Position numbers and translations under genes: made by a program
DNA from: Eubacterium sp.
Lineage (GTDB): Bacteria; Bacillota; Clostridia; Lachnospirales; Lachnospiraceae
Direction of reading: 5' to 3'
NCBI GenBank assembly: GCA_017477505.1
Contig: JAFUVQ010000013.1
Location: forward strand, 124,001 to 188,000
Length of the DNA stretch: 64,000 bases
Part shown: piece by piece, positions 1 to 64,000 of the stretch
How positions within the stretch are numbered: the first letter of the stretch is position 1
How the letters are laid out: each line of letters starts with the position of its first letter
The notes under the pieces: generated by a model
Database searches by the model: none
Told to the model about the DNA's origin: nothing
Seen by the model: the letters and a program-made list of their open reading frames with translations, nothing else

Positions 1-211
1 AGAAAAGCTGCACCAGGAGCGGCGTATTTCTGAAAAGCTCTATATAACCGCCAAGGATCCTGTTTAAAACAGGAACCTTGTAAAACCTGATGACAGCCGT
101 AACGAAACCGATGACTACCGAAAGAATTATACCTATCCACCCGATCTTAAGTGTTAACAGGAGGGCTTTCAGAAAGAGCGGAAGATAATCAAGCATTACT
201 TCTATATTCAT
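1..211 (-). CDS. HisM/GlnP-type amino acid ABC transporter permease (5' part, runs off left edge)
   Basis: Only the first 70 codons are in the window. The translation begins MNIEVMLDYLPLFLKALLLT and ends with an FRNTPLLVQLF segment, the signature of the N-terminal three-helix part of polar amino acid ABC permeases (HEQRo family). The ATG at 211 is preferred over the in-frame ATG at 220 because the AAAGGAGA Shine-Dalgarno sits about 9 nt ahead of 211. It is the fourth gene of the leftward operon, 41 nt after metI. A permease of this family normally pairs with a family-3 solute-binding protein, and such a domain is present at the front of the fused binding protein of this operon. Inference: cystine or a similar polar amino acid is the substrate. 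Confidence 0.85.
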   Translation of the reverse strand, partial: MNIEVMLDYLPLFLKALLLTLKIGWIGIILSVVIGFVTAVIRFYKVPVLNRILGGYIELFRNTPLLVQLF

Positions 212-252
212 TTTCGGCATCTCCTTTCATTTAATCAGTTTCATCGATTCCT

Positions 253-915
253 CTACCTGATCCTTCTGTCCAGTTTCTTGGATAGTAAATTTCCTATCCA
301 TTGCAGTACCTGCATAAGAAGCACAAGTACCGCTACTGTAATGATCATTATCCAGGTTTCATATCTGTAATATCCATATCTTATGGCGATATCCCCAAGT
401 CCGCCGCCGCCGACTACTCCGGCCATGGCCGAATAGCCGAGTATGGTTCCGAGAGAAATGGTGACTCCTATAAGAAGTGATATCTTTGCCTCTCCGATAA
501 GAACCTTTTTTACAATCGCGAATCTACTCGCCCCCATACTGATAGCCGCTTCGACAACACCGGAGTCGACTTCTTTGAGGGAGCTTTCAACCATTCTCGC
601 TATGAGCGGAGTTGCAGCCAGCGTAAGAGGTACTATGGTTGCAACCGTTCCATAGCTTTTTCCTACCAGCAGCTTTGTAAGCGGCTGGATCAGAATAAGG
701 AGTATGAGAAACGGAACGCTCCTGGTTATATTGACCATCACGTCAAATACTTTGTACAGTGGTCTGTTGGGCGCGATTCCGTTAGTATCCGATACAGTAA
801 GGAGTACACCTATAGGGAGTCCCAGTATATAGCCGGAAAATGTAGAGATCAGCACCATCATAAGGGTATCTCTCGTCCCTTCCAGCAGCATTTTTATCAT
901 TACTGAAGCTGTCAC
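253..915 (-). CDS. metI: MetI-type methionine ABC transporter permease
   Basis: A 220-residue polytopic membrane protein with about five hydrophobic helices and the EAA-loop sequence EAAISMGASRFAIVKKVLIG, the ATPase-contact loop of MetI permeases. Family members transport D/L-methionine with MetN and MetQ. The GTG start overlaps the metN stop codon by one base (ATAGTG), so translational coupling is likely. Length is normal for MetI. Its partner MetQ domain is fused to another binding domain in the first gene of the operon. Confidence 0.93.
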   Translation of the reverse strand: MTASVMIKMLLEGTRDTLMMVLISTFSGYILGLPIGVLLTVSDTNGIAPNRPLYKVFDVMVNITRSVPFLILLILIQPLTKLLVGKSYGTVATIVPLTLAATPLIARMVESSLKEVDSGVVEAAISMGASRFAIVKKVLIGEAKISLLIGVTISLGTILGYSAMAGVVGGGGLGDIAIRYGYYRYETWIMIITVAVLVLLMQVLQWIGNLLSKKLDRRIR

Positions 916-1721
916 TATATCGCTCTCCTTCCGTTAAAATCTATGACCCTGCCGTCCTCCGACTCAATTTCAAGGTCAAGTTTTCTTGTGTAGATAAGAC
1001 GCTTTGCCGCCTTTGTTTCAGGATTACTGAAAACCTCTTCCACTGTTCCCGTCTCTACCAGATGACCTGCATCCAGAACCGCAACTCTGTCACAGATCTG
1101 CTCGATGACCTTCATCTCGTGTGTTATAAGGACAATGGTGATTCCGTATTCTTTATTGATCTTCTTCAGAAGTGCCAGAATGTTGGATGTGGTTTCCGGG
1201 TCAAGCGCGCTGGTTGCCTCGTCCGAAAGAATGATCTTTGGACTTCCTGCAAGACTTCTGGCTATGGCTACTCTCTGCTTCTGTCCGCCCGAAAGCTGTG
1301 AGGGATAGACCTTAGCCTTGTCGGAAAGCCCTACCACTTCCAGATACTCCGCTGCCTTCTTCCTTGCATCCTTCTTTCTTATACCTGATATCTCAAGGGG
1401 AAATGCTACGTTATCAAGAACATTTCTCTGCATAAGAAGGTTGAAATGCTGGAATATCATACCGATATTTCGTCTTTCCTCTCTGAGCTCCCTGTCCGTA
1501 AGTTCGGTGAGCTTCTTACCCCGGACCTTTACACTGCCCGAAGTGGGTTTTTCCAGGAGGTTGATGGTTCTTACAAATGTGCTTTTACCTGCTCCGGAGA
1601 GCCCTATCACTCCGAATATTTCCCCCTCCTCTATGGAGAGGGAGATATCCGAAAGTGCGGTAAATTCTTCTTCAGCTGTTTTAAAAACTTTAGTTAAATC
1701 TTTTACTTCAATAATCGGCAT
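915..1721 (-). CDS. metN: MetN methionine ABC transporter ATP-binding protein
   Basis: A 268-residue ABC ATPase. Visible motifs are Walker A GLSGAGKST (residues ~42-50), Q-loop IFQHFNLL, signature LSGGQKQRVAIARSL, Walker B IILSDEATSALDP and H-loop ITHEM. It lacks most of the C-terminal C2 (ACT-like) methionine-sensing domain of the ~345-residue E. coli MetN, so direct trans-inhibition by methionine is less likely; control may sit in the leader instead. It lies 23 nt after the binding-protein gene and is the only ATPase visible for two permease types, though another could lie beyond the left edge. Confidence 0.95.
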   Translation of the reverse strand: MPIIEVKDLTKVFKTAEEEFTALSDISLSIEEGEIFGVIGLSGAGKSTFVRTINLLEKPTSGSVKVRGKKLTELTDRELREERRNIGMIFQHFNLLMQRNVLDNVAFPLEISGIRKKDARKKAAEYLEVVGLSDKAKVYPSQLSGGQKQRVAIARSLAGSPKIILSDEATSALDPETTSNILALLKKINKEYGITIVLITHEMKVIEQICDRVAVLDAGHLVETGTVEEVFSNPETKAAKRLIYTRKLDLEIESEDGRVIDFNGRRAI

Positions 1722-1744
1722 GATAATTCCTCGTATGTGATAAT

Positions 1745-3427
1745 CTAGAATGGTATAACTGCTCCGTCATATGTTTCATTGATGAAATTCTTAATCTCAT
1801 CTGACTTAAGTACTTCTACAAGTGCCTTGATTCCTTCGTTATTCTCATTTCCTTCCTTAACCGCAATGATGTTAACGTATGTTTTTGCTGCTTCCGAATC
1901 TGCTGTCTCATAGGCTATTGAATCCTTGCCTACTGAGAATCCTGCCTCAAGTGCATAGTTTCCGTTAAGTACTACGAATGCTACTTCATCCTTTACTCTG
2001 CTTACCTGAGCTGCCTCGAGCTCCTGAATCTTTATGTTCTTTGGATTATCTACTATATCAAGTACTGTTGCTGTGAGTCCTGCACCTTCCTTAAGTGTGA
2101 TCACGCCGTTTGCCTGAAGGAGAAGAAGTGCTCTTGCTTCATTTGTAGTATCATTTGGAACTGCAATAGTGTCGCCGTCTGCAAGTTCATCAAGTGAATT
2201 CTTTGTTCCCGGATAAATTCCGAATGGCTCATAATGTATTCCGCCTGCTGATACTAAATGTGTTCCGTTCTCGTCATTGAAATTGTCAAGATATGGAATA
2301 TGCTGGAAATAATTAGCGTCAAGTTCTCCGCTTTCTACTACGAGGTTAGGCTGTACATAATCTTCAAATTCGGTTACTTCAAGATCCCAGCCCTTGTCCT
2401 TAAGAAGCTTTGCTGCTTCTGCAAGTATCTCGGCATGAGGTGTAGGAGATGCTGCGATTTTAATGGTTCCTTTAGCTTCTGCAGGTTCGCTCTTTGCATC
2501 ACCGGCTGTAGAGTTTGATGTAACTCCGCCTTCAACAACAAGTGTATCCTCGTAATCCTTACCATAGGTATCAAGGAGTGTTGCTTCGTAATCTGCATGG
2601 AAGAAATTCTCATTACCGAGTGACTTTATCTCGTCATTCAGCCAGTTAAGCAGTGTTTCATTTCCCTTTGAAACTGCAGGTGCTATAGTATCAAGGCTTC
2701 CGAGAGTTTCAATTCCGACTGTGTAGCCTTTATTTTCATTTGCAAATGCAATTACTTCCGTATTATCGTTTGCCCATGCAACTCCGGTTCCGTTTTCAAA
2801 TGAACTCTTGGCTGCTGCGTAGGTATCAAACTTCTGAAGCTTGATGTCCGGATTGTTCTCTGTAAGATAGGTCTCGGCGGTTGTTCCTGAGATAACTATG
2901 ACCTGATCGTCAGCACCGATATCGGAGAGGTCTGTGATCACATTGTCATCATGAGATACAACTCCAAGAGCTACATTCATGTATGGAAGTGCGAAATCAA
3001 CCTTCTCGGCTCTTTCTTCGGTTACAGTGAAGTTTGCAAGGATTATGTCAACCTTACCAGTCTCAAGGTATTCAACTCTGCTGGCTGCTTCAGTTGATAC
3101 ATAATTTATGTCAACTCCAAGATCCTTTCCGATTCTCTCTGCAAAGTAAACATCGTAGCCCTGGTAATCACCGTTCTCATCGACATATCCGAATGGGGAC
3201 TTGTCGGAGAAGACTCCGATATTAACCTTTCCGCTTTCCTTAATCTCATCCAGTGTCCTGTAAACCGCCTTGGCATCCTTTGCCTCGGTATTTGCCGCAT
3301 CAGCATTATCGGCATTTGATCCGCATCCTGTTATAAGGCCTACTGCCGTAGCTGCCGCAAGACCGATAGCTCCTATACGCTTCAACTTCTTTCCAAATCC
3401 TTCGTTTGATAATGTTCTGTTCTTCAT
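1745..3427 (-). CDS. Fused double solute-binding lipoprotein: family-3 (cystine/polar amino acid) domain plus MetQ/NlpA domain
   Basis: 560 residues, twice the normal size of a binding protein. A lipoprotein signal ends in LITGC (lipidated Cys35). Residues ~55-295 are a complete SBP_bac_3 domain (SPFGYVDENGDYQGYDVYFA, RVEYLETGKVDIILANFTVT), typical of cystine/glutamine-type receptors. After a short linker, residues ~320-560 are a complete NlpA/MetQ domain (IKIAASPTPHAEIL, ANYFQHIPYLDNF, IAVPNDTTNEARALLLLQANGVI). The operon downstream carries a MetI permease and a HisM-type permease, matching the two halves. Inferred role: one membrane-anchored receptor feeding two sulfur amino acid importers. 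The start has a usable AGAAAGAAGGAT Shine-Dalgarno. Expression is probably set by the leader peptide and hairpins between 3490 and 3793. Confidence 0.93.
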   Translation of the reverse strand: MKNRTLSNEGFGKKLKRIGAIGLAAATAVGLITGCGSNADNADAANTEAKDAKAVYRTLDEIKESGKVNIGVFSDKSPFGYVDENGDYQGYDVYFAERIGKDLGVDINYVSTEAASRVEYLETGKVDIILANFTVTEERAEKVDFALPYMNVALGVVSHDDNVITDLSDIGADDQVIVISGTTAETYLTENNPDIKLQKFDTYAAAKSSFENGTGVAWANDNTEVIAFANENKGYTVGIETLGSLDTIAPAVSKGNETLLNWLNDEIKSLGNENFFHADYEATLLDTYGKDYEDTLVVEGGVTSNSTAGDAKSEPAEAKGTIKIAASPTPHAEILAEAAKLLKDKGWDLEVTEFEDYVQPNLVVESGELDANYFQHIPYLDNFNDENGTHLVSAGGIHYEPFGIYPGTKNSLDELADGDTIAVPNDTTNEARALLLLQANGVITLKEGAGLTATVLDIVDNPKNIKIQELEAAQVSRVKDEVAFVVLNGNYALEAGFSVGKDSIAYETADSEAAKTYVNIIAVKEGNENNEGIKALVEVLKSDEIKNFINETYDGAVIPF

Positions 3428-3489
3428 TTTTATATCCTTCTTTCTATCTTTAATGTGTTGTTATTGCTTTTCTCATCTGCCGTCTCCGG

Positions 3490-3660
3490 TTCCGGGTTAC
3501 GAATTGTCCCGGAAAATGGAGGGCTTTGCACCGACCGGGTTTTAAATCCTTGTCTATATTCGCCACCCGGAAATAAAATGGCATAAAAAAACCGGGTGGC
3601 TTGATTCAGCTCCCGGGCATATGGCATAAGTATTAAAAGACGACTCATTTGTCATTCAAT
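3490..3660 (-). promoter_or_regulatory. Chain of alternative CCGGG/CCCGG hairpins (putative transcription attenuator)
   Basis: Reading the minus strand, seven GC-rich segments can pair with either neighbour. Segment 1 (3719-3731, inside the leader ORF) is perfectly complementary over 13 nt to segment 2 (3610-3622). Segment 2 also forms the left arm of a terminator with segment 3 (3592-3600), which is followed by seven T residues (3591-3585). Segment 3 pairs perfectly over 9 nt with segment 4 (3562-3570). Segments 5 (3535-3540), 6 (3508-3512) and 7 (3492-3496) continue the alternation. Pairing 1:2, 3:4, 5:6 excludes 2:3, 4:5, 6:7. This is seen in sequence; that it responds to cysteine or methionine is inference. 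It has neither T-box nor S-box consensus elements. Confidence 0.7.
3585..3617 (-). terminator. Attenuator terminator ahead of the fused binding-protein gene
   Basis: On the minus strand CCGGG and CCCGG flank an inner GCT/AGC pair with a six-base loop, followed immediately by TTTTTTT (3591-3585). It lies about 155 nt before the start codon of the transporter operon, so it would stop transcription before the structural genes. Its left arm is also complementary to a segment of the leader ORF. Confidence 0.65.
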
Positions 3661-3661
3661 A

Positions 3662-3793
3662 CTAAGGTGTTTCTGAGAGGCAGCAACATCGACGTGCCGA
3701 ATAAACACCAGCCATATTATATGCCCGGGAGTTAAGCATTCGACAGCAACACATCATCATGTTATTCACTTTAGATGTCTTTGAATTGAACAT
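3662..3793 (-). CDS. Cys/Met-rich leader peptide (43 codons) of the sulfur amino acid uptake operon
   Basis: The ORF starts at an ATG nine nt after a near-perfect AAGGAGG (3803-3809) and ~50 nt after the predicted transcription start. The peptide has three consecutive Met codons and three Cys codons at 12-17 (MMMCCC) and a second run of three Cys codons at 36-38, ending RRCCCLSETP. Runs of the regulated amino acid near a hairpin are the hallmark of leader peptides that act by ribosome stalling. Between the two Cys runs, codons 21-25 overlap the segment complementary to the terminator left arm. The operon downstream encodes receptors expected to bind cystine and methionine. A longer in-frame start at 3865 exists but would lie upstream of the predicted +1 and lacks a comparable RBS. 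Confidence 0.75.
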   Translation of the reverse strand: MFNSKTSKVNNMMMCCCRMLNSRAYNMAGVYSARRCCCLSETP

Positions 3794-3852
3794 AACTTTT
3801 TGCCTCCTTCTTGATAAAAATAATTCCGTCACGCTTTCATCAGCATGGCGGA

Positions 3853-3881
3853 ATAATATCATCATTCACCTATCATGTCAA
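3853..3881 (-). promoter_or_regulatory. Sigma-A type promoter of the leader/transporter operon
   Basis: On the minus strand a perfect -35 TTGACA (3881-3876) is separated by 17 nt from TATTAT (3858-3853), five of six matches to the -10 consensus. Predicted transcription starts near 3846, giving a ~50-nt untranslated lead before the leader peptide. Confidence 0.8.
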
Positions 3882-3929
3882 TAGGTTTAGCTATTGCAAA
3901 AATCATTCTCTGGTTATAGGTTTAACCTA

Positions 3930-4538
3930 TTACAGCTCTATTTCTCCTTTCTTATACTTATAAGCAGCTTTCTCACATGCAGTGAGAACCTCTCTCATTG
4001 CCCCGGTAAGATGCTCGGGACTTTCCCTCATTCCCGTATCAATCCATTCAATTATCGTACCACAGAAACCATAAGCAAAAAACCTGGCCAGAAGGCCCTC
4101 CGACTCCTCATCAAGCCGGCTCTTCTCAGGAATCTGCTCACTTACTATCTCAATAGCACTCTGGAAAATGCTCTCCGCCTTCTCCAGAAAAACTCTTGTA
4201 AGATATTCATCCGCATGCCTCACGGTATCCATATAGAAACTCTTATTCTTCCTCAGGAGATTCATTGAATTACAGAGCTTTTCATCCCAGTTATCAAAAG
4301 AAAGTTCCGAGAGATTCGGTGCCACGATCTCTGTATCATAAATCCATTCCAGAAGCTCATACTTATCCTTGAAATGATAATAAAATGTCTGGCGGTTCAC
4401 TCCCGCTCTTTCAGTGATCTCTCCTACGGAAATCCTGTCAAAACTCTTCTCTTTTGTAAGTGCTTTCAGACTGTCTGCCATTGCCTTTTTAGTAAGATTT
4501 GATTCTGCCACGCTTCTTTTGCTCCTTATATATGTCAT
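3930..4538 (-). CDS. TetR/AcrR family transcriptional regulator (DhaS-like)
   Basis: 202 residues. The N-terminal helix-turn-helix is clear: SFDRISVGEITERAGVNRQTFYYHFKDKYELL. The rest is an all-helical ligand/dimer domain resembling the DhaS-like TetR group, with IIEWIDTGMRESPEHL near the end. It is transcribed divergently from the Gfo/Idh/MocA gene across a ~200-nt gap holding a GC-rich inverted repeat, and lies directly upstream of the leader/transporter promoter. Either could be its target; the effector is unknown. Confidence 0.9.
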   Translation of the reverse strand: MTYIRSKRSVAESNLTKKAMADSLKALTKEKSFDRISVGEITERAGVNRQTFYYHFKDKYELLEWIYDTEIVAPNLSELSFDNWDEKLCNSMNLLRKNKSFYMDTVRHADEYLTRVFLEKAESIFQSAIEIVSEQIPEKSRLDEESEGLLARFFAYGFCGTIIEWIDTGMRESPEHLTGAMREVLTACEKAAYKYKKGEIEL

Positions 4539-4597
4539 TCGTTTCCCGCTTCCCGGGAACTTTTGCTCGTGACAACAGTTTACTCCTTAATACTCAA

Positions 4598-4623
4598 GCC
4601 CGCAAGAGGTATGCTTCGCGGGC
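4598..4623. repeat. GC-rich inverted repeat in the divergent tetR/oxidoreductase gap
   Basis: GCCCGC and GCGGGC arms are separated by 14 nt. On the reverse strand the inner part reads GCGAAGCATACCTC, closely matching GCGAAGCAATCTACCTC at ~22025-22042 after aroA, so it may be a member of a small dispersed repeat family rather than a private operator. Confidence 0.45.
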
Positions 4624-4637
4624 GAGACTTGATTTAG

Positions 4638-4666
4638 GTGACAAGCAACCTGATATATGCTATTAT
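4638..4666 (+). promoter_or_regulatory. Probable promoter of the Gfo/Idh/MocA gene
   Basis: GTGACA (five of six to the -35 consensus) at 4638-4643, a 17-nt spacer, then TATTAT at 4661-4666. The downstream start codon at 4742 is preceded by GAGAAGGA. Confidence 0.6.
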
Positions 4667-4741
4667 TATGCACAGGGTTTTGCTGATCATTTTAAAAGGT
4701 CAGTATACGTATCATAAGAAAAAAGAGAGAAGGAAAAAACT

Positions 4742-5830
4742 ATGATCAATTTCAAGATAGGTATTCTCGGTGCCGGACACATATCCGAGAAAATCGCAGA
4801 AACTATTGCAAAGATGGATGACTTTGAAGTTAATGCCATCGCAGCCAGAGATAAGGAAAGAGCCGATGCATTCGCAGAGAAATTCGGCATCGGAAAGTCT
4901 TACGGAAGTTATGAAGAACTTCTGGATGATCCGGAGATAGAGCTTGTTTATATTGGAACCATCAATACTACTCATGCAGAACTTGCCGAGAAATGTATCG
5001 AAGCCGGAAAGCCATGTCTCGTTGAAAAGCCTTTCACCTGCAATGTAAAGACAGCCGAAAAGGTCATCACCATGGCCAGACAGAAGAATCTCTTCATCGG
5101 CGAAGCTATGTGGACAAAGTATCATCCTATGATGTATACCATTCTTGATGTAATCCAGAAGGGACTCATCGGAGATGTAAGATATATCGAAGCACATACA
5201 GGCTATAATCTTACAACACGTGAAAGAGTCATGAAGCCGGAACTCGGCGGCGGAGCTCTTCTCGATATAGGTATATATCCGATAGTTGCGGCAATGTTCT
5301 TTATGAGGGGCGTTCCTCTTACTATCAATTCAAACTGTGTAAAACTTGAAACCGGCGTTGATGCCATTGGAACTGTACTTATGAACTTCCCTAACGGAAG
5401 AGTTGCTGCTGTACATTTCACTTCGGTATCTGATATTCCTAATACCTGTGTAATCTACGGAACCAAGGGCCGTATTGAGGTAGACAATATCAACTGCCCT
5501 GAAAAGGCAAATGTATATGACATCAATAACAAGCCAGTTGCTGCTATGCAGCCAAATGAAAGATATATCAATGGTTATGAATATCAGTTCATGGAGGCAA
5601 GGAATGCGATCATCACTCAGAAACCTGAGCCAAAGTTCCATTCACATAATGACATCATGTCTTTCATAAGCCTTTCAGATATGATAAGAGTAAACTGGGG
5701 TGTTACCCTTCCTATAGAAGGTGAGCCTACAGCTGAAGACATCAGAGAGAGAAATGAGAGGATGATGGCTCTTATCCGTAAGCAGCAGGAAGAAGCAAAG
5801 AAAAAAGCTGAAACCAACCAGCCGGATTAA
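4742..5830 (+). CDS. Gfo/Idh/MocA family NAD(P)-dependent oxidoreductase
   Basis: 362 residues. The N-terminal Rossmann fold shows ILGAGHISEKIAETI, followed by EKPFTCN, the Lys-containing motif of the Gfo/Idh/MocA family (EKP), and the C-terminal substrate domain with ELGGGALLDIGIYPI. The AMWTKYHPM segment is typical of the dihydrodiol-dehydrogenase/glucose-fructose-oxidoreductase-like subgroup acting on sugars or cyclic polyols. It is monocistronic, ending in a strong hairpin shared with the convergent FIST-GGDEF gene. The specific substrate cannot be read from sequence. Confidence 0.92.
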   Translation: MINFKIGILGAGHISEKIAETIAKMDDFEVNAIAARDKERADAFAEKFGIGKSYGSYEELLDDPEIELVYIGTINTTHAELAEKCIEAGKPCLVEKPFTCNVKTAEKVITMARQKNLFIGEAMWTKYHPMMYTILDVIQKGLIGDVRYIEAHTGYNLTTRERVMKPELGGGALLDIGIYPIVAAMFFMRGVPLTINSNCVKLETGVDAIGTVLMNFPNGRVAAVHFTSVSDIPNTCVIYGTKGRIEVDNINCPEKANVYDINNKPVAAMQPNERYINGYEYQFMEARNAIITQKPEPKFHSHNDIMSFISLSDMIRVNWGVTLPIEGEPTAEDIRERNERMMALIRKQQEEAKKKAETNQPD

Positions 5831-5858
5831 TACAGATTAATCTTTAGTTAATACTCAA

Positions 5859-5896
5859 AAAGGGGATGAAACCATAATCATGATTTCATCCCCTTT
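5859..5896. terminator. Bidirectional terminator between convergent genes
   Basis: A perfect 13-bp stem (AAAGGGGATGAAA / TTTCATCCCCTTT) with a 12-nt loop lies between the oxidoreductase stop and the convergent FIST-GGDEF stop. A- and T-rich flanks let it work on both strands. Confidence 0.85.
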
Positions 5897-5902
5897 ATAA
5901 CA

Positions 5903-7675
5903 TTACAATGCTACAACGCAGTTTTTACCGGCGGCCTTTGCCCTGTAGAGTGCATCATCAACTCTCATACAGCTTCTGTCAGCCCCTTCACCGGAAAGCA
6001 TTTCCGTGACACCAAGACTGAATGTTATATATTTTGCTTCAGGGAAGCATATATTGGCAAAGTCTTTTCTGAGCTTCTCCACAAGCTTTGTTGCATTATC
6101 CAGGTCGGTACCCGGCAGCATTACCATGAATTCTTCGCCGCCCCATCTTCCTACAGATGCATTTTTGTCAAATTCTCCTACTTCTTTCATAAGCATATCG
6201 GCAAGTCCCTTAAGGACTATATCGCCTTCTCCATGTCCGAAGCGGTCATTTACCGTTTTAAAATCATCAAGATCCATCATTATGAGTGCAGCCGGTCTGT
6301 CAGAAGTTTCAGGATCATTGAATTTCTCAGCCTCCATGGTTATCCTGTCCTGAATCTCACCTCTGTTGAGAAGTCCGGTCAGTCTGTCTGTGACAGCCAG
6401 AACCTCAAGTCTTTTATTGGTTTCCTCAAGCTCCTCCGTAGCCGCCTGAATGAAAGTGGCAAGTCGGTTTATCATCGAAACCTTTCCGGAAAATTCATTT
6501 TCCATGAAATCCAGTTTCGGGAGATTGTCTATATCTACATCACCCTCCCTCATTGCCGCGGTTACAAGTGTTACATTGTGCTGATTTACATTCTTTCCTG
6601 TCCTGAGGAATTCTCCCGATGTATAGAATCCGGAGGTCGGAGCAAGAGCCTGGAACGGTTCAGATTCGCCGCTTATCTCTTCTGCTCCCCAGAAAGCACG
6701 CCTTGCTGCACAGGAAAATACCATGACCGCATCAGGAGCAAAGCTCTGAAGCTTAAGAGCATATTTCTTTACACTGTCAAGTATGGTCCACGGATCTCCG
6801 TAAGCAAGTCTTGCGACTACATTTTCATCAATATCAGCAGTCATCACCAGGGAACCGTCCGAAAGACTCTGCACAGGAGCTCTCAATATATTGATTCAGT
6901 TATGTTCATAGAAGAATGGAAATTCCAGTGTATTTGTGAAGAAATTCTCATCATTCTTTATATTCAGATATCTGTAGTAAACATCATATGCCGGCTTTCC
7001 GTCTATCTCATTCAGTACGAATCCGTGAGTCTTGGTGATCTTTAATTTTCTTCCAAGAGGTTTCCAGCCTGTAATGTAATTCGATTCAACATGAAAATCA
7101 TCACCACCTATAAAAGCGGCTACTACTGTGTGGTCGGATATTTCTCCGCCTGAGGAGAAGGCAAATGCCGCATTTTCATTCATATCCTCTGAAAAAGCTC
7201 CGCCACCGAAAACTTGAATTTTTTCCGGAAGATCAACCAGATCTTCACAGAAATCCGTCATTGACATACCCCTTATGGTAATATTCAGAAGTATGGCCTT
7301 AACCCAGGGTCTTTCTTTTGCCGCTTCGACAATCTTCCTGGTTACATCCCTCTCAGTATCCTTATCGAGTTTATGCTGAAATACTTCTATCTTCGTGCTT
7401 GAATATTCAAAAACCGTACATACTATCGAGATAGGTGACTGGGCATATTCACCCATAATTATATTTCCGTTGGTTGAACAGCCTATATAGATAGCATTAG
7501 GCATCTCCATCTCAATAATCCTGCAGATCGCGTCCACTTTTGTACTGTCCAGCTGCTCAGAATAAACCTGGAACAGAATCTCTGAAGTAACAGAAGCTTT
7601 GCACCACTGCTTGATCTTTCTGACATAGTTTGTGAATTTTTCTTTGTTCTCATAATTAAACTGAAACTGTTTCAT
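5903..7675 (-). pseudogene. FIST-sensor diguanylate cyclase gene interrupted by one in-frame TGA
   Basis: The two open stretches (7675-6896 and 6895-5903) are in the same frame and separated only by TGA at 6898-6896. Together they encode ~590 residues: a FIST_N domain, a FIST_C domain spanning the stop, then a GGDEF domain with MDLDDFKTVNDRFGHGEGD and the intact active-site loop RWGGEEF. FIST domains are thought to bind small ligands such as amino acids; GGDEF makes c-di-GMP. The codon context is HN-stop-INILRAPV; the family usually has a Gly there, and GGA to TGA is a single change. The second part has only a TTG at 6886 without a Shine-Dalgarno, so re-initiation looks poor. Read-through, a sequencing error or a recent loss are all possible. 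It lies 43 nt after aroD. Confidence 0.8.
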
Positions 7676-7717
7676 GCCATTCCCCTTTTGTCATATAAAA
7701 CAGCCGAATTTACTCTT

Positions 7718-8533
7718 CTACATTTCAGAAAACATTTCCTCCAGTGTCAGCTGACCCGGAGCGGATTCTTCTCCGACATATGCAAATGTAATGGCTGATC
7801 CGGTTTTCGCACCACTGATTCTCGAAATCTTTCCCATCTCTCCCATAGACATGGAAACGATAGGATGTGTGACGGGATAACCTTTAATCTTACCCATCAG
7901 TATATATTCGGTCAGTTCCATCAGTCTTCTTACATCAAACTCTGTTCTCGGAGTTGCAGCAATCTTAAGAATATCAGCCCCGAGAATCTCCATATTTCGA
8001 AGATACTCCTCAATATCTCTGTCATGCGGTGTCTCTTCGAAATTGTGATATGACATAACGACCTTGATACCTCTGTCATGAGCCTTCGAAGCAGTACGGA
8101 CAACATAGTAATTGCCCTGAAGGAGCTCAATATCTATCATATCGGCACCCTTCTTCTCAATAACCCATTCATAGATATCATCTATCATATTTTCGGCCCT
8201 GTCATGTCGAAGGTATCCGCCCTCCTCTTCACTTCTGTAAGTGAAGAGAAGTATACGTCCACCTATGATTTTTCTGATTTTTTCGAGGGTTTCGATGAGT
8301 ATCACCTTATTTGTGACCGCATCAAAATAATCGGCACGGAATTCTATAATATCCAGCCGTTTACCGGGATATTTTGATTCGAGAAGCTCCGCCGTTTCGA
8401 TTATCTCTGAGGCTGCTTTTAAAACCTCCTCTTCGGTATATGCCACGATCGGAACACATATCTTCGGGACCCCGTCTCCTATACGGATTCCCCTGATATC
8501 AATTGGTTTTCTCGCTGATATCACCTTGTCCAC
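7718..8533 (-). CDS. aroD: Type I 3-dehydroquinate dehydratase
   Basis: 271 residues, shikimate pathway step 3: dehydroquinate to dehydroshikimate through a Schiff base. The catalytic residues are visible: His163 in MSYHNFEETP and the Schiff-base Lys190 in ILKIAATPRTEFD. Length fits the AroD/type I family. The annotated GTG at 8533 lies directly against an AGAGG; the in-frame GTG at 8524 has better spacing and may be the true start. It follows buk by ~90 nt and precedes the broken FIST-GGDEF gene. tyrA and aroA, other aromatic pathway genes, lie about 11 kb away on the other strand. Confidence 0.95.
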   Translation of the reverse strand: MDKVISARKPIDIRGIRIGDGVPKICVPIVAYTEEEVLKAASEIIETAELLESKYPGKRLDIIEFRADYFDAVTNKVILIETLEKIRKIIGGRILLFTYRSEEEGGYLRHDRAENMIDDIYEWVIEKKGADMIDIELLQGNYYVVRTASKAHDRGIKVVMSYHNFEETPHDRDIEEYLRNMEILGADILKIAATPRTEFDVRRLMELTEYILMGKIKGYPVTHPIVSMSMGEMGKISRISGAKTGSAITFAYVGEESAPGQLTLEEMFSEM

Positions 8534-8621
8534 CCTCTCTATAATGTCGTATGCTTACGCATAACTAAATCCCTGACAAAATGTGCCGTTTAAGTCTTTT
8601 CTTCACTTAGCTTCACATCTC

Positions 8622-9686
8622 TTACTCGTAAATCTTAGCTTCCTCTTCGCCATTCATAACACGGAGTGCTCCCTGCGCAAGTGCAAGAAGTTCATCTTCA
8701 CCCGGATATACAGTAACAGGAGCGATAAAACTTACTCTTTCCTTAATGTCATTTGTAACCTGCTCGCCGTAAGCGATACCGCCGGTAAGGATGATCTGGT
8801 CAACCTTTCCTTTAAGTACTGTAGCCTGAGCACCTATATCCTTGCTCACCTGATATACAAATGCATCAAATACAAGCTTAGCCTCAGGATCTTCAAGACT
8901 TCTTGCATAAACCTCTCTTGCATCATTTGTTCCGAGATATGCATTGAAACCACCGTTTCCGATAAGCTTCTTCTTGATCTCAGCCTGTGTATACTTGCCT
9001 GAGAAGCACATATCTACAAGAGCTCCCGGAGGAACCGCACCGGCACGCTCAGGTGAAAATGCACCGTCACCGGAAAGTGCATTGAATACATCAACTATCT
9101 TTCCGCCTGTATGAGCACCTACTGAAACACCGCCGCCCATATGAACAACGATAAGGTTGAGTGAATCATATGGCTTGCCGGTTTCCTTAGCGTATCTCTT
9201 TGCAACAGCCTTCTGATTAAGAGCATGGAAGATAGATACACGAGGAAGCTCAGGAACACCTGAAAGTCTGGCAACAGGCTCAAGCTCATCAACAACAACC
9301 GGGTCAACTATATATGACGGAACACCTATCTCATCACCGATACCCTTTGCAAGGATACCGCCGAGGTTTGATGCATGCTCACCGCCAACTGCATTCTTAA
9401 GATCCTCGATAAGAGCATCAGTAACTGCGTAAGTACCGCTAGGGATAGGCTTAAGAAGTCCGCCTCTTCCTACGATAACATCAAAGGATTTGATGTCGAT
9501 ATTATTATTCTTAAGGAAATCAAGTATCATTCCCTTACGGAAATCAACCTGATCTACAATCTTGTCAAACTGAGCAATCTCCTCTGTAGTGTGGCGGAGA
9601 GTTTCCTCAGATACAAGTGTTTCATCTTCAAATACACCGAGTTTTGTTGATGTTGAACCCGGATTGATGATAAGTAATTTTGCCAT
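8622..9686 (-). CDS. buk: Butyrate kinase
   Basis: 354 residues of the acetokinase/ASKHA fold. The phosphate-binding [15 protein letters not shown] opens the protein, and [17 protein letters not shown] and [10 protein letters not shown] are the family ATP-site loops. It converts butyryl phosphate plus ADP to butyrate plus ATP, the energy-yielding last step of the kinase route. The ATG follows AAAGGGGA with good spacing. It is 17 nt downstream of ptb, clearly co-transcribed. Confidence 0.97.
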
Positions 9687-9703
9687 TTCTCTGTCCCCTT
9701 TCT

Positions 9704-10624
9704 TTACGCATTCTTCTTCATTGACTCTGCAACAACAGCACCAAGAGCAAGTGAGTTCATCTTTACTTCATAAGAATCTGAACGTGAAGTAAGGATAACA
9801 GGAGCAGCTGTACCTGTGATAAGGTTGCCGTTCTTTACCTTTGCATAATGAACAAGTGCCTTGTATGTGATATTTCCGGCGTGGATATCAGGGAAGAGAA
9901 CGATGTCCGCATCACCTACTATCTTACGTCCTGTAGCACCCTTATGCTGTGCTGCTTCAGGACAGGTTGCAAGGTCAAATGAAAGTGGTCCGTCAACTAT
10001 ACATCCTGTGATCTGACCTTCCTCATTCATCTTAGTAAGTTCTGCTGCTTCAACTGTAGCAGGCATCTTAGGATTAACAACCTCAACAGCTGCAAGAGGT
10101 GCAACCTTAGGATTCTCGATACCGCATGCATTAACGATCTCAACTGTATTCCTGATCATTGAAACCTTATCCTCAAGTGTAGGATATGGGATAAATGCAA
10201 CGTCTGTAAGGAAGAGAAGTTTGTCATAACCTTCCATCTCAAATACACATACGTGTGAAAGCGGCTTGCCTGTTCTGAGACCGACTTCCTTATCAAGTAC
10301 ACTTCTGAGGAAGTCCTTTGTATCAATAAGACCTTTCATGTACATATCAGCCTTGCCGTCATGAACCTGCTTAACAGCTTCTCTTGCTGCTTCGATAGGA
10401 TCCTTAACATCGATTATCTCATAGCCTTCGAGAGACATTCCGATCTCATCAGCTATTGCCTGTATCTTCTCAGCGTCACCAACAAGTATTGCATCAGCAA
10501 TATTCTGCTCCTTTGCACCCTTTACAGCAAGGAGTACCTCACTGTCCTGTGCCACAGCAACAGAAACCTTCTTCTTTGGTGCAGCATCAAGTCTTGCCTT
10601 TAAGTCCTTAAAGCTCTTTGTCAT
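9704..10624 (-). CDS. ptb: Phosphate butyryltransferase
   Basis: 306 residues of the PTA/PTB family: [19 protein letters not shown] near the start, and [20 protein letters not shown] plus LGAVVAESM near the C terminus. It exchanges CoA for phosphate on butyryl-CoA. Its length (~300, without the longer phosphotransacetylase extension) and its position immediately before buk identify it as Ptb rather than Pta. The upstream leader carries a perfect 8-bp hairpin (10658-10676) without a T tract. Confidence 0.95.
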
Positions 10625-10731
10625 TTTACTTTACCTCACTTATTCTTTTATGTTCTGCAGCATCCTTTGGATGCTGTATATCTCATTTAAATATACCCCC
10701 AAAGAGTCCGTCGGATTCTCTGTGGCTCTCA

Positions 10732-10947
10732 CTATAGATCACTGTCATTCTTAGCGGCTTTTGCATCAAGAATTCTGTCCAGCACTATAATAGCAACAGT
10801 TACAAGAATAGCCAATATTGAAAATGTCATGTCCGCATTCTGCTTCTTAAGCATTTTTTTCATGGTTTTATTCTCAATCTTCAGCTTTTTCTTCTCTGCC
10901 TTTTTCTCTGCTTTTATCTCAGCTTTAGTAAGCTTTGGCTTTGCCAT
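10732..10947 (-). CDS. Small single-span membrane protein with Lys/Glu-rich N terminus
   Basis: 71 residues. The first ~40 are highly charged (KAEIKAEKKAEKKKLKIEN), probably helical, followed by one transmembrane segment (TFSILAILVTVAIIVL) and a short tail. The start has a perfect GGAGG nine nt upstream. It directly follows the next membrane protein gene, with which it is probably co-transcribed. Function unknown. Confidence 0.75.
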   Translation of the reverse strand: MAKPKLTKAEIKAEKKAEKKKLKIENKTMKKMLKKQNADMTFSILAILVTVAIIVLDRILDAKAAKNDSDL

Positions 10948-10965
10948 ATGTTTCCTCCAATCACA

Positions 10966-11370
10966 TCAAAAATAATACGCCATAAGTGCCACGCCCACGA
11001 GAATTATGATCATCGGAACAGTTCCGAGTATCACCTCGATTGTTCCCCGTTTTCCTACTCTTTCATTTCCGAGAAACCTGTGATAACCGTCCTTTTCTTC
11101 AAGATATACGGTTTCGCCCTTTTCATATATGCAGAAGGCATTGCTGACTTTGGCATAAACCCGGCTTCCACTCTCAGAAATAATTGTAAGTTCCGCAACA
11201 TTCTTCTTTGCCAGAGAATCATATTTTGTCACTATACTGTCAATGACTCCTGTAGTTTTTCTCCAGCCTTTATGAACCCTCTTCATCCTGTGCTGGTTTC
11301 CGGCCGCAGCAAGATAAAGCTCCACCATAAGTATGATAGAGACGACTATGATAGAAATATTTTTAACCAC
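10966..11370 (-). CDS. Two-span membrane protein, DUF3592-like
   Basis: From a GTG at 11370 (AGAGG five nt upstream) the protein is 134 residues; an upstream in-frame extension to 11448 is possible but unlikely, as it would push Pro/Asp-rich residues ahead of the first helix. A first hydrophobic segment (NISIIVVSIILMVELYLAA), a ~75-residue soluble beta-rich region (TGVIDSIVTKYDSLAKKNVA) and a C-terminal segment resemble the DUF3592 layout. No function known. 18 nt separate it from the following small membrane protein gene. Confidence 0.65.
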   Translation of the reverse strand: MVKNISIIVVSIILMVELYLAAAGNQHRMKRVHKGWRKTTGVIDSIVTKYDSLAKKNVAELTIISESGSRVYAKVSNAFCIYEKGETVYLEEKDGYHRFLGNERVGKRGTIEVILGTVPMIIILVGVALMAYYF

Positions 11371-11490
11371 GTTTACCTCTTCTTCCCCGGACGTCCCGAA
11401 GGGAGCAGGATTATTTACATCCCGCAACATATCAGGTGCCCTAGTCATAGTTAAAGCTATTATATAAAAAACAGAACATTTTCACAACAT

Positions 11491-11518
11491 AAAAATCGGG
11501 AGGAATGTCCCTCCCGAT
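11491..11518 (-). terminator. Rho-independent terminator
   Basis: On the minus strand a perfect 9-bp stem (ATCGGGAGG / CCTCCCGAT) with a six-base loop is followed by TTTTT. It closes the leftward unit of small membrane/hypothetical genes between 11530 and 12410. Confidence 0.85.
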
Positions 11519-11529
11519 TATGTTAACTA

Positions 11530-11625
11530 TTACAATGCAGGTCCTGTCTTCGGCTTCATGGTAGCCATATCAATACCCTTATCAACACCTCTTCCCTTGA
11601 GGTTGGATTCTATCTTTGATACCAT
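11530..11625 (-). CDS. Possible 31-residue small ORF or frameshifted C terminus
   Basis: An ATG at 11625 opens MVSKIESNLKGRGVDKGIDM and ends at TAA just before a terminator. It overlaps the last codons of the upstream hypothetical gene in another frame, and its ATG follows a TGA of its own frame. Its composition looks coding. It could be a coupled small protein or the original C terminus of the upstream gene after a frameshift. Confidence 0.35.
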   Translation of the reverse strand: MVSKIESNLKGRGVDKGIDMATMKPKTGPAL

Positions 11626-12013
11626 TCATATCAGTAAGCCTTCCGGCGGTCATGATACCTCTTTCATTCTCTGTCACATCACCCTCTGCTATAATATCAT
11701 ATCCTTCAACCTTTCGATGTGACTGAGCCTCAAGCTCAGGGCTTCCGTTTGCGTAAACATATTCATAATCACGGAGGAAGTCCTCCATCTTTATGTCGAA
11801 GATTCCGTCCTCGACATTAACCCACTTTCCGACCATCTGGCCATTCTCATTCGTATATTCCATTCCGTTTTCACTGGCAAGCTTAGTGTGTGGGTTCTTT
11901 ACACTGAAGAAATATACAGGGGGAACGTCATTCGTCTTGTGTGCTCCTATAACTAAAATGGCAACAAAACCACAACACAAAAGGGTATCAGCTATGCTCT
12001 TTGATTCTCCCAA
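11582..12013 (-). CDS. Hypothetical protein with N-terminal membrane segment
   Basis: 143 residues, not recognised. One N-terminal hydrophobic stretch (TLLCCGFVAILVIGA) suggests a signal anchor; the remainder is polar (YTNENGQMVGKWVNVEDGIF) and probably outside the membrane. It begins at a TTG overlapping the end of the preceding membrane protein gene by 26 nt, so translational coupling is plausible but the start is uncertain. The last residues (RIQPQGKRC) look non-native compared with the overlapping alternative frame, hinting at a frameshift. Confidence 0.5.
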   Translation of the reverse strand: MGESKSIADTLLCCGFVAILVIGAHKTNDVPPVYFFSVKNPHTKLASENGMEYTNENGQMVGKWVNVEDGIFDIKMEDFLRDYEYVYANGSPELEAQSHRKVEGYDIIAEGDVTENERGIMTAGRLTDMNGIKDRIQPQGKRC

Positions 12014-12410
12014 GAAGCATCCAGGGTAACATATATATTAATATTCCTCCGAATAACAGTGATGCTCCGATCACCATCAGTACGGTCTGGTAGACCGAGG
12101 CTGTTCCCGCTATGTCAAAAATCCCCCGGAGAAGTGAGCTGACCGTAACGGCAGCCACTCCGGAGTTATATATATTAAAGGCTATACGCCCCGGGAAAAC
12201 TGCGTTCGGAATTACCGAAAGCAGCAGGAAAGGAAGGAATCCCAGGGCGAGAGGCCAAACAAAAAGGAAGGTCATATACGGTGAGGTTACTCCATGAGAA
12301 AAATGGTTGTAGATATAGTAAATAATCACGCACAGAATCGAAGTTCCGAAATATACCAGGGGAGTTTTATATTTTTCGCGGTTTTTATGCATATGATCAC
12401 TTCCTTTCAT
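11988..12410 (-). CDS. Four-span integral membrane protein, unknown function
   Basis: 140 residues with four hydrophobic helices: LVYFGTSILCVIIYYIY, FLFVWPLALGFLPFLLLSV, a third around SGVAAVTVSSLL, and VLMVIGASLLFGGILIYM. Begins MKGSDHMHKNREK; the second Met (codon 7) is also usable. The gene is the first of a small leftward unit with the overlapping hypothetical downstream. No family recognised. Confidence 0.7.
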   Translation of the reverse strand: MKGSDHMHKNREKYKTPLVYFGTSILCVIIYYIYNHFSHGVTSPYMTFLFVWPLALGFLPFLLLSVIPNAVFPGRIAFNIYNSGVAAVTVSSLLRGIFDIAGTASVYQTVLMVIGASLLFGGILIYMLPWMLLGRIKEHS

Positions 12411-12444
12411 TTTAAATTATCCTTTAACTGATCATTCAAATAAT

Positions 12445-13527
12445 TTATCTGTTCTGCATGGGGATATATATAATATCACTCACACTGCGTTCACTTATCT
12501 TGTTTCCGTTTGTAGTGGGATTATTGATCACCTGTCCGTTGAAGTACATCGTAGATGAACCGCCCCCATCCAGATTATAGGCTTCTTCCACTCCGAGGTC
12601 ATCCATGAGTTCCGCCAGCTGATATAAGCTGAGGCCTTCACTTTCATCAGTTCTTCCGTCCGATACTACAAAACAGTAATGCCCGGGTTCATAATAACCT
12701 ATAGCTGTACGCGGATTTGAATTCATGCTGTGTCCGACCTCGTAGTTCGTACTTACTGCTATCTCTCCGTCTTCAACCAGCCCCGGTCCGAATGAATAAA
12801 TCTCTACGGCTCCACTCGCTTCAAGTTCCTCAGCCGTCACATCACCTTCACTGATAATATCCATCGTGCCGTCGCTGTACATAACCAGATCCTCCTGGTC
12901 TGCTCCCTGACTGCTGTCCCTGTAGAGGTATCCGCTTCTCATTACATATCCCGAACTACGGAATCCGTAATAATCTCCGTTTATGGCAAGAATGGCATTC
13001 ACCTCCGATGCAATTTCCGAAGTCTTTTCTGTTATATTTCTTCCAAATGTTCCGTCAGCGATTCCTGACTTCAGCAACGATGTGTCAGAAAGCTGTACGT
13101 CCGCTATATATACATATGTACTATCAACGTAGGTTTTCGTAATCTCTATAGTTACATTTTCACTTTTATAAAGCCAGCCGTTTTCGGTCTCAGTGACCAC
13201 TCCGTCTGCCGCTTCGTTAACCGCTTCATCGGCTGCTTCGTCTTCTGCCACGGTGACATCCTCATCTGCCGCCTCGGTGACAGCTTCCGTATCATCTTCA
13301 TCTTCTCTGCCGGCGGCATATACATTGTACGCACCATGTTTTATCTTACTTACGCCTTTGCTTTTGGCACTGCTTCCGGTTTCTTCATTTTCAGATACAT
13401 TAGATGTGACAACCTCCTGAAGCGTTACCGCGTCATGAGGGATTACAAATGCATCCAGGAGGGCAAAAGCTGTATAACCCGCAAGCAATGCGCCGTAGGT
13501 AATGGCATATATAGGTTTTTTCTTCAT
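12445..13527 (-). CDS. Membrane-anchored phosphodiester glycosidase (NAGPA/DUF2233 domain)
   Basis: 360 residues from the ATG at 13527, chosen because TCCTTT (AAAGGA on the sense strand) sits ~10 nt upstream; the frame stays open to 13671 but without an RBS. An N-terminal helix (YAITYGALLAGYTAFALLDA) anchors it. A Glu/Asp/Ala-rich linker of ~45 residues follows, then a NAGPA domain with ILAINGDYYGFR, NPRTAIGYYEPGHYCFVV and NLDGGGSSTMYFNG, the conserved core. Members cleave phosphodiester-linked sugars, for example in cell wall or exopolysaccharide turnover. Divergent from the 13708 gene. Confidence 0.9.
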   Translation of the reverse strand: MKKKPIYAITYGALLAGYTAFALLDAFVIPHDAVTLQEVVTSNVSENEETGSSAKSKGVSKIKHGAYNVYAAGREDEDDTEAVTEAADEDVTVAEDEAADEAVNEAADGVVTETENGWLYKSENVTIEITKTYVDSTYVYIADVQLSDTSLLKSGIADGTFGRNITEKTSEIASEVNAILAINGDYYGFRSSGYVMRSGYLYRDSSQGADQEDLVMYSDGTMDIISEGDVTAEELEASGAVEIYSFGPGLVEDGEIAVSTNYEVGHSMNSNPRTAIGYYEPGHYCFVVSDGRTDESEGLSLYQLAELMDDLGVEEAYNLDGGGSSTMYFNGQVINNPTTNGNKISERSVSDIIYIPMQNR

Positions 13528-13707
13528 GGTCATCACATCCTTTCTCTGAATGGTTTTTCTTGTGATGAATGAATTATGCAATGGCAAGTTTAAACGAAGG
13601 TTAAAAAATATAAAAATTTCGCTGTTTCTGTTTTTCTTTATTAATAGTATAATAACTTCGATTACAGTCACGTAACAGTAACATAAAAAGAAAAGTGAGG
13701 TACCAGT

Positions 13708-14082
13708 ATGAAAACAAGAATGTATGCCATTATTCCTATTGCTCTCGTAGTAGCTGCGATAGGCATTTTTGCTATTATCAAATATACGAAGACTGATATA
13801 TGGGCTATTATTTCTATCCAGGAAGAAGGTCAGCAGACTGAGAAAGAATACTATAAACCAGGCGAAAATCTTAAAACATCTCTTACCGTTATTACAGTCA
13901 AAAAGGTTACCCCTGCCAAAAAGAAATCAGAAACAGACTCTGTAACTCTTTACTCAGATGAACCGGTTCTTGTTAACGGATCAGCAATGTATGATATAGT
14001 TCTTAATCCGGGTGTTGTATATGAGCTGGAATTTAACGGCAAAACCGCAAAGATAAGACTGGAAAAAATAGAGACGGAATAG
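13708..14082 (+). CDS. Small membrane-anchored or secreted protein, unknown
   Basis: 124 residues. MKTRMYAIIPIALVVAAIGI forms a signal anchor; the soluble part (~90 residues) is Lys/Thr-rich and ends in a short beta-rich stretch (VYELEFNGKTAKIRLEKI) resembling NusG-II-like or small beta-sandwich domains. The start is preceded by GTGAGG. It lies 86 nt upstream of the beta-mannosidase, with a 13-bp tandem repeat between them. Confidence 0.65.
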   Translation: MKTRMYAIIPIALVVAAIGIFAIIKYTKTDIWAIISIQEEGQQTEKEYYKPGENLKTSLTVITVKKVTPAKKKSETDSVTLYSDEPVLVNGSAMYDIVLNPGVVYELEFNGKTAKIRLEKIETE

Positions 14083-14106
14083 TTCTCTGCGAGAATGATA
14101 TAGAGG

Positions 14107-14158
14107 CATAATATATGGGCATAATATATGGGTATAATGTACGGACATAATGTATGGG
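14107..14158 (+). repeat. 13-bp tandem repeat, four copies, ahead of the beta-mannosidase RBS
   Basis: Four head-to-tail copies: CATAATATATGGG twice, then TATAATGTACGGA and CATAATGTATGGG. Each has a -10-like hexamer (CATAAT or TATAAT) and ends in a G run that, in the last copy, runs into the Shine-Dalgarno for the GTG at 14168. Copy-number change would alter promoter or spacing. Confidence 0.85.
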
Positions 14159-14167
14159 GTGTAAAAC

Positions 14168-16762
14168 GTGAAAAGAATAGATAAAAACCAGAATTGGAAA
14201 ATGAAGATTGTCGGCGAGGAAAGCTATATCCCCGCTGCTGTCCCCGGCTCGGTCTATAATGATCTGCTGACAGCCGGCCGTATGGATGATCCTTTTTACC
14301 GCGACAACGAAGACAGGGCTCTTAAACTCATGGAGAATGATTTCGAATATCGCGGTACTTTTGATGTCATTCCCGGAGAAGTGGAAGATGCCGACGAGGT
14401 ACTGCTCCGTTTTAACGGTCTCGATACCATCGCCGATATTGAACTGAATGGCCGGAGTCTCGGCAGTGTAAACAACATGCACCGCACCTGGGATTATTCT
14501 GTTAAGGATTATCTGAAGGAGAAAGGAAATGAGCTTACTATTCATTTTCATTCTCCCGTTAAATATATAAAGGAACAGTATGAGCAGGATCCGGCTATTC
14601 TCGGAACCGAAGATGCCATGCGTGGATTTCCAAAGATAAGGAAGGCGCATTATATGTTCGGCTGGGACTGGGGTGCAAGACTTCCCGATGCAGGCATATG
14701 GAAGGAGGTCGAGCTCCTTAAGGTTAAAGGAGCGAGACTGACACGGGTTTACAATCAGCAGTTTTTTGATAATGACTTATCAAATGTAACTCTTAAAACT
14801 ATCGTTTCAGTCACTCTTCCGGGAAATCCAGATTCTAAGTACATAGTTCGTACCGATGGTTCAGGTTATTCATTTGATACCGGCATGCTTCAGGATGCAG
14901 GGCCTCAAAACCTTACAGCAGGAATGACCGTAACTCTCAAACTCACTGATCCGGATGGATATACGCTTGCCGAAACTACTGAAAAATCCGACGATCATTT
15001 CAAAAATTTCTCAGAATCACAATATACATTTGATGGCTTATTTACTTTCAGCACACCGGTGGCAAGCCCAAAACTCTGGTGGCCGAACGGTCTTGGCAGT
15101 CAGCCACTCTACAGACTTACCGTTATTCTGAGAGATGCTGACGGAAACGAGCTGGACTCTGTCACACAGCGTATCGGCATGAGGAAACTCTCTGTCTCCA
15201 CCGTAAAGGATGAGTTCGGTTCAGAATTTGCATATACCGTGAACAATGTAAAATTCTTCGCCATGGGTGCCAATTACATCCCCGAAGATAACATCATCTG
15301 CCGGATGAACAAAGATCGCACCCGTAACCTCCTGCAGCAGTGCGTAGCGGCTCATTTTAACTGCATACGTGTATGGGGCGGCGGTATCTACGCTTCCGAC
15401 GACTTTTATGATGCCTGCGATGAGATGGGTCTCGTTGTATGGCAGGACTTCATGTTTGCCTGTGCAAATTACAGACTTACTCCTGAATTTGCAGAAAATA
15501 TTACAAATGAATTGAAGGATCAGATCAGGCGTCTTGCCCATCATGCTTCACTGGGACTCTGGAGCGGCAATAATGAAATGGAAATGTTTGCCGGAAAGGG
15601 CGAGTGGGGTGCCACGGACGAAATCCGAAAAGATTATCTGGAAATGTATGAAAATCTCTTTCCTAAAATCATGCGCCTTGAAGGCCCCGATCATTTCTAC
15701 TGGCCTGCCTCACCTTCGTCAGGCGGTGGTTTTGATGAACCCAATTCTCCCGACAGAGGCGATGCACATTACTGGGATGTATGGCATGGCGACAAGCCAT
15801 TTACCGAATACAGGAAATTCTTCTTCAGGTTCCTTTCGGAATTCGGCTTCCAGTCATTTCCTTCCATAAAAACCATTGAAAGCTTTACTCTTCCTGAGGA
15901 TAGAAATGTTTTTTCCTACATTATGGAAAAGCATCAGAGGAACGCCTCTGCCAACGGTAAGATCATGAATTACCTCGGTCAGACCTTCCTCTATCCAAAT
16001 GATTTTGACACTCTGATCTATGCCTCCCAGCTTCTTCAGGCAGAAGCTATACGCTACGGAGTTGAACATCTGAGACGTAACCGCGGCCGATGCATGGGCA
16101 CAGTTTATTGGCAGTTAAATGACTGCTGGCCTGTTGCTTCATGGTCATCAATCGATTACTTCGGACGCTGGAAAGCACTTCATTACTATGCACAGCGCTT
16201 CTTCGCACCCGTAATGATATCCTGCGAGGAAGAAGGTCTTCTCACCCAGAGCCAGAACGTGAACGCCGAGCCATTTGAAGTAAATAAGGGAATCAGACTT
16301 TCAGTTACAAATGAAACGATGGAAGCGCATACCGGAACTGTCAGATGGCAGCTAAGACACGCCGACGGCTCAGTAATCCACTCGGAGGAAGAATCCGTAT
16401 CCATCGATGCCCTTTCCTCAAAGTGGCTGGATGCCGTATCACTTCAGGATGCTGAACTCTACTCAAATTACGTTAGTTATCAGTATCTGGAAAATGATTC
16501 TATCATCTCAGAAGGCACAGTACTCTTCTGTCCACCGAAGCATTTCAAGTTCCTTGATCCTGAACTAAGTGTAAAGGTTGAAGGTGAAGAAATAGTCGTT
16601 TCGGCAAAGCATTTTGCAAAGAGCATAGAAATCAGAAATGAAAATGATGACCTCATTCTTTCTGATAATTACTTTGATCTGAACAATGGAGAGAAACGTG
16701 TGAAAGTACTGAAGGGTACTGCGGATAAACTACGCATTCGAAGTGTTTATGATATTCGGTAA
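14168..16762 (+). CDS. GH2 beta-mannosidase
   Basis: 864 residues, the usual beta-mannosidase length. It has the GH2 sugar-binding domain first (AAVPGSVYNDLLTAG; FGWDWGARLPDAGIWKEV), the immunoglobulin-like domain, then the TIM barrel with NCIRVWGGGIYASDDFYDAC, the acid/base Glu470 in LWSGNNEMEMF and the nucleophile Glu558 in FLSEFGFQSF. No signal peptide, so it acts in the cytoplasm on imported beta-mannosides. The GTG start follows GGGGTG. An AGE-family isomerase/epimerase lies downstream, consistent with routing the released sugar into metabolism. Confidence 0.95.
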   Translation: MKRIDKNQNWKMKIVGEESYIPAAVPGSVYNDLLTAGRMDDPFYRDNEDRALKLMENDFEYRGTFDVIPGEVEDADEVLLRFNGLDTIADIELNGRSLGSVNNMHRTWDYSVKDYLKEKGNELTIHFHSPVKYIKEQYEQDPAILGTEDAMRGFPKIRKAHYMFGWDWGARLPDAGIWKEVELLKVKGARLTRVYNQQFFDNDLSNVTLKTIVSVTLPGNPDSKYIVRTDGSGYSFDTGMLQDAGPQNLTAGMTVTLKLTDPDGYTLAETTEKSDDHFKNFSESQYTFDGLFTFSTPVASPKLWWPNGLGSQPLYRLTVILRDADGNELDSVTQRIGMRKLSVSTVKDEFGSEFAYTVNNVKFFAMGANYIPEDNIICRMNKDRTRNLLQQCVAAHFNCIRVWGGGIYASDDFYDACDEMGLVVWQDFMFACANYRLTPEFAENITNELKDQIRRLAHHASLGLWSGNNEMEMFAGKGEWGATDEIRKDYLEMYENLFPKIMRLEGPDHFYWPASPSSGGGFDEPNSPDRGDAHYWDVWHGDKPFTEYRKFFFRFLSEFGFQSFPSIKTIESFTLPEDRNVFSYIMEKHQRNASANGKIMNYLGQTFLYPNDFDTLIYASQLLQAEAIRYGVEHLRRNRGRCMGTVYWQLNDCWPVASWSSIDYFGRWKALHYYAQRFFAPVMISCEEEGLLTQSQNVNAEPFEVNKGIRLSVTNETMEAHTGTVRWQLRHADGSVIHSEEESVSIDALSSKWLDAVSLQDAELYSNYVSYQYLENDSIISEGTVLFCPPKHFKFLDPELSVKVEGEEIVVSAKHFAKSIEIRNENDDLILSDNYFDLNNGEKRVKVLKGTADKLRIRSVYDIR

Positions 16763-16892
16763 CTAATAATCATCAGTAAACTGACCTCGCTATGAATCAT
16801 ATGCATCAAAGATTTAGTTTTCATAAATATCTGAATCAGTAATAATATGATTAGTGATATTCAAAATATAGATTGAAAATGGAGATAAAACC

Positions 16893-18194
16893 ATGAGCGA
16901 TAAATATACAATAGATACCCAGGAAAACAAAGCATTTCTCGCAGAAAATGCCCGCCGTCTTCTTGAATTCGGAAGGCGTTTCCCATCACCCGGCGGCGGC
17001 AGCTATTACCTTGGAGATGACGGTACCCCATGGACAGAAAGACCTAGGGAAACCTGGATCACCTGCCGCATGGCTCATGTTTACAGCATAGGTCATATGA
17101 TGGGTGTTCCTGGCTGCAAAGAACTGGCGGAAGCCGCCATCAAAGGTCTTTTGGGTGAACTGTACGATAGCGATAACGGTGGATGGTTTGCGGGAATCAC
17201 TTCTGACGGAGCTCCCCTTCCCAACAAGCAGTGCTACGCTCACGCCTTTGTGATACTCGCCGCATCCAGTGCTGTCCTTGCAGGAATCAAGGATGCGGAA
17301 AAGCTTCTCAACATGGCAGCCCTCACCTATGACCGTTATTTCTGGAATGAAGAGACAGGTCTTGCCGTAGACACATGGAATACTGAATTCTCAGAACTTG
17401 ATACCTACAGAGGTCTCAATGCCAATATGCATACAGTCGAAGCTTTCCTTGCGATTGCCGATGCGATGGATATCATCTATGCCGACAATTCGGACCCGGA
17501 AGACACAGTCGGACTAAGATCATTTATACTTCCTGAAAACAAAGAAAGACCGGGCCATGTTTATCGTCTCAGAGCCGGCCGAATCATTAATCACGTAGTC
17601 GGCTGGGCAAATGAGAATAACTACCGTCTTCCGGAACATTTTACGGAGGACTGGAAACCGGACTATGATATGAATAAGGATAAACCTGACGATCCGTTTA
17701 AACCTTACGGAGCAACTCCCGGTCACGGGATTGAATGGGCACGCCTTATATCCCAGTGGTGTCTGGCAACCAGGAGAATCGAGCATCTCGATAATGCCTG
17801 TGCACTTTATGACCGTGCCGTAAAGGATGCCTGGGATGCGGATGGTGCCGAAGGTCTGGTTTATACCACTGACTGGGACGGCATTCCTGTTGTTCATGAC
17901 AGAATGCACTGGACTCTGGCTGAAGCCATCAACACTTCTGCTGTTCTTTACAGGATTACGGGAAATGAAAAGTATTCCCATGATTACAGCCACTTCATGA
18001 AGTATCTTGATGAAACCGTTCTGGATCACGAAACCGGCTCCTGGTTCCATCAGCTGGATGAAACAAACAAACTGAAGGGCACGGTATGGCCGGGCAAATC
18101 AGATCTCTATCATGCATTCCAGTCTATGCTGATTCCTTACAGCCCTATAAATCTGTCTATAGCAACCGCTGTCCGAAAAAAATCGGAGGAATAA
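16893..18194 (+). CDS. AGE family sugar isomerase/epimerase (mannose isomerase-like)
   Basis: 433 residues of the N-acylglucosamine 2-epimerase (alpha/alpha)6-barrel family. TWITCRMAHVYSIGHMMG, LNANMHTVEAFLAIADAM, GHGIEWARLISQW and DRMHWTLAEAI carry the conserved Arg/His/Glu active-site positions and resemble the aldose-ketose isomerase branch (YihS/mannose isomerase) more than acylglucosamine epimerases. Position 130 nt after the beta-mannosidase supports mannose or a mannoside as substrate; cellobiose/mannobiose 2-epimerase activity is the alternative. The ATG is preceded by GGAGAT. Confidence 0.85.
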   Translation: MSDKYTIDTQENKAFLAENARRLLEFGRRFPSPGGGSYYLGDDGTPWTERPRETWITCRMAHVYSIGHMMGVPGCKELAEAAIKGLLGELYDSDNGGWFAGITSDGAPLPNKQCYAHAFVILAASSAVLAGIKDAEKLLNMAALTYDRYFWNEETGLAVDTWNTEFSELDTYRGLNANMHTVEAFLAIADAMDIIYADNSDPEDTVGLRSFILPENKERPGHVYRLRAGRIINHVVGWANENNYRLPEHFTEDWKPDYDMNKDKPDDPFKPYGATPGHGIEWARLISQWCLATRRIEHLDNACALYDRAVKDAWDADGAEGLVYTTDWDGIPVVHDRMHWTLAEAINTSAVLYRITGNEKYSHDYSHFMKYLDETVLDHETGSWFHQLDETNKLKGTVWPGKSDLYHAFQSMLIPYSPINLSIATAVRKKSEE

Positions 18195-18198
18195 GAAG

Positions 18199-19347
18199 TT
18201 GAACAAAGTAATGATCAGGACACTTCTTGTTATAATGACTGCTTTCGTCATCAGCCTTTCATTTTCCATAAAAACAGAAGCTGAAGCCAAGCAGGAAATC
18301 GTGTCAATGGACGATTTTTATGACAAGCTGTCCGAGCAGATATATAATCGTGTGACCGTTAGAAATTACATAGTAAATGACAGGTCTCTGATGAAGTCTA
18401 TCGTCAGTTTTTCCTGGAACGAATATGAAAATCACTATCGTGAAGACGCTCCTCTTGCCAGCGGATGCTACACAACTTATTACATTGATAAAATTTATTA
18501 CTCATATAGAGGTTCTGACCTCAGGATCACTATTGACTTTCCTTATTCTGAAATTGATATGAAGAATCATTTCTCAAGGCTGGCTAATCTTGCCACAGAT
18601 CTTAAGGGGAAAAATGATTATGAGACAGTAAAAAATGTTCATGATTATCTGATAGATCATTTCGAATATGATGAGGGCAGATGTGAGGTCAATCACGCGG
18701 ATATCGAGGGCTTCAGAGACGGAGTTATGGTATGCAGCGGATATGGTCTTGCGGCTTACTATCTCCTGAATTCCGCGGGCGTCAAAACACGAATAGTCAT
18801 AGGCTACGGAGGAAACTCCGAATACGGAAATCAGAATCACCTCTGGAATCTGGTATGTCTCGACGGCAAATGGTACAACATGGACGTAACCTGGGACGAC
18901 CTCAGCAAAAGAGGCAAATCATACAAGTATTTCCTTAAAAGTGACAAGGACTTTCCGGATCATACCAGAGTAGGCACCAAAGACAACACGGAAATCAATT
19001 CCCTCGTTTCAAAAACTTCATACCCGCTGCCCCTCAGCCTTACATTTCCGACAATATTTCTGGAGCATGGCGTGCAGCTTATCTTCGCTGCAGTAATAAT
19101 ATTTACTCTGCTGGCAGTTTACTTCAGACGTATCAGAGCTCGTAATAATACATACGTGGTGCAGGGAACATATAACTACAATAATAATTCAGATTCTTTC
19201 GGATATAACGGATACAGCGGGCAGGATGAGCTGAACGGATTAAACGGGCAGAATGTTCCGGGTTACAGACAGGATGGTTTCGACCCGGTCGGATACAGCG
19301 GGCAGGATGGATTTAACGACGGGTTTGACATCAACAATCCGCTGTGA
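18199..19347 (+). CDS. Membrane-anchored transglutaminase-like protein
   Basis: 382 residues. A signal sequence (MIRTLLVIMTAFVISLSF) precedes a transglutaminase-like fold with the Cys-His-Asp triad: VCSGYGLAAYYLL (Cys), NQNHLWNLVCLDGKWYNMDV (His, Asp). A C-terminal helix (LIFAAVIIFTLLAVYF) anchors it, followed by a ~65-residue Gly/Asn/Tyr-rich tail with repeated GYSGQD and GLNGQ segments. Such proteins are proteases or amidohydrolases at the cell surface. It starts 4 nt after the isomerase gene, so it is co-transcribed, although its link to mannoside use is unclear. Confidence 0.85.
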   Translation: MNKVMIRTLLVIMTAFVISLSFSIKTEAEAKQEIVSMDDFYDKLSEQIYNRVTVRNYIVNDRSLMKSIVSFSWNEYENHYREDAPLASGCYTTYYIDKIYYSYRGSDLRITIDFPYSEIDMKNHFSRLANLATDLKGKNDYETVKNVHDYLIDHFEYDEGRCEVNHADIEGFRDGVMVCSGYGLAAYYLLNSAGVKTRIVIGYGGNSEYGNQNHLWNLVCLDGKWYNMDVTWDDLSKRGKSYKYFLKSDKDFPDHTRVGTKDNTEINSLVSKTSYPLPLSLTFPTIFLEHGVQLIFAAVIIFTLLAVYFRRIRARNNTYVVQGTYNYNNNSDSFGYNGYSGQDELNGLNGQNVPGYRQDGFDPVGYSGQDGFNDGFDINNPL

Positions 19348-19397
19348 TATAGTTTAGTGCATTAGTGTAATAAAGTGCATGAAGGAGAATTCTTAGC

Positions 19398-20474
19398 ATG
19401 ATCGCAATACTTAAAAAGGGCACAACAGATAATGAAATACAGGGACTTGTCTCCTGGTTTGAAGAGCAGGGTGTGAAATGTCAGCTTCTGGAAGGCAACA
19501 ATCAGACCATCATAAGTCTCAGAGGAAAGACAAGTCATATTGATACGGAGCTTGTTGAATCACTCGAGATGGTTGAATCCATTAAAAGGGGAAATGTAAA
19601 GCCAAATGATATTTCCTACTCCAACAAAACAGGCATCAAAACCGTAGGTGTTGTCGGACTCGGTATCATAGGTGCCTCCTACGCGAAGGCATTCCGTGAG
19701 AATTCAGATGCGACCATACTCGGATATAACCGTACATTATCAGTTGCACATTTCGCAAAGCTGGAAGGTACCATTGATGATGTACTTACAGCGGAAAATA
19801 TCGGAAGCTGCGACCTTATAATCGTAGCACTTTATCCGGATGCCATAATCGACTTTGTTAAGGAGCACGCAAAGCATATTAAGAAAGGCGCACTTGTAGT
19901 GGATGCCGGTGGTCTTAAGAGAAAGATCTGCCGTGAACTTTTCCCTGTTGCAAAAGAAAATGGATTTACTTTTGTCGGCGGTCATCCTATGGCAGGCAAG
20001 AGATATTCAGGATATAAATATGCCACAGGTTCACTCTTTAAGAAGGCATCGCTTATCATTTGTCCTGAAAAGGAACTGAAGGCATCATCCATGAATCGTA
20101 TCAAGGAAGCATTTGCTCCATGTGAATTCGGCAGGCTCACGGTCTGCACGCCCGAAGAGCATGATGAGGTCATCGCTTTCACTTCGGAGATGCCGCATAT
20201 AATCTCAAATGCATTTATCAAGAGCCCTACTGCCAAAGGTCACAAAGGTTTTTCGGCAGGAAGCTACAACGATATGACCCGTGTCGCATGGCTGAATGAA
20301 ACTATGTGGACGGAAATATTCCTTGAGAACAGAGATAATATCATCAAAGAGATTGATTACCTTTCGGATTTCCTAGAGGAATACAGAAAGGCTCTCGTGG
20401 ATAATGATGCCGATTCCATGTGGAATCTGCTCCACGACGGAAAGCTGGCAAAAGAAGAGATTGACGGAAAGTAA
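19398..20474 (+). CDS. tyrA: Prephenate dehydrogenase with N-terminal DAHP-synthase-type ferredoxin-like domain
   Basis: 358 residues. Residues ~78 onward are a prephenate dehydrogenase: Rossmann motif VGVVGLGIIGASYAKAF, then GGHPMAGKRYSGYKYA and MTRVAWLNETMWTEIFLENR. It oxidises prephenate to 4-hydroxyphenylpyruvate for tyrosine. Residues 1-~70 (MIAILKKGTTDNEIQGLVSW, then IISLRGKTSHIDTELVESL) match the ferredoxin-like regulatory domain found at the front of type I-beta DAHP synthases, where it mediates Tyr/Phe feedback, rather than a C-terminal ACT domain. The RBS is GAAGGAG. aroA follows after 27 nt, forming an aromatic amino acid unit. Confidence 0.9.
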   Translation: MIAILKKGTTDNEIQGLVSWFEEQGVKCQLLEGNNQTIISLRGKTSHIDTELVESLEMVESIKRGNVKPNDISYSNKTGIKTVGVVGLGIIGASYAKAFRENSDATILGYNRTLSVAHFAKLEGTIDDVLTAENIGSCDLIIVALYPDAIIDFVKEHAKHIKKGALVVDAGGLKRKICRELFPVAKENGFTFVGGHPMAGKRYSGYKYATGSLFKKASLIICPEKELKASSMNRIKEAFAPCEFGRLTVCTPEEHDEVIAFTSEMPHIISNAFIKSPTAKGHKGFSAGSYNDMTRVAWLNETMWTEIFLENRDNIIKEIDYLSDFLEEYRKALVDNDADSMWNLLHDGKLAKEEIDGK

Positions 20475-20501
20475 GATTGCCGTCAGATTGGAACAAACCG
20501 C

Positions 20502-22010
20502 ATGAACAGTATCGTTTTACATACCTACAAATATCATATTGGAGGAACCATCAGGGCGATTGCATCGAAATCACATGCACATCGCCTTATCATCGCCGCA
20601 TCACTTGCTGATATTCCCACCAGAATCTATATCAATACCACATCGAAAGACATCGAGGCAACCATCTCCTGTATGGAAGCCCTCGGTGCGGTTTTTGCGC
20701 CATTTGACGGCGGATACGATGTGACGCCGATTGCTGCGGACCGGGCCGGTAACAAAGTTAAGAAGTCATCTGCCGGACCGGCCGATTCCAAAGAAATGAC
20801 ATCATCTTCCGAACCGGCCGGCTCCATATACAGCGTTGACTGTGGTGAAAGCGGCTCAACTTTAAGATTTCTGCTTCCCATACTGGGTATACTGGGACTA
20901 AGTACATCCATAACCATGCACGGACGACTTTCCGAACGTCCGCTCTCACCTCTCTATGAAGAAATGTTACGCCACGGAGCGACCATGTCACCGGTGGGCA
21001 CAAATCCATTTTTCATAAAAGACGCTATGACCGGCGGCATTTTTAATATTGCCGGAAATGTTTCATCACAATATATTACAGGGCTTCTTCTTGCTCTTCC
21101 CCTTGCCAAAGAGGACAGCGAGATACGGATAATCGGCAAGCTCGAATCACGCCCTTATGTGAATATTACACTTTCAGTTCTGGATATGTTCGGAATTGCA
21201 TACGAAGAAATTCCGTCTGCTGCTTCCGTAAATGAATTCACAGCTTCTGATAATACGGCTTCAGATAATACAGACTCAGATAACAAAGAAATCTCAACCA
21301 TATATATAATAAAAGGAAACCAGACCTATCATTCTCCTTCCGAATGCACGGTAAGCGGAGACTGGTCCAACTCGGCCTTTTTCCTGTCAGCCGGAGCCAT
21401 CTCCAAAGACGGAGTAACCGTTACCGGACTTGATTTGAATTCTCCTCAGGGTGACAAAGCTATAATCGATCTGCTTCGCAGATTCGGTGCGGATATCACT
21501 TTTAATACTGTCTCCGCATCATCCGATCCTGCTGCATCACCCGATTCATCCGATACTGCCTCATCACTCGTCTCTGCCTCAGGATTGTCATCAATAACCG
21601 TAAAAGGCGGAAGTCTCCACGGCATCGATATAGACGCAGCAGATATACCTGACCTGGTTCCGATACTTTCAGCTGTTGCGGCAACTGCAGAGGGAACAAC
21701 CATAATCCGAAATATCGAGCGCCTCCGCATTAAAGAGAGCGACCGGGTAAAGACTGTGATAGAAACACTCACCAATCTCGGAGCCACAATATCAGAATCA
21801 AAAGATGAAGATGGTAATGCCATACTCCTTATTGAAGGAAGCAGAACTCTCCCCGGCGGCATCGTGGACTCATATAACGACCACAGAATAGCAATGACCG
21901 CCGCAGTACTGAGTATAGCCTGCAGCGGCCCGGTAACAATCGTTGATCCACTTGCTGTTAATAAATCATATCCAACATTCTATGAAGACTTTGATAAAGC
22001 ATGTCATTAG
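20502..22010 (+). CDS. aroA: 3-phosphoshikimate 1-carboxyvinyltransferase (EPSP synthase) with low-complexity insertions
   Basis: 502 residues, ~70 more than usual. The fold motifs are intact: IASKSHAHRLIIAASLA (PEP/shikimate site Lys), CGESGSTLRFLLPIL, LESRPYVNITLSVLDM, IKESDRVKTVIETL and SYNDHRIAMTAAVL. The extra length sits in three Ser/Ala/Asp-rich inserts at roughly residues 87-110, 245-265 and 345-370 (e.g. FTASDNTASDNTDSDN), at predicted loops. These probably do not destroy activity but are unusual for a core enzyme. Together with tyrA, 27 nt upstream, it serves the shikimate/tyrosine route. Confidence 0.93.
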   Translation: MNSIVLHTYKYHIGGTIRAIASKSHAHRLIIAASLADIPTRIYINTTSKDIEATISCMEALGAVFAPFDGGYDVTPIAADRAGNKVKKSSAGPADSKEMTSSSEPAGSIYSVDCGESGSTLRFLLPILGILGLSTSITMHGRLSERPLSPLYEEMLRHGATMSPVGTNPFFIKDAMTGGIFNIAGNVSSQYITGLLLALPLAKEDSEIRIIGKLESRPYVNITLSVLDMFGIAYEEIPSAASVNEFTASDNTASDNTDSDNKEISTIYIIKGNQTYHSPSECTVSGDWSNSAFFLSAGAISKDGVTVTGLDLNSPQGDKAIIDLLRRFGADITFNTVSASSDPAASPDSSDTASSLVSASGLSSITVKGGSLHGIDIDAADIPDLVPILSAVAATAEGTTIIRNIERLRIKESDRVKTVIETLTNLGATISESKDEDGNAILLIEGSRTLPGGIVDSYNDHRIAMTAAVLSIACSGPVTIVDPLAVNKSYPTFYEDFDKACH

Positions 22011-22011
22011 C

Positions 22012-22060
22012 GCCGGGCGCGGATTGCGAAGCAATCTACCTCACGCGCGAGTGCACTTCC
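22012..22060. repeat. GC-rich dispersed repeat after aroA
   Basis: GCGCCGGGCGCGGATTGCGA begins a segment that continues with GCAATCTACCTCACGCGCGA and GTGCACTTCCCC. The ATTGCGAAGCAAT part is palindromic. The CGCGAGTGC motif recurs near 26056 (reverse) and 32818, and GCGAAGCA..TACCTC at 4598-4623 (reverse). Confidence 0.45.
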
Positions 22061-22065
22061 CCTTG

Positions 22066-22761
22066 TCAGACTGACAGAATCTTCTTCAGCTGTTTATCTT
22101 CCACTCCCGGAAGTATCTTCTTCAGCTGCCTGAACAGCCTGTCATACGATTCTTCCGGAGTTCTGTTATAAACCTTGTCCGTGAACTTCCTGCCGAAAAA
22201 CTTCTCCGGAGTCGAATACTCGGCAATGCCCCATCCATATTCATTTCCAAATTTATCTTCGGCATAACGGAAGTCTGAGATCAGGACATAGCACTGCTTC
22301 TGAAGCCGCGTTATGGCACTGTCAAATCCTTTTCTGCCGCCTTTCCTGTAATTGCCCATGCGCTTAAGAGGCTTGGAAAGTATCGGAGCGTTAGCATCCA
22401 GCAGTTCATAAAGCTCTTTATCGTCAAATGAAGCGAGGCCGTCCTCATACCTTGCGTCAAAGTCATAACCGTCACGCCTTACATTTGCAAAATCCGGAAA
22501 CCATTTGGAACTTACATACATGGCCTTGCCGCGAAGGAATTTACCGTAGGCGCAGCCTGACTGATTAATAACGGGGCCTTTCCATTCCCATGCAGCCCAG
22601 AAACCTTCCTTGGTATCATTATACCAATGCCCGGGCGCCATATGTTCCTCCAATGAGAAGCCCTCTATATCATTTATGAAAAACGGAACAAAGCCGATCT
22701 CATCTATCAGCCATATCACATCATCCATAGAATCAATTTTGAAATCATCAAAGAAAGTCAT
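22066..22761 (-). CDS. AlkZ-like conserved protein
   Basis: 231 residues from the ATG at 22761, which has GGAGG five nt upstream; an upstream extension overlapping the LUD gene lacks an RBS. Sequence features are ISWLIDEIGFVPFF-like N terminus, PGHWYNDTKEGFWAAWEWKG and a Trp/Tyr-rich core FPDFANVRRDGYDFDARYED. This resembles proteins annotated as AlkZ-related (COG3214, the YcaQ/AlkZ DNA glycosylase group), but I cannot confirm the glycosylase active site. It follows the LUD-domain gene by ~55 nt on the same strand. Confidence 0.6.
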   Translation of the reverse strand: MTFFDDFKIDSMDDVIWLIDEIGFVPFFINDIEGFSLEEHMAPGHWYNDTKEGFWAAWEWKGPVINQSGCAYGKFLRGKAMYVSSKWFPDFANVRRDGYDFDARYEDGLASFDDKELYELLDANAPILSKPLKRMGNYRKGGRKGFDSAITRLQKQCYVLISDFRYAEDKFGNEYGWGIAEYSTPEKFFGRKFTDKVYNRTPEESYDRLFRQLKKILPGVEDKQLKKILSV

Positions 22762-22816
22762 ATATCCTCCCCAAATGGATAGCTCAACATGCATCTCACG
22801 TGCGGGTTCGCATATA

Positions 22817-23446
22817 TCAGAATCCAAGATCATCATTAACAAGTATCACAGAGATTCTGTCCTTATGCCTTGAGAATCTTGTTATAAGAAACTGACAGCA
22901 TATGGTATCAGGCGACTTACAGTCCATGCAGGCCCCTGTCCTAGCACAAGGAGTGGAAAGACCGAAACGCTGTGCATTTATCGGAGCAGCAACATTACGT
23001 GCTCTCTTCATGGCACCGTCCAGGTCATTGCAGACCTTATTCATTCCGACTATGAATAGCACCTTTTTAGGTCCCTGAGCTATAGCCGAAACTCTGTTAG
23101 AGTTACCGTCGATATTAACCAGGATGCCGTCTTCAGTCATAGCGTTTACACTTGAAAGGAAGAAATCCGCATCATAAGCCGCAAGCATTGCAGCCCTTTT
23201 GTCCTCATAAGCATCTCTGTCAATGAAATTATAATCACCGTTTTTGAGCGCATCCACAAGACCGATCTCATGAGCACTCATGGCTCCACCCATGGTAACC
23301 GAGCTTTTCTCCGGTATCAGCTCCAGTGCTTTGGCAAGAGCCGCCTCTTTACTTCCGGCATAGAAAGCTGTCATGTTTCTGGACTCAAGTCCCTTAATGA
23401 CCTTCTGAGCAAGCAGTTCATTTCTCTTAAAAATGTTTTCGTTCAT
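22817..23446 (-). CDS. LUD domain protein (LutC/YkgG-like)
   Basis: 209 residues: IFKRNELLAQKVIKGLESRN, SVTMGGAMSAHEIGLVDAL, FLSSVNAMTEDGILVNIDG, then GPKKVLFIVGMNKV and a Cys-rich tail CARTGACMDCKSPDTIC. This is the DUF162/LUD fold of lactate utilisation proteins, in the stand-alone form common in Clostridia. The tail Cys cluster may bind a metal or iron-sulfur centre. Exact role unknown. The start has GGGAGG seven nt upstream. The gap to 23711 upstream holds only AT-rich sequence. Confidence 0.85.
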   Translation of the reverse strand: MNENIFKRNELLAQKVIKGLESRNMTAFYAGSKEAALAKALELIPEKSSVTMGGAMSAHEIGLVDALKNGDYNFIDRDAYEDKRAAMLAAYDADFFLSSVNAMTEDGILVNIDGNSNRVSAIAQGPKKVLFIVGMNKVCNDLDGAMKRARNVAAPINAQRFGLSTPCARTGACMDCKSPDTICCQFLITRFSRHKDRISVILVNDDLGF

Positions 23447-23710
23447 ATAAACCTCCCTGAATCTAAAACTGCATTTATTACAATGATCTTTCTGGAAAAA
23501 TTAAATTAATTATATCGTAGCTAATCTGTCACTTCAATCACTTATAAATTGAATACTTCAGTAAAATATGTATAAAAAAACTGTTTTCTGATATGAAATA
23601 ACTATAATGTGTTATTTATTTGTAAATTCCATGTTACTAACATGTTAATAACCCCGAAAAACGAGGCAACAAATGCTAGCAAAGTACTTATTTTACTCAC
23701 AATTTATTGC

Positions 23711-23739
23711 TTGACGGAGGCCAAAATCGGCTATATATT
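23711..23739 (+). promoter_or_regulatory. Promoter of the Rpn-family nuclease gene
   Basis: TTGACG at 23711-23716, a 17-nt spacer and TATATT at 23734-23739. The rest of the ~380-nt gap between the LUD gene and the nuclease start is AT-rich with no convincing gene. Confidence 0.65.
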
Positions 23740-23828
23740 TTAGTTGGTGGTCATGTTTATTCATCATGATTGTTTTAAGCAGGAAACTGCAAAAAAACAA
23801 TACATTTTACAAGAAAGAAGGGATAAAC

Positions 23829-24782
23829 ATGGCCAAAGAAAACCAAAAGCCAAAAAACAGCGTATTCGTTGATCTGTTTCAGACAAGCGAGTTCGCTGAG
23901 AAGAATGTGAAGGAACTCTCAAGATGGTTACTCAATCTTGAGGACGACTGGGATGGTAAGATTGAACCGTTCCGGTTGGAGAATGCACTCTACATGGATT
24001 ATCAGAATGATGTTTCATACATCGTTGATGACCGGTTGCTTGTATTCTCGGAGCATCAGAGCACCATTAACAACAACATGCCTGCTAGGATGCTGATTTA
24101 TGTTGGTAGAGTTTTGGAGAGACATCTTCCGGCGAAGGTTCGGTTTAAGAAGCAATTGGTAAAGATACCAAGACCACTCTTCTATGTCTTCTATAATGGA
24201 AAAGAAGAGCTTCCACTCGTGTCGCGTTTAAATCTGCGTGACGCATATAAGGATGTCGATAATTTGCTGCATAGTGTGCCTGAAGAATATAAAGGCGGTG
24301 GGCTTGATCTTACGGTAACTGTGATCAATATCAATCAGTATATCGACGATAATGAAAATGAGCTTATCAAGAATTGTCCGGTGATTTGGGAGTATGCTCA
24401 GTTCAGTCAGAAGGTCAGGGAGTGTAATAAGAATGAGTTCAGGAAGTCGCTCGAGGATGTTGTGAATGAGTGCATCAATGACGATATTTTGAGGGAGTAT
24501 CTTATCTCTAGAAGTTCGGAGGTTATCAATATGGTATTCGGCGAATATAACTATGATGAAGATATTGCTGTGCAGAGGGAAGAAGCTGCGGAAGAAGCTT
24601 GGGGTAAAGCTTGGGGTAAAGCTTGGGATGAGTCTCGTTTTCGGGATCGTATTGATTACTCTGTACGCAAGTTGAGAAAAGGTATGTCCGAGGCAGATCT
24701 CTTTCTAGACTTGAAGGAGTCTTTTGATATCGACGAAGAAACGGCAAGAAAGATTATCGATACTGCTCTTATAGAAAAGTAG
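23829..24782 (+). CDS. Rpn family PD-(D/E)XK nuclease / transposase-like protein
   Basis: 317 residues from the ATG at 23829 (AAGGGA seven nt upstream). Central motif DDRLLVFSEHQSTINNNMPA carries the D...ExQ catalytic pattern of the Rpn/PDDEXK_2 family, known as recombination-promoting nucleases and often multicopy in Lachnospiraceae. The C-terminal part has an in-frame 12-nt tandem repeat giving AWGKAWGKAW, followed by a helical tail (KLRKGMSEADLFLDLKESF). It stands alone with its own promoter and terminator, as is typical of this mobile-like family. Confidence 0.88.
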   Translation: MAKENQKPKNSVFVDLFQTSEFAEKNVKELSRWLLNLEDDWDGKIEPFRLENALYMDYQNDVSYIVDDRLLVFSEHQSTINNNMPARMLIYVGRVLERHLPAKVRFKKQLVKIPRPLFYVFYNGKEELPLVSRLNLRDAYKDVDNLLHSVPEEYKGGGLDLTVTVININQYIDDNENELIKNCPVIWEYAQFSQKVRECNKNEFRKSLEDVVNECINDDILREYLISRSSEVINMVFGEYNYDEDIAVQREEAAEEAWGKAWGKAWDESRFRDRIDYSVRKLRKGMSEADLFLDLKESFDIDEETARKIIDTALIEK

Positions 24783-24876
24783 GACTTATAAATTATAAAA
24801 ACGAGGCTGGCAAACAAAGTCAGCCGTTGAAGTAGCCCTAAACAATGTATCCAGTTAAAAGAATCATAATTCCAAG

Positions 24877-24911
24877 CTGCCCACAGGCATCTGTGGGCAG
24901 TTACTGTTTTT
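24877..24911 (+). terminator. Terminator of the Rpn-family gene
   Basis: A perfect 10-bp stem (CTGCCCACAG / CTGTGGGCAG) with a GCAT loop, followed after a few bases by CTGTTTTTCTT. Confidence 0.8.
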
Positions 24912-24960
24912 CTTCTAACTGACTTTTGAATATGGTCTAAATGAGCTTGAGGAAAAGACT

Positions 24961-25317
24961 ATGAAAGAAATCACATGTGAAAACTGTGGAAGAAAGTATT
25001 CGATTCCATTATCAGCAAACTTTATATATTTCTGTCCTGACTGTCATTCGTATAATGGTTGTGAATGTGAATATGGATTCTGGTACATCACGCCCTGCGT
25101 AATGTATAATGGGAAAGAGAAAATCGCCACGATAACAGGTGGTGGCGGCGAGTTTCAGCTGGAATCTGATATTCCGGCCCTGAACGTCAAGCTGACAAAA
25201 GGGTACAAGGATCTTGAGGTGTATCATGAAGCTGAGGATATTGTTCGAGGATATCTGAACTCTTTATACGAATCAAATGAAGAGTCAGTTAACAAACCCA
25301 TAAATAGTAACAATTAA
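24961..25317 (+). CDS. Small zinc-ribbon protein, unknown function
   Basis: 118 residues. It opens with MKEITCENCGRKYSIPL and FCPDCH, two CxxC knuckles of a zinc ribbon, plus CEC shortly after; a beta-rich remainder follows. The reading frame stays open beyond the TAA at 25315 for another ~140 codons (25318-25800), and both sides of the stop are Asn/Ser-rich, so this could be a truncated longer protein. RBS GAGGAA. Not recognised as a family. Confidence 0.6.
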   Translation: MKEITCENCGRKYSIPLSANFIYFCPDCHSYNGCECEYGFWYITPCVMYNGKEKIATITGGGGEFQLESDIPALNVKLTKGYKDLEVYHEAEDIVRGYLNSLYESNEESVNKPINSNN

Positions 25318-25715
25318 AATGGTGTGAGTTTAGCTAATTCATATGTTTGCAACTCAAGTGGTTATAATTCAAACGATATTCCACCTTCTAAAAAACTGTT
25401 TCAGTATAATATAAACGATAAGTTTGATGTGAAAGCAGGAACCTTACTTGATGCTTTTTCAACAGATGAATCCGGCGTTCTTTACTACTGGAACAAAAGC
25501 AGTTCTTATGTAACTTCTGTAGGTGCTGATATTGATGGGAAGCCAGCTGAAAAAAGACTCTTTTACATTCCTAGTGTTTCTGCAGGAGGCGTTTCAGATA
25601 TTCAGAGAGGCGTCGATGCGATTACATCAACGCAAATGAGAAAAAAGAGAATCATCGAGTGCGTTTCCTACGTTGATTCTCTGCATTTTATTGAAAAAAA
25701 AATTATAAAATCCTC

Positions 25716-25744
25716 TTGCACATTTTTAGGCAAACTGTTATCCT
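25716..25744 (+). promoter_or_regulatory. Candidate promoter of the ABC-F leader
   Basis: TTGCAC at 25716, 17-nt spacer, TATCCT at 25739-25744. It is a moderate match, but correctly placed ~30 nt before a strong RBS and a 7-codon ORF. Confidence 0.45.
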
Positions 25745-25776
25745 ACATAAAGATTAGAGAAAACAGGAGGAGACCA

Positions 25777-25800
25777 ATGAGAACTATTTCTTGCAGATAA
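25777..25800 (+). CDS. Seven-residue leader peptide MRTISCR of the ABC-F gene
   Basis: A perfect AGGAGG (25765-25770) lies six nt before an ATG opening a 7-codon ORF ending TAA. An isolated strong RBS on so short an ORF, 410 nt ahead of an antibiotic-resistance-type ABC-F gene and upstream of a hairpin plus a terminator, is the arrangement of ribosome-mediated attenuation in erm, msr, vml and lsa-type genes. Here the stall-inducing drug is unknown. Downstream, ATACAGTTT (25809-25817) pairs perfectly with AAACTGTAT (25878-25886), and GCAGGA at 25891 could compete for the right arm of the terminator at 25995. Confidence 0.6.
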   Translation: MRTISCR

Positions 25801-25978
25801 TTTTATGAATACAGTTTTGACTACGGTGCATTAGCCGGGTACTTTTTCGGTATTTACGGCAGGTTCATTATGTTCAGAAACTGTATGTATGCAGGAAATA
25901 ATTCATAGTGGTTCCCATTTTATATCGTTACTTACTGGTGTACTTTTTAAAATTACACGTCTTGTAAATGACACTTTC

Positions 25979-26010
25979 AGCCGCAGGATTATACTCCTGC
26001 GGCTGTTTTT
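25979..26010 (+). terminator. Terminator in the ABC-F leader (candidate attenuator)
   Basis: A perfect 10-bp GC-rich stem (AGCCGCAGGA / TCCTGCGGCT) with a six-base loop followed by GTTTTT. It sits between the leader peptide and the ABC-F gene, so default transcription from the leader promoter would stop here. Confidence 0.8.
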
Positions 26011-26075
26011 ATATAATAGGAAACTGCGTTTCCTATTATATACCCTCCGGGGGATGCGCACTCGCGCGATACGTA
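26011..26075. repeat. Palindrome plus CGCGAGTGCGCATCCC element (copy 1)
   Basis: A perfect 14-bp inverted repeat (ATATAATAGGAAAC / GTTTCCTATTATAT, three-base loop, 26011-26041) is followed by CCCTCCGGGGGATGCGCACT and CGCGCG. Read on the reverse strand, it aligns with 32815-32875: the same CGCGAGTGCGCATCCC then TATATAATAGGAAACGCAGT. A dispersed intergenic element is likely. Confidence 0.6.
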
Positions 26076-26209
26076 GGATGCTTTTTTACATATTTGATAA
26101 ACGACTTAGAGTAGTACGTGACTCACATGAAGGCCACGAGGATACTCATCCCACTAGGCAGAAGCTCGTGTCCGTCTACTCACGCGTTTTATGAGGGAGG
26201 CGATATTTA

Positions 26210-27769
26210 ATGTCATTATTACAGGTTTCAAATCTTACCTTCTGTTACGAAGGAAATTCAGATAACGTATTTGAAAATGTTTCTTTTTCTATAGACACTG
26301 ATTGGAAAACAGGATTTATAGGGAGGAACGGAAAAGGCAAAACTACATTTCTTAATCTTTTACTCGGAAAAATGGAGTATTCGGGAAGTATAACGACAGA
26401 TAAGATTTTCGACTATTTTCCGTACAGGATAAATGACAGCGATCTTGAAAAAACCGTTGATGAGCTATGTTATGAATGGAAACCCATGGCTGAAAACTGG
26501 AGAATCATATGTGAACTGAACAATATGGGCGTTGACCCGGAGCTTCTCTACAGACCGGTAAAAACCCTCAGCCAAGGCGAGCGGACCAAAGCAATGCTGG
26601 CAGTGCTCTTCTCAGGAGAAAATGAATTTCTTCTGATTGATGAACCGACAAACCATCTGGATAAAGACGGAAGGGAAATAATAAAGAATTACCTTCAGGA
26701 GAAGAAAGGCTTCATACTGGTTTCTCATGACAGAGACCTTCTGGATGCCGTTGCCGATCATATGCTGGTTCTTAACCGCGAATCCATCGAAGTTATGAAC
26801 GGCAATTTCACTACCTGGTGGGAAAATAAAGAAAAAGCTGATGCATTTGCCATGGCAGAAAATGAGAAGCATAAGAAAGAGATAAATCATCTTACAACGT
26901 CAGCCCGTCGCGCTGATAACTGGGCGAAAAAAAGCGAAAGCACAAAGATAGGGTTCGATCCGATTAAAGAGACTGACCGAAATATTTCCACCCGCTCGTA
27001 TATCGGTTCAAAAACAAAGAAGATGCAGTCAAGAGTGAAGAATTTCGAGAGAAGAATCGAACGGGAAATTGAAGAAAAAGAGGGACTGCTGAATGACATC
27101 GAGAAAGTAGACGATCTTAAACTGAACCCGCTGAAGCATCATAAAAAAAATATCGTGGAATGCAGAGATTATTCAGTGGGCTACGGCATAATGGCAACAG
27201 AAGAATCATCCCCGGCGCTTAAGCAGAAAACGGTTGTGGAGAATATTTCATTTTTGCTGGAGCAGGGAGACATACTATGCCTGAAAGGAAAAAACGGATG
27301 CGGCAAATCAAGCCTCATAAAAGCGATTCTCAGGGCTGCAGGAGTAAATGACAATTCCTCGGCAGCCCTGAGAACAAACGGTAATCTGGAGACAGCAAGC
27401 GGTCTCAGGATTTCATATATCAACCAGAATACATCCGGTCTTAAGGGAACACTAAAAGAGTATGCAGCTGCAATGAATCTGGACTACAGCCTCTTCCTCA
27501 CCCTTCTGCGCAAGCTCGACTTCGGTCGTGAACAGTTTGAAAAAAACATAGTTGATTATTCCGAAGGTCAGAAGAAGAAGGTACTCATCGCAGCAAGCCT
27601 GCTCACTCCCGCTCATCTTTACATCTGGGATGAACCGCTGAATTATATAGACGTATTCTCCCGTATGCAGATAGAAAAACTCATTGAAACCTACAGACCA
27701 ACCATGATCTTAGTCGAGCACGACACCCGTTTTTGCGAAAAACTTGCTACAAAGGTACTAAATCTTTAG
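26210..27769 (+). CDS. ABC-F ATPase, Lsa/Msr-like ribosomal protection protein
   Basis: 519 residues, two nucleotide-binding domains and no membrane segments. Domain 1: GRNGKGKTTF, LSQGERTKAMLAV, FLLIDEPTNHLD. Linker of charged helices. Domain 2: LKGKNGCGKSSLI, YSEGQKKKVLIAA and LYIWDEPLNYIDVFSR. The WDEPLNYID form of Walker B and overall layout match Lsa-type proteins, which bind the ribosomal E site and displace lincosamides, streptogramins A and pleuromutilins. Housekeeping ABC-F is the alternative; the short leader peptide and terminator upstream favour drug-inducible resistance. RBS GGGAGG. Confidence 0.85.
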   Translation: MSLLQVSNLTFCYEGNSDNVFENVSFSIDTDWKTGFIGRNGKGKTTFLNLLLGKMEYSGSITTDKIFDYFPYRINDSDLEKTVDELCYEWKPMAENWRIICELNNMGVDPELLYRPVKTLSQGERTKAMLAVLFSGENEFLLIDEPTNHLDKDGREIIKNYLQEKKGFILVSHDRDLLDAVADHMLVLNRESIEVMNGNFTTWWENKEKADAFAMAENEKHKKEINHLTTSARRADNWAKKSESTKIGFDPIKETDRNISTRSYIGSKTKKMQSRVKNFERRIEREIEEKEGLLNDIEKVDDLKLNPLKHHKKNIVECRDYSVGYGIMATEESSPALKQKTVVENISFLLEQGDILCLKGKNGCGKSSLIKAILRAAGVNDNSSAALRTNGNLETASGLRISYINQNTSGLKGTLKEYAAAMNLDYSLFLTLLRKLDFGREQFEKNIVDYSEGQKKKVLIAASLLTPAHLYIWDEPLNYIDVFSRMQIEKLIETYRPTMILVEHDTRFCEKLATKVLNL

Positions 27770-30276
27770 AGGTAATTCTTTAAATACCATACATTTATAA
27801 AGAGTCTCTCTTTTGTAACATAACCTTCTTTGAAGGCTTTCAATACATCATTATAATCGGCTTTGGTTCCGGGCATAAACAGATTACCACCTGCCATGAT
27901 GACCTTCGGCGCTGTCGCAACAGGATATTTATTATCTGTTCCCGAACCGAAGCCCTGTACAACCCAGTCAGTCATTATGAGTCCCTTGTGGCCGCATTCA
28001 CATCTGAGAACATCTTCAGTAAGTGCCCTTGACTCCGATGTATGCACTCCATTTATAAGATTATATGAAGTCATTACTGCTTTGGGATGTGAATCCCTGA
28101 TACATATTTTGAAACCCTTAAGATATATCTCACGGAATGCTCTTTCGCTCATGTTACTGCTGTTTTGGGTTCTGTTATATTCCTGATTATTTCCTGCAAA
28201 ATGCTTAATTGTCGTTCCGCAGTTCTTATGCCGCTGAACGCCTCTTGTTACAGCAGCTGACATGAGCCCGCTTACAAGGGGATCCTCAGAATAATACTCG
28301 AAATTACGTCCGCATCTTATACTTCTGTGGATATTTAATGCAGGAGCAAGCCAGAGATGCACTCCAAACATCTCCATCTCTTCTCCGACAATGTCACCCA
28401 GAGTCTCAGCCAGACCTATATCAAAGGACTGAGCGATTGCTGTGCCTATAGGTATGGCCGTCGCGTACTGGTGCCTGATCTTTGCACCTTTAGGCGGTCT
28501 GTACGAAGCCACCTTCATTAATACTTTGGCAGGTTTCGGAAGAAATACAAGCACAGACTGCGGAAGGGCGGCATCGCCCAGCCCGTGTGCCATTTCACCA
28601 TCTTTAACAAAATGCTTTGTCAGCCTTACGCCGGCCGGTCCGTCAGCCATAACCAGCGAAGATATTCCGTACTCACCAAGCTCCATACAGGTCTGTCCCG
28701 CTGCTCCCGCAACAGTCTGCCCTGCATTTCCTATGATACTGGCGAAACCGCCCATCTTCTCACTATACGAACCAAGAGAAGCCTTTATAAGTTTCTCTAT
28801 AGGCATGGACCTGATATCATCATCTATATCATTATATTCAAGCTTATAGGATATTTCCTTTGTCGGAACATTTTCAGCTGTAATTTTAATGATGTCTATA
28901 ACAGACGGAAGATCCCGGGAGGCATCCTTTGTAAGCACATCATCCGTCTCTATGCCCTCTGCCGCAGCACCCACCTTCACAGCATCGTTTGCTGCAGCAT
29001 CATCCGCTTCGACGCCATCCTCCGGTTTCCAGTCTGTAAATCCCGGAGCGGATAACGCACTCTGAACTTTCTCAACTATCACTTCACTGTCCAGATTGAG
29101 AGCGGAAACGATACGGGTATCTTTGCTGGAATTGCCCAGTCTGATATAGTACTTTCCCGCTTCAAGTATATATGCCGAATCAGCCTCACTGTAAGGAGCG
29201 ATATCACGAAGAGAAAATGAAATCTCCACTATCTCCTTATCACCCGGTTTTAACTCTCCGGTCTTTTGGAAACCTGCAAGAACCTGATAGGGTTCATCCA
29301 GCTTCCCTTCAGGAATGGAAACATAAGCCTGAACTACTTCTTTACCGGAAAAGGCGCCTTTGTTCGATACATTTGCCTTAACCGTTACTTTGTCTTCATT
29401 AACCCATGTTCCCAGATATTCTATATCAAACTCTGTGTATGAAAGCCCGAATCCGAAAGGATACAGAGCCGCCCTGTTTACGCTGTCAAAATATCTGTAA
29501 CCGACGTATATGCCTTCTCTGTAATCTGTATCATCCTTATCACCGAAATCACCGATCTTCTGATAATCTTCCCGGCAGGCCCATGTAGTTGCAAGCTTCC
29601 CAGACGGCGTACTCCTTCCCAGGATTATATCTGCAAATGTATCGCCGGTCTTTACACCCAGCTGAGACAAAAGAAGTATATTCTTAATATCCGACAGCTC
29701 ATGTATATCCACGACACCGCCCACATTTAGAACTAACATAAAGTTCTTATATTTTTCATTGCAAAGACGGATATCTCTAAGTTCAGTATCAGAAAGAAGT
29801 ATATCCCCCTTTGATACTTCCCTGTCACTGCCTTCGCCGGATATCCTGGACAGAACATATATTGCGGTATCCCCCGAACCGTCAATAGGAAGGCTGTATT
29901 CCGGTTCAGGCATAACGCGCCCCATGCCGATAAATACTGCCGGTGTACGCTGCCCTTTGGCCTCCCTTTTTATAGAATTTATAAATTCATCATATGACTT
30001 TTCTCTTATTCTGTCATATTCATCAAGCCACTTTTCTGTAGTTATATTGAATCCTGCTCTTTTTAGTCCTTTCTCTATACTGACATAAAATCTGGAATTC
30101 ACTTCACCGGAGCCGGTTCCCCCCTTAACCGTATTACGCGCGCCGCTTCCGTAAAGAGCTATATCGGCTCCTTTTTCAATAGGAAAACTGCCATCCTTTT
30201 TTAAAAGAACAGTACATTCGGCCCCCAGCTTTCTAAGAATCCTGTTATGCCTTTTTTCGTATTCATATAACCCCAT
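27766..30276 (-). CDS. GH3 beta-glucosidase with circularly permuted domain order
   Basis: 836 residues, cytoplasmic. The alpha/beta-sandwich normally found second in GH3 comes first (ECTVLLKKDGSFPIEKGADI, then ATTWACREDYQKIGDFG), followed by a fibronectin-III-like domain (YVSIPEGKLDEPYQVLAGFQ), a ~70-residue Ala/Asp-rich linker, and last the TIM barrel normally found first: ALNIHRSIRCGRNFEYYSED, TIKHFAGNNQEYNRT, TSYNLINGVHTSES and the nucleophile Asp770 in GLIMTDW. This reversed order is known from Butyrivibrio fibrisolvens BglA and ruminococcal enzymes. ATG with AAAAGGAG. It overlaps the ABC-F stop by 4 nt (convergent). Confidence 0.93.
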   Translation of the reverse strand: MGLYEYEKRHNRILRKLGAECTVLLKKDGSFPIEKGADIALYGSGARNTVKGGTGSGEVNSRFYVSIEKGLKRAGFNITTEKWLDEYDRIREKSYDEFINSIKREAKGQRTPAVFIGMGRVMPEPEYSLPIDGSGDTAIYVLSRISGEGSDREVSKGDILLSDTELRDIRLCNEKYKNFMLVLNVGGVVDIHELSDIKNILLLSQLGVKTGDTFADIILGRSTPSGKLATTWACREDYQKIGDFGDKDDTDYREGIYVGYRYFDSVNRAALYPFGFGLSYTEFDIEYLGTWVNEDKVTVKANVSNKGAFSGKEVVQAYVSIPEGKLDEPYQVLAGFQKTGELKPGDKEIVEISFSLRDIAPYSEADSAYILEAGKYYIRLGNSSKDTRIVSALNLDSEVIVEKVQSALSAPGFTDWKPEDGVEADDAAANDAVKVGAAAEGIETDDVLTKDASRDLPSVIDIIKITAENVPTKEISYKLEYNDIDDDIRSMPIEKLIKASLGSYSEKMGGFASIIGNAGQTVAGAAGQTCMELGEYGISSLVMADGPAGVRLTKHFVKDGEMAHGLGDAALPQSVLVFLPKPAKVLMKVASYRPPKGAKIRHQYATAIPIGTAIAQSFDIGLAETLGDIVGEEMEMFGVHLWLAPALNIHRSIRCGRNFEYYSEDPLVSGLMSAAVTRGVQRHKNCGTTIKHFAGNNQEYNRTQNSSNMSERAFREIYLKGFKICIRDSHPKAVMTSYNLINGVHTSESRALTEDVLRCECGHKGLIMTDWVVQGFGSGTDNKYPVATAPKVIMAGGNLFMPGTKADYNDVLKAFKEGYVTKERLFINVWYLKNYL

Positions 30277-30288
30277 ACATTTCTCCTT

Positions 30289-30477
30289 TTATTTATCCTT
30301 TTTAAGGTAATGGTTCAAATTAGTGAGAAGTGCAATTATCTCTATAAATGCATCCAGAATCAGGAAAAGTCCGGAACTGAGCATATACCACCTGTCCGAT
30401 ATTTCCGGAACCAGAAGCACGTAGACTCCGTTTACCATTGATACAATACATTCGAATATATATCTGAATCTTTTCAA
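30289..30477 (-). CDS. Small two-span membrane protein
   Basis: 62 residues with two hydrophobic stretches (IVSMVNGVYVLLVPEI and MLSSGLFLILDAFIEIIALL) and a Lys-rich tail. It starts with TTG and a weak RBS, which lowers confidence. It ends 12 nt before the GH3 gene and reads the same way, so it could be its leader cistron. Confidence 0.5.
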   Translation of the reverse strand: MKRFRYIFECIVSMVNGVYVLLVPEISDRWYMLSSGLFLILDAFIEIIALLTNLNHYLKKDK

Positions 30478-30500
30478 CCTGTTGCCTTTGCTGTTTCTGA

Positions 30501-30611
30501 ACTGAAAGATGGGGCGCTGCCCGTGCTAAGTCCGCAAAGGATGATTATAATGCAAGGCAGCAGCAGAAACAGAATTCAAGAAATAAATCTAATGATGCAC
30601 CGCAGGTATGA
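30501..30611 (+). pseudogene. Possible 3' remnant of a plus-strand gene
   Basis: Between two minus-strand genes, a plus frame reads TERWGAARAKSAKDDYNARQ followed by a Gln/Asn/Ser-rich end and a stop, then an 11-bp hairpin with a T-rich tail (30620-30650). The composition resembles a real C-terminal tail, but there is no start or domain. Speculative. Confidence 0.25.
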
Positions 30612-30619
30612 TTGCATGA

Positions 30620-30645
30620 ATAGAGGGGAGATCACTCCCCTCTAT
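30620..30645 (+). terminator. Hairpin at the DMT transporter stop
   Basis: A perfect 11-bp stem (ATAGAGGGGAG / CTCCCCTCTAT, loop ATCA). The T-rich tail (CTTTATGTTTT) is on the plus strand, whereas the adjacent DMT gene is on the minus strand, so it may serve the remnant upstream or work in both directions. Confidence 0.5.
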
Positions 30646-31534
30646 CTTTATGTTTTAGGTTAAGAATTATTACAGCTGATAGGATCAGGAGTATTCCAAT
30701 ACCTGATAATAATGTCAGAGGCTCGGAGAAAACTATGATTCCGATAAGTGTAGCAACCATAGGCTCTATGGTCGCAATGATTCCCGCCTTGCTGGCTTCC
30801 ACAGTACGAAGTCCGAGGGTGTATGCAAGAAATGGTATTACCGCCGTAACTAATGCAGTTAATACAGAGAACAATATCAGCATACCAGGATTAGCTGCTT
30901 TCGAAAACCTGGATATCATATCCACCGGCCTGCAGATCACCCACGATCCGATTGCTGCTGTAATAAAAGTATATGTTGTAACTGTATATGGTGAATATTT
31001 TCTAAGTGCTATAGTTCCGAGAATACTATATAACCCGTATCCTATACCGGACCCGAGTCCTACAAGAATTCCCATTAAAGGCATTTTCTCACCGCTGATT
31101 CCAGAAACAAGTACACAACCTCCAAAAGCAAGGATAAGCGCTATCACTTTTCTTCTATCAAGTTTCTCATGAAAGAACAAAACCGACATCAGCATTATCC
31201 ATACAGGAGAAGTATACAGAAGAATTGCCGCCGTCGAAAGCGACATCAGTGTAATAGCTGTAAAGTAACAGACTGTAAAAAAGAGAATACTTCCGAATCC
31301 CAAACCGAGAAACAGCAGTATATCTTTCGGTGAAATCCTAAACCCACTTTTATCTTTAATTAAAAGTATCAGTGAAAAAACAAGTGCCGCCAGCGTCAAC
31401 CTTATACATACAATCTGAATTGAATTGAAACCATAGATCCCAAGTCTTCTTACAAAAATACCCATACTTCCCCAGAATATTCCGGCAATAATGATCAGAA
31501 CCGGTCCAAATCTACTTTTACTATTATCGTTCAT
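30632..31534 (-). CDS. EamA/DMT superfamily permease
   Basis: 300 residues with ten predicted helices in two EamA repeats; each begins with a GIxWG/GIGYG type motif (IAGIFWGSMGIFVRRLG; GIGYGLYSILGTIALRKYSP) and the second ends with SKAGIIATIEPMVATLIGII, the typical EamA glutamate-proline segment. Members export amino acids or metabolites; substrate unknown. It lies 47 nt downstream of the SGNH hydrolase gene on the same strand. Confidence 0.9.
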   Translation of the reverse strand: MNDNSKSRFGPVLIIIAGIFWGSMGIFVRRLGIYGFNSIQIVCIRLTLAALVFSLILLIKDKSGFRISPKDILLFLGLGFGSILFFTVCYFTAITLMSLSTAAILLYTSPVWIMLMSVLFFHEKLDRRKVIALILAFGGCVLVSGISGEKMPLMGILVGLGSGIGYGLYSILGTIALRKYSPYTVTTYTFITAAIGSWVICRPVDMISRFSKAANPGMLILFSVLTALVTAVIPFLAYTLGLRTVEASKAGIIATIEPMVATLIGIIVFSEPLTLLSGIGILLILSAVIILNLKHKDRGE

Positions 31535-31581
31535 TTATCATTCTCTTTACAATTAATATAGTCTGTAATTCTTCCACTCAA

Positions 31582-32787
31582 TCAGCCGGTAACCGCTATC
31601 CCAAGAATCTCAAAACAGCCACCGGATTCTGATGATTCTTTATTCCCGGAACTGTCCGGTCGGAGTATTACTGTATGCTCCGTTGCCTCGCCATCGAAGA
31701 ACTCAGCCAAATACTCCAGGTGATCCCCCCAGGATTCCGGATCACTACCTTTAAGCAGTCCGCATTTTTCATCATCTATAATCAATTCATAATCGGCATA
31801 ACCTTCCCGGTCAAATTTTTTCTGTAACCATATAATACCAATCTCCCTGGACTTTATCCTGAAGCTGATAGTTCCGGCAGAGTCCGTTCGCCATCCCCTG
31901 TTCCGGCTAAGCCACTCCGTCACATCAGCTGCTTCAAAACCGTCACAAATGTATGGTTCCAATTCATCACTGTATATTATATCCGAATCCGAATATTTAG
32001 CCGGAGTTATATCCCGGTCCTCTGCCCGGTTCTGTGCCCGGTCCTCCGTCAGATTCTCTGCCCGGTCCTCCGTCAGATTCTCTGCCCAGTCCTCTGTCGT
32101 ATCATGTACAGGACTCTCTGTCGGATTCTGCGGTAACAGATTAATATACTCGTCATTCAAAAAAGTAGTAATCAGCTCCGCGATCAATTCATGCCCTTCT
32201 GTCTTCGGATGGACTTCGTCTTCACTTCCAACCTCGTCCCAATCCACAAAACCACCTGCGAGAAGATTACTGTAGCAGATAGCCGGTAGTTGATATTTCT
32301 TTATGGATTTCAAATGTTTATCGGCAAAACTTCCCGATTTATGTGCGAGCATAACCGGTATTACCGCAGGTTTGCTTTCGGATCCCATAAGTACCTTTAT
32401 CAGACTGTCATAGGTTTCTTCATTCCATGGGTGTTCATCATTAACCGAAAACTCAACAAAGACCAGATCAGGGTTATAAACCATCACTTCACGTCTCACT
32501 CTGTGAACTCCCAGCCAGGAATCTGTAGCCCCTATACCTGCATTTATATAATTAATATTAGCTGTTGGAAATCTCTCTTTCCACCAGGCAACTACTCTGG
32601 CTGCGAAGCACGCGGTTTCCTTCGGCTCTGCATGACAGCCGGCAGTAATAGATCCTCCTATAAATGCGATAGTAATCTCTTTACCCATCTTGCATTTTCT
32701 GTACAGTTCCCTGAGTCTCGAAGTACTATCCGATTCTGCAGTGCCTTTCATTATTCCGTTTCTGATAATCTCTTCTTTAGAAACCAA
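31582..32787 (-). CDS. SGNH/GDSL-type esterase with repeat linker and C-terminal beta domain
   Basis: 401 residues. The catalytic domain has AFIGGSITAGCHA (block I Ser), GATDSWLGVHR, VEFSVNDEHPW (block III Asn) and EDEVHPKTEGH (Asp/His pair). A short linker carries a 24-bp tandem repeat (AENLTED...AENLTED). The C-terminal ~130 residues form a beta-rich domain of the kind that often precedes or follows carbohydrate esterases. No signal peptide. The TTG start is supported by AAAGGAGG eight nt upstream. Probably deacetylates sugar derivatives. Confidence 0.87.
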   Translation of the reverse strand: MVSKEEIIRNGIMKGTAESDSTSRLRELYRKCKMGKEITIAFIGGSITAGCHAEPKETACFAARVVAWWKERFPTANINYINAGIGATDSWLGVHRVRREVMVYNPDLVFVEFSVNDEHPWNEETYDSLIKVLMGSESKPAVIPVMLAHKSGSFADKHLKSIKKYQLPAICYSNLLAGGFVDWDEVGSEDEVHPKTEGHELIAELITTFLNDEYINLLPQNPTESPVHDTTEDWAENLTEDRAENLTEDRAQNRAEDRDITPAKYSDSDIIYSDELEPYICDGFEAADVTEWLSRNRGWRTDSAGTISFRIKSREIGIIWLQKKFDREGYADYELIIDDEKCGLLKGSDPESWGDHLEYLAEFFDGEATEHTVILRPDSSGNKESSESGGCFEILGIAVTG

Positions 32788-32814
32788 TGCTTGCCTCCTT
32801 TAAATAAATCATAT

Positions 32815-32880
32815 TGCACGCGAGTGCGCATCCCTTTTATATAATAGGAAACGCAGTTTTCTCATATTATATAAGTAAAA
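32815..32880. repeat. Palindrome plus CGCGAGTGCGCATCCC element (copy 2)
   Basis: GCACGCGAGTGCGCATCCC is followed by TTTTATATAATAGGAAACGC and an imperfect mirror arm. It aligns with the reverse strand of 26011-26075. Here it sits between the SGNH gene and the terminator of the repeat-protein gene. Confidence 0.6.
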
Positions 32881-32906
32881 GGAGCATGAAAACCTTTCCA
32901 CGCTCC
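32875..32906 (-). terminator. Terminator of the repeat surface-protein gene
   Basis: On the minus strand GGAGCGTG pairs with CATGCTCC (one G-T pair, nine-base loop) followed by TTTTAC. Confidence 0.75.
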
Positions 32907-32920
32907 TTATGTTTATTGGA

Positions 32921-35900
32921 TTATGAGTTTTCTTTCTTTCGGATAATAAGTATAATTCCAAGGAACGAAATGATCAGCAGAGTAAACAGAATAATAATGT
33001 TTGTACTATCTCCGGTAACCTTAGTCTTCTTAACCTCTTTTTTAGGTTCTTCCTTCTTAGGTTCGTCCGTCTTTACTCCTTCCCATTCTGCTATAAATGT
33101 ATGGTCGCCTTCAACCAGATATTTATCTCCCGGATAGTATTCTGAACCCTTCCAGAATTTAAATTTATATCCCTCTCTTGTTGGAGCCAGTGGAATAATT
33201 ATCTCTGTTCCTGCCTCTGCCTCAATCACTATAATACCTGTCTTACCATCCAGTGTACCACCATTGAGGTCGAAGCTCAATTTGTACTTGTTCTTTACCG
33301 GTGAGTAGGTTGCTGTATATACTGCATCGCCTGTAACTTCGGCTAAAGCAGGACTCCAGCCATCAAAAACATATGACCATTCATCAGTTCCTGCCTTGGA
33401 TGGAACATCAGGCTCCACTATATCCGAAGCTGCTGTGCCGTATTCATACTCTGTCTCATCTTTAAGTACTGTAGTTCCATCTTCATCGACGAACTTGACC
33501 TTGTACTTATTCTTTACCGCCGAGTATGTTGCCATGTATATTGCATCACATGTTACTTCTTCAACTGCCGGACTCCATCCGGCAAATGTATATGTGAATT
33601 CTGCTGTTGCGGCCTTAGTAGGGTTAACCGGCTTTTCTATATCTGCCGCTGCGGTTCCGTAATCATATTCCTTAGCCGCCTTAAGTACACTTACTCCGTC
33701 CTCATCAACAAACTTCACACTGTATTTATTCTTTGAAGGTGTGTAGGTTGCCTTATAAACAGCATCACCTGTTACGTTTACTATAGCGGGACTCCATCCT
33801 GCAAAAACATAGGTGTTTTCAGCGGTTGCAGCCTTGGTCGGATTTGCCGGCTTCTCTATATCTGCCGCTACAGTTCCGTATTCATACTCCTTCTCGGCCT
33901 TAAGCACTGTAGTTCCATCTTCATCAACGAACTTAACCTTGTACTTATTCTTTACTGCCGAGTATGTTGCTGTGTATGTTACATCTTTGGTTACTGTATC
34001 AACTGAAGGGCTCCAGCCTGCAAATGTATATGTATATTCTTTTGTTGCTGCCTTTGTAGGGTCATTTGGCTTCTCTATATCTGCTGCAGCTGTTCCGTAC
34101 TCATACTCTTTCTCTGCTTTAAGTACTGTAGTTCCGTCTTCGTCTACAAACTTAACCTTGTACTTATTCTTTACTGCCGAGTATGTTGCCATGTATATCG
34201 CATCACATGTTACTTCTTCAACTGCCGGACTCCATCCTGCAAATGTATATGTGAATTCTGCTGTTGCAGCCTTAGTAGGGTTAACCGGCTTTTCTATATC
34301 TGCCGCTGCTGTTCCGTACTCATAATCCTTAGCCGCCTTAAGTACAGTTACTCCGTCCTCGTCAACAAACTTCACACTGTACTTATTCTTTGTAGGTGTA
34401 TAGGTTGCCTTATAAACGGCATCACCTGTAACGTTCACTATGGCAGGACTCCATCCCGCAAAAACATAGGTATTTTCAGCAGTTGCAGCCTTGGTCGGAT
34501 TTGCCGGCTTCTCTATATCTGCCGCTGCTGTTCCGTATTCATACTCCTTCTCAGCCTTAAGTACTGTAGTTTCATCCTCATCGACGAACTTAACCTTATA
34601 TTTATTCTTTACAGATGAATACACTGCCTTGTAAACCACATTTCCCGTTACCGGTCCGGCTGCAGGAGTCCATCCTGTAAATGTATATGTATATTCATCC
34701 GTCTTGGCTTTAGTAGGATCTGCCGGTTTATCTATATCAGCATAAGCAGTCCCGTACACATATTCCTTTTCTTCCTTAAGTACGGTAGTTCCATCTTCAT
34801 CGACGAATTTGACCTTGTACTTATTCCTGGTCGATCTATAGGTTGCCTTATAAACGGCATTTTCTGTTACATCTTCAATGGCAGGACTCCAGCCTGCAAA
34901 TGTATATGTAAATTCTGCTGTTGCTGTTTTGGTTGGATCTACAGGCTTCTCTATATCTGCCGCTAAAGTTCCATACTCATATTCCGCCTCAGCCTTAAGT
35001 ACAGTGGTTCCGTCTTCATCTACAAACTTAACCTTGTACTTATTCTTTACCGGTGTATAGGTTGCTGTATATACCGCATCACCTGTAACTTCAGCCAGTG
35101 CAGGACTCCAGCCCGCAAATGTATATGTAAATTCTGCTGTTGCGGCCTTTGTAGGATCTGCAGGCTTCTCTATATCTGCTGCGGCTGTTCCGTATTCATA
35201 CTCTGTCTCATCTTTAAGTACAGTAGTTCCGTTTTCATCTACGAACTTAACCTTGTACTTATTCTTTACCGCCGAATATATTGCCGTGTATGTCACATTT
35301 CCCGTCACTGTATCGACTGCCGGACTCCATCCTGCAAATGTATATGTAAACTCCGGTGTTGCTGCTTTGGTCGGATCTGCAGGTTTCACGATATCTGCCG
35401 CTAAGGTTCCGTAATCATATTCTGTCTCCGCCTTAAGCACGGTAGTTCCGTCTTCATCTACAAACTTAACCTTATACTTATTTGTAACCGACCCATACAC
35501 CGCCTTGTAAACCGCATCTTTCGTGACGTCCGCTACTGCCGGACTCCAGCCTAAAAACGTATATGTAAACTCCGGTGTTGCTGCTTTGGTCGGATCTGCA
35601 GGTTTCACGATATCTGCCGCTAAGGTTCCGTACTCATATTCCGTCTCAGCCTTAAGTACTGTGGTTCCGTCTTCATCTACGAACTTAACCTTATATTTAT
35701 TTTTTGTTGATGTATATGTTGCCGTATATACTGCGTCATTCGTTACATCTTCAATGGCAGGGCTCCATCCCGCAAATGTATATGTAAACTCTTCAGTTGC
35801 TGCCTTTACAGGATCTGCAGGCTTCACTATATCCGCTGCGGTCGTTCCATATTCATACTCTGTCTCAGGCTTAAGTACAGTAGTACCATCCTCATCAACA

Positions 35901-37717
35901 AATTTTACTTTATACTTATTCTTTGCAGGTGTATAGGTTGCCGTATATACTGCATCTTCCGTTACATCTTCAATGACAGGACTCCATCCTGCAAATGTAT
36001 ATGTAAATTCTGCAGTTGCTGCCTTAGTCGGATCTGCAGGCTTCTCTATATTTGCCGCTGCAGTTCCGTACTCATACTCCTTAGGTGCTTTAAGAATAGT
36101 AGTACCATCCTCATCAACAAATTTTACCGAATATTTATTTCTGGTTGCCAGATAGGTTGCTTTATATGTTACATCACCCGTAACATCTCCTATAGCAGGT
36201 TCCCAGCCGGCAAATGTATAAGTAAATTCTTTCGTTGCCGCCTTTGTAGGATCCGCAGGTTTAACTATATCTGCCGCAGGCGTACCGTAATCGTAGGCAA
36301 CACCTTCCTTAAGCACCTTGGTTCCATCCTAATCGACGAACTTAACGGTGTATTTATTCTTTGTGGATGAGTAAGTGGCTACATATGTCACATCACCTTT
36401 AACATCTCCTATAGCAGGATTCCAGCCGGCAAATGTATATGTATCCGATACTGTTGCAGCCTTGGTAGGGTCTGCCGGCTTCTCTATATCTGCCGCCGCA
36501 GTATCATAATCGTACTCTTTTTCTTCTTTAAGTATAGTCCTTCCATCCTCATCAACGAACTTAACCTTATACTTATTTACAGTAGAAGAGTAAGTTGCTT
36601 TGTACACCGCATTTCCGGTTACATCAGCTATCGCAGGAGTCCAGCCTGCAAATGTATATGTATACTTATCCGTAGGCGCCTTCGTCGGGTCTGTCGGTTT
36701 TACTATGTCATTCGCCGAAGTACCATATTCATACTCTGTCGCCGCTTTAAGTACTGTAGTCCCGTCCTCGTCCACAAACTTAATATTATATTTCTTCTTT
36801 GCAGAACTATATTTTGCAGTATATGTTACATCTCCCGTAACGGGTCCCAAAGCCGGATCCCAGCCGGCAAATGTATATGTATCCGATACAGTATCAGCCT
36901 TGGTCGGATCGTTCGGCTTTTCTATATCGTCCACAGCAGTTCCATATACATACTCTTTCTCATCTTTAAGTACGGTAGTACCATCTTCATCTACAAACTT
37001 GACTTTATACTTTTGGGCTGTTGAATTAAACTGGGCAGTATATGTAGCACTCCCCTTAACCTCAGTAATTGCCGGACTCCAGGTATTATTGAAAGTGTAT
37101 GATTCACCCTGTGTTGCATTTTTGGTAGGTGTGTTTCCGCTATAGGACGGAGTTTCACCCGGACTCATTATATCTGTCTTTAATATTTTACCATCTCCGT
37201 CTTTCCAGGTTATTGCATATTTAGGAGTAAAATTCAAATATACAATACTTGCGCCTGAACTGGAATATGGAGAAATGTACCAGGAATCATCAGCCGACGA
37301 CATGACCCAGCACGCGACATTCTTTTCGGCATCAGTCAGATTCAACCCGCTTGTATCAATACCTGATGAAGCCGGAAATGTGTATGAATAAGTGATTACA
37401 TCACCGGCCTTTGTAGAATCGCCCGATCCATTCAATCCGGAATATGCAACTTCGGTGGAATTGTAATTAAAAATAATCGAAGCATAATCATTATTGCAGT
37501 ATCCTTCACTTTCATTTATCTGATTCCAGGATAAAGTATCCCCGGGATAGAATTCTTTCCCTATGTAGCTGTCAAGATTTGTCGAAGAACTTATATCACC
37601 AAAACTTACATTTTCCGCATAAACATTTAATGGCATGATACTGATCATCATCAGAACAGCAAGAAACCATGCCAGAAACCTTTTCTTCCTGATACGGATA
37701 TTTCTTTTCCCTTCCAC
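32921..37717 (-). pseudogene. Giant 73-residue-repeat surface protein gene, broken by one in-frame TAG
   Basis: A GTG at 37717 (AGGAG eight nt upstream) opens a secreted protein: signal peptide FLAWFLAVLMMISIMPLNVYA, a ~200-residue unique domain, then 17 consecutive 73-residue units with the pattern KYKVKFVDEDGTTVLK, EYGTAAADIEKP and TYTFAGWSPA (Flg_new/InlB-B-like beta repeats). A different last unit, a Lys/Glu-rich linker and a membrane segment with VTGDS just ahead (degenerate sorting-type signal without LP) close it. At unit 4 the codon expected to be Glu (FVD-E-DG) is TAG (36331-36329); a single G-to-T change of GAG. The frame is otherwise open on both sides (~1,600 codons in all). Likely an adhesin; now either truncated or read through. 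Confidence 0.85.
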
Positions 37718-37756
37718 CTTTGTAACTCCTTTTATTAAACCCACATTTTCAGAAAT

Positions 37757-38464
37757 TTATTTCAATATATACCTGAGATGTCTGAAACCATCCCTTACTA
37801 TCCTAAGTTTTGAACGTCTCCTGACCCGGCACCTCTTAAGCCTTACAGGAGTCTGTCCTATCCTTAAATTATCCCGCGCTGCAACTGCTATCATTTCAGT
37901 AGCAAATTCCATACCTGCAGCAGTTAAATCTATATTAATTCTTTCCCAAGCTTCCTTCGTTATTCCACGAAATCCACAATGGAAATCCCTTATCTTCGTT
38001 CTAAATCTTTTCCTTGCCAGCCAGGATAGGAACTTACCTCCTATCCTATGGCTGATGGGCATCGCACCTCTCTCGATTCCGCCCGAGAATCGGTCCCCGA
38101 TCATTAAATCATAACTTCCCTTTGCAAGGGGACCATACAGTTTATCAGTCTCATAAAAGTCATAAGTAGTATCACAGTCAGCCATGACGATCACCCGCCC
38201 ACGGGCGGCTTTCATCCCCCCACGCAGCGCCCTTCCATAGCCCGGTTTTCTTACGTGTACCACTCTCGCCCCGTGGCTTACTGCAAGTTCGGCCGACCTG
38301 TCCGTAGACCCGTTATCAACCACAAGGATTTCTCCCCGTATTCCTCTTTTCTTAAGATAATCAGCTGCTCTTTCAACACAGGAAACAACAGCCCTCTCTT
38401 CATTTCTGCATGGCATCAGAATCGTCAATTCATAAATTTGCTTTTTTTCCGTGCCTTCGAACAT
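37757..38464 (-). CDS. GT2 family glycosyltransferase (dolichyl-phosphate-mannose synthase-like)
   Basis: 235 residues, soluble. ELTILMPCRNEERAVVSCVE, EILVVDNGSTDRSAELAVSHG and the DxD-type VIVMADCDTTYDFYET are the GT-A nucleotide-sugar motifs; GFRGITKEAWERI is the acceptor loop. Resembles polyprenyl-phosphate sugar transferases that lack membrane helices. It overlaps the polytopic membrane protein upstream by 35 nt and is followed by the repeat-protein gene after ~40 nt, suggesting a surface-glycan or glycoprotein role. Confidence 0.9.
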   Translation of the reverse strand: MFEGTEKKQIYELTILMPCRNEERAVVSCVERAADYLKKRGIRGEILVVDNGSTDRSAELAVSHGARVVHVRKPGYGRALRGGMKAARGRVIVMADCDTTYDFYETDKLYGPLAKGSYDLMIGDRFSGGIERGAMPISHRIGGKFLSWLARKRFRTKIRDFHCGFRGITKEAWERINIDLTAAGMEFATEMIAVAARDNLRIGQTPVRLKRCRVRRRSKLRIVRDGFRHLRYILK

Positions 38465-39722
38465 TTCCCAAAGACTCCCAAACCTTTAATCCATCCAGCA
38501 GAAGAAGTGTCATTGCAAATACCATACCCAACTGCGCTCTGTATGTAAAGAAATAATGCAGATAAGAGTGGTTATGTAATACTATAAATCTGATATATGG
38601 AACCGCGGCGGCACATAGATATAATGCAGCCTTACTCTTGTCTATATTCTTTCCGCGATAAACATATGCCAGATAAATGTAGAGTATTATGATCGCCACT
38701 CCGATAATCACGCCTGCTGCCCCATAATTAAACGGCAGAAGACATCGGAGATTTCTTCCCAGCGCCCCAAGAATATAATCTGCAAAACCAGGATTTACAA
38801 ATTCATTACCACCGATTCTTTCGGAAACATGCCCCGTAACATAAGGCATTACATTTTCATGAAGTACAATTGACGCAAGAAGCCACTTGGTAAGCCAGGT
38901 TGATACATAACCGATTCCCCAGGCGATGGGGATCCTGACAAATCTTTTTATTTTGAAATCCTCATTTTCTTTTGTTTCTATACAGAAAAGCAGAAGCGCA
39001 GGCACTGTAAGTGTAATTGTTTCCGTCGTAAGAAAATCGAAGAAACAGGTCACCATTCCAAAGCATAGAAATGCCGCGCCGTACCATTCTCTTTTCCCTT
39101 TTTCTGCAAGTAATGTTACTGTTATCCCGAACAGTATCATAAGCAGGAATGTCCAGGAATATTCAAGCGAAAACGGCACATACCATACAGAATTAATGAC
39201 TAAACCGATGATAAGTCCGACCAGCGGTATGTAATACTTCTTCTTTAAGAGCATTGCCCCAAGTAAACAAGTCAGAAGAAATAAAACAATTCCATTTAAA
39301 ATGTAAATGCCTTTGACCGGCATAAAAACAAGCAATGGTCTTACGACTGCTATCGAGCCGTGCCAATATCTTAAATACTGCAGATTTGAAGACTTATCAT
39401 ACTGCACCGCTTCCAGAAGATTCTCATTTTCATTATTTTTATCATTATGATAATAGGCAGAATTCATGACAGAAGAGAGCGGATTCTGCGAATCATACTG
39501 CCATGCGATCCCAAGCAGTATGGAATCGGCATACCGGTCAATCCTGCTTGAAAAGTCGGTTTCGCTGACATTGTAGAATACTTCCTTCTCGCAAAGGTAC
39601 TCTGCCGACTCAAGCATATGCTCTTTAATCGCATCCCTCGGAATAATGGCCGCCAATAAAAGGGCAAAAACAAAGAATATCGTCACTATTACAAATGTCA
39701 GGATTTCTCTAACCGGTTTCAT
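38430..39722 (-). CDS. Polytopic membrane protein, possibly GT-C-like
   Basis: 430 residues with ~10 hydrophobic helices. An N-terminal anchor (FVIVTIFFVFALLLAAII) is followed by a ~90-residue outside loop (YADSILLGIAWQYDSQNPLS; LQYLRYWHGSIAVVRPLLVF) and then a run of helices. The architecture and the overlap with a GT2 gene recall GT-C type lipid-linked sugar transferases or their scaffolds, but no diagnostic motif is visible. Function is therefore inferred from context only. Confidence 0.7.
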   Translation of the reverse strand: MKPVREILTFVIVTIFFVFALLLAAIIPRDAIKEHMLESAEYLCEKEVFYNVSETDFSSRIDRYADSILLGIAWQYDSQNPLSSVMNSAYYHNDKNNENENLLEAVQYDKSSNLQYLRYWHGSIAVVRPLLVFMPVKGIYILNGIVLFLLTCLLGAMLLKKKYYIPLVGLIIGLVINSVWYVPFSLEYSWTFLLMILFGITVTLLAEKGKREWYGAAFLCFGMVTCFFDFLTTETITLTVPALLLFCIETKENEDFKIKRFVRIPIAWGIGYVSTWLTKWLLASIVLHENVMPYVTGHVSERIGGNEFVNPGFADYILGALGRNLRCLLPFNYGAAGVIIGVAIIILYIYLAYVYRGKNIDKSKAALYLCAAAVPYIRFIVLHNHSYLHYFFTYRAQLGMVFAMTLLLLDGLKVWESLGNVRRHGKKANL

Positions 39723-39810
39723 TCACCCTACCATATTCCTATCCTACCATGTCCTTATCTGCCATATCCCTGTGAATTACACAACGGATTCTGCAGTAAT
39801 CAAAACGCGC

Positions 39811-39842
39811 AAAAAGGAACGATCGGATTTATCGTCCCTTTT
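39811..39842 (-). terminator. Terminator of the MIF/nucleotidyltransferase/LCP unit
   Basis: On the minus strand AAAAGGGACGAT pairs with ATCGTTCCTTTT (one mismatch, seven-base loop), with TTTTTG following. It lies just downstream of the MIF-like gene. Confidence 0.75.
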
Positions 39843-39854
39843 CATTCATATATT

Positions 39855-40196
39855 CTAGAAATTCCTTCCGTTCCATCCCCAGTCATGCGTCGTCTGATAT
39901 TCAACATAAATATGGTTTCCGGGGATGCCAAGTTCTCTTTCATAAACCTCGCATATCTTTGCGGTCATTCTCTCAAAGGCTTCCGAATTTGGCGAGCCAA
40001 GCAGATCCACCGATACAAAAGCACCCTTATCAAGCTTTTCACCTGCAAAATAAAGGCAATATTCATCCTCGAATCCCACCATAAGGAAACTCTCCGGCTT
40101 GCCTATGATTCCGGCTGCTTTTCCAAGCTCAGACTTGAGAACCTCTTTCTTCTCATCACTGAGTTTAACTGTCACTTTTGAATTAATAAACGGCAT
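39855..40196 (-). CDS. MIF-like tautomerase superfamily protein
   Basis: 113 residues, the normal size. It starts MPFINSKVTVKLSDEKKEVL, so Pro1, the catalytic base of the tautomerase fold, is exposed after Met removal. ESFLMVGFEDEYCLYFAG and LGIPGNHIYVEYQ follow family spacing, and it ends WGWNGRNF. Members tautomerise phenylpyruvate-type compounds; bacterial roles are poorly known. RBS GGGAGG; 15 nt after the nucleotidyltransferase gene. Confidence 0.88.
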   Translation of the reverse strand: MPFINSKVTVKLSDEKKEVLKSELGKAAGIIGKPESFLMVGFEDEYCLYFAGEKLDKGAFVSVDLLGSPNSEAFERMTAKICEVYERELGIPGNHIYVEYQTTHDWGWNGRNF

Positions 40197-40211
40197 TTTG
40201 TAATCCTCCCT

Positions 40212-41123
40212 TTATGAATCAAATTCAGGATATGCTCCCGCATCGATAAGTTTCAGAAGATGTGCTCTTACCAGCGGCATATCCTCCTGATAAGTCATTC
40301 CCATCCATTCTTCATCAGTAGGAAGTACTCTGACAGAGGCAGCATCTCTCTCCATCATATTCTGAACCGCTTCAGAAAGTGTTTCTTCAAATGTAAGCGG
40401 TTTTGCCTTGATTCCGTCTCTTAGTCTCTGCTCAAAGCTTTCGCTGATATCATCTATGAAACCGGCATTAAATGCCCACATGTTCATGGATGCTACTGCG
40501 TCGGCAGATATCTCTGTAAATGTTGCTCCATCATCAAGTGTATAGAATCCCTTGCCATTTTCCAGCTTGATCTTCTTTCTCTCATCTATACGGACAAGAT
40601 TTCCGTCCTTAACCTTACAGATTCCTCTTGAAACTGTTCCCTTATCCGAAAGAGTACCTACAACTTCATAGCCAATATTTGCAAATACATCAGCATCAGT
40701 TTCTCTGCTGAAGAAGTCTGATGCAACCCTGTATGCGCCTTCGCCATAGAAGTCATCCGCATTTACTGTAAGGAACTGCCTTCCCTTCAGGACTTCCCTT
40801 GCGCACCATATAGCATGTGTAGTTCCCCATGGCTTAACTCTTCCTTCAGGAATCTCTTCGCCATCAGGAATCATCGAAAGATCCTGATATACGTAAGTAA
40901 CTTTGGTTACATCCTGTATACGTTTTCCGACGCTTTCGATAAAATCATCGGAAATGTCTTTTCTTATGATAAATACTACTTCACCGAAACCTGCACGAAG
41001 TGCATCTGCCACGGCATAATCAATAAGAGCATGTCCTTTGCCATCCGCATCAGCAATCTGCTTCAATCCTCCGAAGCGACTGCCCATACCTGCAGCCATA
41101 ACAACTAAAATCGGTTTATCCAT
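40212..41123 (-). CDS. Sugar-nucleotide-type nucleotidyltransferase
   Basis: 303 residues of the NTP_transferase fold. The signature VMAAGMGSRFGGLKQIADA at the N terminus carries the nucleotide-binding loop and the catalytic Arg/Lys; FLTVNADDFYGEGAYR holds the metal-binding Asp pair. Such proteins activate sugar phosphates for envelope glycans. The specific substrate cannot be assigned. It lies between the LCP gene and the MIF-like gene, same strand. Confidence 0.85.
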   Translation of the reverse strand: MDKPILVVMAAGMGSRFGGLKQIADADGKGHALIDYAVADALRAGFGEVVFIIRKDISDDFIESVGKRIQDVTKVTYVYQDLSMIPDGEEIPEGRVKPWGTTHAIWCAREVLKGRQFLTVNADDFYGEGAYRVASDFFSRETDADVFANIGYEVVGTLSDKGTVSRGICKVKDGNLVRIDERKKIKLENGKGFYTLDDGATFTEISADAVASMNMWAFNAGFIDDISESFEQRLRDGIKAKPLTFEETLSEAVQNMMERDAASVRVLPTDEEWMGMTYQEDMPLVRAHLLKLIDAGAYPEFDS

Positions 41124-41228
41124 ATTTTATCCTTTCCTGCTAAAATCCGCATAACCCACGCATTTCCTGTTCCGAAAATGCGCTGCATGTGATCGACGAA
41201 AAAATATATTCACGTCTGAACAGTTATA

Positions 41229-42716
41229 CTAATAATTATGATCCATCATAAATATATCGATGCTGTTCTGTGTTACTTCCTGTCCCTGTATTACTTTATC
41301 GATAAGATCTTTTCCGAAATCAACTGTATCTGCGTCCGGTTCCATGACATAGAGTAACATATCATTTCCGGTTGTATAACAGAAGTTTTCGGAATCGGAT
41401 CCGTTTACTCTGTACTTAAGTATTGTCCATTCACTGGAGCTGTCAAGCTGACACTGAACAAGGTATGCAATTTCTTCCTTGTCCATGCTGGTTTCAACAC
41501 TGCCTTCAACACTCTTCATTATATTCTCATAATTAAGGAGCATTTCCTTGGACATCATCTTGTGAAGCACTGCGTCGATTATAAGCATCTGATCACGTCC
41601 ACGGCCTCTGTCTCCACCTGATACATTTCCTCTTTCACGCGCAAATGCAAGTGCGGCACCACCATCGAGATGATTCATTCCCTCATCAAAATGATATTCA
41701 TTTCCAAGTGAATAGAATGCAGCCGGTGACTCAACATCAATTCCGCCAAGTGCATCGATAACATTCTTGAACCCGGTAAAGTTCATCTTTGCATAGTAGC
41801 TTACTTCTTCATTATAAAGCATAGCCAGAGTATCCATCGAACAATCGATTCCGTGAACACCTGCATGTGTAAGTTTGTCCTTCTTTCCATTTGATACGGA
41901 AAGCGGCACATAGAAATCTCTCGGTGTAGAGATAAGAAGTACAGTCTTGGTAATATTGTTTACGACCGCGAGGATGTTAACATCACTTCGGCTCGTTGTG
42001 CTGACTTTTCCTTCTGTATCGATACCGCTTATGAATACTATAAAATGATCTTTATCGATTCCTGCAGACTCTATAACTGAGCCTTCGCCTACAGCTGTCT
42101 CAATTTCATTTGCCATAAGAATCTTGAGCTTATCCTTATATCCTGCATATTCCGGTTCATCATCCAGAAGTGCAAGGTAAGCGGAACCGGTTATCATCGC
42201 CTGGATATCACCGTCATCAAAGGCTTCCGCCATATCGAAAACAGAATCGAATTCAACTGTGTTTATATTTATATTGTAGCTGTTATTGATATCATTAATC
42301 GTCTGTCCGGCAAGCCCGTTCTCACCTTCCTTGATATAGCCGAAGCGATATGCCTTATCTACAGCTTCCTTGATAGAGCTGGTCATATCATTTGCCCCTG
42401 CATAAACATTAACAACACTGACCTCTACTTTAGATCCTGCAACCTCTTCGAGTGTCTTGTTGGCTCTATGTATATAATAAGTTCCGAGGAGAAGAGCGAT
42501 AGTAAGAAGAAAAGCTATTCCGCTTCCCAGAATTCCAGTTTTCTTGTTTGCCTGCATGAAGACCACCAGTGGCGGTATGATTCCGAGTATGATCATAAGT
42601 GCAATACAGTACTTCAGCGGAATAAGTCCTGTCGAGAGTGCAACAAAAATCATTGCAAATGAAACGACAAATAATATTCCCGCCATCATGAAACCAACTT
42701 TTCTAACAGTCTTCAC
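41229..42716 (-). CDS. LytR-CpsA-Psr (LCP) family protein
   Basis: 495 residues. A short cytoplasmic start, three to four hydrophobic helices (FMMAGILFVVSFAMIFVALS; GIAFLLTIALLLGTYYI), then the LCP catalytic domain: NILAVVNNITKTVLLISTPRD, KLTHAGVHGIDCSMDTLAML, and the Arg-rich DGGAALAFARERGNVSGGDR. LCP enzymes attach wall teichoic acids or capsule to peptidoglycan; this fits with the nearby GT2, nucleotidyltransferase and surface protein genes. A GTG start with AGAGG. Divergent from rsmG. Confidence 0.93.
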   Translation of the reverse strand: MKTVRKVGFMMAGILFVVSFAMIFVALSTGLIPLKYCIALMIILGIIPPLVVFMQANKKTGILGSGIAFLLTIALLLGTYYIHRANKTLEEVAGSKVEVSVVNVYAGANDMTSSIKEAVDKAYRFGYIKEGENGLAGQTINDINNSYNININTVEFDSVFDMAEAFDDGDIQAMITGSAYLALLDDEPEYAGYKDKLKILMANEIETAVGEGSVIESAGIDKDHFIVFISGIDTEGKVSTTSRSDVNILAVVNNITKTVLLISTPRDFYVPLSVSNGKKDKLTHAGVHGIDCSMDTLAMLYNEEVSYYAKMNFTGFKNVIDALGGIDVESPAAFYSLGNEYHFDEGMNHLDGGAALAFARERGNVSGGDRGRGRDQMLIIDAVLHKMMSKEMLLNYENIMKSVEGSVETSMDKEEIAYLVQCQLDSSSEWTILKYRVNGSDSENFCYTTGNDMLLYVMEPDADTVDFGKDLIDKVIQGQEVTQNSIDIFMMDHNY

Positions 42717-42816
42717 CTTTCTAACCTCTTTCCTCTTTATAATATGTAAATTTACTGTTATAATCCAATGAAACGTACAGATCGGATACTAAATAATCTA
42801 ATAATAGGAAACGAAT

Positions 42817-43557
42817 ATGGAAAAACTCAAAAAACTCGCTTCAAAGCTAAATGTATCGCTGGATGATTCCCAGCTTAATCAGTTCAATGCATATTATGAA
42901 CTAATTATTGAAAAAAATAAAGTCATGAATTTAACTGCCATCACAGAAAAAGATGAAGTTATCATGAAACACTTCGTCGACAGCCTTGCAATTGTCAATA
43001 TTCCTGAATTTAACAAATGTATGGCTTCAGGCGGACGCCTCATCGACGTCGGAACAGGTGCCGGATTTCCCGGAATCCCCCTTAAGATTGCATTTCCGTC
43101 TCTTGAAATCGTACTCCTTGATTCTCTTATGAAAAGAGTACATTTCCTCGAAGAAGTAATCGACACTCTCGGTTTGACCTCTATAACCGCTATACACGGA
43201 AGAGCCGAAGAAGCCGCTCACGACAAAGGAATATCCGTAAACATGCCTCTCAGAGGACAGTTTGATATAGTAACATCCAGGGCTGTAGCCAACCTTTCGG
43301 CGCTATCGGAATACAGCCTTCCATTTGCAAAAACCGGTGGATATTACATACCTTATAAAGCAACTGACATTGATACCGAACTGAAGGATGCTAAAGCTGC
43401 CATCACAAAGCTCGGCGGAAAGTACATCCGCACTGACAGATTCACTTTGCCGGATTCCGATATTGAAAGAAGCTGGATCGTGGTCCGTAAGGAAACCGCA
43501 TCACCGAAAAAATATCCAAGAAAAGCCGGGGATATCAAAAAATCTCCCCTCCGATGA
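42817..43557 (+). CDS. rsmG: 16S rRNA (guanine-527 N7)-methyltransferase
   Basis: 246 residues. NLTAITEKDEVIMKHFVDSL and the SAM-binding LIDVGTGAGFPGIPLKIAFP, then VTSRAVANLSALSEYSLPF are GidB/RsmG signatures. It methylates G527 of 16S rRNA. In most Firmicutes rsmG follows mnmG on the same strand; here it is inverted and an exonuclease gene stands between them. The basic tail (KKYPRKAGDIKKSPLR) is normal. Confidence 0.96.
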   Translation: MEKLKKLASKLNVSLDDSQLNQFNAYYELIIEKNKVMNLTAITEKDEVIMKHFVDSLAIVNIPEFNKCMASGGRLIDVGTGAGFPGIPLKIAFPSLEIVLLDSLMKRVHFLEEVIDTLGLTSITAIHGRAEEAAHDKGISVNMPLRGQFDIVTSRAVANLSALSEYSLPFAKTGGYYIPYKATDIDTELKDAKAAITKLGGKYIRTDRFTLPDSDIERSWIVVRKETASPKKYPRKAGDIKKSPLR

Positions 43558-43565
43558 CCGGACGA

Positions 43566-44531
43566 TCACTTGTCATCACTTGACTGACGTTTCTCACGTC
43601 TCTTCTCACGGATCATTTCCTGTTTAAGGCCGACTTCCATAAGTCCGGCCTTATTTGTTTTGGTAACTTTCTTAATGACATAGACATTGTCATCGCTGCC
43701 GCCTGTGGACTTAAACTTGATCCGCCCCTGCATATATCCATGCTTCCAGCATTTTCCAACAGCAAGTTCTGTATTCGGTCCGCTCTGGAACCATCTTATC
43801 TTCTTGGTGCATTTTCTTCCGCACTTGCAGCAGAGGATAGTAGTGATATCCTTGTCCTCCATAGCTTCCTGCTTGCTGCCGTATTCACCGGAAATCTGCT
43901 CAAGATAACCATCATGATATGAAAGAATTTCTTCATCCTTCTTAACAGGATGCCTGTAGGTATCAATACTGTATCTGTCTCCCAGCTTCGGGAACTTCTT
44001 CACAGCCATTACCCTTGCAGTATATCTTGCGTCATTTATGGCAGCGTGATACGGAATATCTTCCGGAATATTCATATCCACGACTGCCTTTTCAAGTTTG
44101 CATACAACTTTATCCTCTATAAATTCATCCGCATATATCTGCTGAACATTATAGAACTTAAGAGGAAACGGCAGTTTCTTCATATTATAAAATGCCATAT
44201 TCTCCTGAAGGAAATAAAGATCTGAAGGTCCCCAGGTACAGAATGCATAATCATCCCCGCACCACTCTATAAACTCTTTACAGACAACAGGAAAAGACCT
44301 TCCCTTCTCATCCAAAACCTTTTCATCATAGGAAAGCATGTTCCGAATCTGTTTATGAAGTTTTTTGTATAACTTCGGTTTGATAAGTGCTCCGAACTCA
44401 TCAACCTTATTCATCTTCTCATCAAGCTTTACAGCGCCAATCTCAATGATCTCAAATGGCATTCTGGGGTGCTCACCCTGCTTGCCATTGGGGCTCTGAT
44501 TCCACTCAAGGTCTAGTACTATATACTCCAC
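43566..44531 (-). CDS. DEDDh 3'-5' exonuclease (KapD-like)
   Basis: 321 residues from the GTG at 44531, which has AAAGGG seven nt upstream; the frame opens five codons earlier without an RBS. YIVLDLEWNQ (ExoI Asp-Glu), FCTWGPSDLYFLQ (ExoII Asp) and YHAAINDARYTARV (ExoIII His/Asp) are the DEDDh catalytic positions. The C-terminal ~120 residues include a CxC...Cx pattern (TILCCKCGRKCTKKI) suggesting a zinc ribbon. RNA or DNA substrate unknown; convergent with rsmG. Confidence 0.87.
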   Translation of the reverse strand: MEYIVLDLEWNQSPNGKQGEHPRMPFEIIEIGAVKLDEKMNKVDEFGALIKPKLYKKLHKQIRNMLSYDEKVLDEKGRSFPVVCKEFIEWCGDDYAFCTWGPSDLYFLQENMAFYNMKKLPFPLKFYNVQQIYADEFIEDKVVCKLEKAVVDMNIPEDIPYHAAINDARYTARVMAVKKFPKLGDRYSIDTYRHPVKKDEEILSYHDGYLEQISGEYGSKQEAMEDKDITTILCCKCGRKCTKKIRWFQSGPNTELAVGKCWKHGYMQGRIKFKSTGGSDDNVYVIKKVTKTNKAGLMEVGLKQEMIREKRREKRQSSDDK

Positions 44532-44687
44532 TTTGAACCCTTTCACGCAAAATCTCTGTATAATCCTTAATATTCTACTCCATAATCATGTAAAAAGATA
44601 GCAAAACCTATACTTTACACAAAATTTTGTATAGTTTTTGTAATATTTTTCAAAAACCACCCCATCTTGTGCCATTTTTCAACAGAC

Positions 44688-44729
44688 TTATCAACCCAAT
44701 GTTGATAACTTTTTGAGTTATCAACATTG
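44688..44729. promoter_or_regulatory. Three DnaA-box-like nonamers around a perfect palindrome
   Basis: TTATCAACC at 44688, the reverse complement of TTATCAACA at 44700-44708 and TTATCAACA again at 44718. The last two form a perfect 14-bp inverted repeat (44697-44710 / 44716-44729). Each differs by one or two bases from the DnaA consensus TTATCCACA. The gap 44532-44823 contains no gene. Confidence 0.5.
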
Positions 44730-44760
44730 CAATGCAGAAAAAAATGAAGTGTCCTATCAC

Positions 44761-44790
44761 AAAAAAAATTCCCCACTCAAAAAGAGTGGA
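44761..44790 (-). terminator. Terminator of mnmE-mnmG
   Basis: On the minus strand CCACTC pairs with GAGTGG over a TTTTT loop, followed by AATTTTTTTT. It lies ~35 nt past the mnmG stop. Confidence 0.85.
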
Positions 44791-44823
44791 GAACCTTGTT
44801 AATTAACATAGTATCATTATTAT

Positions 44824-46737
44824 TTACTTCTTCAGGTAAATCATCAGCATTGAAACATCTGCAGGTGACACTCCGGAAATTCGGGAGGCCTGGCCCAGTG
44901 AAGCAGGTCTGACTGCCTCTAATTTCTGCCTTGCTTCCTTCCTCAGATTTTTTACAAGTGAATAATCAATATCATCAGGAATCTTCTTTTCTTCCATCCG
45001 AAGGAACTGCTGTACCTGATCCTTCTGTCGCTTGATGTAACCTTCATATTTGATTGAGATATTGATCTGCTCGATTATCTCTCTCGTTCTTCCGGAATTT
45101 TCCGGATTCAAAAGTCCTTCAGGTCTTTCTTTATCTATAGGAGCCAAAACCTCATAGGAAAGCTCCGGACGTCTTATCAGAGATTCAAATGTAATTCCCG
45201 ATGTTATCGGTGTGCTGCCATATTGCTTCAGCAGTTCATTTACTTCTTCATTTGCTCCTGCAAATGTATTACGCATTCTTTCTATCTCATCTTCGATAGT
45301 TTTTCTCTTTTTTTCAAATGCTGCATATCTTTCGTCACTTATAAGGCCTATATCATGCCCTATATCGGTAAGTCTCAGATCTGCATTGTCCTGACGGAGC
45401 AGAAGCCTGTATTCCGCCCTGCTGGTCATCATTCTGTACGGTTCTTTCGTTTCCTTTGTTACAAGATCATCAATAAGAACTCCAATATATGCATCAGACC
45501 TGGCCAGTATGACCGGCGGCTTACCCTGAAGCTTTCTGGCAGCATTTATTCCTGCCATAAGACCCTGTGCTGCCGCTTCCTCGTAGCCACTGCTGCCGTT
45601 TATCTGTCCCGCACTATAAAGATATTCAACATCGTCAAACTCCAAAGTCGGCTTAAGGCAGGTTGCCGATATACAATCATACTCGATTGCATACGCATTT
45701 CTTACAATCTTGGCATTTTCAAGTCCCGGAACCGTATGAACCATCCGGTACTGCACATCCTCAGGCATTGATGAAGGCATGCCGTCGAGATACATTTCAT
45801 TTGTATATTCACCCTCCGGCTCAAGGAAAAGCTGGTGTCTGTCCTTATCCGGGAACTTCATGATCTTATCCTCTATGGATGGACAGTATCTCGGCCCCAC
45901 ACCCTCAATAACACCGGAATAAAGCGGTGAACGGTCTATATTCTCTCGGATAATCTCGTGAGTCGTTTCATTTGTATATGTCAGCCAGCAGGAAATCTGT
46001 TCTCTTCTTATATCTTCTTCACAGTTTTCAAATGAAAAAGGAACTATTCTCTCGTCGCCCTTCTGCTCCTGCATCTTCGAGAAATCAACCGATTTTTTAT
46101 CTATTCTCGGAGGGGTTCCGGTCTTAAAACGTCTGATACCTATACCGGCAGTCCTCATTGAATCTGACAAATGATTTGCCGCCATAAGCCCGTTCGGTCC
46201 GGTCTCCTGAATGGTATCTCCATAGATGCATCTTGCCTTTAGATATACGCCCGTACAGAGGATTACAGCCCTGGCATGATATATGGCACCCGAACATGTA
46301 ACGATTCCCGTGACCTTCTTTTTCATCCCGGAGGAAGTATATTCCACTATAAGTTCGGAAACCTCCTGCTGCCTCAGAGTAAGCTTCGGCTCCTCCTGAA
46401 GAGTAAGCCTCATTTCTTTGGTATATTCAACCTTGTCAGCCTGGGCACGAAGCGAATGTACGGCAGGACCTTTGGATACATTCAGCATCTTGGACTGAAT
46501 AAAGGTCTTATCAATGTTCTTTCCCATCTCTCCGCCCAGGGCATCTATCTCTCTAACGAGATGTCCCTTGGAGCTGCCGCCGATATTCGGGTTACAGGGC
46601 ATAAGCGCCACACTGTCCATACTGACGGTGAAAAGAATGGTTTCAAATCCCATCCTGGCAGCAGCAAGCGCCGCCTCGCAGCCTGCATGTCCCGCACCGA
46701 CTACGACAACATCATAACTTTCTTCTACTTTTGCCAT
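44824..46737 (-). CDS. mnmG: tRNA uridine-5-carboxymethylaminomethyl modification protein MnmG
   Basis: 637 residues, full length. The FAD-binding [20 protein letters not shown] starts the protein; [20 protein letters not shown] and [14 protein letters not shown] follow, and the C-terminal [20 protein letters not shown] segment with [11 protein letters not shown] binds tRNA/MnmE. With MnmE it modifies wobble uridine 34. It is 50 nt downstream of mnmE on the same strand. Confidence 0.98.
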
Positions 46738-46787
46738 TCTCTTTTCCTTTTCTCAAATAACATATATACAGATTTCATTTATTCAGG

Positions 46788-48173
46788 TTATTTACCCATA
46801 CAGAATTCTCTGAATATTTTGTCTGCAAGATCGTCCTCAAGCGTCTCTCCGATAATCTTTCCAAGAGCCTCGTAGGCACCCATCATATCTATAGTATAGA
46901 AATCCTCTCCCATTCCGGCATCTATACTTTCTATAACCCTTGAAAGGCTTTCCCTTGCCAGCGCCAGAGCTTCCTTATGCCTTTCATTTGTAATAATTAT
47001 CTGATCATTATATCCTATGTCACCGCTGAAGAACATATCTCTGATCATATTATAGAGCTCATCTTTGCCTGTGCTCTCGGCCGCGGAAATACGAAGTATA
47101 TCTTTACATCCGACTTCTCCCAGAGCAGCAGTCAGCTCATCCATGTCTATCATTGTCGGAAGGTCCTGCTTATTCACGAGAGCTATGATCTTCTTGCCCG
47201 AAAGCGCATTTATTATGGAAATGTCATCTTCCGTAACAACACTTGCCCCGTCTGCGATGAAGAGTACAAGGTCCGCGTCAGTGATCATTTCCTTAGCTTT
47301 ATCAACACCCATCCTTTCCACGATATCAACAGTGTCTCTGATACCCGCAGTATCGATAAGTCGAAGAACAATGCCGTTGATATTTACGGTTTCTTCAAGA
47401 GTATCTCTCGTTGTACCTTCAATATCTGTAACAATAGCGCGGTTTTCACCGAGTATCATATTGAGTATGGATGACTTTCCTACGTTAGGTCTTCCGACTA
47501 TCGCAGTCCTGATGCCCTCTTTGATGAGCCTTCCGTTTTCACATGTTATCATCATGTTATCAACATTTTTTATACAGTTATCAACATGCTCACGAAGCCT
47601 GTCTCCAAAACCATCCAGACTGTAATTCTCCGGATCATCTATTGCCGACTCGATGTAGGCCGTGTCATAAATGATACACTCGCGAAGCTCATTTATCTTA
47701 TCACGAAGGTCACCCCGAAGCTGTCCCATGGAACTTTTTAATGCCATATCACTTCCGGCATTTATGACATCCATCACCGCCTCAGCCTCTGTCATGTCAA
47801 TCCTTCCGCCAAGATAGGCCCTTTCAGTGAACTCACCGGGTCTTGCAGTTCTCGCCCCGGCAGCCAGCACTCTCTCAAGTACTCTTTTTAATACAAATGA
47901 GCCGCCGTGGCAATCCAGTTCTACTGTATCCTCTGTAGTATAGGTATGCGGCCCTCTCATGACAAGCATGATGGTCTCATCAATTACATTTTCATTTTCA
48001 TCCACTACATGCCCGAAGGCCGCAGTATAGGTCTCCATCGCAGATGCCTTTTTCTTACCGCGAAATACCCGATCGGCTACACCTATGGCATCCGTTCCAC
48101 TTATTCTGATAATACCGATTCCGGAGTTCCCCATTCCCGTCGCTATGGCAGCAATGGTATCTTTTTCCTCCAT
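46788..48173 (-). CDS. mnmE: tRNA modification GTPase MnmE
   Basis: 461 residues from the ATG at 48173 (the frame opens two codons earlier). Tetrahydrofolate-binding N domain (IAAIATGMGNSGIGIIRISG), then a G domain with GRPNVGKSSIL, DTAGIRDT and NKQD, and the C-terminal FCMGK catalytic Cys. It pairs with MnmG to modify wobble uridine. Within the coding strand near 47557-47586, two TTATCAACA nonamers occur 21 bp apart on the plus strand. Follows the lipoprotein gene by ~115 nt. Confidence 0.97.
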   Translation of the reverse strand: MEEKDTIAAIATGMGNSGIGIIRISGTDAIGVADRVFRGKKKASAMETYTAAFGHVVDENENVIDETIMLVMRGPHTYTTEDTVELDCHGGSFVLKRVLERVLAAGARTARPGEFTERAYLGGRIDMTEAEAVMDVINAGSDMALKSSMGQLRGDLRDKINELRECIIYDTAYIESAIDDPENYSLDGFGDRLREHVDNCIKNVDNMMITCENGRLIKEGIRTAIVGRPNVGKSSILNMILGENRAIVTDIEGTTRDTLEETVNINGIVLRLIDTAGIRDTVDIVERMGVDKAKEMITDADLVLFIADGASVVTEDDISIINALSGKKIIALVNKQDLPTMIDMDELTAALGEVGCKDILRISAAESTGKDELYNMIRDMFFSGDIGYNDQIIITNERHKEALALARESLSRVIESIDAGMGEDFYTIDMMGAYEALGKIIGETLEDDLADKIFREFCMGK

Positions 48174-48239
48174 ATACATATATGCTTTCTCCCGTAAATC
48201 ATTTCATAATATCCCGCGATTATTGCTTTCACACGAAAT

Positions 48240-48260
48240 CGGGCAGGATAAACCTGCCCG
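48240..48260 (-). terminator. Hairpin after the lipoprotein gene
   Basis: A perfect 8-bp stem (CGGGCAGG / CCTGCCCG, five-base loop) between the lipoprotein stop and mnmE. The T tract is weak, so termination may be partial. Confidence 0.5.
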
Positions 48261-48286
48261 TACATTATTTTTAGTAATAATTTCAA

Positions 48287-49390
48287 CTAGTTTTTAGTAA
48301 CCTTTCCCTCAAAACCGAGTCTGTAGGTTGACAGCTCATCCACATCTCCCAGAACAATCTCATACACGTATGTATCATCCTCAAATATGTAACAATATTC
48401 ATATGGTGCATAGAACTCGCTGGAGATTGCTTCTGCTATCCTTACATTTCCTGTAACATTCGGAAGACTGCCATCCTTGAAACCGAGGAATTCCCAGTTT
48501 TCATCCTTTTCCGATGTATACATTTCTTCAATCATACTTGCACTGATACCCGTATAGTCGCCGGTCTTATCAATTACAATAACATTAATAGATTGATAAA
48601 CTTTTCCGTTTTCACCCCTGATGACGTAGTACTTATTATAGTAACCGTAGCCGTCTTCATTCATATCCTCGTCATCAAGTTCAAAATTATCGGGATATGA
48701 GAATTTAATACTTAACAGTTCATCCTGAAGCCAGTTCGAACTTGGAGTTGGGAATGTACTTCTGTCTTCACCCGGATCTACATCTCCATTTCCGTTTATT
48801 ACGGACTGAATGTTATTCACCTTTTCAAAGTAAAATATAGATTCAGTTTCTCCGCCGCCGAAAGTCATAGTATTACCGTCAACGCTGTAATCAACGGTAC
48901 CTGTATAACCCTCTTTTACGAAACCATCCTTTGTCCACTGAAATGTGATTCCCTCGCTGAAGACATAAAGATTCGCAGCGCCATCTTCCTTAACTATCAT
49001 ATAAACATACATGCCCTGCTTTTGAAGTTCTTCCATCTTTGCACGGTCATACTTCTGATCACCCTTCTCAAGACCTACACAGAGCCAGTCACCTACAACC
49101 TCTGCAAGACCGTCAGGAAGATCCTTTTCATCGTCATCTCCCTTTTTATCACTCGGCTTAGCAATCTTGTCCGGAGAAAGAACATCCACCTGTGGCTTGG
49201 CAACCGCCTCAGTTACATCCTCGGTATTTCCTTCAGTCCCGTTCATTTTGGCTTCTTTCTCTGCGTTAATATTACCCTTAGCAGTGTAGAAACCGCCTTT
49301 TCCGGATTCCCGTGCCCCACAACCGGCCAGAGACAATCCCATAGAAAGCGCCAGAGCAGTTACAGCTATATTCCTAAATATCTTTTTCAT
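48287..49390 (-). CDS. Lipoprotein of unknown function
   Basis: 367 residues from the ATG at 49390 with GGAGG six nt upstream. MKKIFRNIAVTALALSMGLS runs into the lipobox LAGC. An acidic spacer (~60 residues, EGNTEDVTEAVAKPQVDVLS) is followed by two beta-rich modules: one around GDWLCVGLEKGDQKYDRAKM and a second around ISIKFSYPDNFELDDEDMNE-like sequence. The second resembles lipoprotein domains that bind membranes or proteins, but I recognise no family. Monocistronic by position. Confidence 0.75.
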   Translation of the reverse strand: MKKIFRNIAVTALALSMGLSLAGCGARESGKGGFYTAKGNINAEKEAKMNGTEGNTEDVTEAVAKPQVDVLSPDKIAKPSDKKGDDDEKDLPDGLAEVVGDWLCVGLEKGDQKYDRAKMEELQKQGMYVYMIVKEDGAANLYVFSEGITFQWTKDGFVKEGYTGTVDYSVDGNTMTFGGGETESIFYFEKVNNIQSVINGNGDVDPGEDRSTFPTPSSNWLQDELLSIKFSYPDNFELDDEDMNEDGYGYYNKYYVIRGENGKVYQSINVIVIDKTGDYTGISASMIEEMYTSEKDENWEFLGFKDGSLPNVTGNVRIAEAISSEFYAPYEYCYIFEDDTYVYEIVLGDVDELSTYRLGFEGKVTKN

Positions 49391-49557
49391 AAAGCCTCCA
49401 AATAAAACATGTCGTAAACATAGCTTCCTATTACAAAATAAAAAACACGCTTCCATTATAATTCGAAACGTGCTTATAGGCAAGTGAAGAGATTGCATAT
49501 TCAAAAACAAAAAAAAGGCCAAAAACCTAGATAAACTAAGTCCTCAGCCCTCCTGTG

Positions 49558-49630
49558 TGGGCCGCCGGGGGCTCGAACCCCGCACACCCTGATTAAGAGT
49601 CAGGTGCTCTACCAAATGAGCTAGCGGCCC
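49558..49630 (-). tRNA. tRNA-Lys (anticodon CTT)
   Basis: 73 nt on the minus strand. GGGCCGC/GCGGCCC acceptor arms, D-loop TTTGGTAG, a five-base anticodon stem CCTGA/TCAGG with loop CTCTTAA (anticodon CTT, codon AAG), and T-arm GTTCGAGCC. CCA is not encoded. Confidence 0.95.
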
Positions 49631-49782
49631 GTATAAAGACGTTTCTTTCGCCTCGACACTTGATGAATTATAGTATACTCACATAATAAAATCAACTATA
49701 AATTTACATTTTTTTGAATTTAGTTTAATTTCTACAATTTTCCCCCTGATTTTTGTAACTTTTAGAGCATGTTGCTTCTAAT

Positions 49783-50424
49783 CTACCTTTTGATAACCAT
49801 CTTACAGATGGGATTGCCCTTTTCCGAAAACTTTTTCTCATACTCTGTCATTACATTTCCTTCATTTTCGGGAGTATGATGCAGATCGCGTGTTTCATAT
49901 ACTATATCCCAGTTACTGTTTCCTGCTTCTTCAAGGGAAAATGAAAAAAGTTCCTGATTATCTGTCTTAAATTCAACTACTGCATCATCCGCAAGAATAT
50001 TATTGTATCTTGCCAGGAACCTTCCGGAAGTAAGTCTCCTGTCCTTATAACGGTTCTTCGGCCACGGATCCGAGAAATTAAGATAGATTCCTGCTACTTC
50101 ACCCTTATCAAATGCGTCCTCAATATACTCCGCATCCATTCTTATAAAGAAGAGATTCTTCGGCGGATCTTCTTCCTTTTCCATCTTCTCAAGTGCCCTG
50201 ACAAGAACTGACGAATATTTTTCTATTCCTATATAGTTAATGTCAGGATTTCGTCTGGCCATCTCCATGATAAATGTACCCTTGCCCATACCTATCTCAA
50301 GCATAAGTGGATTATCATTCCCGAACACTTCATTCCAATGACCTTTTCTGCCTTCATAATCCTTTATGCAGAAATCATTATCAGCGATAGTCTCACGTGA
50401 TCCTTTTACATTTCTAAGTCTCAT
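49783..50424 (-). CDS. trmB: tRNA (guanine-N7)-methyltransferase
   Basis: 213 residues. The SAM loop MLEIGMGKGTFIMEMARRNP, FFIRMDAEYIEDAF and the catalytic NFSDPWPKNRYKDRRLTSGR are characteristic of TrmB, which methylates G46 of tRNA. Length is normal. It lies near tRNA-Lys. Between its start and the phosphatase gene (50425-50565) there is only a 21-codon open stretch at 50478-50543 without an RBS. Confidence 0.97.
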   Translation of the reverse strand: MRLRNVKGSRETIADNDFCIKDYEGRKGHWNEVFGNDNPLMLEIGMGKGTFIMEMARRNPDINYIGIEKYSSVLVRALEKMEKEEDPPKNLFFIRMDAEYIEDAFDKGEVAGIYLNFSDPWPKNRYKDRRLTSGRFLARYNNILADDAVVEFKTDNQELFSFSLEEAGNSNWDIVYETRDLHHTPENEGNVMTEYEKKFSEKGNPICKMVIKR

Positions 50425-50565
50425 CTTCTATTCCGGCATACTTACTACTCATCCGTATGCTCATTCCTTCCAAATAATTACTGACCAAGCGCCTGGTCGA
50501 TAGCTTTTGCAAACTGGTCTGCGCAGGAAGTTATATGTTCCATACCGACTCTTCTTTTTTCCGGA

Positions 50566-52992
50566 TTACGCAGCCTCCTCAGCCTCATAATCATTAACAA
50601 TCACATCATATTCATTTATCTTTTCTTCAAAGAGCTTCATAACATCCTCTGCCTTATACAGACCATTTTCATCAGCGTTAAGCCCTTTAAGTCTGATACT
50701 GTATATTCCCGGAGGATTGCTCTGGTCAACCATAGTAAGATTTCTGAGCTGGTCTGTTGTCTGATAAACAAGATCCAGGCTTATCATTTCGTCGCCCGCT
50801 TCATTTTTCCATTTGCTAATAACAAGCTTTGAACCAATCGGCACATCTTCTATAGCTTCAGGAAGATCATATTCCTCTGCTCCAAGTGCGGCCAGAACAC
50901 TGATCAGATTTGAATCATGACCACATAAAAATGTAAACTGTCTGCCTTCTGTACCGAGTTCATTTTTAATCTCTTTCAGAAGAGGATTTGCTACATTCAC
51001 AGCGACCATCGGCGAAGCAAAAAGGACGTTACCATATACATCCTTTATGTCGGATATAGCCTTCCAGTCATCATTTGAAAGCTTATGGCCGAATGCAGCC
51101 TTCAGGGCATCCGGTTCCTCATAGTACTGAAGCACCAGCGCATCACTGAGTGAACATGCAGTTTTAAGCGAACCACTTACCGTCGGCTCTTTTCCTTCTT
51201 CAAATGTAAATACTGAATCATCCGTAGCAAAGCCCTTAAACTTTCCACTCGTAAAGTCATCAGATTCTTCAACATCGATCACATCTGAAAGCAGCTCATA
51301 GTTATCACTTAATTCATCTAATGCAGAACCGTAAAGCTTCTTTATTTCTGCTTCAGCATCCTTTGCATATTCATCGGATACATAAGTTAACTGCGGATTA
51401 AATACAGGATCCATGGTATCAAAATCAGCATGATATTCCACCTCTGCATTATCTGCAGGAAGAAGACCTGCTTTAAAGAACTGAGCCGTAGCTATGGTTC
51501 TCTGTTTTGAATTGGCATATATTCTTACAGCACCATCCTTCGGCTGATAATTTGCTTCGAAAAGCCCTTCACCCTCAAGCCACTTTCTGAAGTACTGTCC
51601 CATCTCTGTTTCAAGTGTGCCTCCCTTTACAGAAAGCTGACTTGCATCAGATGACCATTCATACCAGTCATTTGGAGTCATAGTATCAAGCACCGAACCT
51701 TTATCGCTGAGAGGTGATCGGATGTTATGCCTGCTGAGACACACTACCTGCTCCAATGTATATCCATCTTTATTAACAGGTCCGATAGCTTCTTTAAGAG
51801 AACTATCTGAAGCATCTGTTTTCTCATATTTTGTAAATGGAATCGGTTTCTTGTCAGAAGTCTTCTTTACCGAATCACCATAGATAGTCTTCCAGTCATT
51901 CTTCATGGATATAGGAATCCAGCCCTGCTCCTCACATAAAGAATACATTTTATCAGCCTTCTCTTCATTTCCATATTCACGCTCTGTATCATCACAGCAG
52001 AGCATAAATGCAAGGCTCTTATACTTATTATTAGTAGTAACATACTCACACATACTGGAATCGCCGGAGCTGTTTCCAAATGAAAGTACAGGCTGCTCAC
52101 CTATCTCCTGGGCAATAACAGTAACCTTGTTCATCTTAAGATTCTTAATGATAAAATCTCCGCCGGTAACAACCTGATCATCATCCTTAAATGTATAATC
52201 CAGTCCGTCGGTAATACCCTGTCCTGTTGCAACCAGATTCTCATCAGAACCTATAACCTGACTTGTAGGAATATCAAGCGTACCATTTACAATTCCTCTT
52301 ACAATAAGTCTGTCAGTACCGCTGACAACATATACCTTAAAGTCATTTTCCTGAAGAAGATCGATTATTTCAAGCATAGGCTTGTAAAATGATTCGCCAC
52401 GGGTCATGCCTTCATATCCCGGTGCCGGCTGTTTCTTGAATTCCTCAACATAAGCCTCAAACTCGTCTAAAGTCATTCCTTTAAATGAAGAAGCAATACC
52501 CTTTCCGTGATCCACCTCGATGCCATCTGCCGCAGGAGCACCATTCAGATTATCAAGAATCTTTGCAGCTGTTTCACGTTCAAAATCACTCGCCTTATCC
52601 CTGTATTCAGTATCTTCGTAAACTCTGTGGAGAAGCAGACTGTAATCAAAATAAGTAGGATTGGTCTCACCATAAAGAGTTCCATCGAGATCAAATACAG
52701 CTATTCTGTTTTCAACAGGGATATAGTCTGCACCACCCTCTTCGGTTATGGCATCCATATAAGAAAGCAGCTGTTTCTTCGCTTCTGCTTCATCAGTCCA
52801 GAGAGAAAGGTCAGAGCCTCCGGATGCCACACTTTTTTCTTCAGTAGTCTTTCCATTATCAACAGGATCTGCCGGTCTGCTCATGCTTCTGATCTTGCCA
52901 CTTGCGCCGATAGCAAAGATAAGAACAACAATGAACAGAACGATAGCAGTTAGAGCTATAACTTTCCATATCATTTCTTTGTTATCTTTCAT
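50566..52992 (-). CDS. Membrane-anchored fusion of a HAD phosphatase and a histidine acid phosphatase
   Basis: 808 residues. A signal anchor (IALTAIVLFIVVLIFAIGAS) puts the rest outside. Residues ~90-390 are a HAD hydrolase with AVFDLDGTLYGETNP (nucleophile Asp101/Asp103), KVYVVSGTDR (motif II) and LSFGNSSGDSSM (motif IV). Residues ~410-808 are a clade-2 histidine acid phosphatase: VCLSRHNIRSPLS (RHxxRxP, nucleophile His ~420) and FLCGHDSNLISVLAALG (the HD proton donor, ~690). Two unrelated phosphatase catalytic sites on one chain are unusual; phytate or other extracellular phosphate esters are likely substrates. It has a clear AGGAGG-like RBS and no close neighbours on its strand. Confidence 0.9.
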   Translation of the reverse strand: MKDNKEMIWKVIALTAIVLFIVVLIFAIGASGKIRSMSRPADPVDNGKTTEEKSVASGGSDLSLWTDEAEAKKQLLSYMDAITEEGGADYIPVENRIAVFDLDGTLYGETNPTYFDYSLLLHRVYEDTEYRDKASDFERETAAKILDNLNGAPAADGIEVDHGKGIASSFKGMTLDEFEAYVEEFKKQPAPGYEGMTRGESFYKPMLEIIDLLQENDFKVYVVSGTDRLIVRGIVNGTLDIPTSQVIGSDENLVATGQGITDGLDYTFKDDDQVVTGGDFIIKNLKMNKVTVIAQEIGEQPVLSFGNSSGDSSMCEYVTTNNKYKSLAFMLCCDDTEREYGNEEKADKMYSLCEEQGWIPISMKNDWKTIYGDSVKKTSDKKPIPFTKYEKTDASDSSLKEAIGPVNKDGYTLEQVVCLSRHNIRSPLSDKGSVLDTMTPNDWYEWSSDASQLSVKGGTLETEMGQYFRKWLEGEGLFEANYQPKDGAVRIYANSKQRTIATAQFFKAGLLPADNAEVEYHADFDTMDPVFNPQLTYVSDEYAKDAEAEIKKLYGSALDELSDNYELLSDVIDVEESDDFTSGKFKGFATDDSVFTFEEGKEPTVSGSLKTACSLSDALVLQYYEEPDALKAAFGHKLSNDDWKAISDIKDVYGNVLFASPMVAVNVANPLLKEIKNELGTEGRQFTFLCGHDSNLISVLAALGAEEYDLPEAIEDVPIGSKLVISKWKNEAGDEMISLDLVYQTTDQLRNLTMVDQSNPPGIYSIRLKGLNADENGLYKAEDVMKLFEEKINEYDVIVNDYEAEEAA

Positions 52993-53162
52993 GTCTAAAC
53001 CTCCTGGTTATAAAAACGCATTAGAATTACTCTTCATAATAACACTAACTCCCTATACATAAAAGCAATTTATTTTATAATAGGTAACCTCTTAAACACT
53101 TGATTTTTCCACAATAATATTGCATACTCTTATTATCTATGTGCAGATTGGACATGATAATT

Positions 53163-54644
53163 ATGCTAAATAAAAAACGTATCTTTTCAAATATAATAAT
53201 TATATGCTTAGTCATTTCCTGCCTTATTCCGGGACTCAGTATAAAAGCTGCCACACCGGGTGATGCTACTCCTGATTACGGAAACTCTGTAAGGCGCCGT
53301 GCAAGGGATGTTGCAGGAAATGCAAGCTCGAGTGATGCAACGCCGTCAGTTCCTATACCAAATGATGCGCCTGACATAACTGCCAGTTCCGCGGTTGTGA
53401 TGGATATAGACACAGGTGAAGTTCTATACGAAAAAAATGCATTTCAAAAAACATATCCTGCAAGTACTACAAAGGTTCTGACTGCTCTGCTTGCCATCGA
53501 GAATCTAAAGCTGAAAGACAAAGTTACAATCGCAAGCAGCGATAATGAACTCGTTCCAAAAAGCTATGTTACGATATACCTTCAGAGCGGTGAAAAGCTT
53601 TCAGTGGAAGACCTGCTTTATGCACTTCTGCTCTATTCATCAAACGAAGTTGCCTTTGCGTTAGGCCGTCAGGTTTCCGGCAGTTATGATGAATTTTCCA
53701 GGCTCATGAACGAGAAGGCTAAAAAGCTTGGCTGCGTCAACTCGCACTTTGTCACACCAAACGGAATATTCAGCGAAGATCACTACTCATGTTCATATGA
53801 TATGGCTCTGATCGGTTGTGACGCATATAAAAACGCTACATTTAAAAAAATAACATCAACCTTCTCCTACACCATTCAGCCGACCAACCTGAATAAGAAG
53901 GAAAGGCAGTTTTTCACCAGAAATCACCTGATATCAAAGGAAAGCAAATTTTATTATGCAAATGCCACCGGCGGAAAGACCGGATATACTGATGATGGAA
54001 ATGGTTCTATCGTTGCATATGCCGAAAGAGATGGCAGAAGGCTTTGTGCTTCAATAATGAACTGTGACCCTGATGATAATAAATTCTACGATGCAGCAAC
54101 CCTGTTTGATTTCTGTTTTAACAACTATGTTGCATACAAACCACTTCAGAATTTCAGTCTCTCGGATGCAGCTACAGACAATAGTTCAAGTATTATGTCA
54201 ACCTACGGCAAAGTTTCCAATATCAGATTTCAGGAATATAACGTCGACAGAAACTATACTATTACCGTCAGAAACTATGCTGATCTCACAAAATTCAGAA
54301 AGAAAATAAACTTTACCGAAGGAAATGATAATATTATTGGAAATATAATCCTCTCCTACGAAGATCGTGAGGTTGGACGAGCGGACATTTATTCAACATT
54401 ATCTACGGCAACTGACTCCGTATTTATAAATTCAACTCCGGGGGATTCAGTTCCAAAAAGAGGTAAAAGCGATCCGGGAAGAGCATTCAGAGTTATGGGT
54501 GAATATGTTAATGACCACTCCGCTGTTTTTGCAATTCCTTTCATAGCCATAATTGTAGCTTATATTTTCACTCGATATATATCAATCAAGAAAACACGTG
54601 AAAACAGGAAGAAGAACAAAGGTGTTTTCAGAAAAGATGACTAG
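53163..54644 (+). CDS. D-alanyl-D-alanine carboxypeptidase (penicillin-binding protein 5 type)
   Basis: 493 residues from the ATG at 53163; alternative Met codons lie 2 and 8 codons upstream, and none has a strong RBS. A signal sequence (IIIICLVISCLIPGLSI) precedes the peptidase S11 domain with STTK (nucleophile Ser101), YSSNEVAFAL (SxN) and GGKTGYTDDG (KTG). A beta-rich C-terminal region and a terminal membrane anchor (AVFAIPFIAIIVAYIFT) with a basic tail follow. It trims pentapeptide stems in peptidoglycan. 11 nt separate it from the DegS-like gene. Confidence 0.92.
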   Translation: MLNKKRIFSNIIIICLVISCLIPGLSIKAATPGDATPDYGNSVRRRARDVAGNASSSDATPSVPIPNDAPDITASSAVVMDIDTGEVLYEKNAFQKTYPASTTKVLTALLAIENLKLKDKVTIASSDNELVPKSYVTIYLQSGEKLSVEDLLYALLLYSSNEVAFALGRQVSGSYDEFSRLMNEKAKKLGCVNSHFVTPNGIFSEDHYSCSYDMALIGCDAYKNATFKKITSTFSYTIQPTNLNKKERQFFTRNHLISKESKFYYANATGGKTGYTDDGNGSIVAYAERDGRRLCASIMNCDPDDNKFYDAATLFDFCFNNYVAYKPLQNFSLSDAATDNSSSIMSTYGKVSNIRFQEYNVDRNYTITVRNYADLTKFRKKINFTEGNDNIIGNIILSYEDREVGRADIYSTLSTATDSVFINSTPGDSVPKRGKSDPGRAFRVMGEYVNDHSAVFAIPFIAIIVAYIFTRYISIKKTRENRKKNKGVFRKDD

Positions 54645-54655
54645 AGGTGCTAAAA

Positions 54656-55870
54656 ATGTCAGAAGATAAAAATATAGCCATTCTGATCAAAGCAAACAGT
54701 GATATACTCAGCTTCTTTACGAGCAGATACAGAGAATGTGTTGACAGCCTTGAAAAGAATAAAACAGCACTTTTTGAGCTGAATATAAAACTTGAAGAGC
54801 TTAATAAAACAAAAAATGTATATTCGCTGACTACAAATTCAAAAAAAGACCTCTTTACACCAATGCCTAAAGACAAAAATGAAGGTGAAAAAGAGTCACA
54901 GATAGAGGCTGAAATCAAAAGGCTCCTGGCTATGCAGCGAGATCTGAATACAAAGGTAATGGAAGATTCTACTACACTAAAATTCTATTCAAGGAAGATA
55001 AAACTTCTTAAAGCAGCAGAACTGTCCATTAGTGAAATATCTGAGGAGCTTGAAGACACGAGAAACAATCTGACGGATCTCGAAATGGAAACCAAAGAGA
55101 TGCGGGAAAAACTTTCCGGAATGAAGAGAGAATCTGCTCCTGCTGTCGATAATTCAGAGGAATTATCAAGACAGAGAAAAGAGTCGGAAGAAAAATTAGA
55201 AAGCTTCCGTGCAGATCTCACTGAGCATGGAAGAAATATACTTATGATAGATGCTTTTGATAAGAGCTATATGTCAACCATGCTTGATAGAAAAGTAAGT
55301 CTTAAACTCAAAGATACAAAAACCAAACTTGAAACAGCAAGATTTCTCATATCAAGTGATCCAAAGCGGGCCAAACAAACAATAAATGAAATCATTACTG
55401 ATATCGATAATATCAATGATGACATCAGTTTTCTTCTTAAGAAAATATTGTACAACATTGATACACGTAAGCCACTTATGGATATGCTTGATAGTTTTAT
55501 TGATGCCAAAACAAATGCACATCCTGAGTGTACTATTGAGACAGACTACAGCGGGCTGGATTCAGAAAAAAAGACCAGTTATATAGCTGCAACCTCATTA
55601 CTCCATCTCCTGGATATAGCAATAGAAAATGTATATAAACACTCCGGTGCCAATAGAATCATCATAAAACTATCAAATAAGGATAATAAGATGTATGCCT
55701 ACATCAAAGATAATGGTACCGGAATAAAAGATGATTATATGGATAAAAGTCCTTGGTACAGTAGTTTACATAAAGCAACTGAAACACTCTACCTTCTGAA
55801 TGGCGATATGGATATTTCAGGTAATCACGAAAATGGCACCTTGGTTGAATTCTCATTCCCACTGCAGTAG
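54656..55870 (+). CDS. DegS-like coiled-coil protein with HATPase domain
   Basis: 404 residues from the ATG at 54656, preceded by AGAGGTG; the given frame opens three codons earlier with GTG. A long coiled-coil region (~30-190) is followed by a DegS-type helical segment (FLISSDPKRAKQTINEIITD) and a HATPase_c domain with AIENVYKHSGANRIIIKL (N box) and YIKDNGTGIKDD (G1). The expected phospho-accepting His motif (HDxxxQ) is not visible, and no response regulator is next to it. It may be a soluble ATPase regulator rather than a classical sensor kinase. Confidence 0.75.
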   Translation: MSEDKNIAILIKANSDILSFFTSRYRECVDSLEKNKTALFELNIKLEELNKTKNVYSLTTNSKKDLFTPMPKDKNEGEKESQIEAEIKRLLAMQRDLNTKVMEDSTTLKFYSRKIKLLKAAELSISEISEELEDTRNNLTDLEMETKEMREKLSGMKRESAPAVDNSEELSRQRKESEEKLESFRADLTEHGRNILMIDAFDKSYMSTMLDRKVSLKLKDTKTKLETARFLISSDPKRAKQTINEIITDIDNINDDISFLLKKILYNIDTRKPLMDMLDSFIDAKTNAHPECTIETDYSGLDSEKKTSYIAATSLLHLLDIAIENVYKHSGANRIIIKLSNKDNKMYAYIKDNGTGIKDDYMDKSPWYSSLHKATETLYLLNGDMDISGNHENGTLVEFSFPLQ

Positions 55871-55932
55871 CAGGAGAAATATCACACTAATAAATAACAT
55901 ATTGATAAACCCAGACAATAACACTTTAATAA

Positions 55933-56046
55933 TCATTCAATATTACAACTTCAAGCAAACAAATTATTAATCACTCAGTACTGCAACTTTAATCAAATAA
56001 ATTATTAATCACTCAGTACTGTAACTTTAATTAAACAAATTATTAA
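55933..56046 (+). repeat. 38-bp AT-rich tandem repeat, three copies
   Basis: Three head-to-tail copies (55933, 55971, 56009), each ending AAATTATTAA, with a partial fourth before argS. Units 2 and 3 differ by a few bases; unit 1 is more diverged. It fills most of the gap between the DegS-like gene and argS. Confidence 0.8.
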
Positions 56047-56112
56047 TCACAATACTACAAAATCAATAAAACAATATATAAATAATAAAAAAGAAAGCGT
56101 AACAGTAAAACA

Positions 56113-57807
56113 ATGAAAGAAAAAATTATAAAACTACTTAATGACAACATCGAAGTATTAACCGCCGAAGAGATTTCAGATCTTCTTGAGATTCCGCCAA
56201 AACCGGAATTGGGTGACTTTGCATTCCCTTGCTTCAGACTTGCAAAATCAATGAGAAAGGCTCCTCAGATGATTGCCTCGGAAATAGCAGCATCCCTTGG
56301 TGAGCATCCGGATTTTCTTCAGGAGATTAAAACCGAAGGAGCATATATTAACTTCTTTTTAAACAAAGAAGCTCTTGTTAAAGGTATAGTTGAAAATGCA
56401 ATCAAGGAAGACTACGGTTCTGATACAGAGGGAGAAGGAAAAACAATCTGTATAGACTACTCATCTCCCAACGTTGCAAAGAATTTCCATGTAGGTCATC
56501 TCAGAACTACAATAATCGGAAACTCAATTTATAAGATATATTCAAAGCTTGGTTATCATGTTGAAAGAATAAATCATCTTGGTGACTGGGGAACTCAGTT
56601 TGGAAAGCTCATAGTAGCTTATAAAGCCTGGGGAGATGAAGAAACCGTCAAAGAAAAAGGTGTCGAAGAACTTCTTCGTCTATATGTAAAATTCCATGAG
56701 GAAGCTGAAAAGAATCCTGAACTTGAAGATGAAGCCAGAGCATGGTTCCATAAGATGGAACTTGGCGACGAAGAGGCTCTTTCTATATGGAAATGGTTCG
56801 TTGAGATAAGTCTTATTGAATATAAACGTACATATGATCTTTTAGGGCTTGATTTTGATCATTTCACAGGAGAAAGCTTCTATAGAAATATGACTGATGA
56901 CGTGATAAAGAAGCTTACAGATTCTAATCTCCTTACTGAAAGCGAAGGCGCAAAGATAGTTGATCTCGAATCATATGATATGCCGCCTTGTCTAATTCTT
57001 AAAAATGATGGAAGTTCAATCTACGCCACCAGAGATATAGCTGCTGTTTTCTATAGAAAAGAAACTTATAATTTTACAAAGTGCCTTTATGTAACCGGTC
57101 AGGAGCAGAAACTTCATTTTGCACAGGTATTTAAAGTGGTTGAGCTTCTAGGTAATGAATGGGCAAAAGATCAGCTCGTACATATTCCTTACGGACTTGT
57201 AAGTCTAGGAGGAGCAAAGCTGTCATCCCGTGGCGGAAATGTAATATACGCTGAGGATATCCTCAAAGAAGCAATCAGCAAGATTAAGGAAACCATTAAT
57301 GAAAAGAACCCGGATCTTCCGGATAAAGATACCGTTTCCCGTATAGTTGGCGTTGGAGCTGTCATGTTCAATGATCTCTATAACCAGAGAATCAAAGATG
57401 TATCCTTTAACTGGGACAAATTACTTAATCCGGATGGAGAAACAGGTCCTTATGTACAATATACTTACGCCAGATGTTCCAGCATACTTCGTAACTCAAT
57501 AGGATACGATCAGAACGCTCCGATTGATTATTCACTCATTACTGACCCGGCTTCCATAGCACTTTTAAAAGATATCAGCCGTTTCCCTTCAGTTATACAC
57601 GATGCCGCTGACAAGTATGAACCATCAGTAGTTGCCAGATATGTTATGGACGTAGCACACAGCTTCAACAAGTTCTACACAGACAATCATATTAATGTTG
57701 ATGATGAAGCCCTTAGAAACGCCCGTACAACACTTGTAGTAATTACTCGACGTATCATAAAAGACGCCCTTGAATTACTTGGCATAGGCTGCGTTGAACA
57801 AATGTAA
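56113..57807 (+). CDS. argS: Arginyl-tRNA synthetase
   Basis: 564 residues, class Ia. N-terminal Add-1 domain, HIGH box as NFHVGHLRTT, the substrate loop RINHLGDWGTQFGK, a KMSK-like GAKLSSRGGN and the anticodon-binding DALR domain with VQYTYARCSSILR. Ends normally. Its terminator (57832-57871) embeds a parS-like core, and the parS array and parA follow in the same direction. Confidence 0.98.
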   Translation: MKEKIIKLLNDNIEVLTAEEISDLLEIPPKPELGDFAFPCFRLAKSMRKAPQMIASEIAASLGEHPDFLQEIKTEGAYINFFLNKEALVKGIVENAIKEDYGSDTEGEGKTICIDYSSPNVAKNFHVGHLRTTIIGNSIYKIYSKLGYHVERINHLGDWGTQFGKLIVAYKAWGDEETVKEKGVEELLRLYVKFHEEAEKNPELEDEARAWFHKMELGDEEALSIWKWFVEISLIEYKRTYDLLGLDFDHFTGESFYRNMTDDVIKKLTDSNLLTESEGAKIVDLESYDMPPCLILKNDGSSIYATRDIAAVFYRKETYNFTKCLYVTGQEQKLHFAQVFKVVELLGNEWAKDQLVHIPYGLVSLGGAKLSSRGGNVIYAEDILKEAISKIKETINEKNPDLPDKDTVSRIVGVGAVMFNDLYNQRIKDVSFNWDKLLNPDGETGPYVQYTYARCSSILRNSIGYDQNAPIDYSLITDPASIALLKDISRFPSVIHDAADKYEPSVVARYVMDVAHSFNKFYTDNHINVDDEALRNARTTLVVITRRIIKDALELLGIGCVEQM

Positions 57808-57831
57808 ATATCTTAATGTAAATATCTTCTT

Positions 57832-57871
57832 ATAATACCGGAATGTTTCACATGAAACATTCCGGTATTAT
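57832..57871 (+). terminator. argS terminator with a parS-like core
   Basis: A perfect stem of at least 17 bp (57834-57850 / 57853-57869, two-base loop CA, extendable by 2 bp) is followed by TTCTTC. Positions 57844-57859 read TGTTTCACATGAAACA, one base off the parS consensus. Confidence 0.8.
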
Positions 57872-57916
57872 TCTTCATATCGTCTTGTCCCAGTTGTAAC
57901 ACAGGTACTATCCTGA

Positions 57917-57932
57917 TGTTTCACGTGAAACA
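57917..57932. promoter_or_regulatory. parS site 1
   Basis: TGTTTCACGTGAAACA, exact 16-bp parS palindrome recognised by ParB. Confidence 0.95.
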
Positions 57933-58118
57933 TCTTATATCTACATATCCATGCCATATAACCGTTAATAAATCCTTTTTGTATTACTTCTCCCTATTGT
58001 GAGTTATATATTACCCCGAACACTTCACATGGATCATGTAACATCATAGTATTAACAATCCTCACTAATTTCATCCACATATCACCGTAACATATTGTAA
58101 GTCAGATACTAATCCTAA

Positions 58119-58134
58119 TGTTTCACGTGAAACA
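58119..58134. promoter_or_regulatory. parS site 2
   Basis: TGTTTCACGTGAAACA, exact parS; 202 nt after site 1, twice the repeat period. Confidence 0.95.
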
Positions 58135-58216
58135 TCTTATATCTGTATAGCTATATCTATGTCATATAACATTCCGTATTATCCTGTTCCTATTATGGCT
58201 TAGAATATGTTCCATA

Positions 58217-58232
58217 CGTTTCACGTGAAACA
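58217..58232. promoter_or_regulatory. parS site 3
   Basis: CGTTTCACGTGAAACA, one mismatch at the first base, core palindrome intact. Confidence 0.92.
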
Positions 58233-58320
58233 TCTTATATCTACATATCAATGCAATATAACTATTATTAATTCATTCCGAATCAACCTGTTCTTATTGT
58301 GTCTTGGGTTATATTCCAAA

Positions 58321-58336
58321 CGTTTCACGTGAAACA
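58321..58336. promoter_or_regulatory. parS site 4
   Basis: CGTTTCACGTGAAACA, 104 nt after site 3. Confidence 0.92.
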
Positions 58337-58424
58337 CCTTATATCTATATATCAATGCCATATAACTATTATTATTTCATTCCCTATCGACCTACTCCTA
58401 TTGTGGCTCAGGTTATGCTCCACA

Positions 58425-58440
58425 CGTTTCACGTGAAACA
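58425..58440. promoter_or_regulatory. parS site 5
   Basis: CGTTTCACGTGAAACA, 104 nt after site 4. Confidence 0.92.
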
Positions 58441-58601
58441 TTAATTGTCATACTTTAACAAAAAACCTCAATATTATTATATTTATAACATCTAATTTCT
58501 GTTGTAACTCAGGTATTCCTCTAAATATACGTAATTAAATGATACTTATAACCATCCACCATTTACCATTAATATTTTTGCCTAAAACAATTCTAATTAA
58601 T

Positions 58602-58617
58602 TGTTTCACGTGAAACA
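58602..58617. promoter_or_regulatory. parS site 6, next to parA
   Basis: TGTTTCACGTGAAACA, exact parS ending 74 nt before the parA start codon, so ParB bound here could also affect parAB transcription. Confidence 0.95.
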
Positions 58618-58691
58618 TCTCCATTGTAAAGATAATGGAAAAGTGGTACAATATGCGAATACAAATCTGTGATTGTAAAGGAAGTAGTTTA

Positions 58692-59468
58692 ATGGGAAGA
58701 ATTATTGCAATTACAAATCAGAAAGGTGGCGTTGGTAAAACCACCACAGCGATTAATCTGGCCGCATGTCTTGCCGAGAAAGGTAAGAAAGTACTTGCTC
58801 TGGATATGGATCCCCAGGGTAATATGTCCAGTGGTCTTGGTGTGCAAAAGGATGAACTTGATTATTCTATGTATGATGCTCTGATTGGTGACAGAAATAT
58901 TGGTGAGTGCATGATTATCGACCAGTTTGAGAATCTGAATATTGTTCCATCAAGCATCAATCTTGCAGGAGCAGAGATCGAACTGATGGCCATGGAGGAT
59001 AATCAGAAGATATTAAGAAAGATGATTCATAATAAGACCTTTAGAAAGAAATTTGACTTCATCATTATTGACTGTCCTCCTTCTTTGAGTCTTCTTACGG
59101 TTAATGCACTTACTGCAGCAGACACGGTAATAGTTCCTATACAGTGTGAATTCTATGCATTGGAAGGTCTCTCGCAGCTGATATATACAATTAATCTTAT
59201 CAAGAAACAATTAAATAAAACTCTTGAGATAGAAGGTGTTGTATTCACTATGTATGACACAAGAACTAATCTTTCTCAGGACGTTGTAACAAATATAAGA
59301 GAAAATCTTGATCAGATTATTTATGATACCATAGTTCCGAGAAATGTAAGACTTGCTGAAGCACCTAGCTATGGTCTTCCGATAAATCTATATGATTCAA
59401 GATCTACCGGAGCAAAAGCATACAGGGATCTGGCTAATGAAGTCATTAAAAATCGTTTGTTTCTGTAA
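58692..59468 (+). CDS. parA: Chromosome partitioning ATPase ParA (Soj)
   Basis: 258 residues from the ATG at 58692, chosen over upstream in-frame ATGs because AAAGGAAG lies ~8 nt before it and the protein then begins MGRIIAITNQKGGVGKTTTA, the standard deviant Walker A start. LALDMDPQGNMSSGLG and FIIIDCPPSLSLLTVNAL complete the ParA motifs. It acts with ParB to segregate the replication origin. parB follows after 130 nt, with an intergenic AT-rich spacer. Confidence 0.98.
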   Translation: MGRIIAITNQKGGVGKTTTAINLAACLAEKGKKVLALDMDPQGNMSSGLGVQKDELDYSMYDALIGDRNIGECMIIDQFENLNIVPSSINLAGAEIELMAMEDNQKILRKMIHNKTFRKKFDFIIIDCPPSLSLLTVNALTAADTVIVPIQCEFYALEGLSQLIYTINLIKKQLNKTLEIEGVVFTMYDTRTNLSQDVVTNIRENLDQIIYDTIVPRNVRLAEAPSYGLPINLYDSRSTGAKAYRDLANEVIKNRLFL

Positions 59469-59598
59469 TATATAACAAAATAATACTATTTATTAACAAA
59501 ATAATTTTTATTAATAAGCAAAATATCATTTAATAATTTGAAGTTAACATAATTTTAGTTAACATAAATTAGTTAACATAATCCAAGGAGGAAGTGAA

Positions 59599-60570
59599 GT
59601 GGCAAAAGGTGGATTAGGAAGAGGTCTTAATACTCTTATTCCTACAGGTGGAGACTCTGATTCTGATGTTAAAAAATCTGAAAAAAAATCATCGGACTCA
59701 AAGGCTTCCAAAAAGGGTAATTCTGAACCTAAGATAATAGAAAAAGAAGTTGTTAAAGAGGTTGTCAAAGAGGTTCCTGCTGAACAGTTTATTAACATTT
59801 CAGATATTGAACCTAACAGAAGCCAGCCTCGTAAAACATTTGATGAGGAAGCTCTGAATGAGCTTGCAGATTCTATAAAGAAATTCGGTGTTATTGAACC
59901 TCTTATAGTAACCAAAGCAGGTAAGAAGTATGAGATAATTGCCGGTGAAAGAAGATGGCGTGCTTCAAGACTCGCAGGTATTAAACAGATTCCTGTAATA
60001 ATAAGAGATTACTCTAAGCAGGAAAAGATGGAGGTTGCACTTATTGAGAACCTTCAGCGTTCAGATCTTAATCCTATTGAAGAAGCTAATGCATATAAAT
60101 TACTTATAGAAGAATTCAATCTTAAGCAGGAAGATGTTGCGGACAGAGTTTCCAAGAGCCGTACTACAGTTACTAACTCTCTAAGGCTTCTTAAACTCTG
60201 TGAAAAGGTACAGGAAATGCTTATAGACGGCCGCCTTTCTACAGGCCATGTAAGACCTCTCCTTGCGCTTACAGATGCTGATCTTCAGTATGAGACTGCA
60301 CAACTTATATTTGATAGAAAACTTTCTGTAAGAGAAACAGAGAAACTTGTCAAAAAGCTCCTTTCAGTGGATCCTGCAGATTATCCTTCTGTTACAGAAA
60401 ATGATGCTGTTTCAGCTGCATATAGAAGTATAGAAGAAAATCTTAAAAACATTCTCGGAACCAAGGCGAAAATTTCAGCCGGCAGCAAAGGAAAGGGCAG
60501 GATTGAGATTGAATACTCGTCACATGACGAACTTGACAGAATTATTAACCTTCTTTATACCGTCCGTTAA
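59599..60570 (+). CDS. parB: Chromosome partitioning protein ParB (Spo0J)
   Basis: 323 residues from the GTG at 59599 (AAGGAGG upstream). A Lys/Ser-rich N terminus, ISDIEPNRSQPRKTFDEEAL, the CTP-binding AGERRWRASRLAG and IENLQRSDLNPIEEA boxes, then a helix-turn-helix (QEDVADRVSKSRTTVTNSL) that reads parS, and a C-terminal dimer domain. It binds the parS array upstream of parA. 49 nt before the DUF4446 gene, same strand. Confidence 0.98.
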   Translation: MAKGGLGRGLNTLIPTGGDSDSDVKKSEKKSSDSKASKKGNSEPKIIEKEVVKEVVKEVPAEQFINISDIEPNRSQPRKTFDEEALNELADSIKKFGVIEPLIVTKAGKKYEIIAGERRWRASRLAGIKQIPVIIRDYSKQEKMEVALIENLQRSDLNPIEEANAYKLLIEEFNLKQEDVADRVSKSRTTVTNSLRLLKLCEKVQEMLIDGRLSTGHVRPLLALTDADLQYETAQLIFDRKLSVRETEKLVKKLLSVDPADYPSVTENDAVSAAYRSIEENLKNILGTKAKISAGSKGKGRIEIEYSSHDELDRIINLLYTVR

Positions 60571-60619
60571 TCAATCTCGTCAAAGACCATGAGTTATCAG
60601 AAAGGATTAAATACAGAAT

Positions 60620-61318
60620 ATGACAGTATTCGGAATCAAAGTTGAGATCGTGATTGCTGTTCTGTTTGCTCTCCTGATTATTTTGGCTGTAATGCTTTTC
60701 ATTTTATATAGAAAGCTTACTGCAATGTCGCGTAAATATTACGCACTTACAAGCGGATCACAGGGAGCCGATTTAGAGCATATTATTACGACCAGATTTA
60801 AAGAAATAGATAAGATAAAAAAGTATGTAAAAAAACTTCATAAAGAGCATAAAGAGATACGTTTCAGAGCGGATTCCTGCATATGTAAAACCGGCGTTGT
60901 TAAATATGACGCATTTGATAATCTGTCCGGAGATCTGAGCTTCTCGGTAGCATTTCTGGACAGGGATAATAATGGAGTTGTACTCAGTTCCATGCATTCC
61001 AAAGAAGGCTGCTTTACTTATGCTAAAGAGATTATAAAAGGCAAGTCATATATAAATCTCTCAGAAGAAGAGAAAGAAGCCATCAAAAAGGCTCTTACCA
61101 TTGATGAAGAGATAAAGACTCTTATGAAAGAAAGTGAAGAGTCAGAAGACAATACCGACACATTAATGAATACAGATATTCTTATGAATACAGATACTTT
61201 AAAGAGTACGGATGCAATAAATGAAACCGTAAACAGCGAAGCCTCAAAGGGCAGAATAACTAAAACAAAAAACAGAACAAAAAAGACAGCCGGAAAGGCT
61301 TCAAAAAAAGGAGAGTAG
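60620..61318 (+). CDS. DUF4446 family membrane protein
   Basis: 232 residues. One N-terminal helix (VEIVIAVLFALLIILAVMLF), then a coiled-coil and a compact beta domain around KYDAFDNLSGDLSFSVAFLD and GVVLSSMHSKEGCFTYAKEI, the DUF4446 core commonly found after parB in Clostridia. The C-terminal tail has repeats of NTDTLMNTDIL type and a Lys-rich end. Role unknown; it lies between parB and serS, five nt before serS. Confidence 0.85.
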   Translation: MTVFGIKVEIVIAVLFALLIILAVMLFILYRKLTAMSRKYYALTSGSQGADLEHIITTRFKEIDKIKKYVKKLHKEHKEIRFRADSCICKTGVVKYDAFDNLSGDLSFSVAFLDRDNNGVVLSSMHSKEGCFTYAKEIIKGKSYINLSEEEKEAIKKALTIDEEIKTLMKESEESEDNTDTLMNTDILMNTDTLKSTDAINETVNSEASKGRITKTKNRTKKTAGKASKKGE

Positions 61319-61323
61319 TATAA

Positions 61324-62613
61324 ATGTTAGACATCAAATTTTTAAGAGAAAATCCTGATATTGTAAAAGAGAACATTAAGAAAAAATTCCAGGACAGAAA
61401 ACTTCCACTTGTCGATGAAGTTATCGAGCTTGATGAAAAGACAAGAAAGAATCAGCAGGAAGCAGATGAACTGAGAAATAAAAAGAATAAGATTTCCAAG
61501 GAAATCGGTGCTCTCATGGCTAAAGGTCAGAAGGAAGAGGCTGAAAAGGTTAAAGCAGAAGTTGCTGCATTTTCAAAGAGACTTGCAGAACTTGAAGCTG
61601 AAAAACCTGAGCTTGATGAAAGAATCAGAGAGATTATGCTGAAGATTCCTAACATAATCGATCCTTCAGTTCCAATAGGTAAGGATGATTCAGAAAATGT
61701 GGAAGTTGAAAGATTCGGTGAACCTGTTGTTCCTGATTTTGAGATTCCTTATCATACAGAAATAATGGAGAAACTTGCAGGTATTGATCTTGAGGCTGCA
61801 AGAAAGGTTGCAGGAAATGGTTTCTACTATCTTATCGGCGATGTTGCAAGACTTCACAGCTCAATTCTCGCATATGCAAGAGACTTCATGATAGGCAAGG
61901 GCTTTACATACTGTATTCCTCCATTTATGATCAGAAGCAACGTTGTTACAGGTGTTATGAGCTTCGACGAGATGGAACAGATGATGTATAAGATTGAAGG
62001 AGAAGACCTTTATCTTATAGGTACAAGTGAGCATTCCATGATAGGTCGTTTTATTGATGAAATGTTGGATGAGAGTTCTCTTCCTCTTACACTTACAAGC
62101 TATTCTCCTTGCTTCCGTAAAGAAAAGGGCGCACATGGAATAGAAGAAAGAGGAGTTTACAGAATACATCAGTTTGAAAAGCAGGAAATGATTGTTGTCT
62201 GCAAGCCTGAAGACTCACCTAAGTTCTTCAATGACCTCTGGAGTTACACAGTTGAACTCTTCAGAAGTCTTGATATTCCTGTAAGAACTCTTGAGTGCTG
62301 CTCAGGAGATCTGGCAGATCTTAAAGTAAAATCTATTGATGTTGAAGCCTGGTCACCAAGACAGCAGAAATACTTCGAAGTAGGAAGCTGTTCCAACCTC
62401 GGTGATGCTCAGGCAAGAAGACTTAAAATCAGAGTAAAGGGTGAGGACGGAAACAAGTATCTCGCACATACACTTAATAATACAGTAGTAGCTCCACCAA
62501 GAATGCTTATTGCATTTCTTGAGAATAACCTTAATGCCGATGGTTCGGTCAATATACCTGCAGTACTGCAGCCATATATGGGTGGAACCACTAAGCTTAC
62601 TCCAAAGGAATAA
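61324..62613 (+). CDS. serS: Seryl-tRNA synthetase
   Basis: 429 residues. An N-terminal coiled-coil tRNA-binding arm (~30-105), then class II motif 2 FRKEKGAHGIEERGVYRIHQ and motif 3 LNNTVVAPPRMLIAFLENN. It charges tRNA-Ser. The start follows a GGAGAG five nt downstream of the DUF4446 stop; no T-box precedes it, so it is probably expressed from the parAB unit. Confidence 0.98.
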   Translation: MLDIKFLRENPDIVKENIKKKFQDRKLPLVDEVIELDEKTRKNQQEADELRNKKNKISKEIGALMAKGQKEEAEKVKAEVAAFSKRLAELEAEKPELDERIREIMLKIPNIIDPSVPIGKDDSENVEVERFGEPVVPDFEIPYHTEIMEKLAGIDLEAARKVAGNGFYYLIGDVARLHSSILAYARDFMIGKGFTYCIPPFMIRSNVVTGVMSFDEMEQMMYKIEGEDLYLIGTSEHSMIGRFIDEMLDESSLPLTLTSYSPCFRKEKGAHGIEERGVYRIHQFEKQEMIVVCKPEDSPKFFNDLWSYTVELFRSLDIPVRTLECCSGDLADLKVKSIDVEAWSPRQQKYFEVGSCSNLGDAQARRLKIRVKGEDGNKYLAHTLNNTVVAPPRMLIAFLENNLNADGSVNIPAVLQPYMGGTTKLTPKE

Positions 62614-62616
62614 TCA

Positions 62617-63486
62617 ATGCATAAATTTTTAAGAGCCATTGGCTTCAGTAAAATTGAATCAAGGTATCAGCTGGAGGATATTTATAAAGACATCCTGTCA
62701 TCCCCAAACCGTAAGGTAGCATCTACTATAAATACCGGATCTACTCTTGTTCAGTTCGACAAGGATTTTGGAAATGGTATTGGTATATCACTTATAGGTG
62801 AAATGGATAAATCAGGTTCTCTTTCAATCGAGCATTTCTTCCCTTATGTAAGGCCAAAGGTATATACCAACACTGACACCATAGATCTTGAAGAGCATAC
62901 CTATAACAAGTCCTATATAGGAACCATAGGTGATCTTTTCATAGCTGTTATGTTCTATGTTCAGAATATAGCGGAATGTGACCGTCTTCTCAAATACCAT
63001 AACAGAAGTCTTACAACCGTTATGCTGTCAGCTCTTTCAACTAAAGGAACCATAATACTTCCTATTGAAAAGTACCCTGAGGTTGAAGAAAAGGAAAAAG
63101 CCGTGCAGGCCAAAAAGAATAAGCTGATGAAGAATGCTCTGGAGGGAGATATTGATGCCATCAATTCGATCACAAAAATGGACATCAATCTTTACAATGA
63201 AACTCTCACAAGGATAGAAGAGCAGTCCCTGGATGTACTTACAGTCGTTGATACAACCTTCCTTCCAACGGGAGTTGAATCAGATTTATACAGTATCATA
63301 GGGATAATCAAAGAAGTATATACCAGATTCAATATTGTTACAAATGAACAGCTTTATGACATAACCGTGGAAAGCCTGGGCTATACATTTAATATATGTA
63401 TAAATGCCGAAGACCTTGTAGGTGAACCTCTTCCGGGACGCCGCTTCAGAGGTGATATCTGGCTTCAGGGATATGTTGTGATTTAA
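62617..63486 (+). CDS. DUF3881-like protein
   Basis: 289 residues, starting three nt after serS with MHKFLRAIGFSKIESRYQLE. Further segments, GSTLVQFDKDFGNGIGISLI and DTIDLEEHTYNKSYIGTIGD, match the DUF3881 family, which is restricted largely to Lachnospiraceae. No catalytic motif is visible and no role is known. Ends before a strong terminator. Confidence 0.78.
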   Translation: MHKFLRAIGFSKIESRYQLEDIYKDILSSPNRKVASTINTGSTLVQFDKDFGNGIGISLIGEMDKSGSLSIEHFFPYVRPKVYTNTDTIDLEEHTYNKSYIGTIGDLFIAVMFYVQNIAECDRLLKYHNRSLTTVMLSALSTKGTIILPIEKYPEVEEKEKAVQAKKNKLMKNALEGDIDAINSITKMDINLYNETLTRIEEQSLDVLTVVDTTFLPTGVESDLYSIIGIIKEVYTRFNIVTNEQLYDITVESLGYTFNICINAEDLVGEPLPGRRFRGDIWLQGYVVI

Positions 63487-63498
63487 AAATTGATTATA

Positions 63499-63531
63499 AA
63501 AAAGCCGGTGAGAAAAACTCATCGGCTTTTT
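63499..63531. terminator. Bidirectional terminator between DUF3881 and tRNA-Arg
   Basis: A 14-bp stem (AAAAAGCCGGTGAG / CTCATCGGCTTTTT, one G-T pair, five-base loop) with A- and T-runs on both sides. Terminates the parAB-serS-DUF3881 unit and the leftward tRNA. Confidence 0.9.
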
Positions 63532-63532
63532 G

Positions 63533-63606
63533 TGTACCCGAGGTGATTCGAACACCCGACCTTCCGCTTAGGAGGCGGACGCTCTATCCAGCTGAGCTAC
63601 GGATAC
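63533..63606 (-). tRNA. tRNA-Arg (anticodon CCT)
   Basis: 74 nt on the minus strand. Acceptor GTATCCG/CGGGTAC, D-loop AGCTGGATAGAGC, anticodon stem TCCGC/GCGGA with loop CTCCTAA (anticodon CCT, codon AGG), T-arm GTTCGAATC. CCA is not encoded. Confidence 0.95.
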
Positions 63607-63680
63607 TTAGGTATGAGGTGTCGAGCCTTTAGGCGAGACACCTCTGACATTCTATAACATTAGTTCTTTTCAGTCAATAC

Positions 63681-64000
63681 TTATCTCTTCTTAAGATAAA
63701 CAACCACTCTTCTGTAAGGCTCTTCACCTTCACTTCTGGTTGCCACGAACTTATCTCCCTGAAGAGTTGAATGTATAATTCTTCTCTCATAAGGATTCAT
63801 AGGCTCAAGTACGAACTGTCTTCTTGACTTCTTAACCTTGTAAGCTATGTTCTTTGCAAGATTTTCAAGGGTTTCCTTTCTTCTTGCTCTGTAGTTCTCA
63901 GTATCCATCTTAACCTTAATGTACTTATCCTTCTTCTTATTTACGAAGAGGCTTGTAAGATACTGAAGTGAATCAAGTGTCTGGCCTCTCTTACCTATAA
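63681..64000 (-). CDS. khpB: KhpB/Jag RNA-binding protein (C-terminal part, runs off right edge)
   Basis: The minus frame is open to the window end. It shows the KH-domain IGKRGQTLDSLQYLTSLFVN followed by the R3H domain (ARRKETLENLAKNIAYKVKK; LEPMNPYERRIIHSTLQGDK) and stops at TAA. KhpB/Jag is an RNA-binding cell-division and elongation regulator, normally just downstream of yidC near the origin, so rpmH-rnpA-yidC should lie to the right. Confidence 0.93.
   Translation of the reverse strand, partial: IGKRGQTLDSLQYLTSLFVNKKKDKYIKVKMDTENYRARRKETLENLAKNIAYKVKKSRRQFVLEPMNPYERRIIHSTLQGDKFVATRSEGEEPYRRVVVYLKKR

Follow-up and report, generated by a model that had tools for sequence, protein, structure and literature searches.

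In Bacillota, T-boxes and riboswitches receive most of the credit for the control of amino acid genes at the RNA level. The trp and his attenuators of Enterobacteria carry their control codons in a short ORF and use mutually exclusive protector, antiterminator and terminator hairpins. The leader described here lies ahead of a putative importer operon of a Eubacterium sp. (Lachnospiraceae), in a window of 64,000 nucleotides, by which we mean the whole stretch of DNA that was analysed. Like the trp and his attenuators, it has control codons in a short ORF and three predicted hairpins that exclude one another; unlike them, it has a mixed Cys/Met run, a Bacillota host, a promoter palindrome that accompanies most of its copies, and an antiterminator strand (A) that lies within the ORF, about 20 codons upstream of its stop codon.

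Several described leaders come close to it. The uORFC-8-2 motif upstream of cysS in Rhodobacterales has a conserved tandem pair of Cys codons together with two stems and a U-run, and ribosome-mediated attenuation has been proposed for it (PMC8632094). Compared by description only, it shares with our leader the Cys-codon uORF, the stems and the U-run, but it belongs to alpha-proteobacteria and, in the available part of that report, stands only before cysS and has no Met run. Cys-codon leader ORFs of cys/cbs operons in Mycobacterium, Propionibacterium and Bifidobacterium likewise place runs of Cys codons before sulfur genes; as far as the excerpt of that paper goes, their run is near the stop codon, unlike here, and a terminator hairpin was not found (PMC1262725). 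In bacilli, histidine leader peptides before hisS/hisZ were presented as a first in Bacillota (PMC2965389); likened by the excerpted description only, they too are a case of leader-peptide attenuation replacing a T-box in this phylum, with histidine codons in place of the Cys/Met run. Control of amino acid or one-carbon genes by a uORF is also seen, in the part of the source at hand, in ilvB of Corynebacterium, which has a terminator/antiterminator layout, and in fthC of Streptococcus; unlike our leader, the former uses Ile/Leu/Val codons and the latter a proposed effect of the initiator Met on translation (PMC11109978).

Among the literature matches listed, in a search with subscription journals mostly outside its scope, there was no published Cys/Met leader in Lachnospiraceae. 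The mechanism is of a known kind; what appears to be new, within that scope, is the mixing of Cys with Met codons, the range of sulfur genes served and the palindrome common to them. The mycobacterial polycysteine uORFs of Canestrari et al. in 2020 are, to go by the title, reportedly leaderless, a trait in which the window leader differs from them, having a strong Shine-Dalgarno sequence and about 50 nt between the predicted transcription start site and its ATG. A T-box and a SAM riboswitch were ruled out as identities by the absence of Rfam matches to either, in the window at the gathering score and in 20 leader loci at E <=0.5; these searches gave no other Rfam family for the leader either. 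NCBIfam gave no family for 30 leader peptides at E <=1, and Pfam no credible one for 57 (best E 0.008, TB domain, 2 of 57).

With a probability of about 0.84, and from sequence comparison, we propose that this leader is a trp/his-type ribosome-mediated transcription attenuator that reads the supply of Cys, and probably of Met, and controls a Cys/Met importer. In a direct sequence check, all named leader features were present on the minus strand of the window; they are given here from the promoter to the end of the operon.

3869..3885, minus strand: palindrome CCTATTGACATGATAGG over the -35 box, a putative repressor operator; a perfect site, C39:127869-127885 in the own genome
3853..3881, minus strand: promoter, TTGACA (3881-3876), 17-nt spacer, TATTAT (3858-3853); 11 of 12 matches
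3803..3809, minus strand: Shine-Dalgarno sequence AAGGAGG of the leader ORF, from the sequence
3662..3793, minus strand: leader ORF, 43 codons plus stop, MFNSKTSKVNNMMMCCCRMLNSRAYNMAGVYSARRCCCLSETP; match at E 2.7e-14 to a leader profile of 30 rows that includes the window peptide
3743..3760, minus strand: control codons MMMCCC, from the codon list and the Cys/Met enrichment in relatives
3737..3745, minus strand: region 1, UGUCGAAUG, putative 5' strand of hairpin P1; exact in 53 of 73 leaders, 9 bp with 3703-3695
3719..3731, minus strand: A1, putative 5' strand of the antiterminator, CTCCCGGGCATAT; exact complement to B1, covariation
3711..3715, minus strand: A2, ATGGC, second putative antiterminator segment; A2:B2 pairing in relatives
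3695..3703, minus strand: region 2', UAUUCGGCA, putative 3' strand of P1, from pairing and fold
3666..3709, minus strand: P2 hairpin GGUGUUU...AAACACC, which holds the second Cys run (3688-3680); -12.8 kcal/mol, weakly conserved
3610..3625, minus strand: B2 (GCCAT) and B1 (ATATGCCCGGGAG, 3622-3610), the strand common to antiterminator and terminator
3585..3616, minus strand: intrinsic terminator, stem CCGGG/CCCGG (3616-3612 with 3596-3592), then T7 (3591-3585), U7 in the RNA; -11.9 kcal/mol (z -2.85), matched by 3 of 200 shuffles
1745..3427, minus strand: fused receptor, SBP_bac_3 (cystine-type) plus Lipoprotein_9 (MetQ-type), from a domain search
915..1721, minus strand: MetN-like ATPase, scoring 346 bits against a TIGR02314 cut-off of 499.7
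253..915, minus strand: ABC permease (PF00528), MetI-like by context

The consensus promoter, the strong ribosome binding site and the 43-codon ORF with MMMCCC and a second CCC run, all of them named in the original prediction, are present as described, and a short ORF with a ribosome binding site is found between the promoter and the importer operon. The leader RNA folds with z = -4.33, which none of 100 shuffles equalled. An SD-like motif precedes 100 of the 104 leader starts among our profile matches, these starts having been picked with such a motif as a criterion. The receptor, which had been expected to bind cystine-like and methionine-like ligands, carries the domains for both in one fused protein; the predicted substrates of the operon are Cys and Met, so that the MMMCCC run matches what the operon handles.

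In the mechanism that we propose, a ribosome would translate the short ORF, whose run demands Met- and Cys-tRNA. When Cys or Met is short, it would stall on the run and cover region 1, P1 would be blocked, and A1 and A2 would be free to pair with B1 and B2 as an antiterminator, so that the polymerase enters the importer genes. Under good supply, the ribosome would reach the stop codon, P1 would form behind it and sequester A, and B1 would pair with C as the terminator with U7, ending transcription. In addition, the palindrome over the -35 box is probably the target of a repressor, which may be of the Rrf2/CymR kind. If this is true, the position of a ribosome steers RNA polymerase in these anaerobes, and the way in which gut and rumen bacteria adjust their sulfur amino acid supply would be explained.

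The strongest elements of this scheme are the strands of A:B. As originally noticed, a 13-nt segment of the ORF (A1, 3731-3719) is perfectly complementary to the left arm of the T7-tailed terminator (B1), and the fold of the A-B segment of the window has z = -6.60, with 0 of 200 shuffles equally good. To compare relatives, 104 profile matches were read and one (L166) was discarded as noise; the anchor (S/T/I)(R/Q)(A/T/V/S) was found in 91 leaders and a B1 with at least 9 of 12 matches to TTTGCCCGGGAG in 84 of these, which became 75 after removal of near-duplicates and 73 after L078 and L050 had been dropped by hand. In this alignment, 97.3% of the cells of the ten A1:B1 pairs are standard pairs, compared with 93.6% after shuffling, where the choice of B1 by similarity pushes up the paired share and disfavours compensatory changes. 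Double changes occur in 7 of the 10 pairs, and the 27 compensatory cells (4.2 in shuffled alignments; 0 of 500 shuffles as high) are an inflated count because cells are counts of sequences with shared descent. When the partner is slid by one column, pairing falls to 56.4 or 48.5%, and RNAalifold, with no structure supplied, recovers exactly the A1:B1 helix from the 73 leaders. In the A2:B2 helix, AUGGC(U):(A)GCCAU, 79.5% of cells form pairs, and at one position G-C occurs 53 times and A-U 8 times. The divergent leaders L013-L023 are outside this alignment; in a wider A1/B1 set that includes them (41 distinct combinations), 349 of 410 cells are paired versus 321.9 after shuffling (sd 4.8), and the highest of 5000 shuffles reached 340. 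From this covariation, the 13-nt complement is a strand of the predicted antiterminator. B1 is common to antiterminator and terminator, and the covarying helices make the attenuator directly testable.

The terminator is the second part of this overlap. A B1 hairpin followed by at least four T within 8 nt is possible in 72 of 73 leaders, and in 64 of these 73 alignment rows the best B1 stem contains three or more G-C pairs; shuffling gave any stem of this kind in 120 of 730 cases. The window row is missing from these 64, as a longer G-C-poor stem was picked there, and its 5-bp G-C stem was scored separately; its terminator hairpin consists of 5 bp plus 3 bp. A generic terminator scan, which accepts only loops of 3-8, found none in the window leader.

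The original prediction had extended the alternation by four more CCGGG/CCCGG segments. These exist in the window past the U-run (three by script, four by direct count), but a conserved chain was rejected, as none lies between the U-run and the gene in 59 of the 68 loci measured, while seven loci have one and one has two. The locus L074, whose receptor is 92% identical, has no CCGGG/CCCGG segments past its terminator. We read the extra segments as decayed repeats of the B-C unit. Past the terminators of L013-L015 and L017-L023, there is a second small ORF, GCGAATGCCGC-NGG-GCGGCGATGTTG, whose nucleotides are nearly fixed; it encodes RMPxGRRC with an often basic C-terminus and is similar to the CGAAUG...CGAUGU frame of the window leader, and L016 has a variant of it with a different stem.

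The peptide itself might have been the functional product, a small Cys-rich binder of metal or thiol followed by a plain terminator. Up to nine Cys per peptide (L148) and a shared motif speak for this, which we nevertheless regard as very improbable, since the motif SRAxNMAG follows the base pairing: its Ser is TCC in 68 of 69 leaders and its Arg is CGG in 60 of 62 (the reading frames downstream use CGG for 8% of their Arg codons), changes of CGG to CAG (R to Q) are answered in B (G-C 61, A-U 10, A-C 1), and the remainder of the peptide is variable.

The direction of the switch, which had been called not obvious, can be inferred from the fixed distance between the first run and A: a stall would leave A essentially free and mask region 1. 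The last Cys codon of the run is separated from the anchor Ser codon by four intervening codons in 79 of 91 leaders, by three, the minimum, in 7, by five in 3 and by six in 2. The leading edge of a ribosome is about 9-12 nt beyond its A-site codon, so that at the four-codon spacing a stall on the last Cys would end at about the start of A1 and earlier stalls would leave A1 freer; in the three-codon leaders, the stalled ribosome would extend a few nucleotides into A1. This spacing in the first place, and P1 in the second, point to the order shortage, stall, antitermination, importer on. The same hairpins could work with opposite polarity if a run-stalled ribosome masked A and caused termination. 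A is indeed downstream of the run, a stall at the Met of the conserved CRM motif would mask A, and the antiterminator is the most stable fold without ribosomes, so termination needs something that blocks it; even so, we consider this reading improbable, because the spacing of 3-6 codons stops the ribosome edge at about the start of A1, and because uptake would be shut during shortage. Stalling on Cys or Met codons had been expected to choose between two sets of hairpins, with the complementary segment placed between two Cys runs. The first run is at a fixed distance from A; the second is loosely conserved (Cys at +11 in 49%, n=70; at +13 in 37%, n=70; at +14 in 37%, n=68).

The antitermination-on-shortage reading also relies on the protector hairpin P1. 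In the window, P1 (3745-3695) encloses A1 and A2 with 9 bp (-18.5 kcal/mol, z -3.13, 0 of 200 shuffles). When the ribosome was modelled at the stop codon, P1 was the predicted fold of the window RNA up to the edge of B1; when it was placed on the last Cys codon, P2 and P3 were predicted, the 3' part of A1 being already paired with the start of B2. The ribosome-at-stop model gives at least four expected pairs between region 1 and the sequence after A2 in 50 of 73 leaders, versus 19 of 73 when the latter is shuffled. The helix of regions 1 and 2' has at least 7 bp in 31 of 73 leaders (8.2 expected from shuffles); when the 58 nt past the run are folded, 63 of 73 leaders have six or more of the ten A1 nucleotides in pairs, and the Arg codon in region 1 is CGA in 64 of 66 leaders, versus 3% of downstream Arg codons. 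The inner P1 stem showed no covariation in the 73 leaders (2 double changes versus 1.3 by row shuffles), a swap test of regions 1 and 2' was near neutral (mean percentile 0.46 for all leaders and 0.42 for 20 diverged ones), the mean z of the P1 segments was only -1.12, with 18 of 73 below -2, and for the copy ahead of metY in the own genome P1 was not predicted with the ribosome at the stop codon (0.02 pairs). Support for the predicted P1 is weaker than that for A:B. The P2 helix, with 65.5% of cells paired in the 73 leaders, is weak.

Two observations concern the end of the leader frame. The sequence CGAUGU (Arg-Cys) follows A2 in 38 of 73 leaders, at a shuffled expectation of 1.4%, often directly ahead of the stop codon (e.g., L168, L089, L165). 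In L263 (G846:C38:12710-12820), the frame ends right before A1, where a terminating ribosome would mask A; this could be an assembly error.

Which amino acid is read can be judged from the position of the codons. Cys is found at position -5 in 93% of the 73 leaders, Met at -8 in 60% and at -7 in 47%; a Met codon is among the seven codons ahead of the last Cys in 66 of 73, and the Met of the CRM motif (position -3) is present in 70 of 73. Since the CRM Met is so near A, a ribosome stalled on it would cover A and tip the switch towards termination, and sensing of Met would thus require stalls at earlier Met codons; the window's run opens with its three Met codons, where most ribosomes would be caught. 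It is quite possible that the attenuator senses cysteine only and that the Met codons are incidental, or needed for the RNA. The nearly constant Cys at -5 and the position of the CRM Met, too close to A to help, argue for this, as do the leaders of cystathionine synthase-like genes (mean C 3.9, M 1.7; n=9) and of LCM-type methyltransferase genes (mean C 4.0, M 0.8; n=4), which are mostly Cys; the frequent Met codons before the last Cys argue against it, as do the MetN-type leaders, in which Met exceeds Cys (mean 4.7 versus 2.0; n=3). We rank sensing of Cys as the safer claim and dual Cys/Met sensing as the bolder reading. As Met and Cys codons share one run ahead of one switch, dual sensing would amount to an OR gate, a compact two-input sensor if both count, through which a shortage of either amino acid opens genes of import and synthesis. 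Because of the CRM Met codon, our confidence in both the attenuator and the OR gate is slightly lower.

The leader is real and recurs beyond the window. Receptor relatives were found in 54 of 61 genomes of the genus (E <=1e-60, many via the MetQ half only) and in 182 of 397 genomes of a family sample (E <=1e-70), and upstream of receptor loci there are short Cys/Met-rich ORFs with the common pattern CCCRMxxSRAxxMAG. Leader profiles were made from 30 peptides, including that of the window (A1), and from 57 peptides (A3). In the own genome, the former matched the window, a copy on contig C23 (E 2.4e-7) and an implausible third sequence (E 1.29); the C23 copy is followed 111 nt later by a gene that exceeds the TIGR01326 cut-off (metY, O-acetylhomoserine aminocarboxypropyltransferase, a sulfhydrylase). 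At E <=0.001, profile A1 matched in 36 of 61 genus genomes; the family sample gave 39 genomes out of 397, and an order sample 13 out of 295, six of the latter in two other families; profile A3 matched in 13 of 381 genomes of a class sample, eleven outside the family, and in 5 of 378 of a phylum sample, one of which (L272) was noise when read. Overall, 103 of 104 matches were plausible.

The original prediction had proposed to search upstream of homologous receptors for conserved Cys-run ORFs and covarying stems, and both were found. In the receptor-chosen set (the best 80 of 558 receptor relatives, 77 of them with at least 400 nt upstream), a leader matched at E <=0.01 in 55 of 77 loci, a measure of the regularity of leader and receptor and not an independent discovery, because the profile was built partly from close kin of these loci; the reverse strand, shuffled sequence and within-gene controls each gave 0 of 77. 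Conserved Cys runs, covarying stems and these 55 loci lend support to ribosome-mediated attenuation as first suggested. The spread is patchy, as shown by the family sample and the 22 receptor loci without a match; five of these (L181, L198, L204, L208, L216) have a Cys/Met-rich ORF by eye. The genes downstream of the 103 leaders, sorted by motif with representatives checked against NCBIfam and Pfam, are O-acetylhomoserine sulfhydrylase-like (36), receptors, fused or not (33), cystathionine synthase-like (9), LCM-type methyltransferases (4), MetN-like (3), cysK (1), metK (1) and others (16), some of the last being receptors with a variant motif. The four LCM-type, SAM-dependent methyltransferase genes (L097, L152, L153, L155; PF04072 for L152) are not themselves obvious sulfur genes.

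Most leaders share the promoter palindrome, which would add a second regulatory layer at the putative operator. Of the 103 leaders, 78 have the pattern CCTATTGAC-N3-5-TAGG in the 150 nt before them. Among 485 control windows located 400 nt or farther upstream, the looser CCTA-N6-12-TAGG was found in 4; a control with one such window per locus, available in 71 loci, gave 0. We suggest tentatively that the CCTATTGAC-N4-TAGG palindrome, the Cys/Met leader and the overlapping hairpins may form a portable cassette that wires a sulfur amino acid regulon, with a Cys/Met OR gate, in Lachnospiraceae and some other Bacillota families. The own genome has three perfect sites, two of them at leaders and the third (L250, G000:C39:122080-122096) before a GCS2-domain gene without leader, beside ABC transporter genes; its four one-mismatch sites are at chance level, because the reversed pattern gave five at <=1 mismatch. 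This leaderless operator and the repeat-like segments past the window terminator would fit regulation by the operator alone, with the attenuator a relic in this genome. We give this little credence: the window copy retains its Shine-Dalgarno sequence, open frame, perfect 13-bp complement and U7, and the relative with 92% receptor identity (L074) retains the same parts.

One gene above the Rrf2 cut-off (C23:84628-85014) is on the contig of metY, about 2.7 kb from it, and it is our guess that its product binds the palindrome. The window also has a strong hairpin (3820-3858, -16.1 kcal/mol) close to where the transcript is predicted to start, perhaps a 5' stabiliser.
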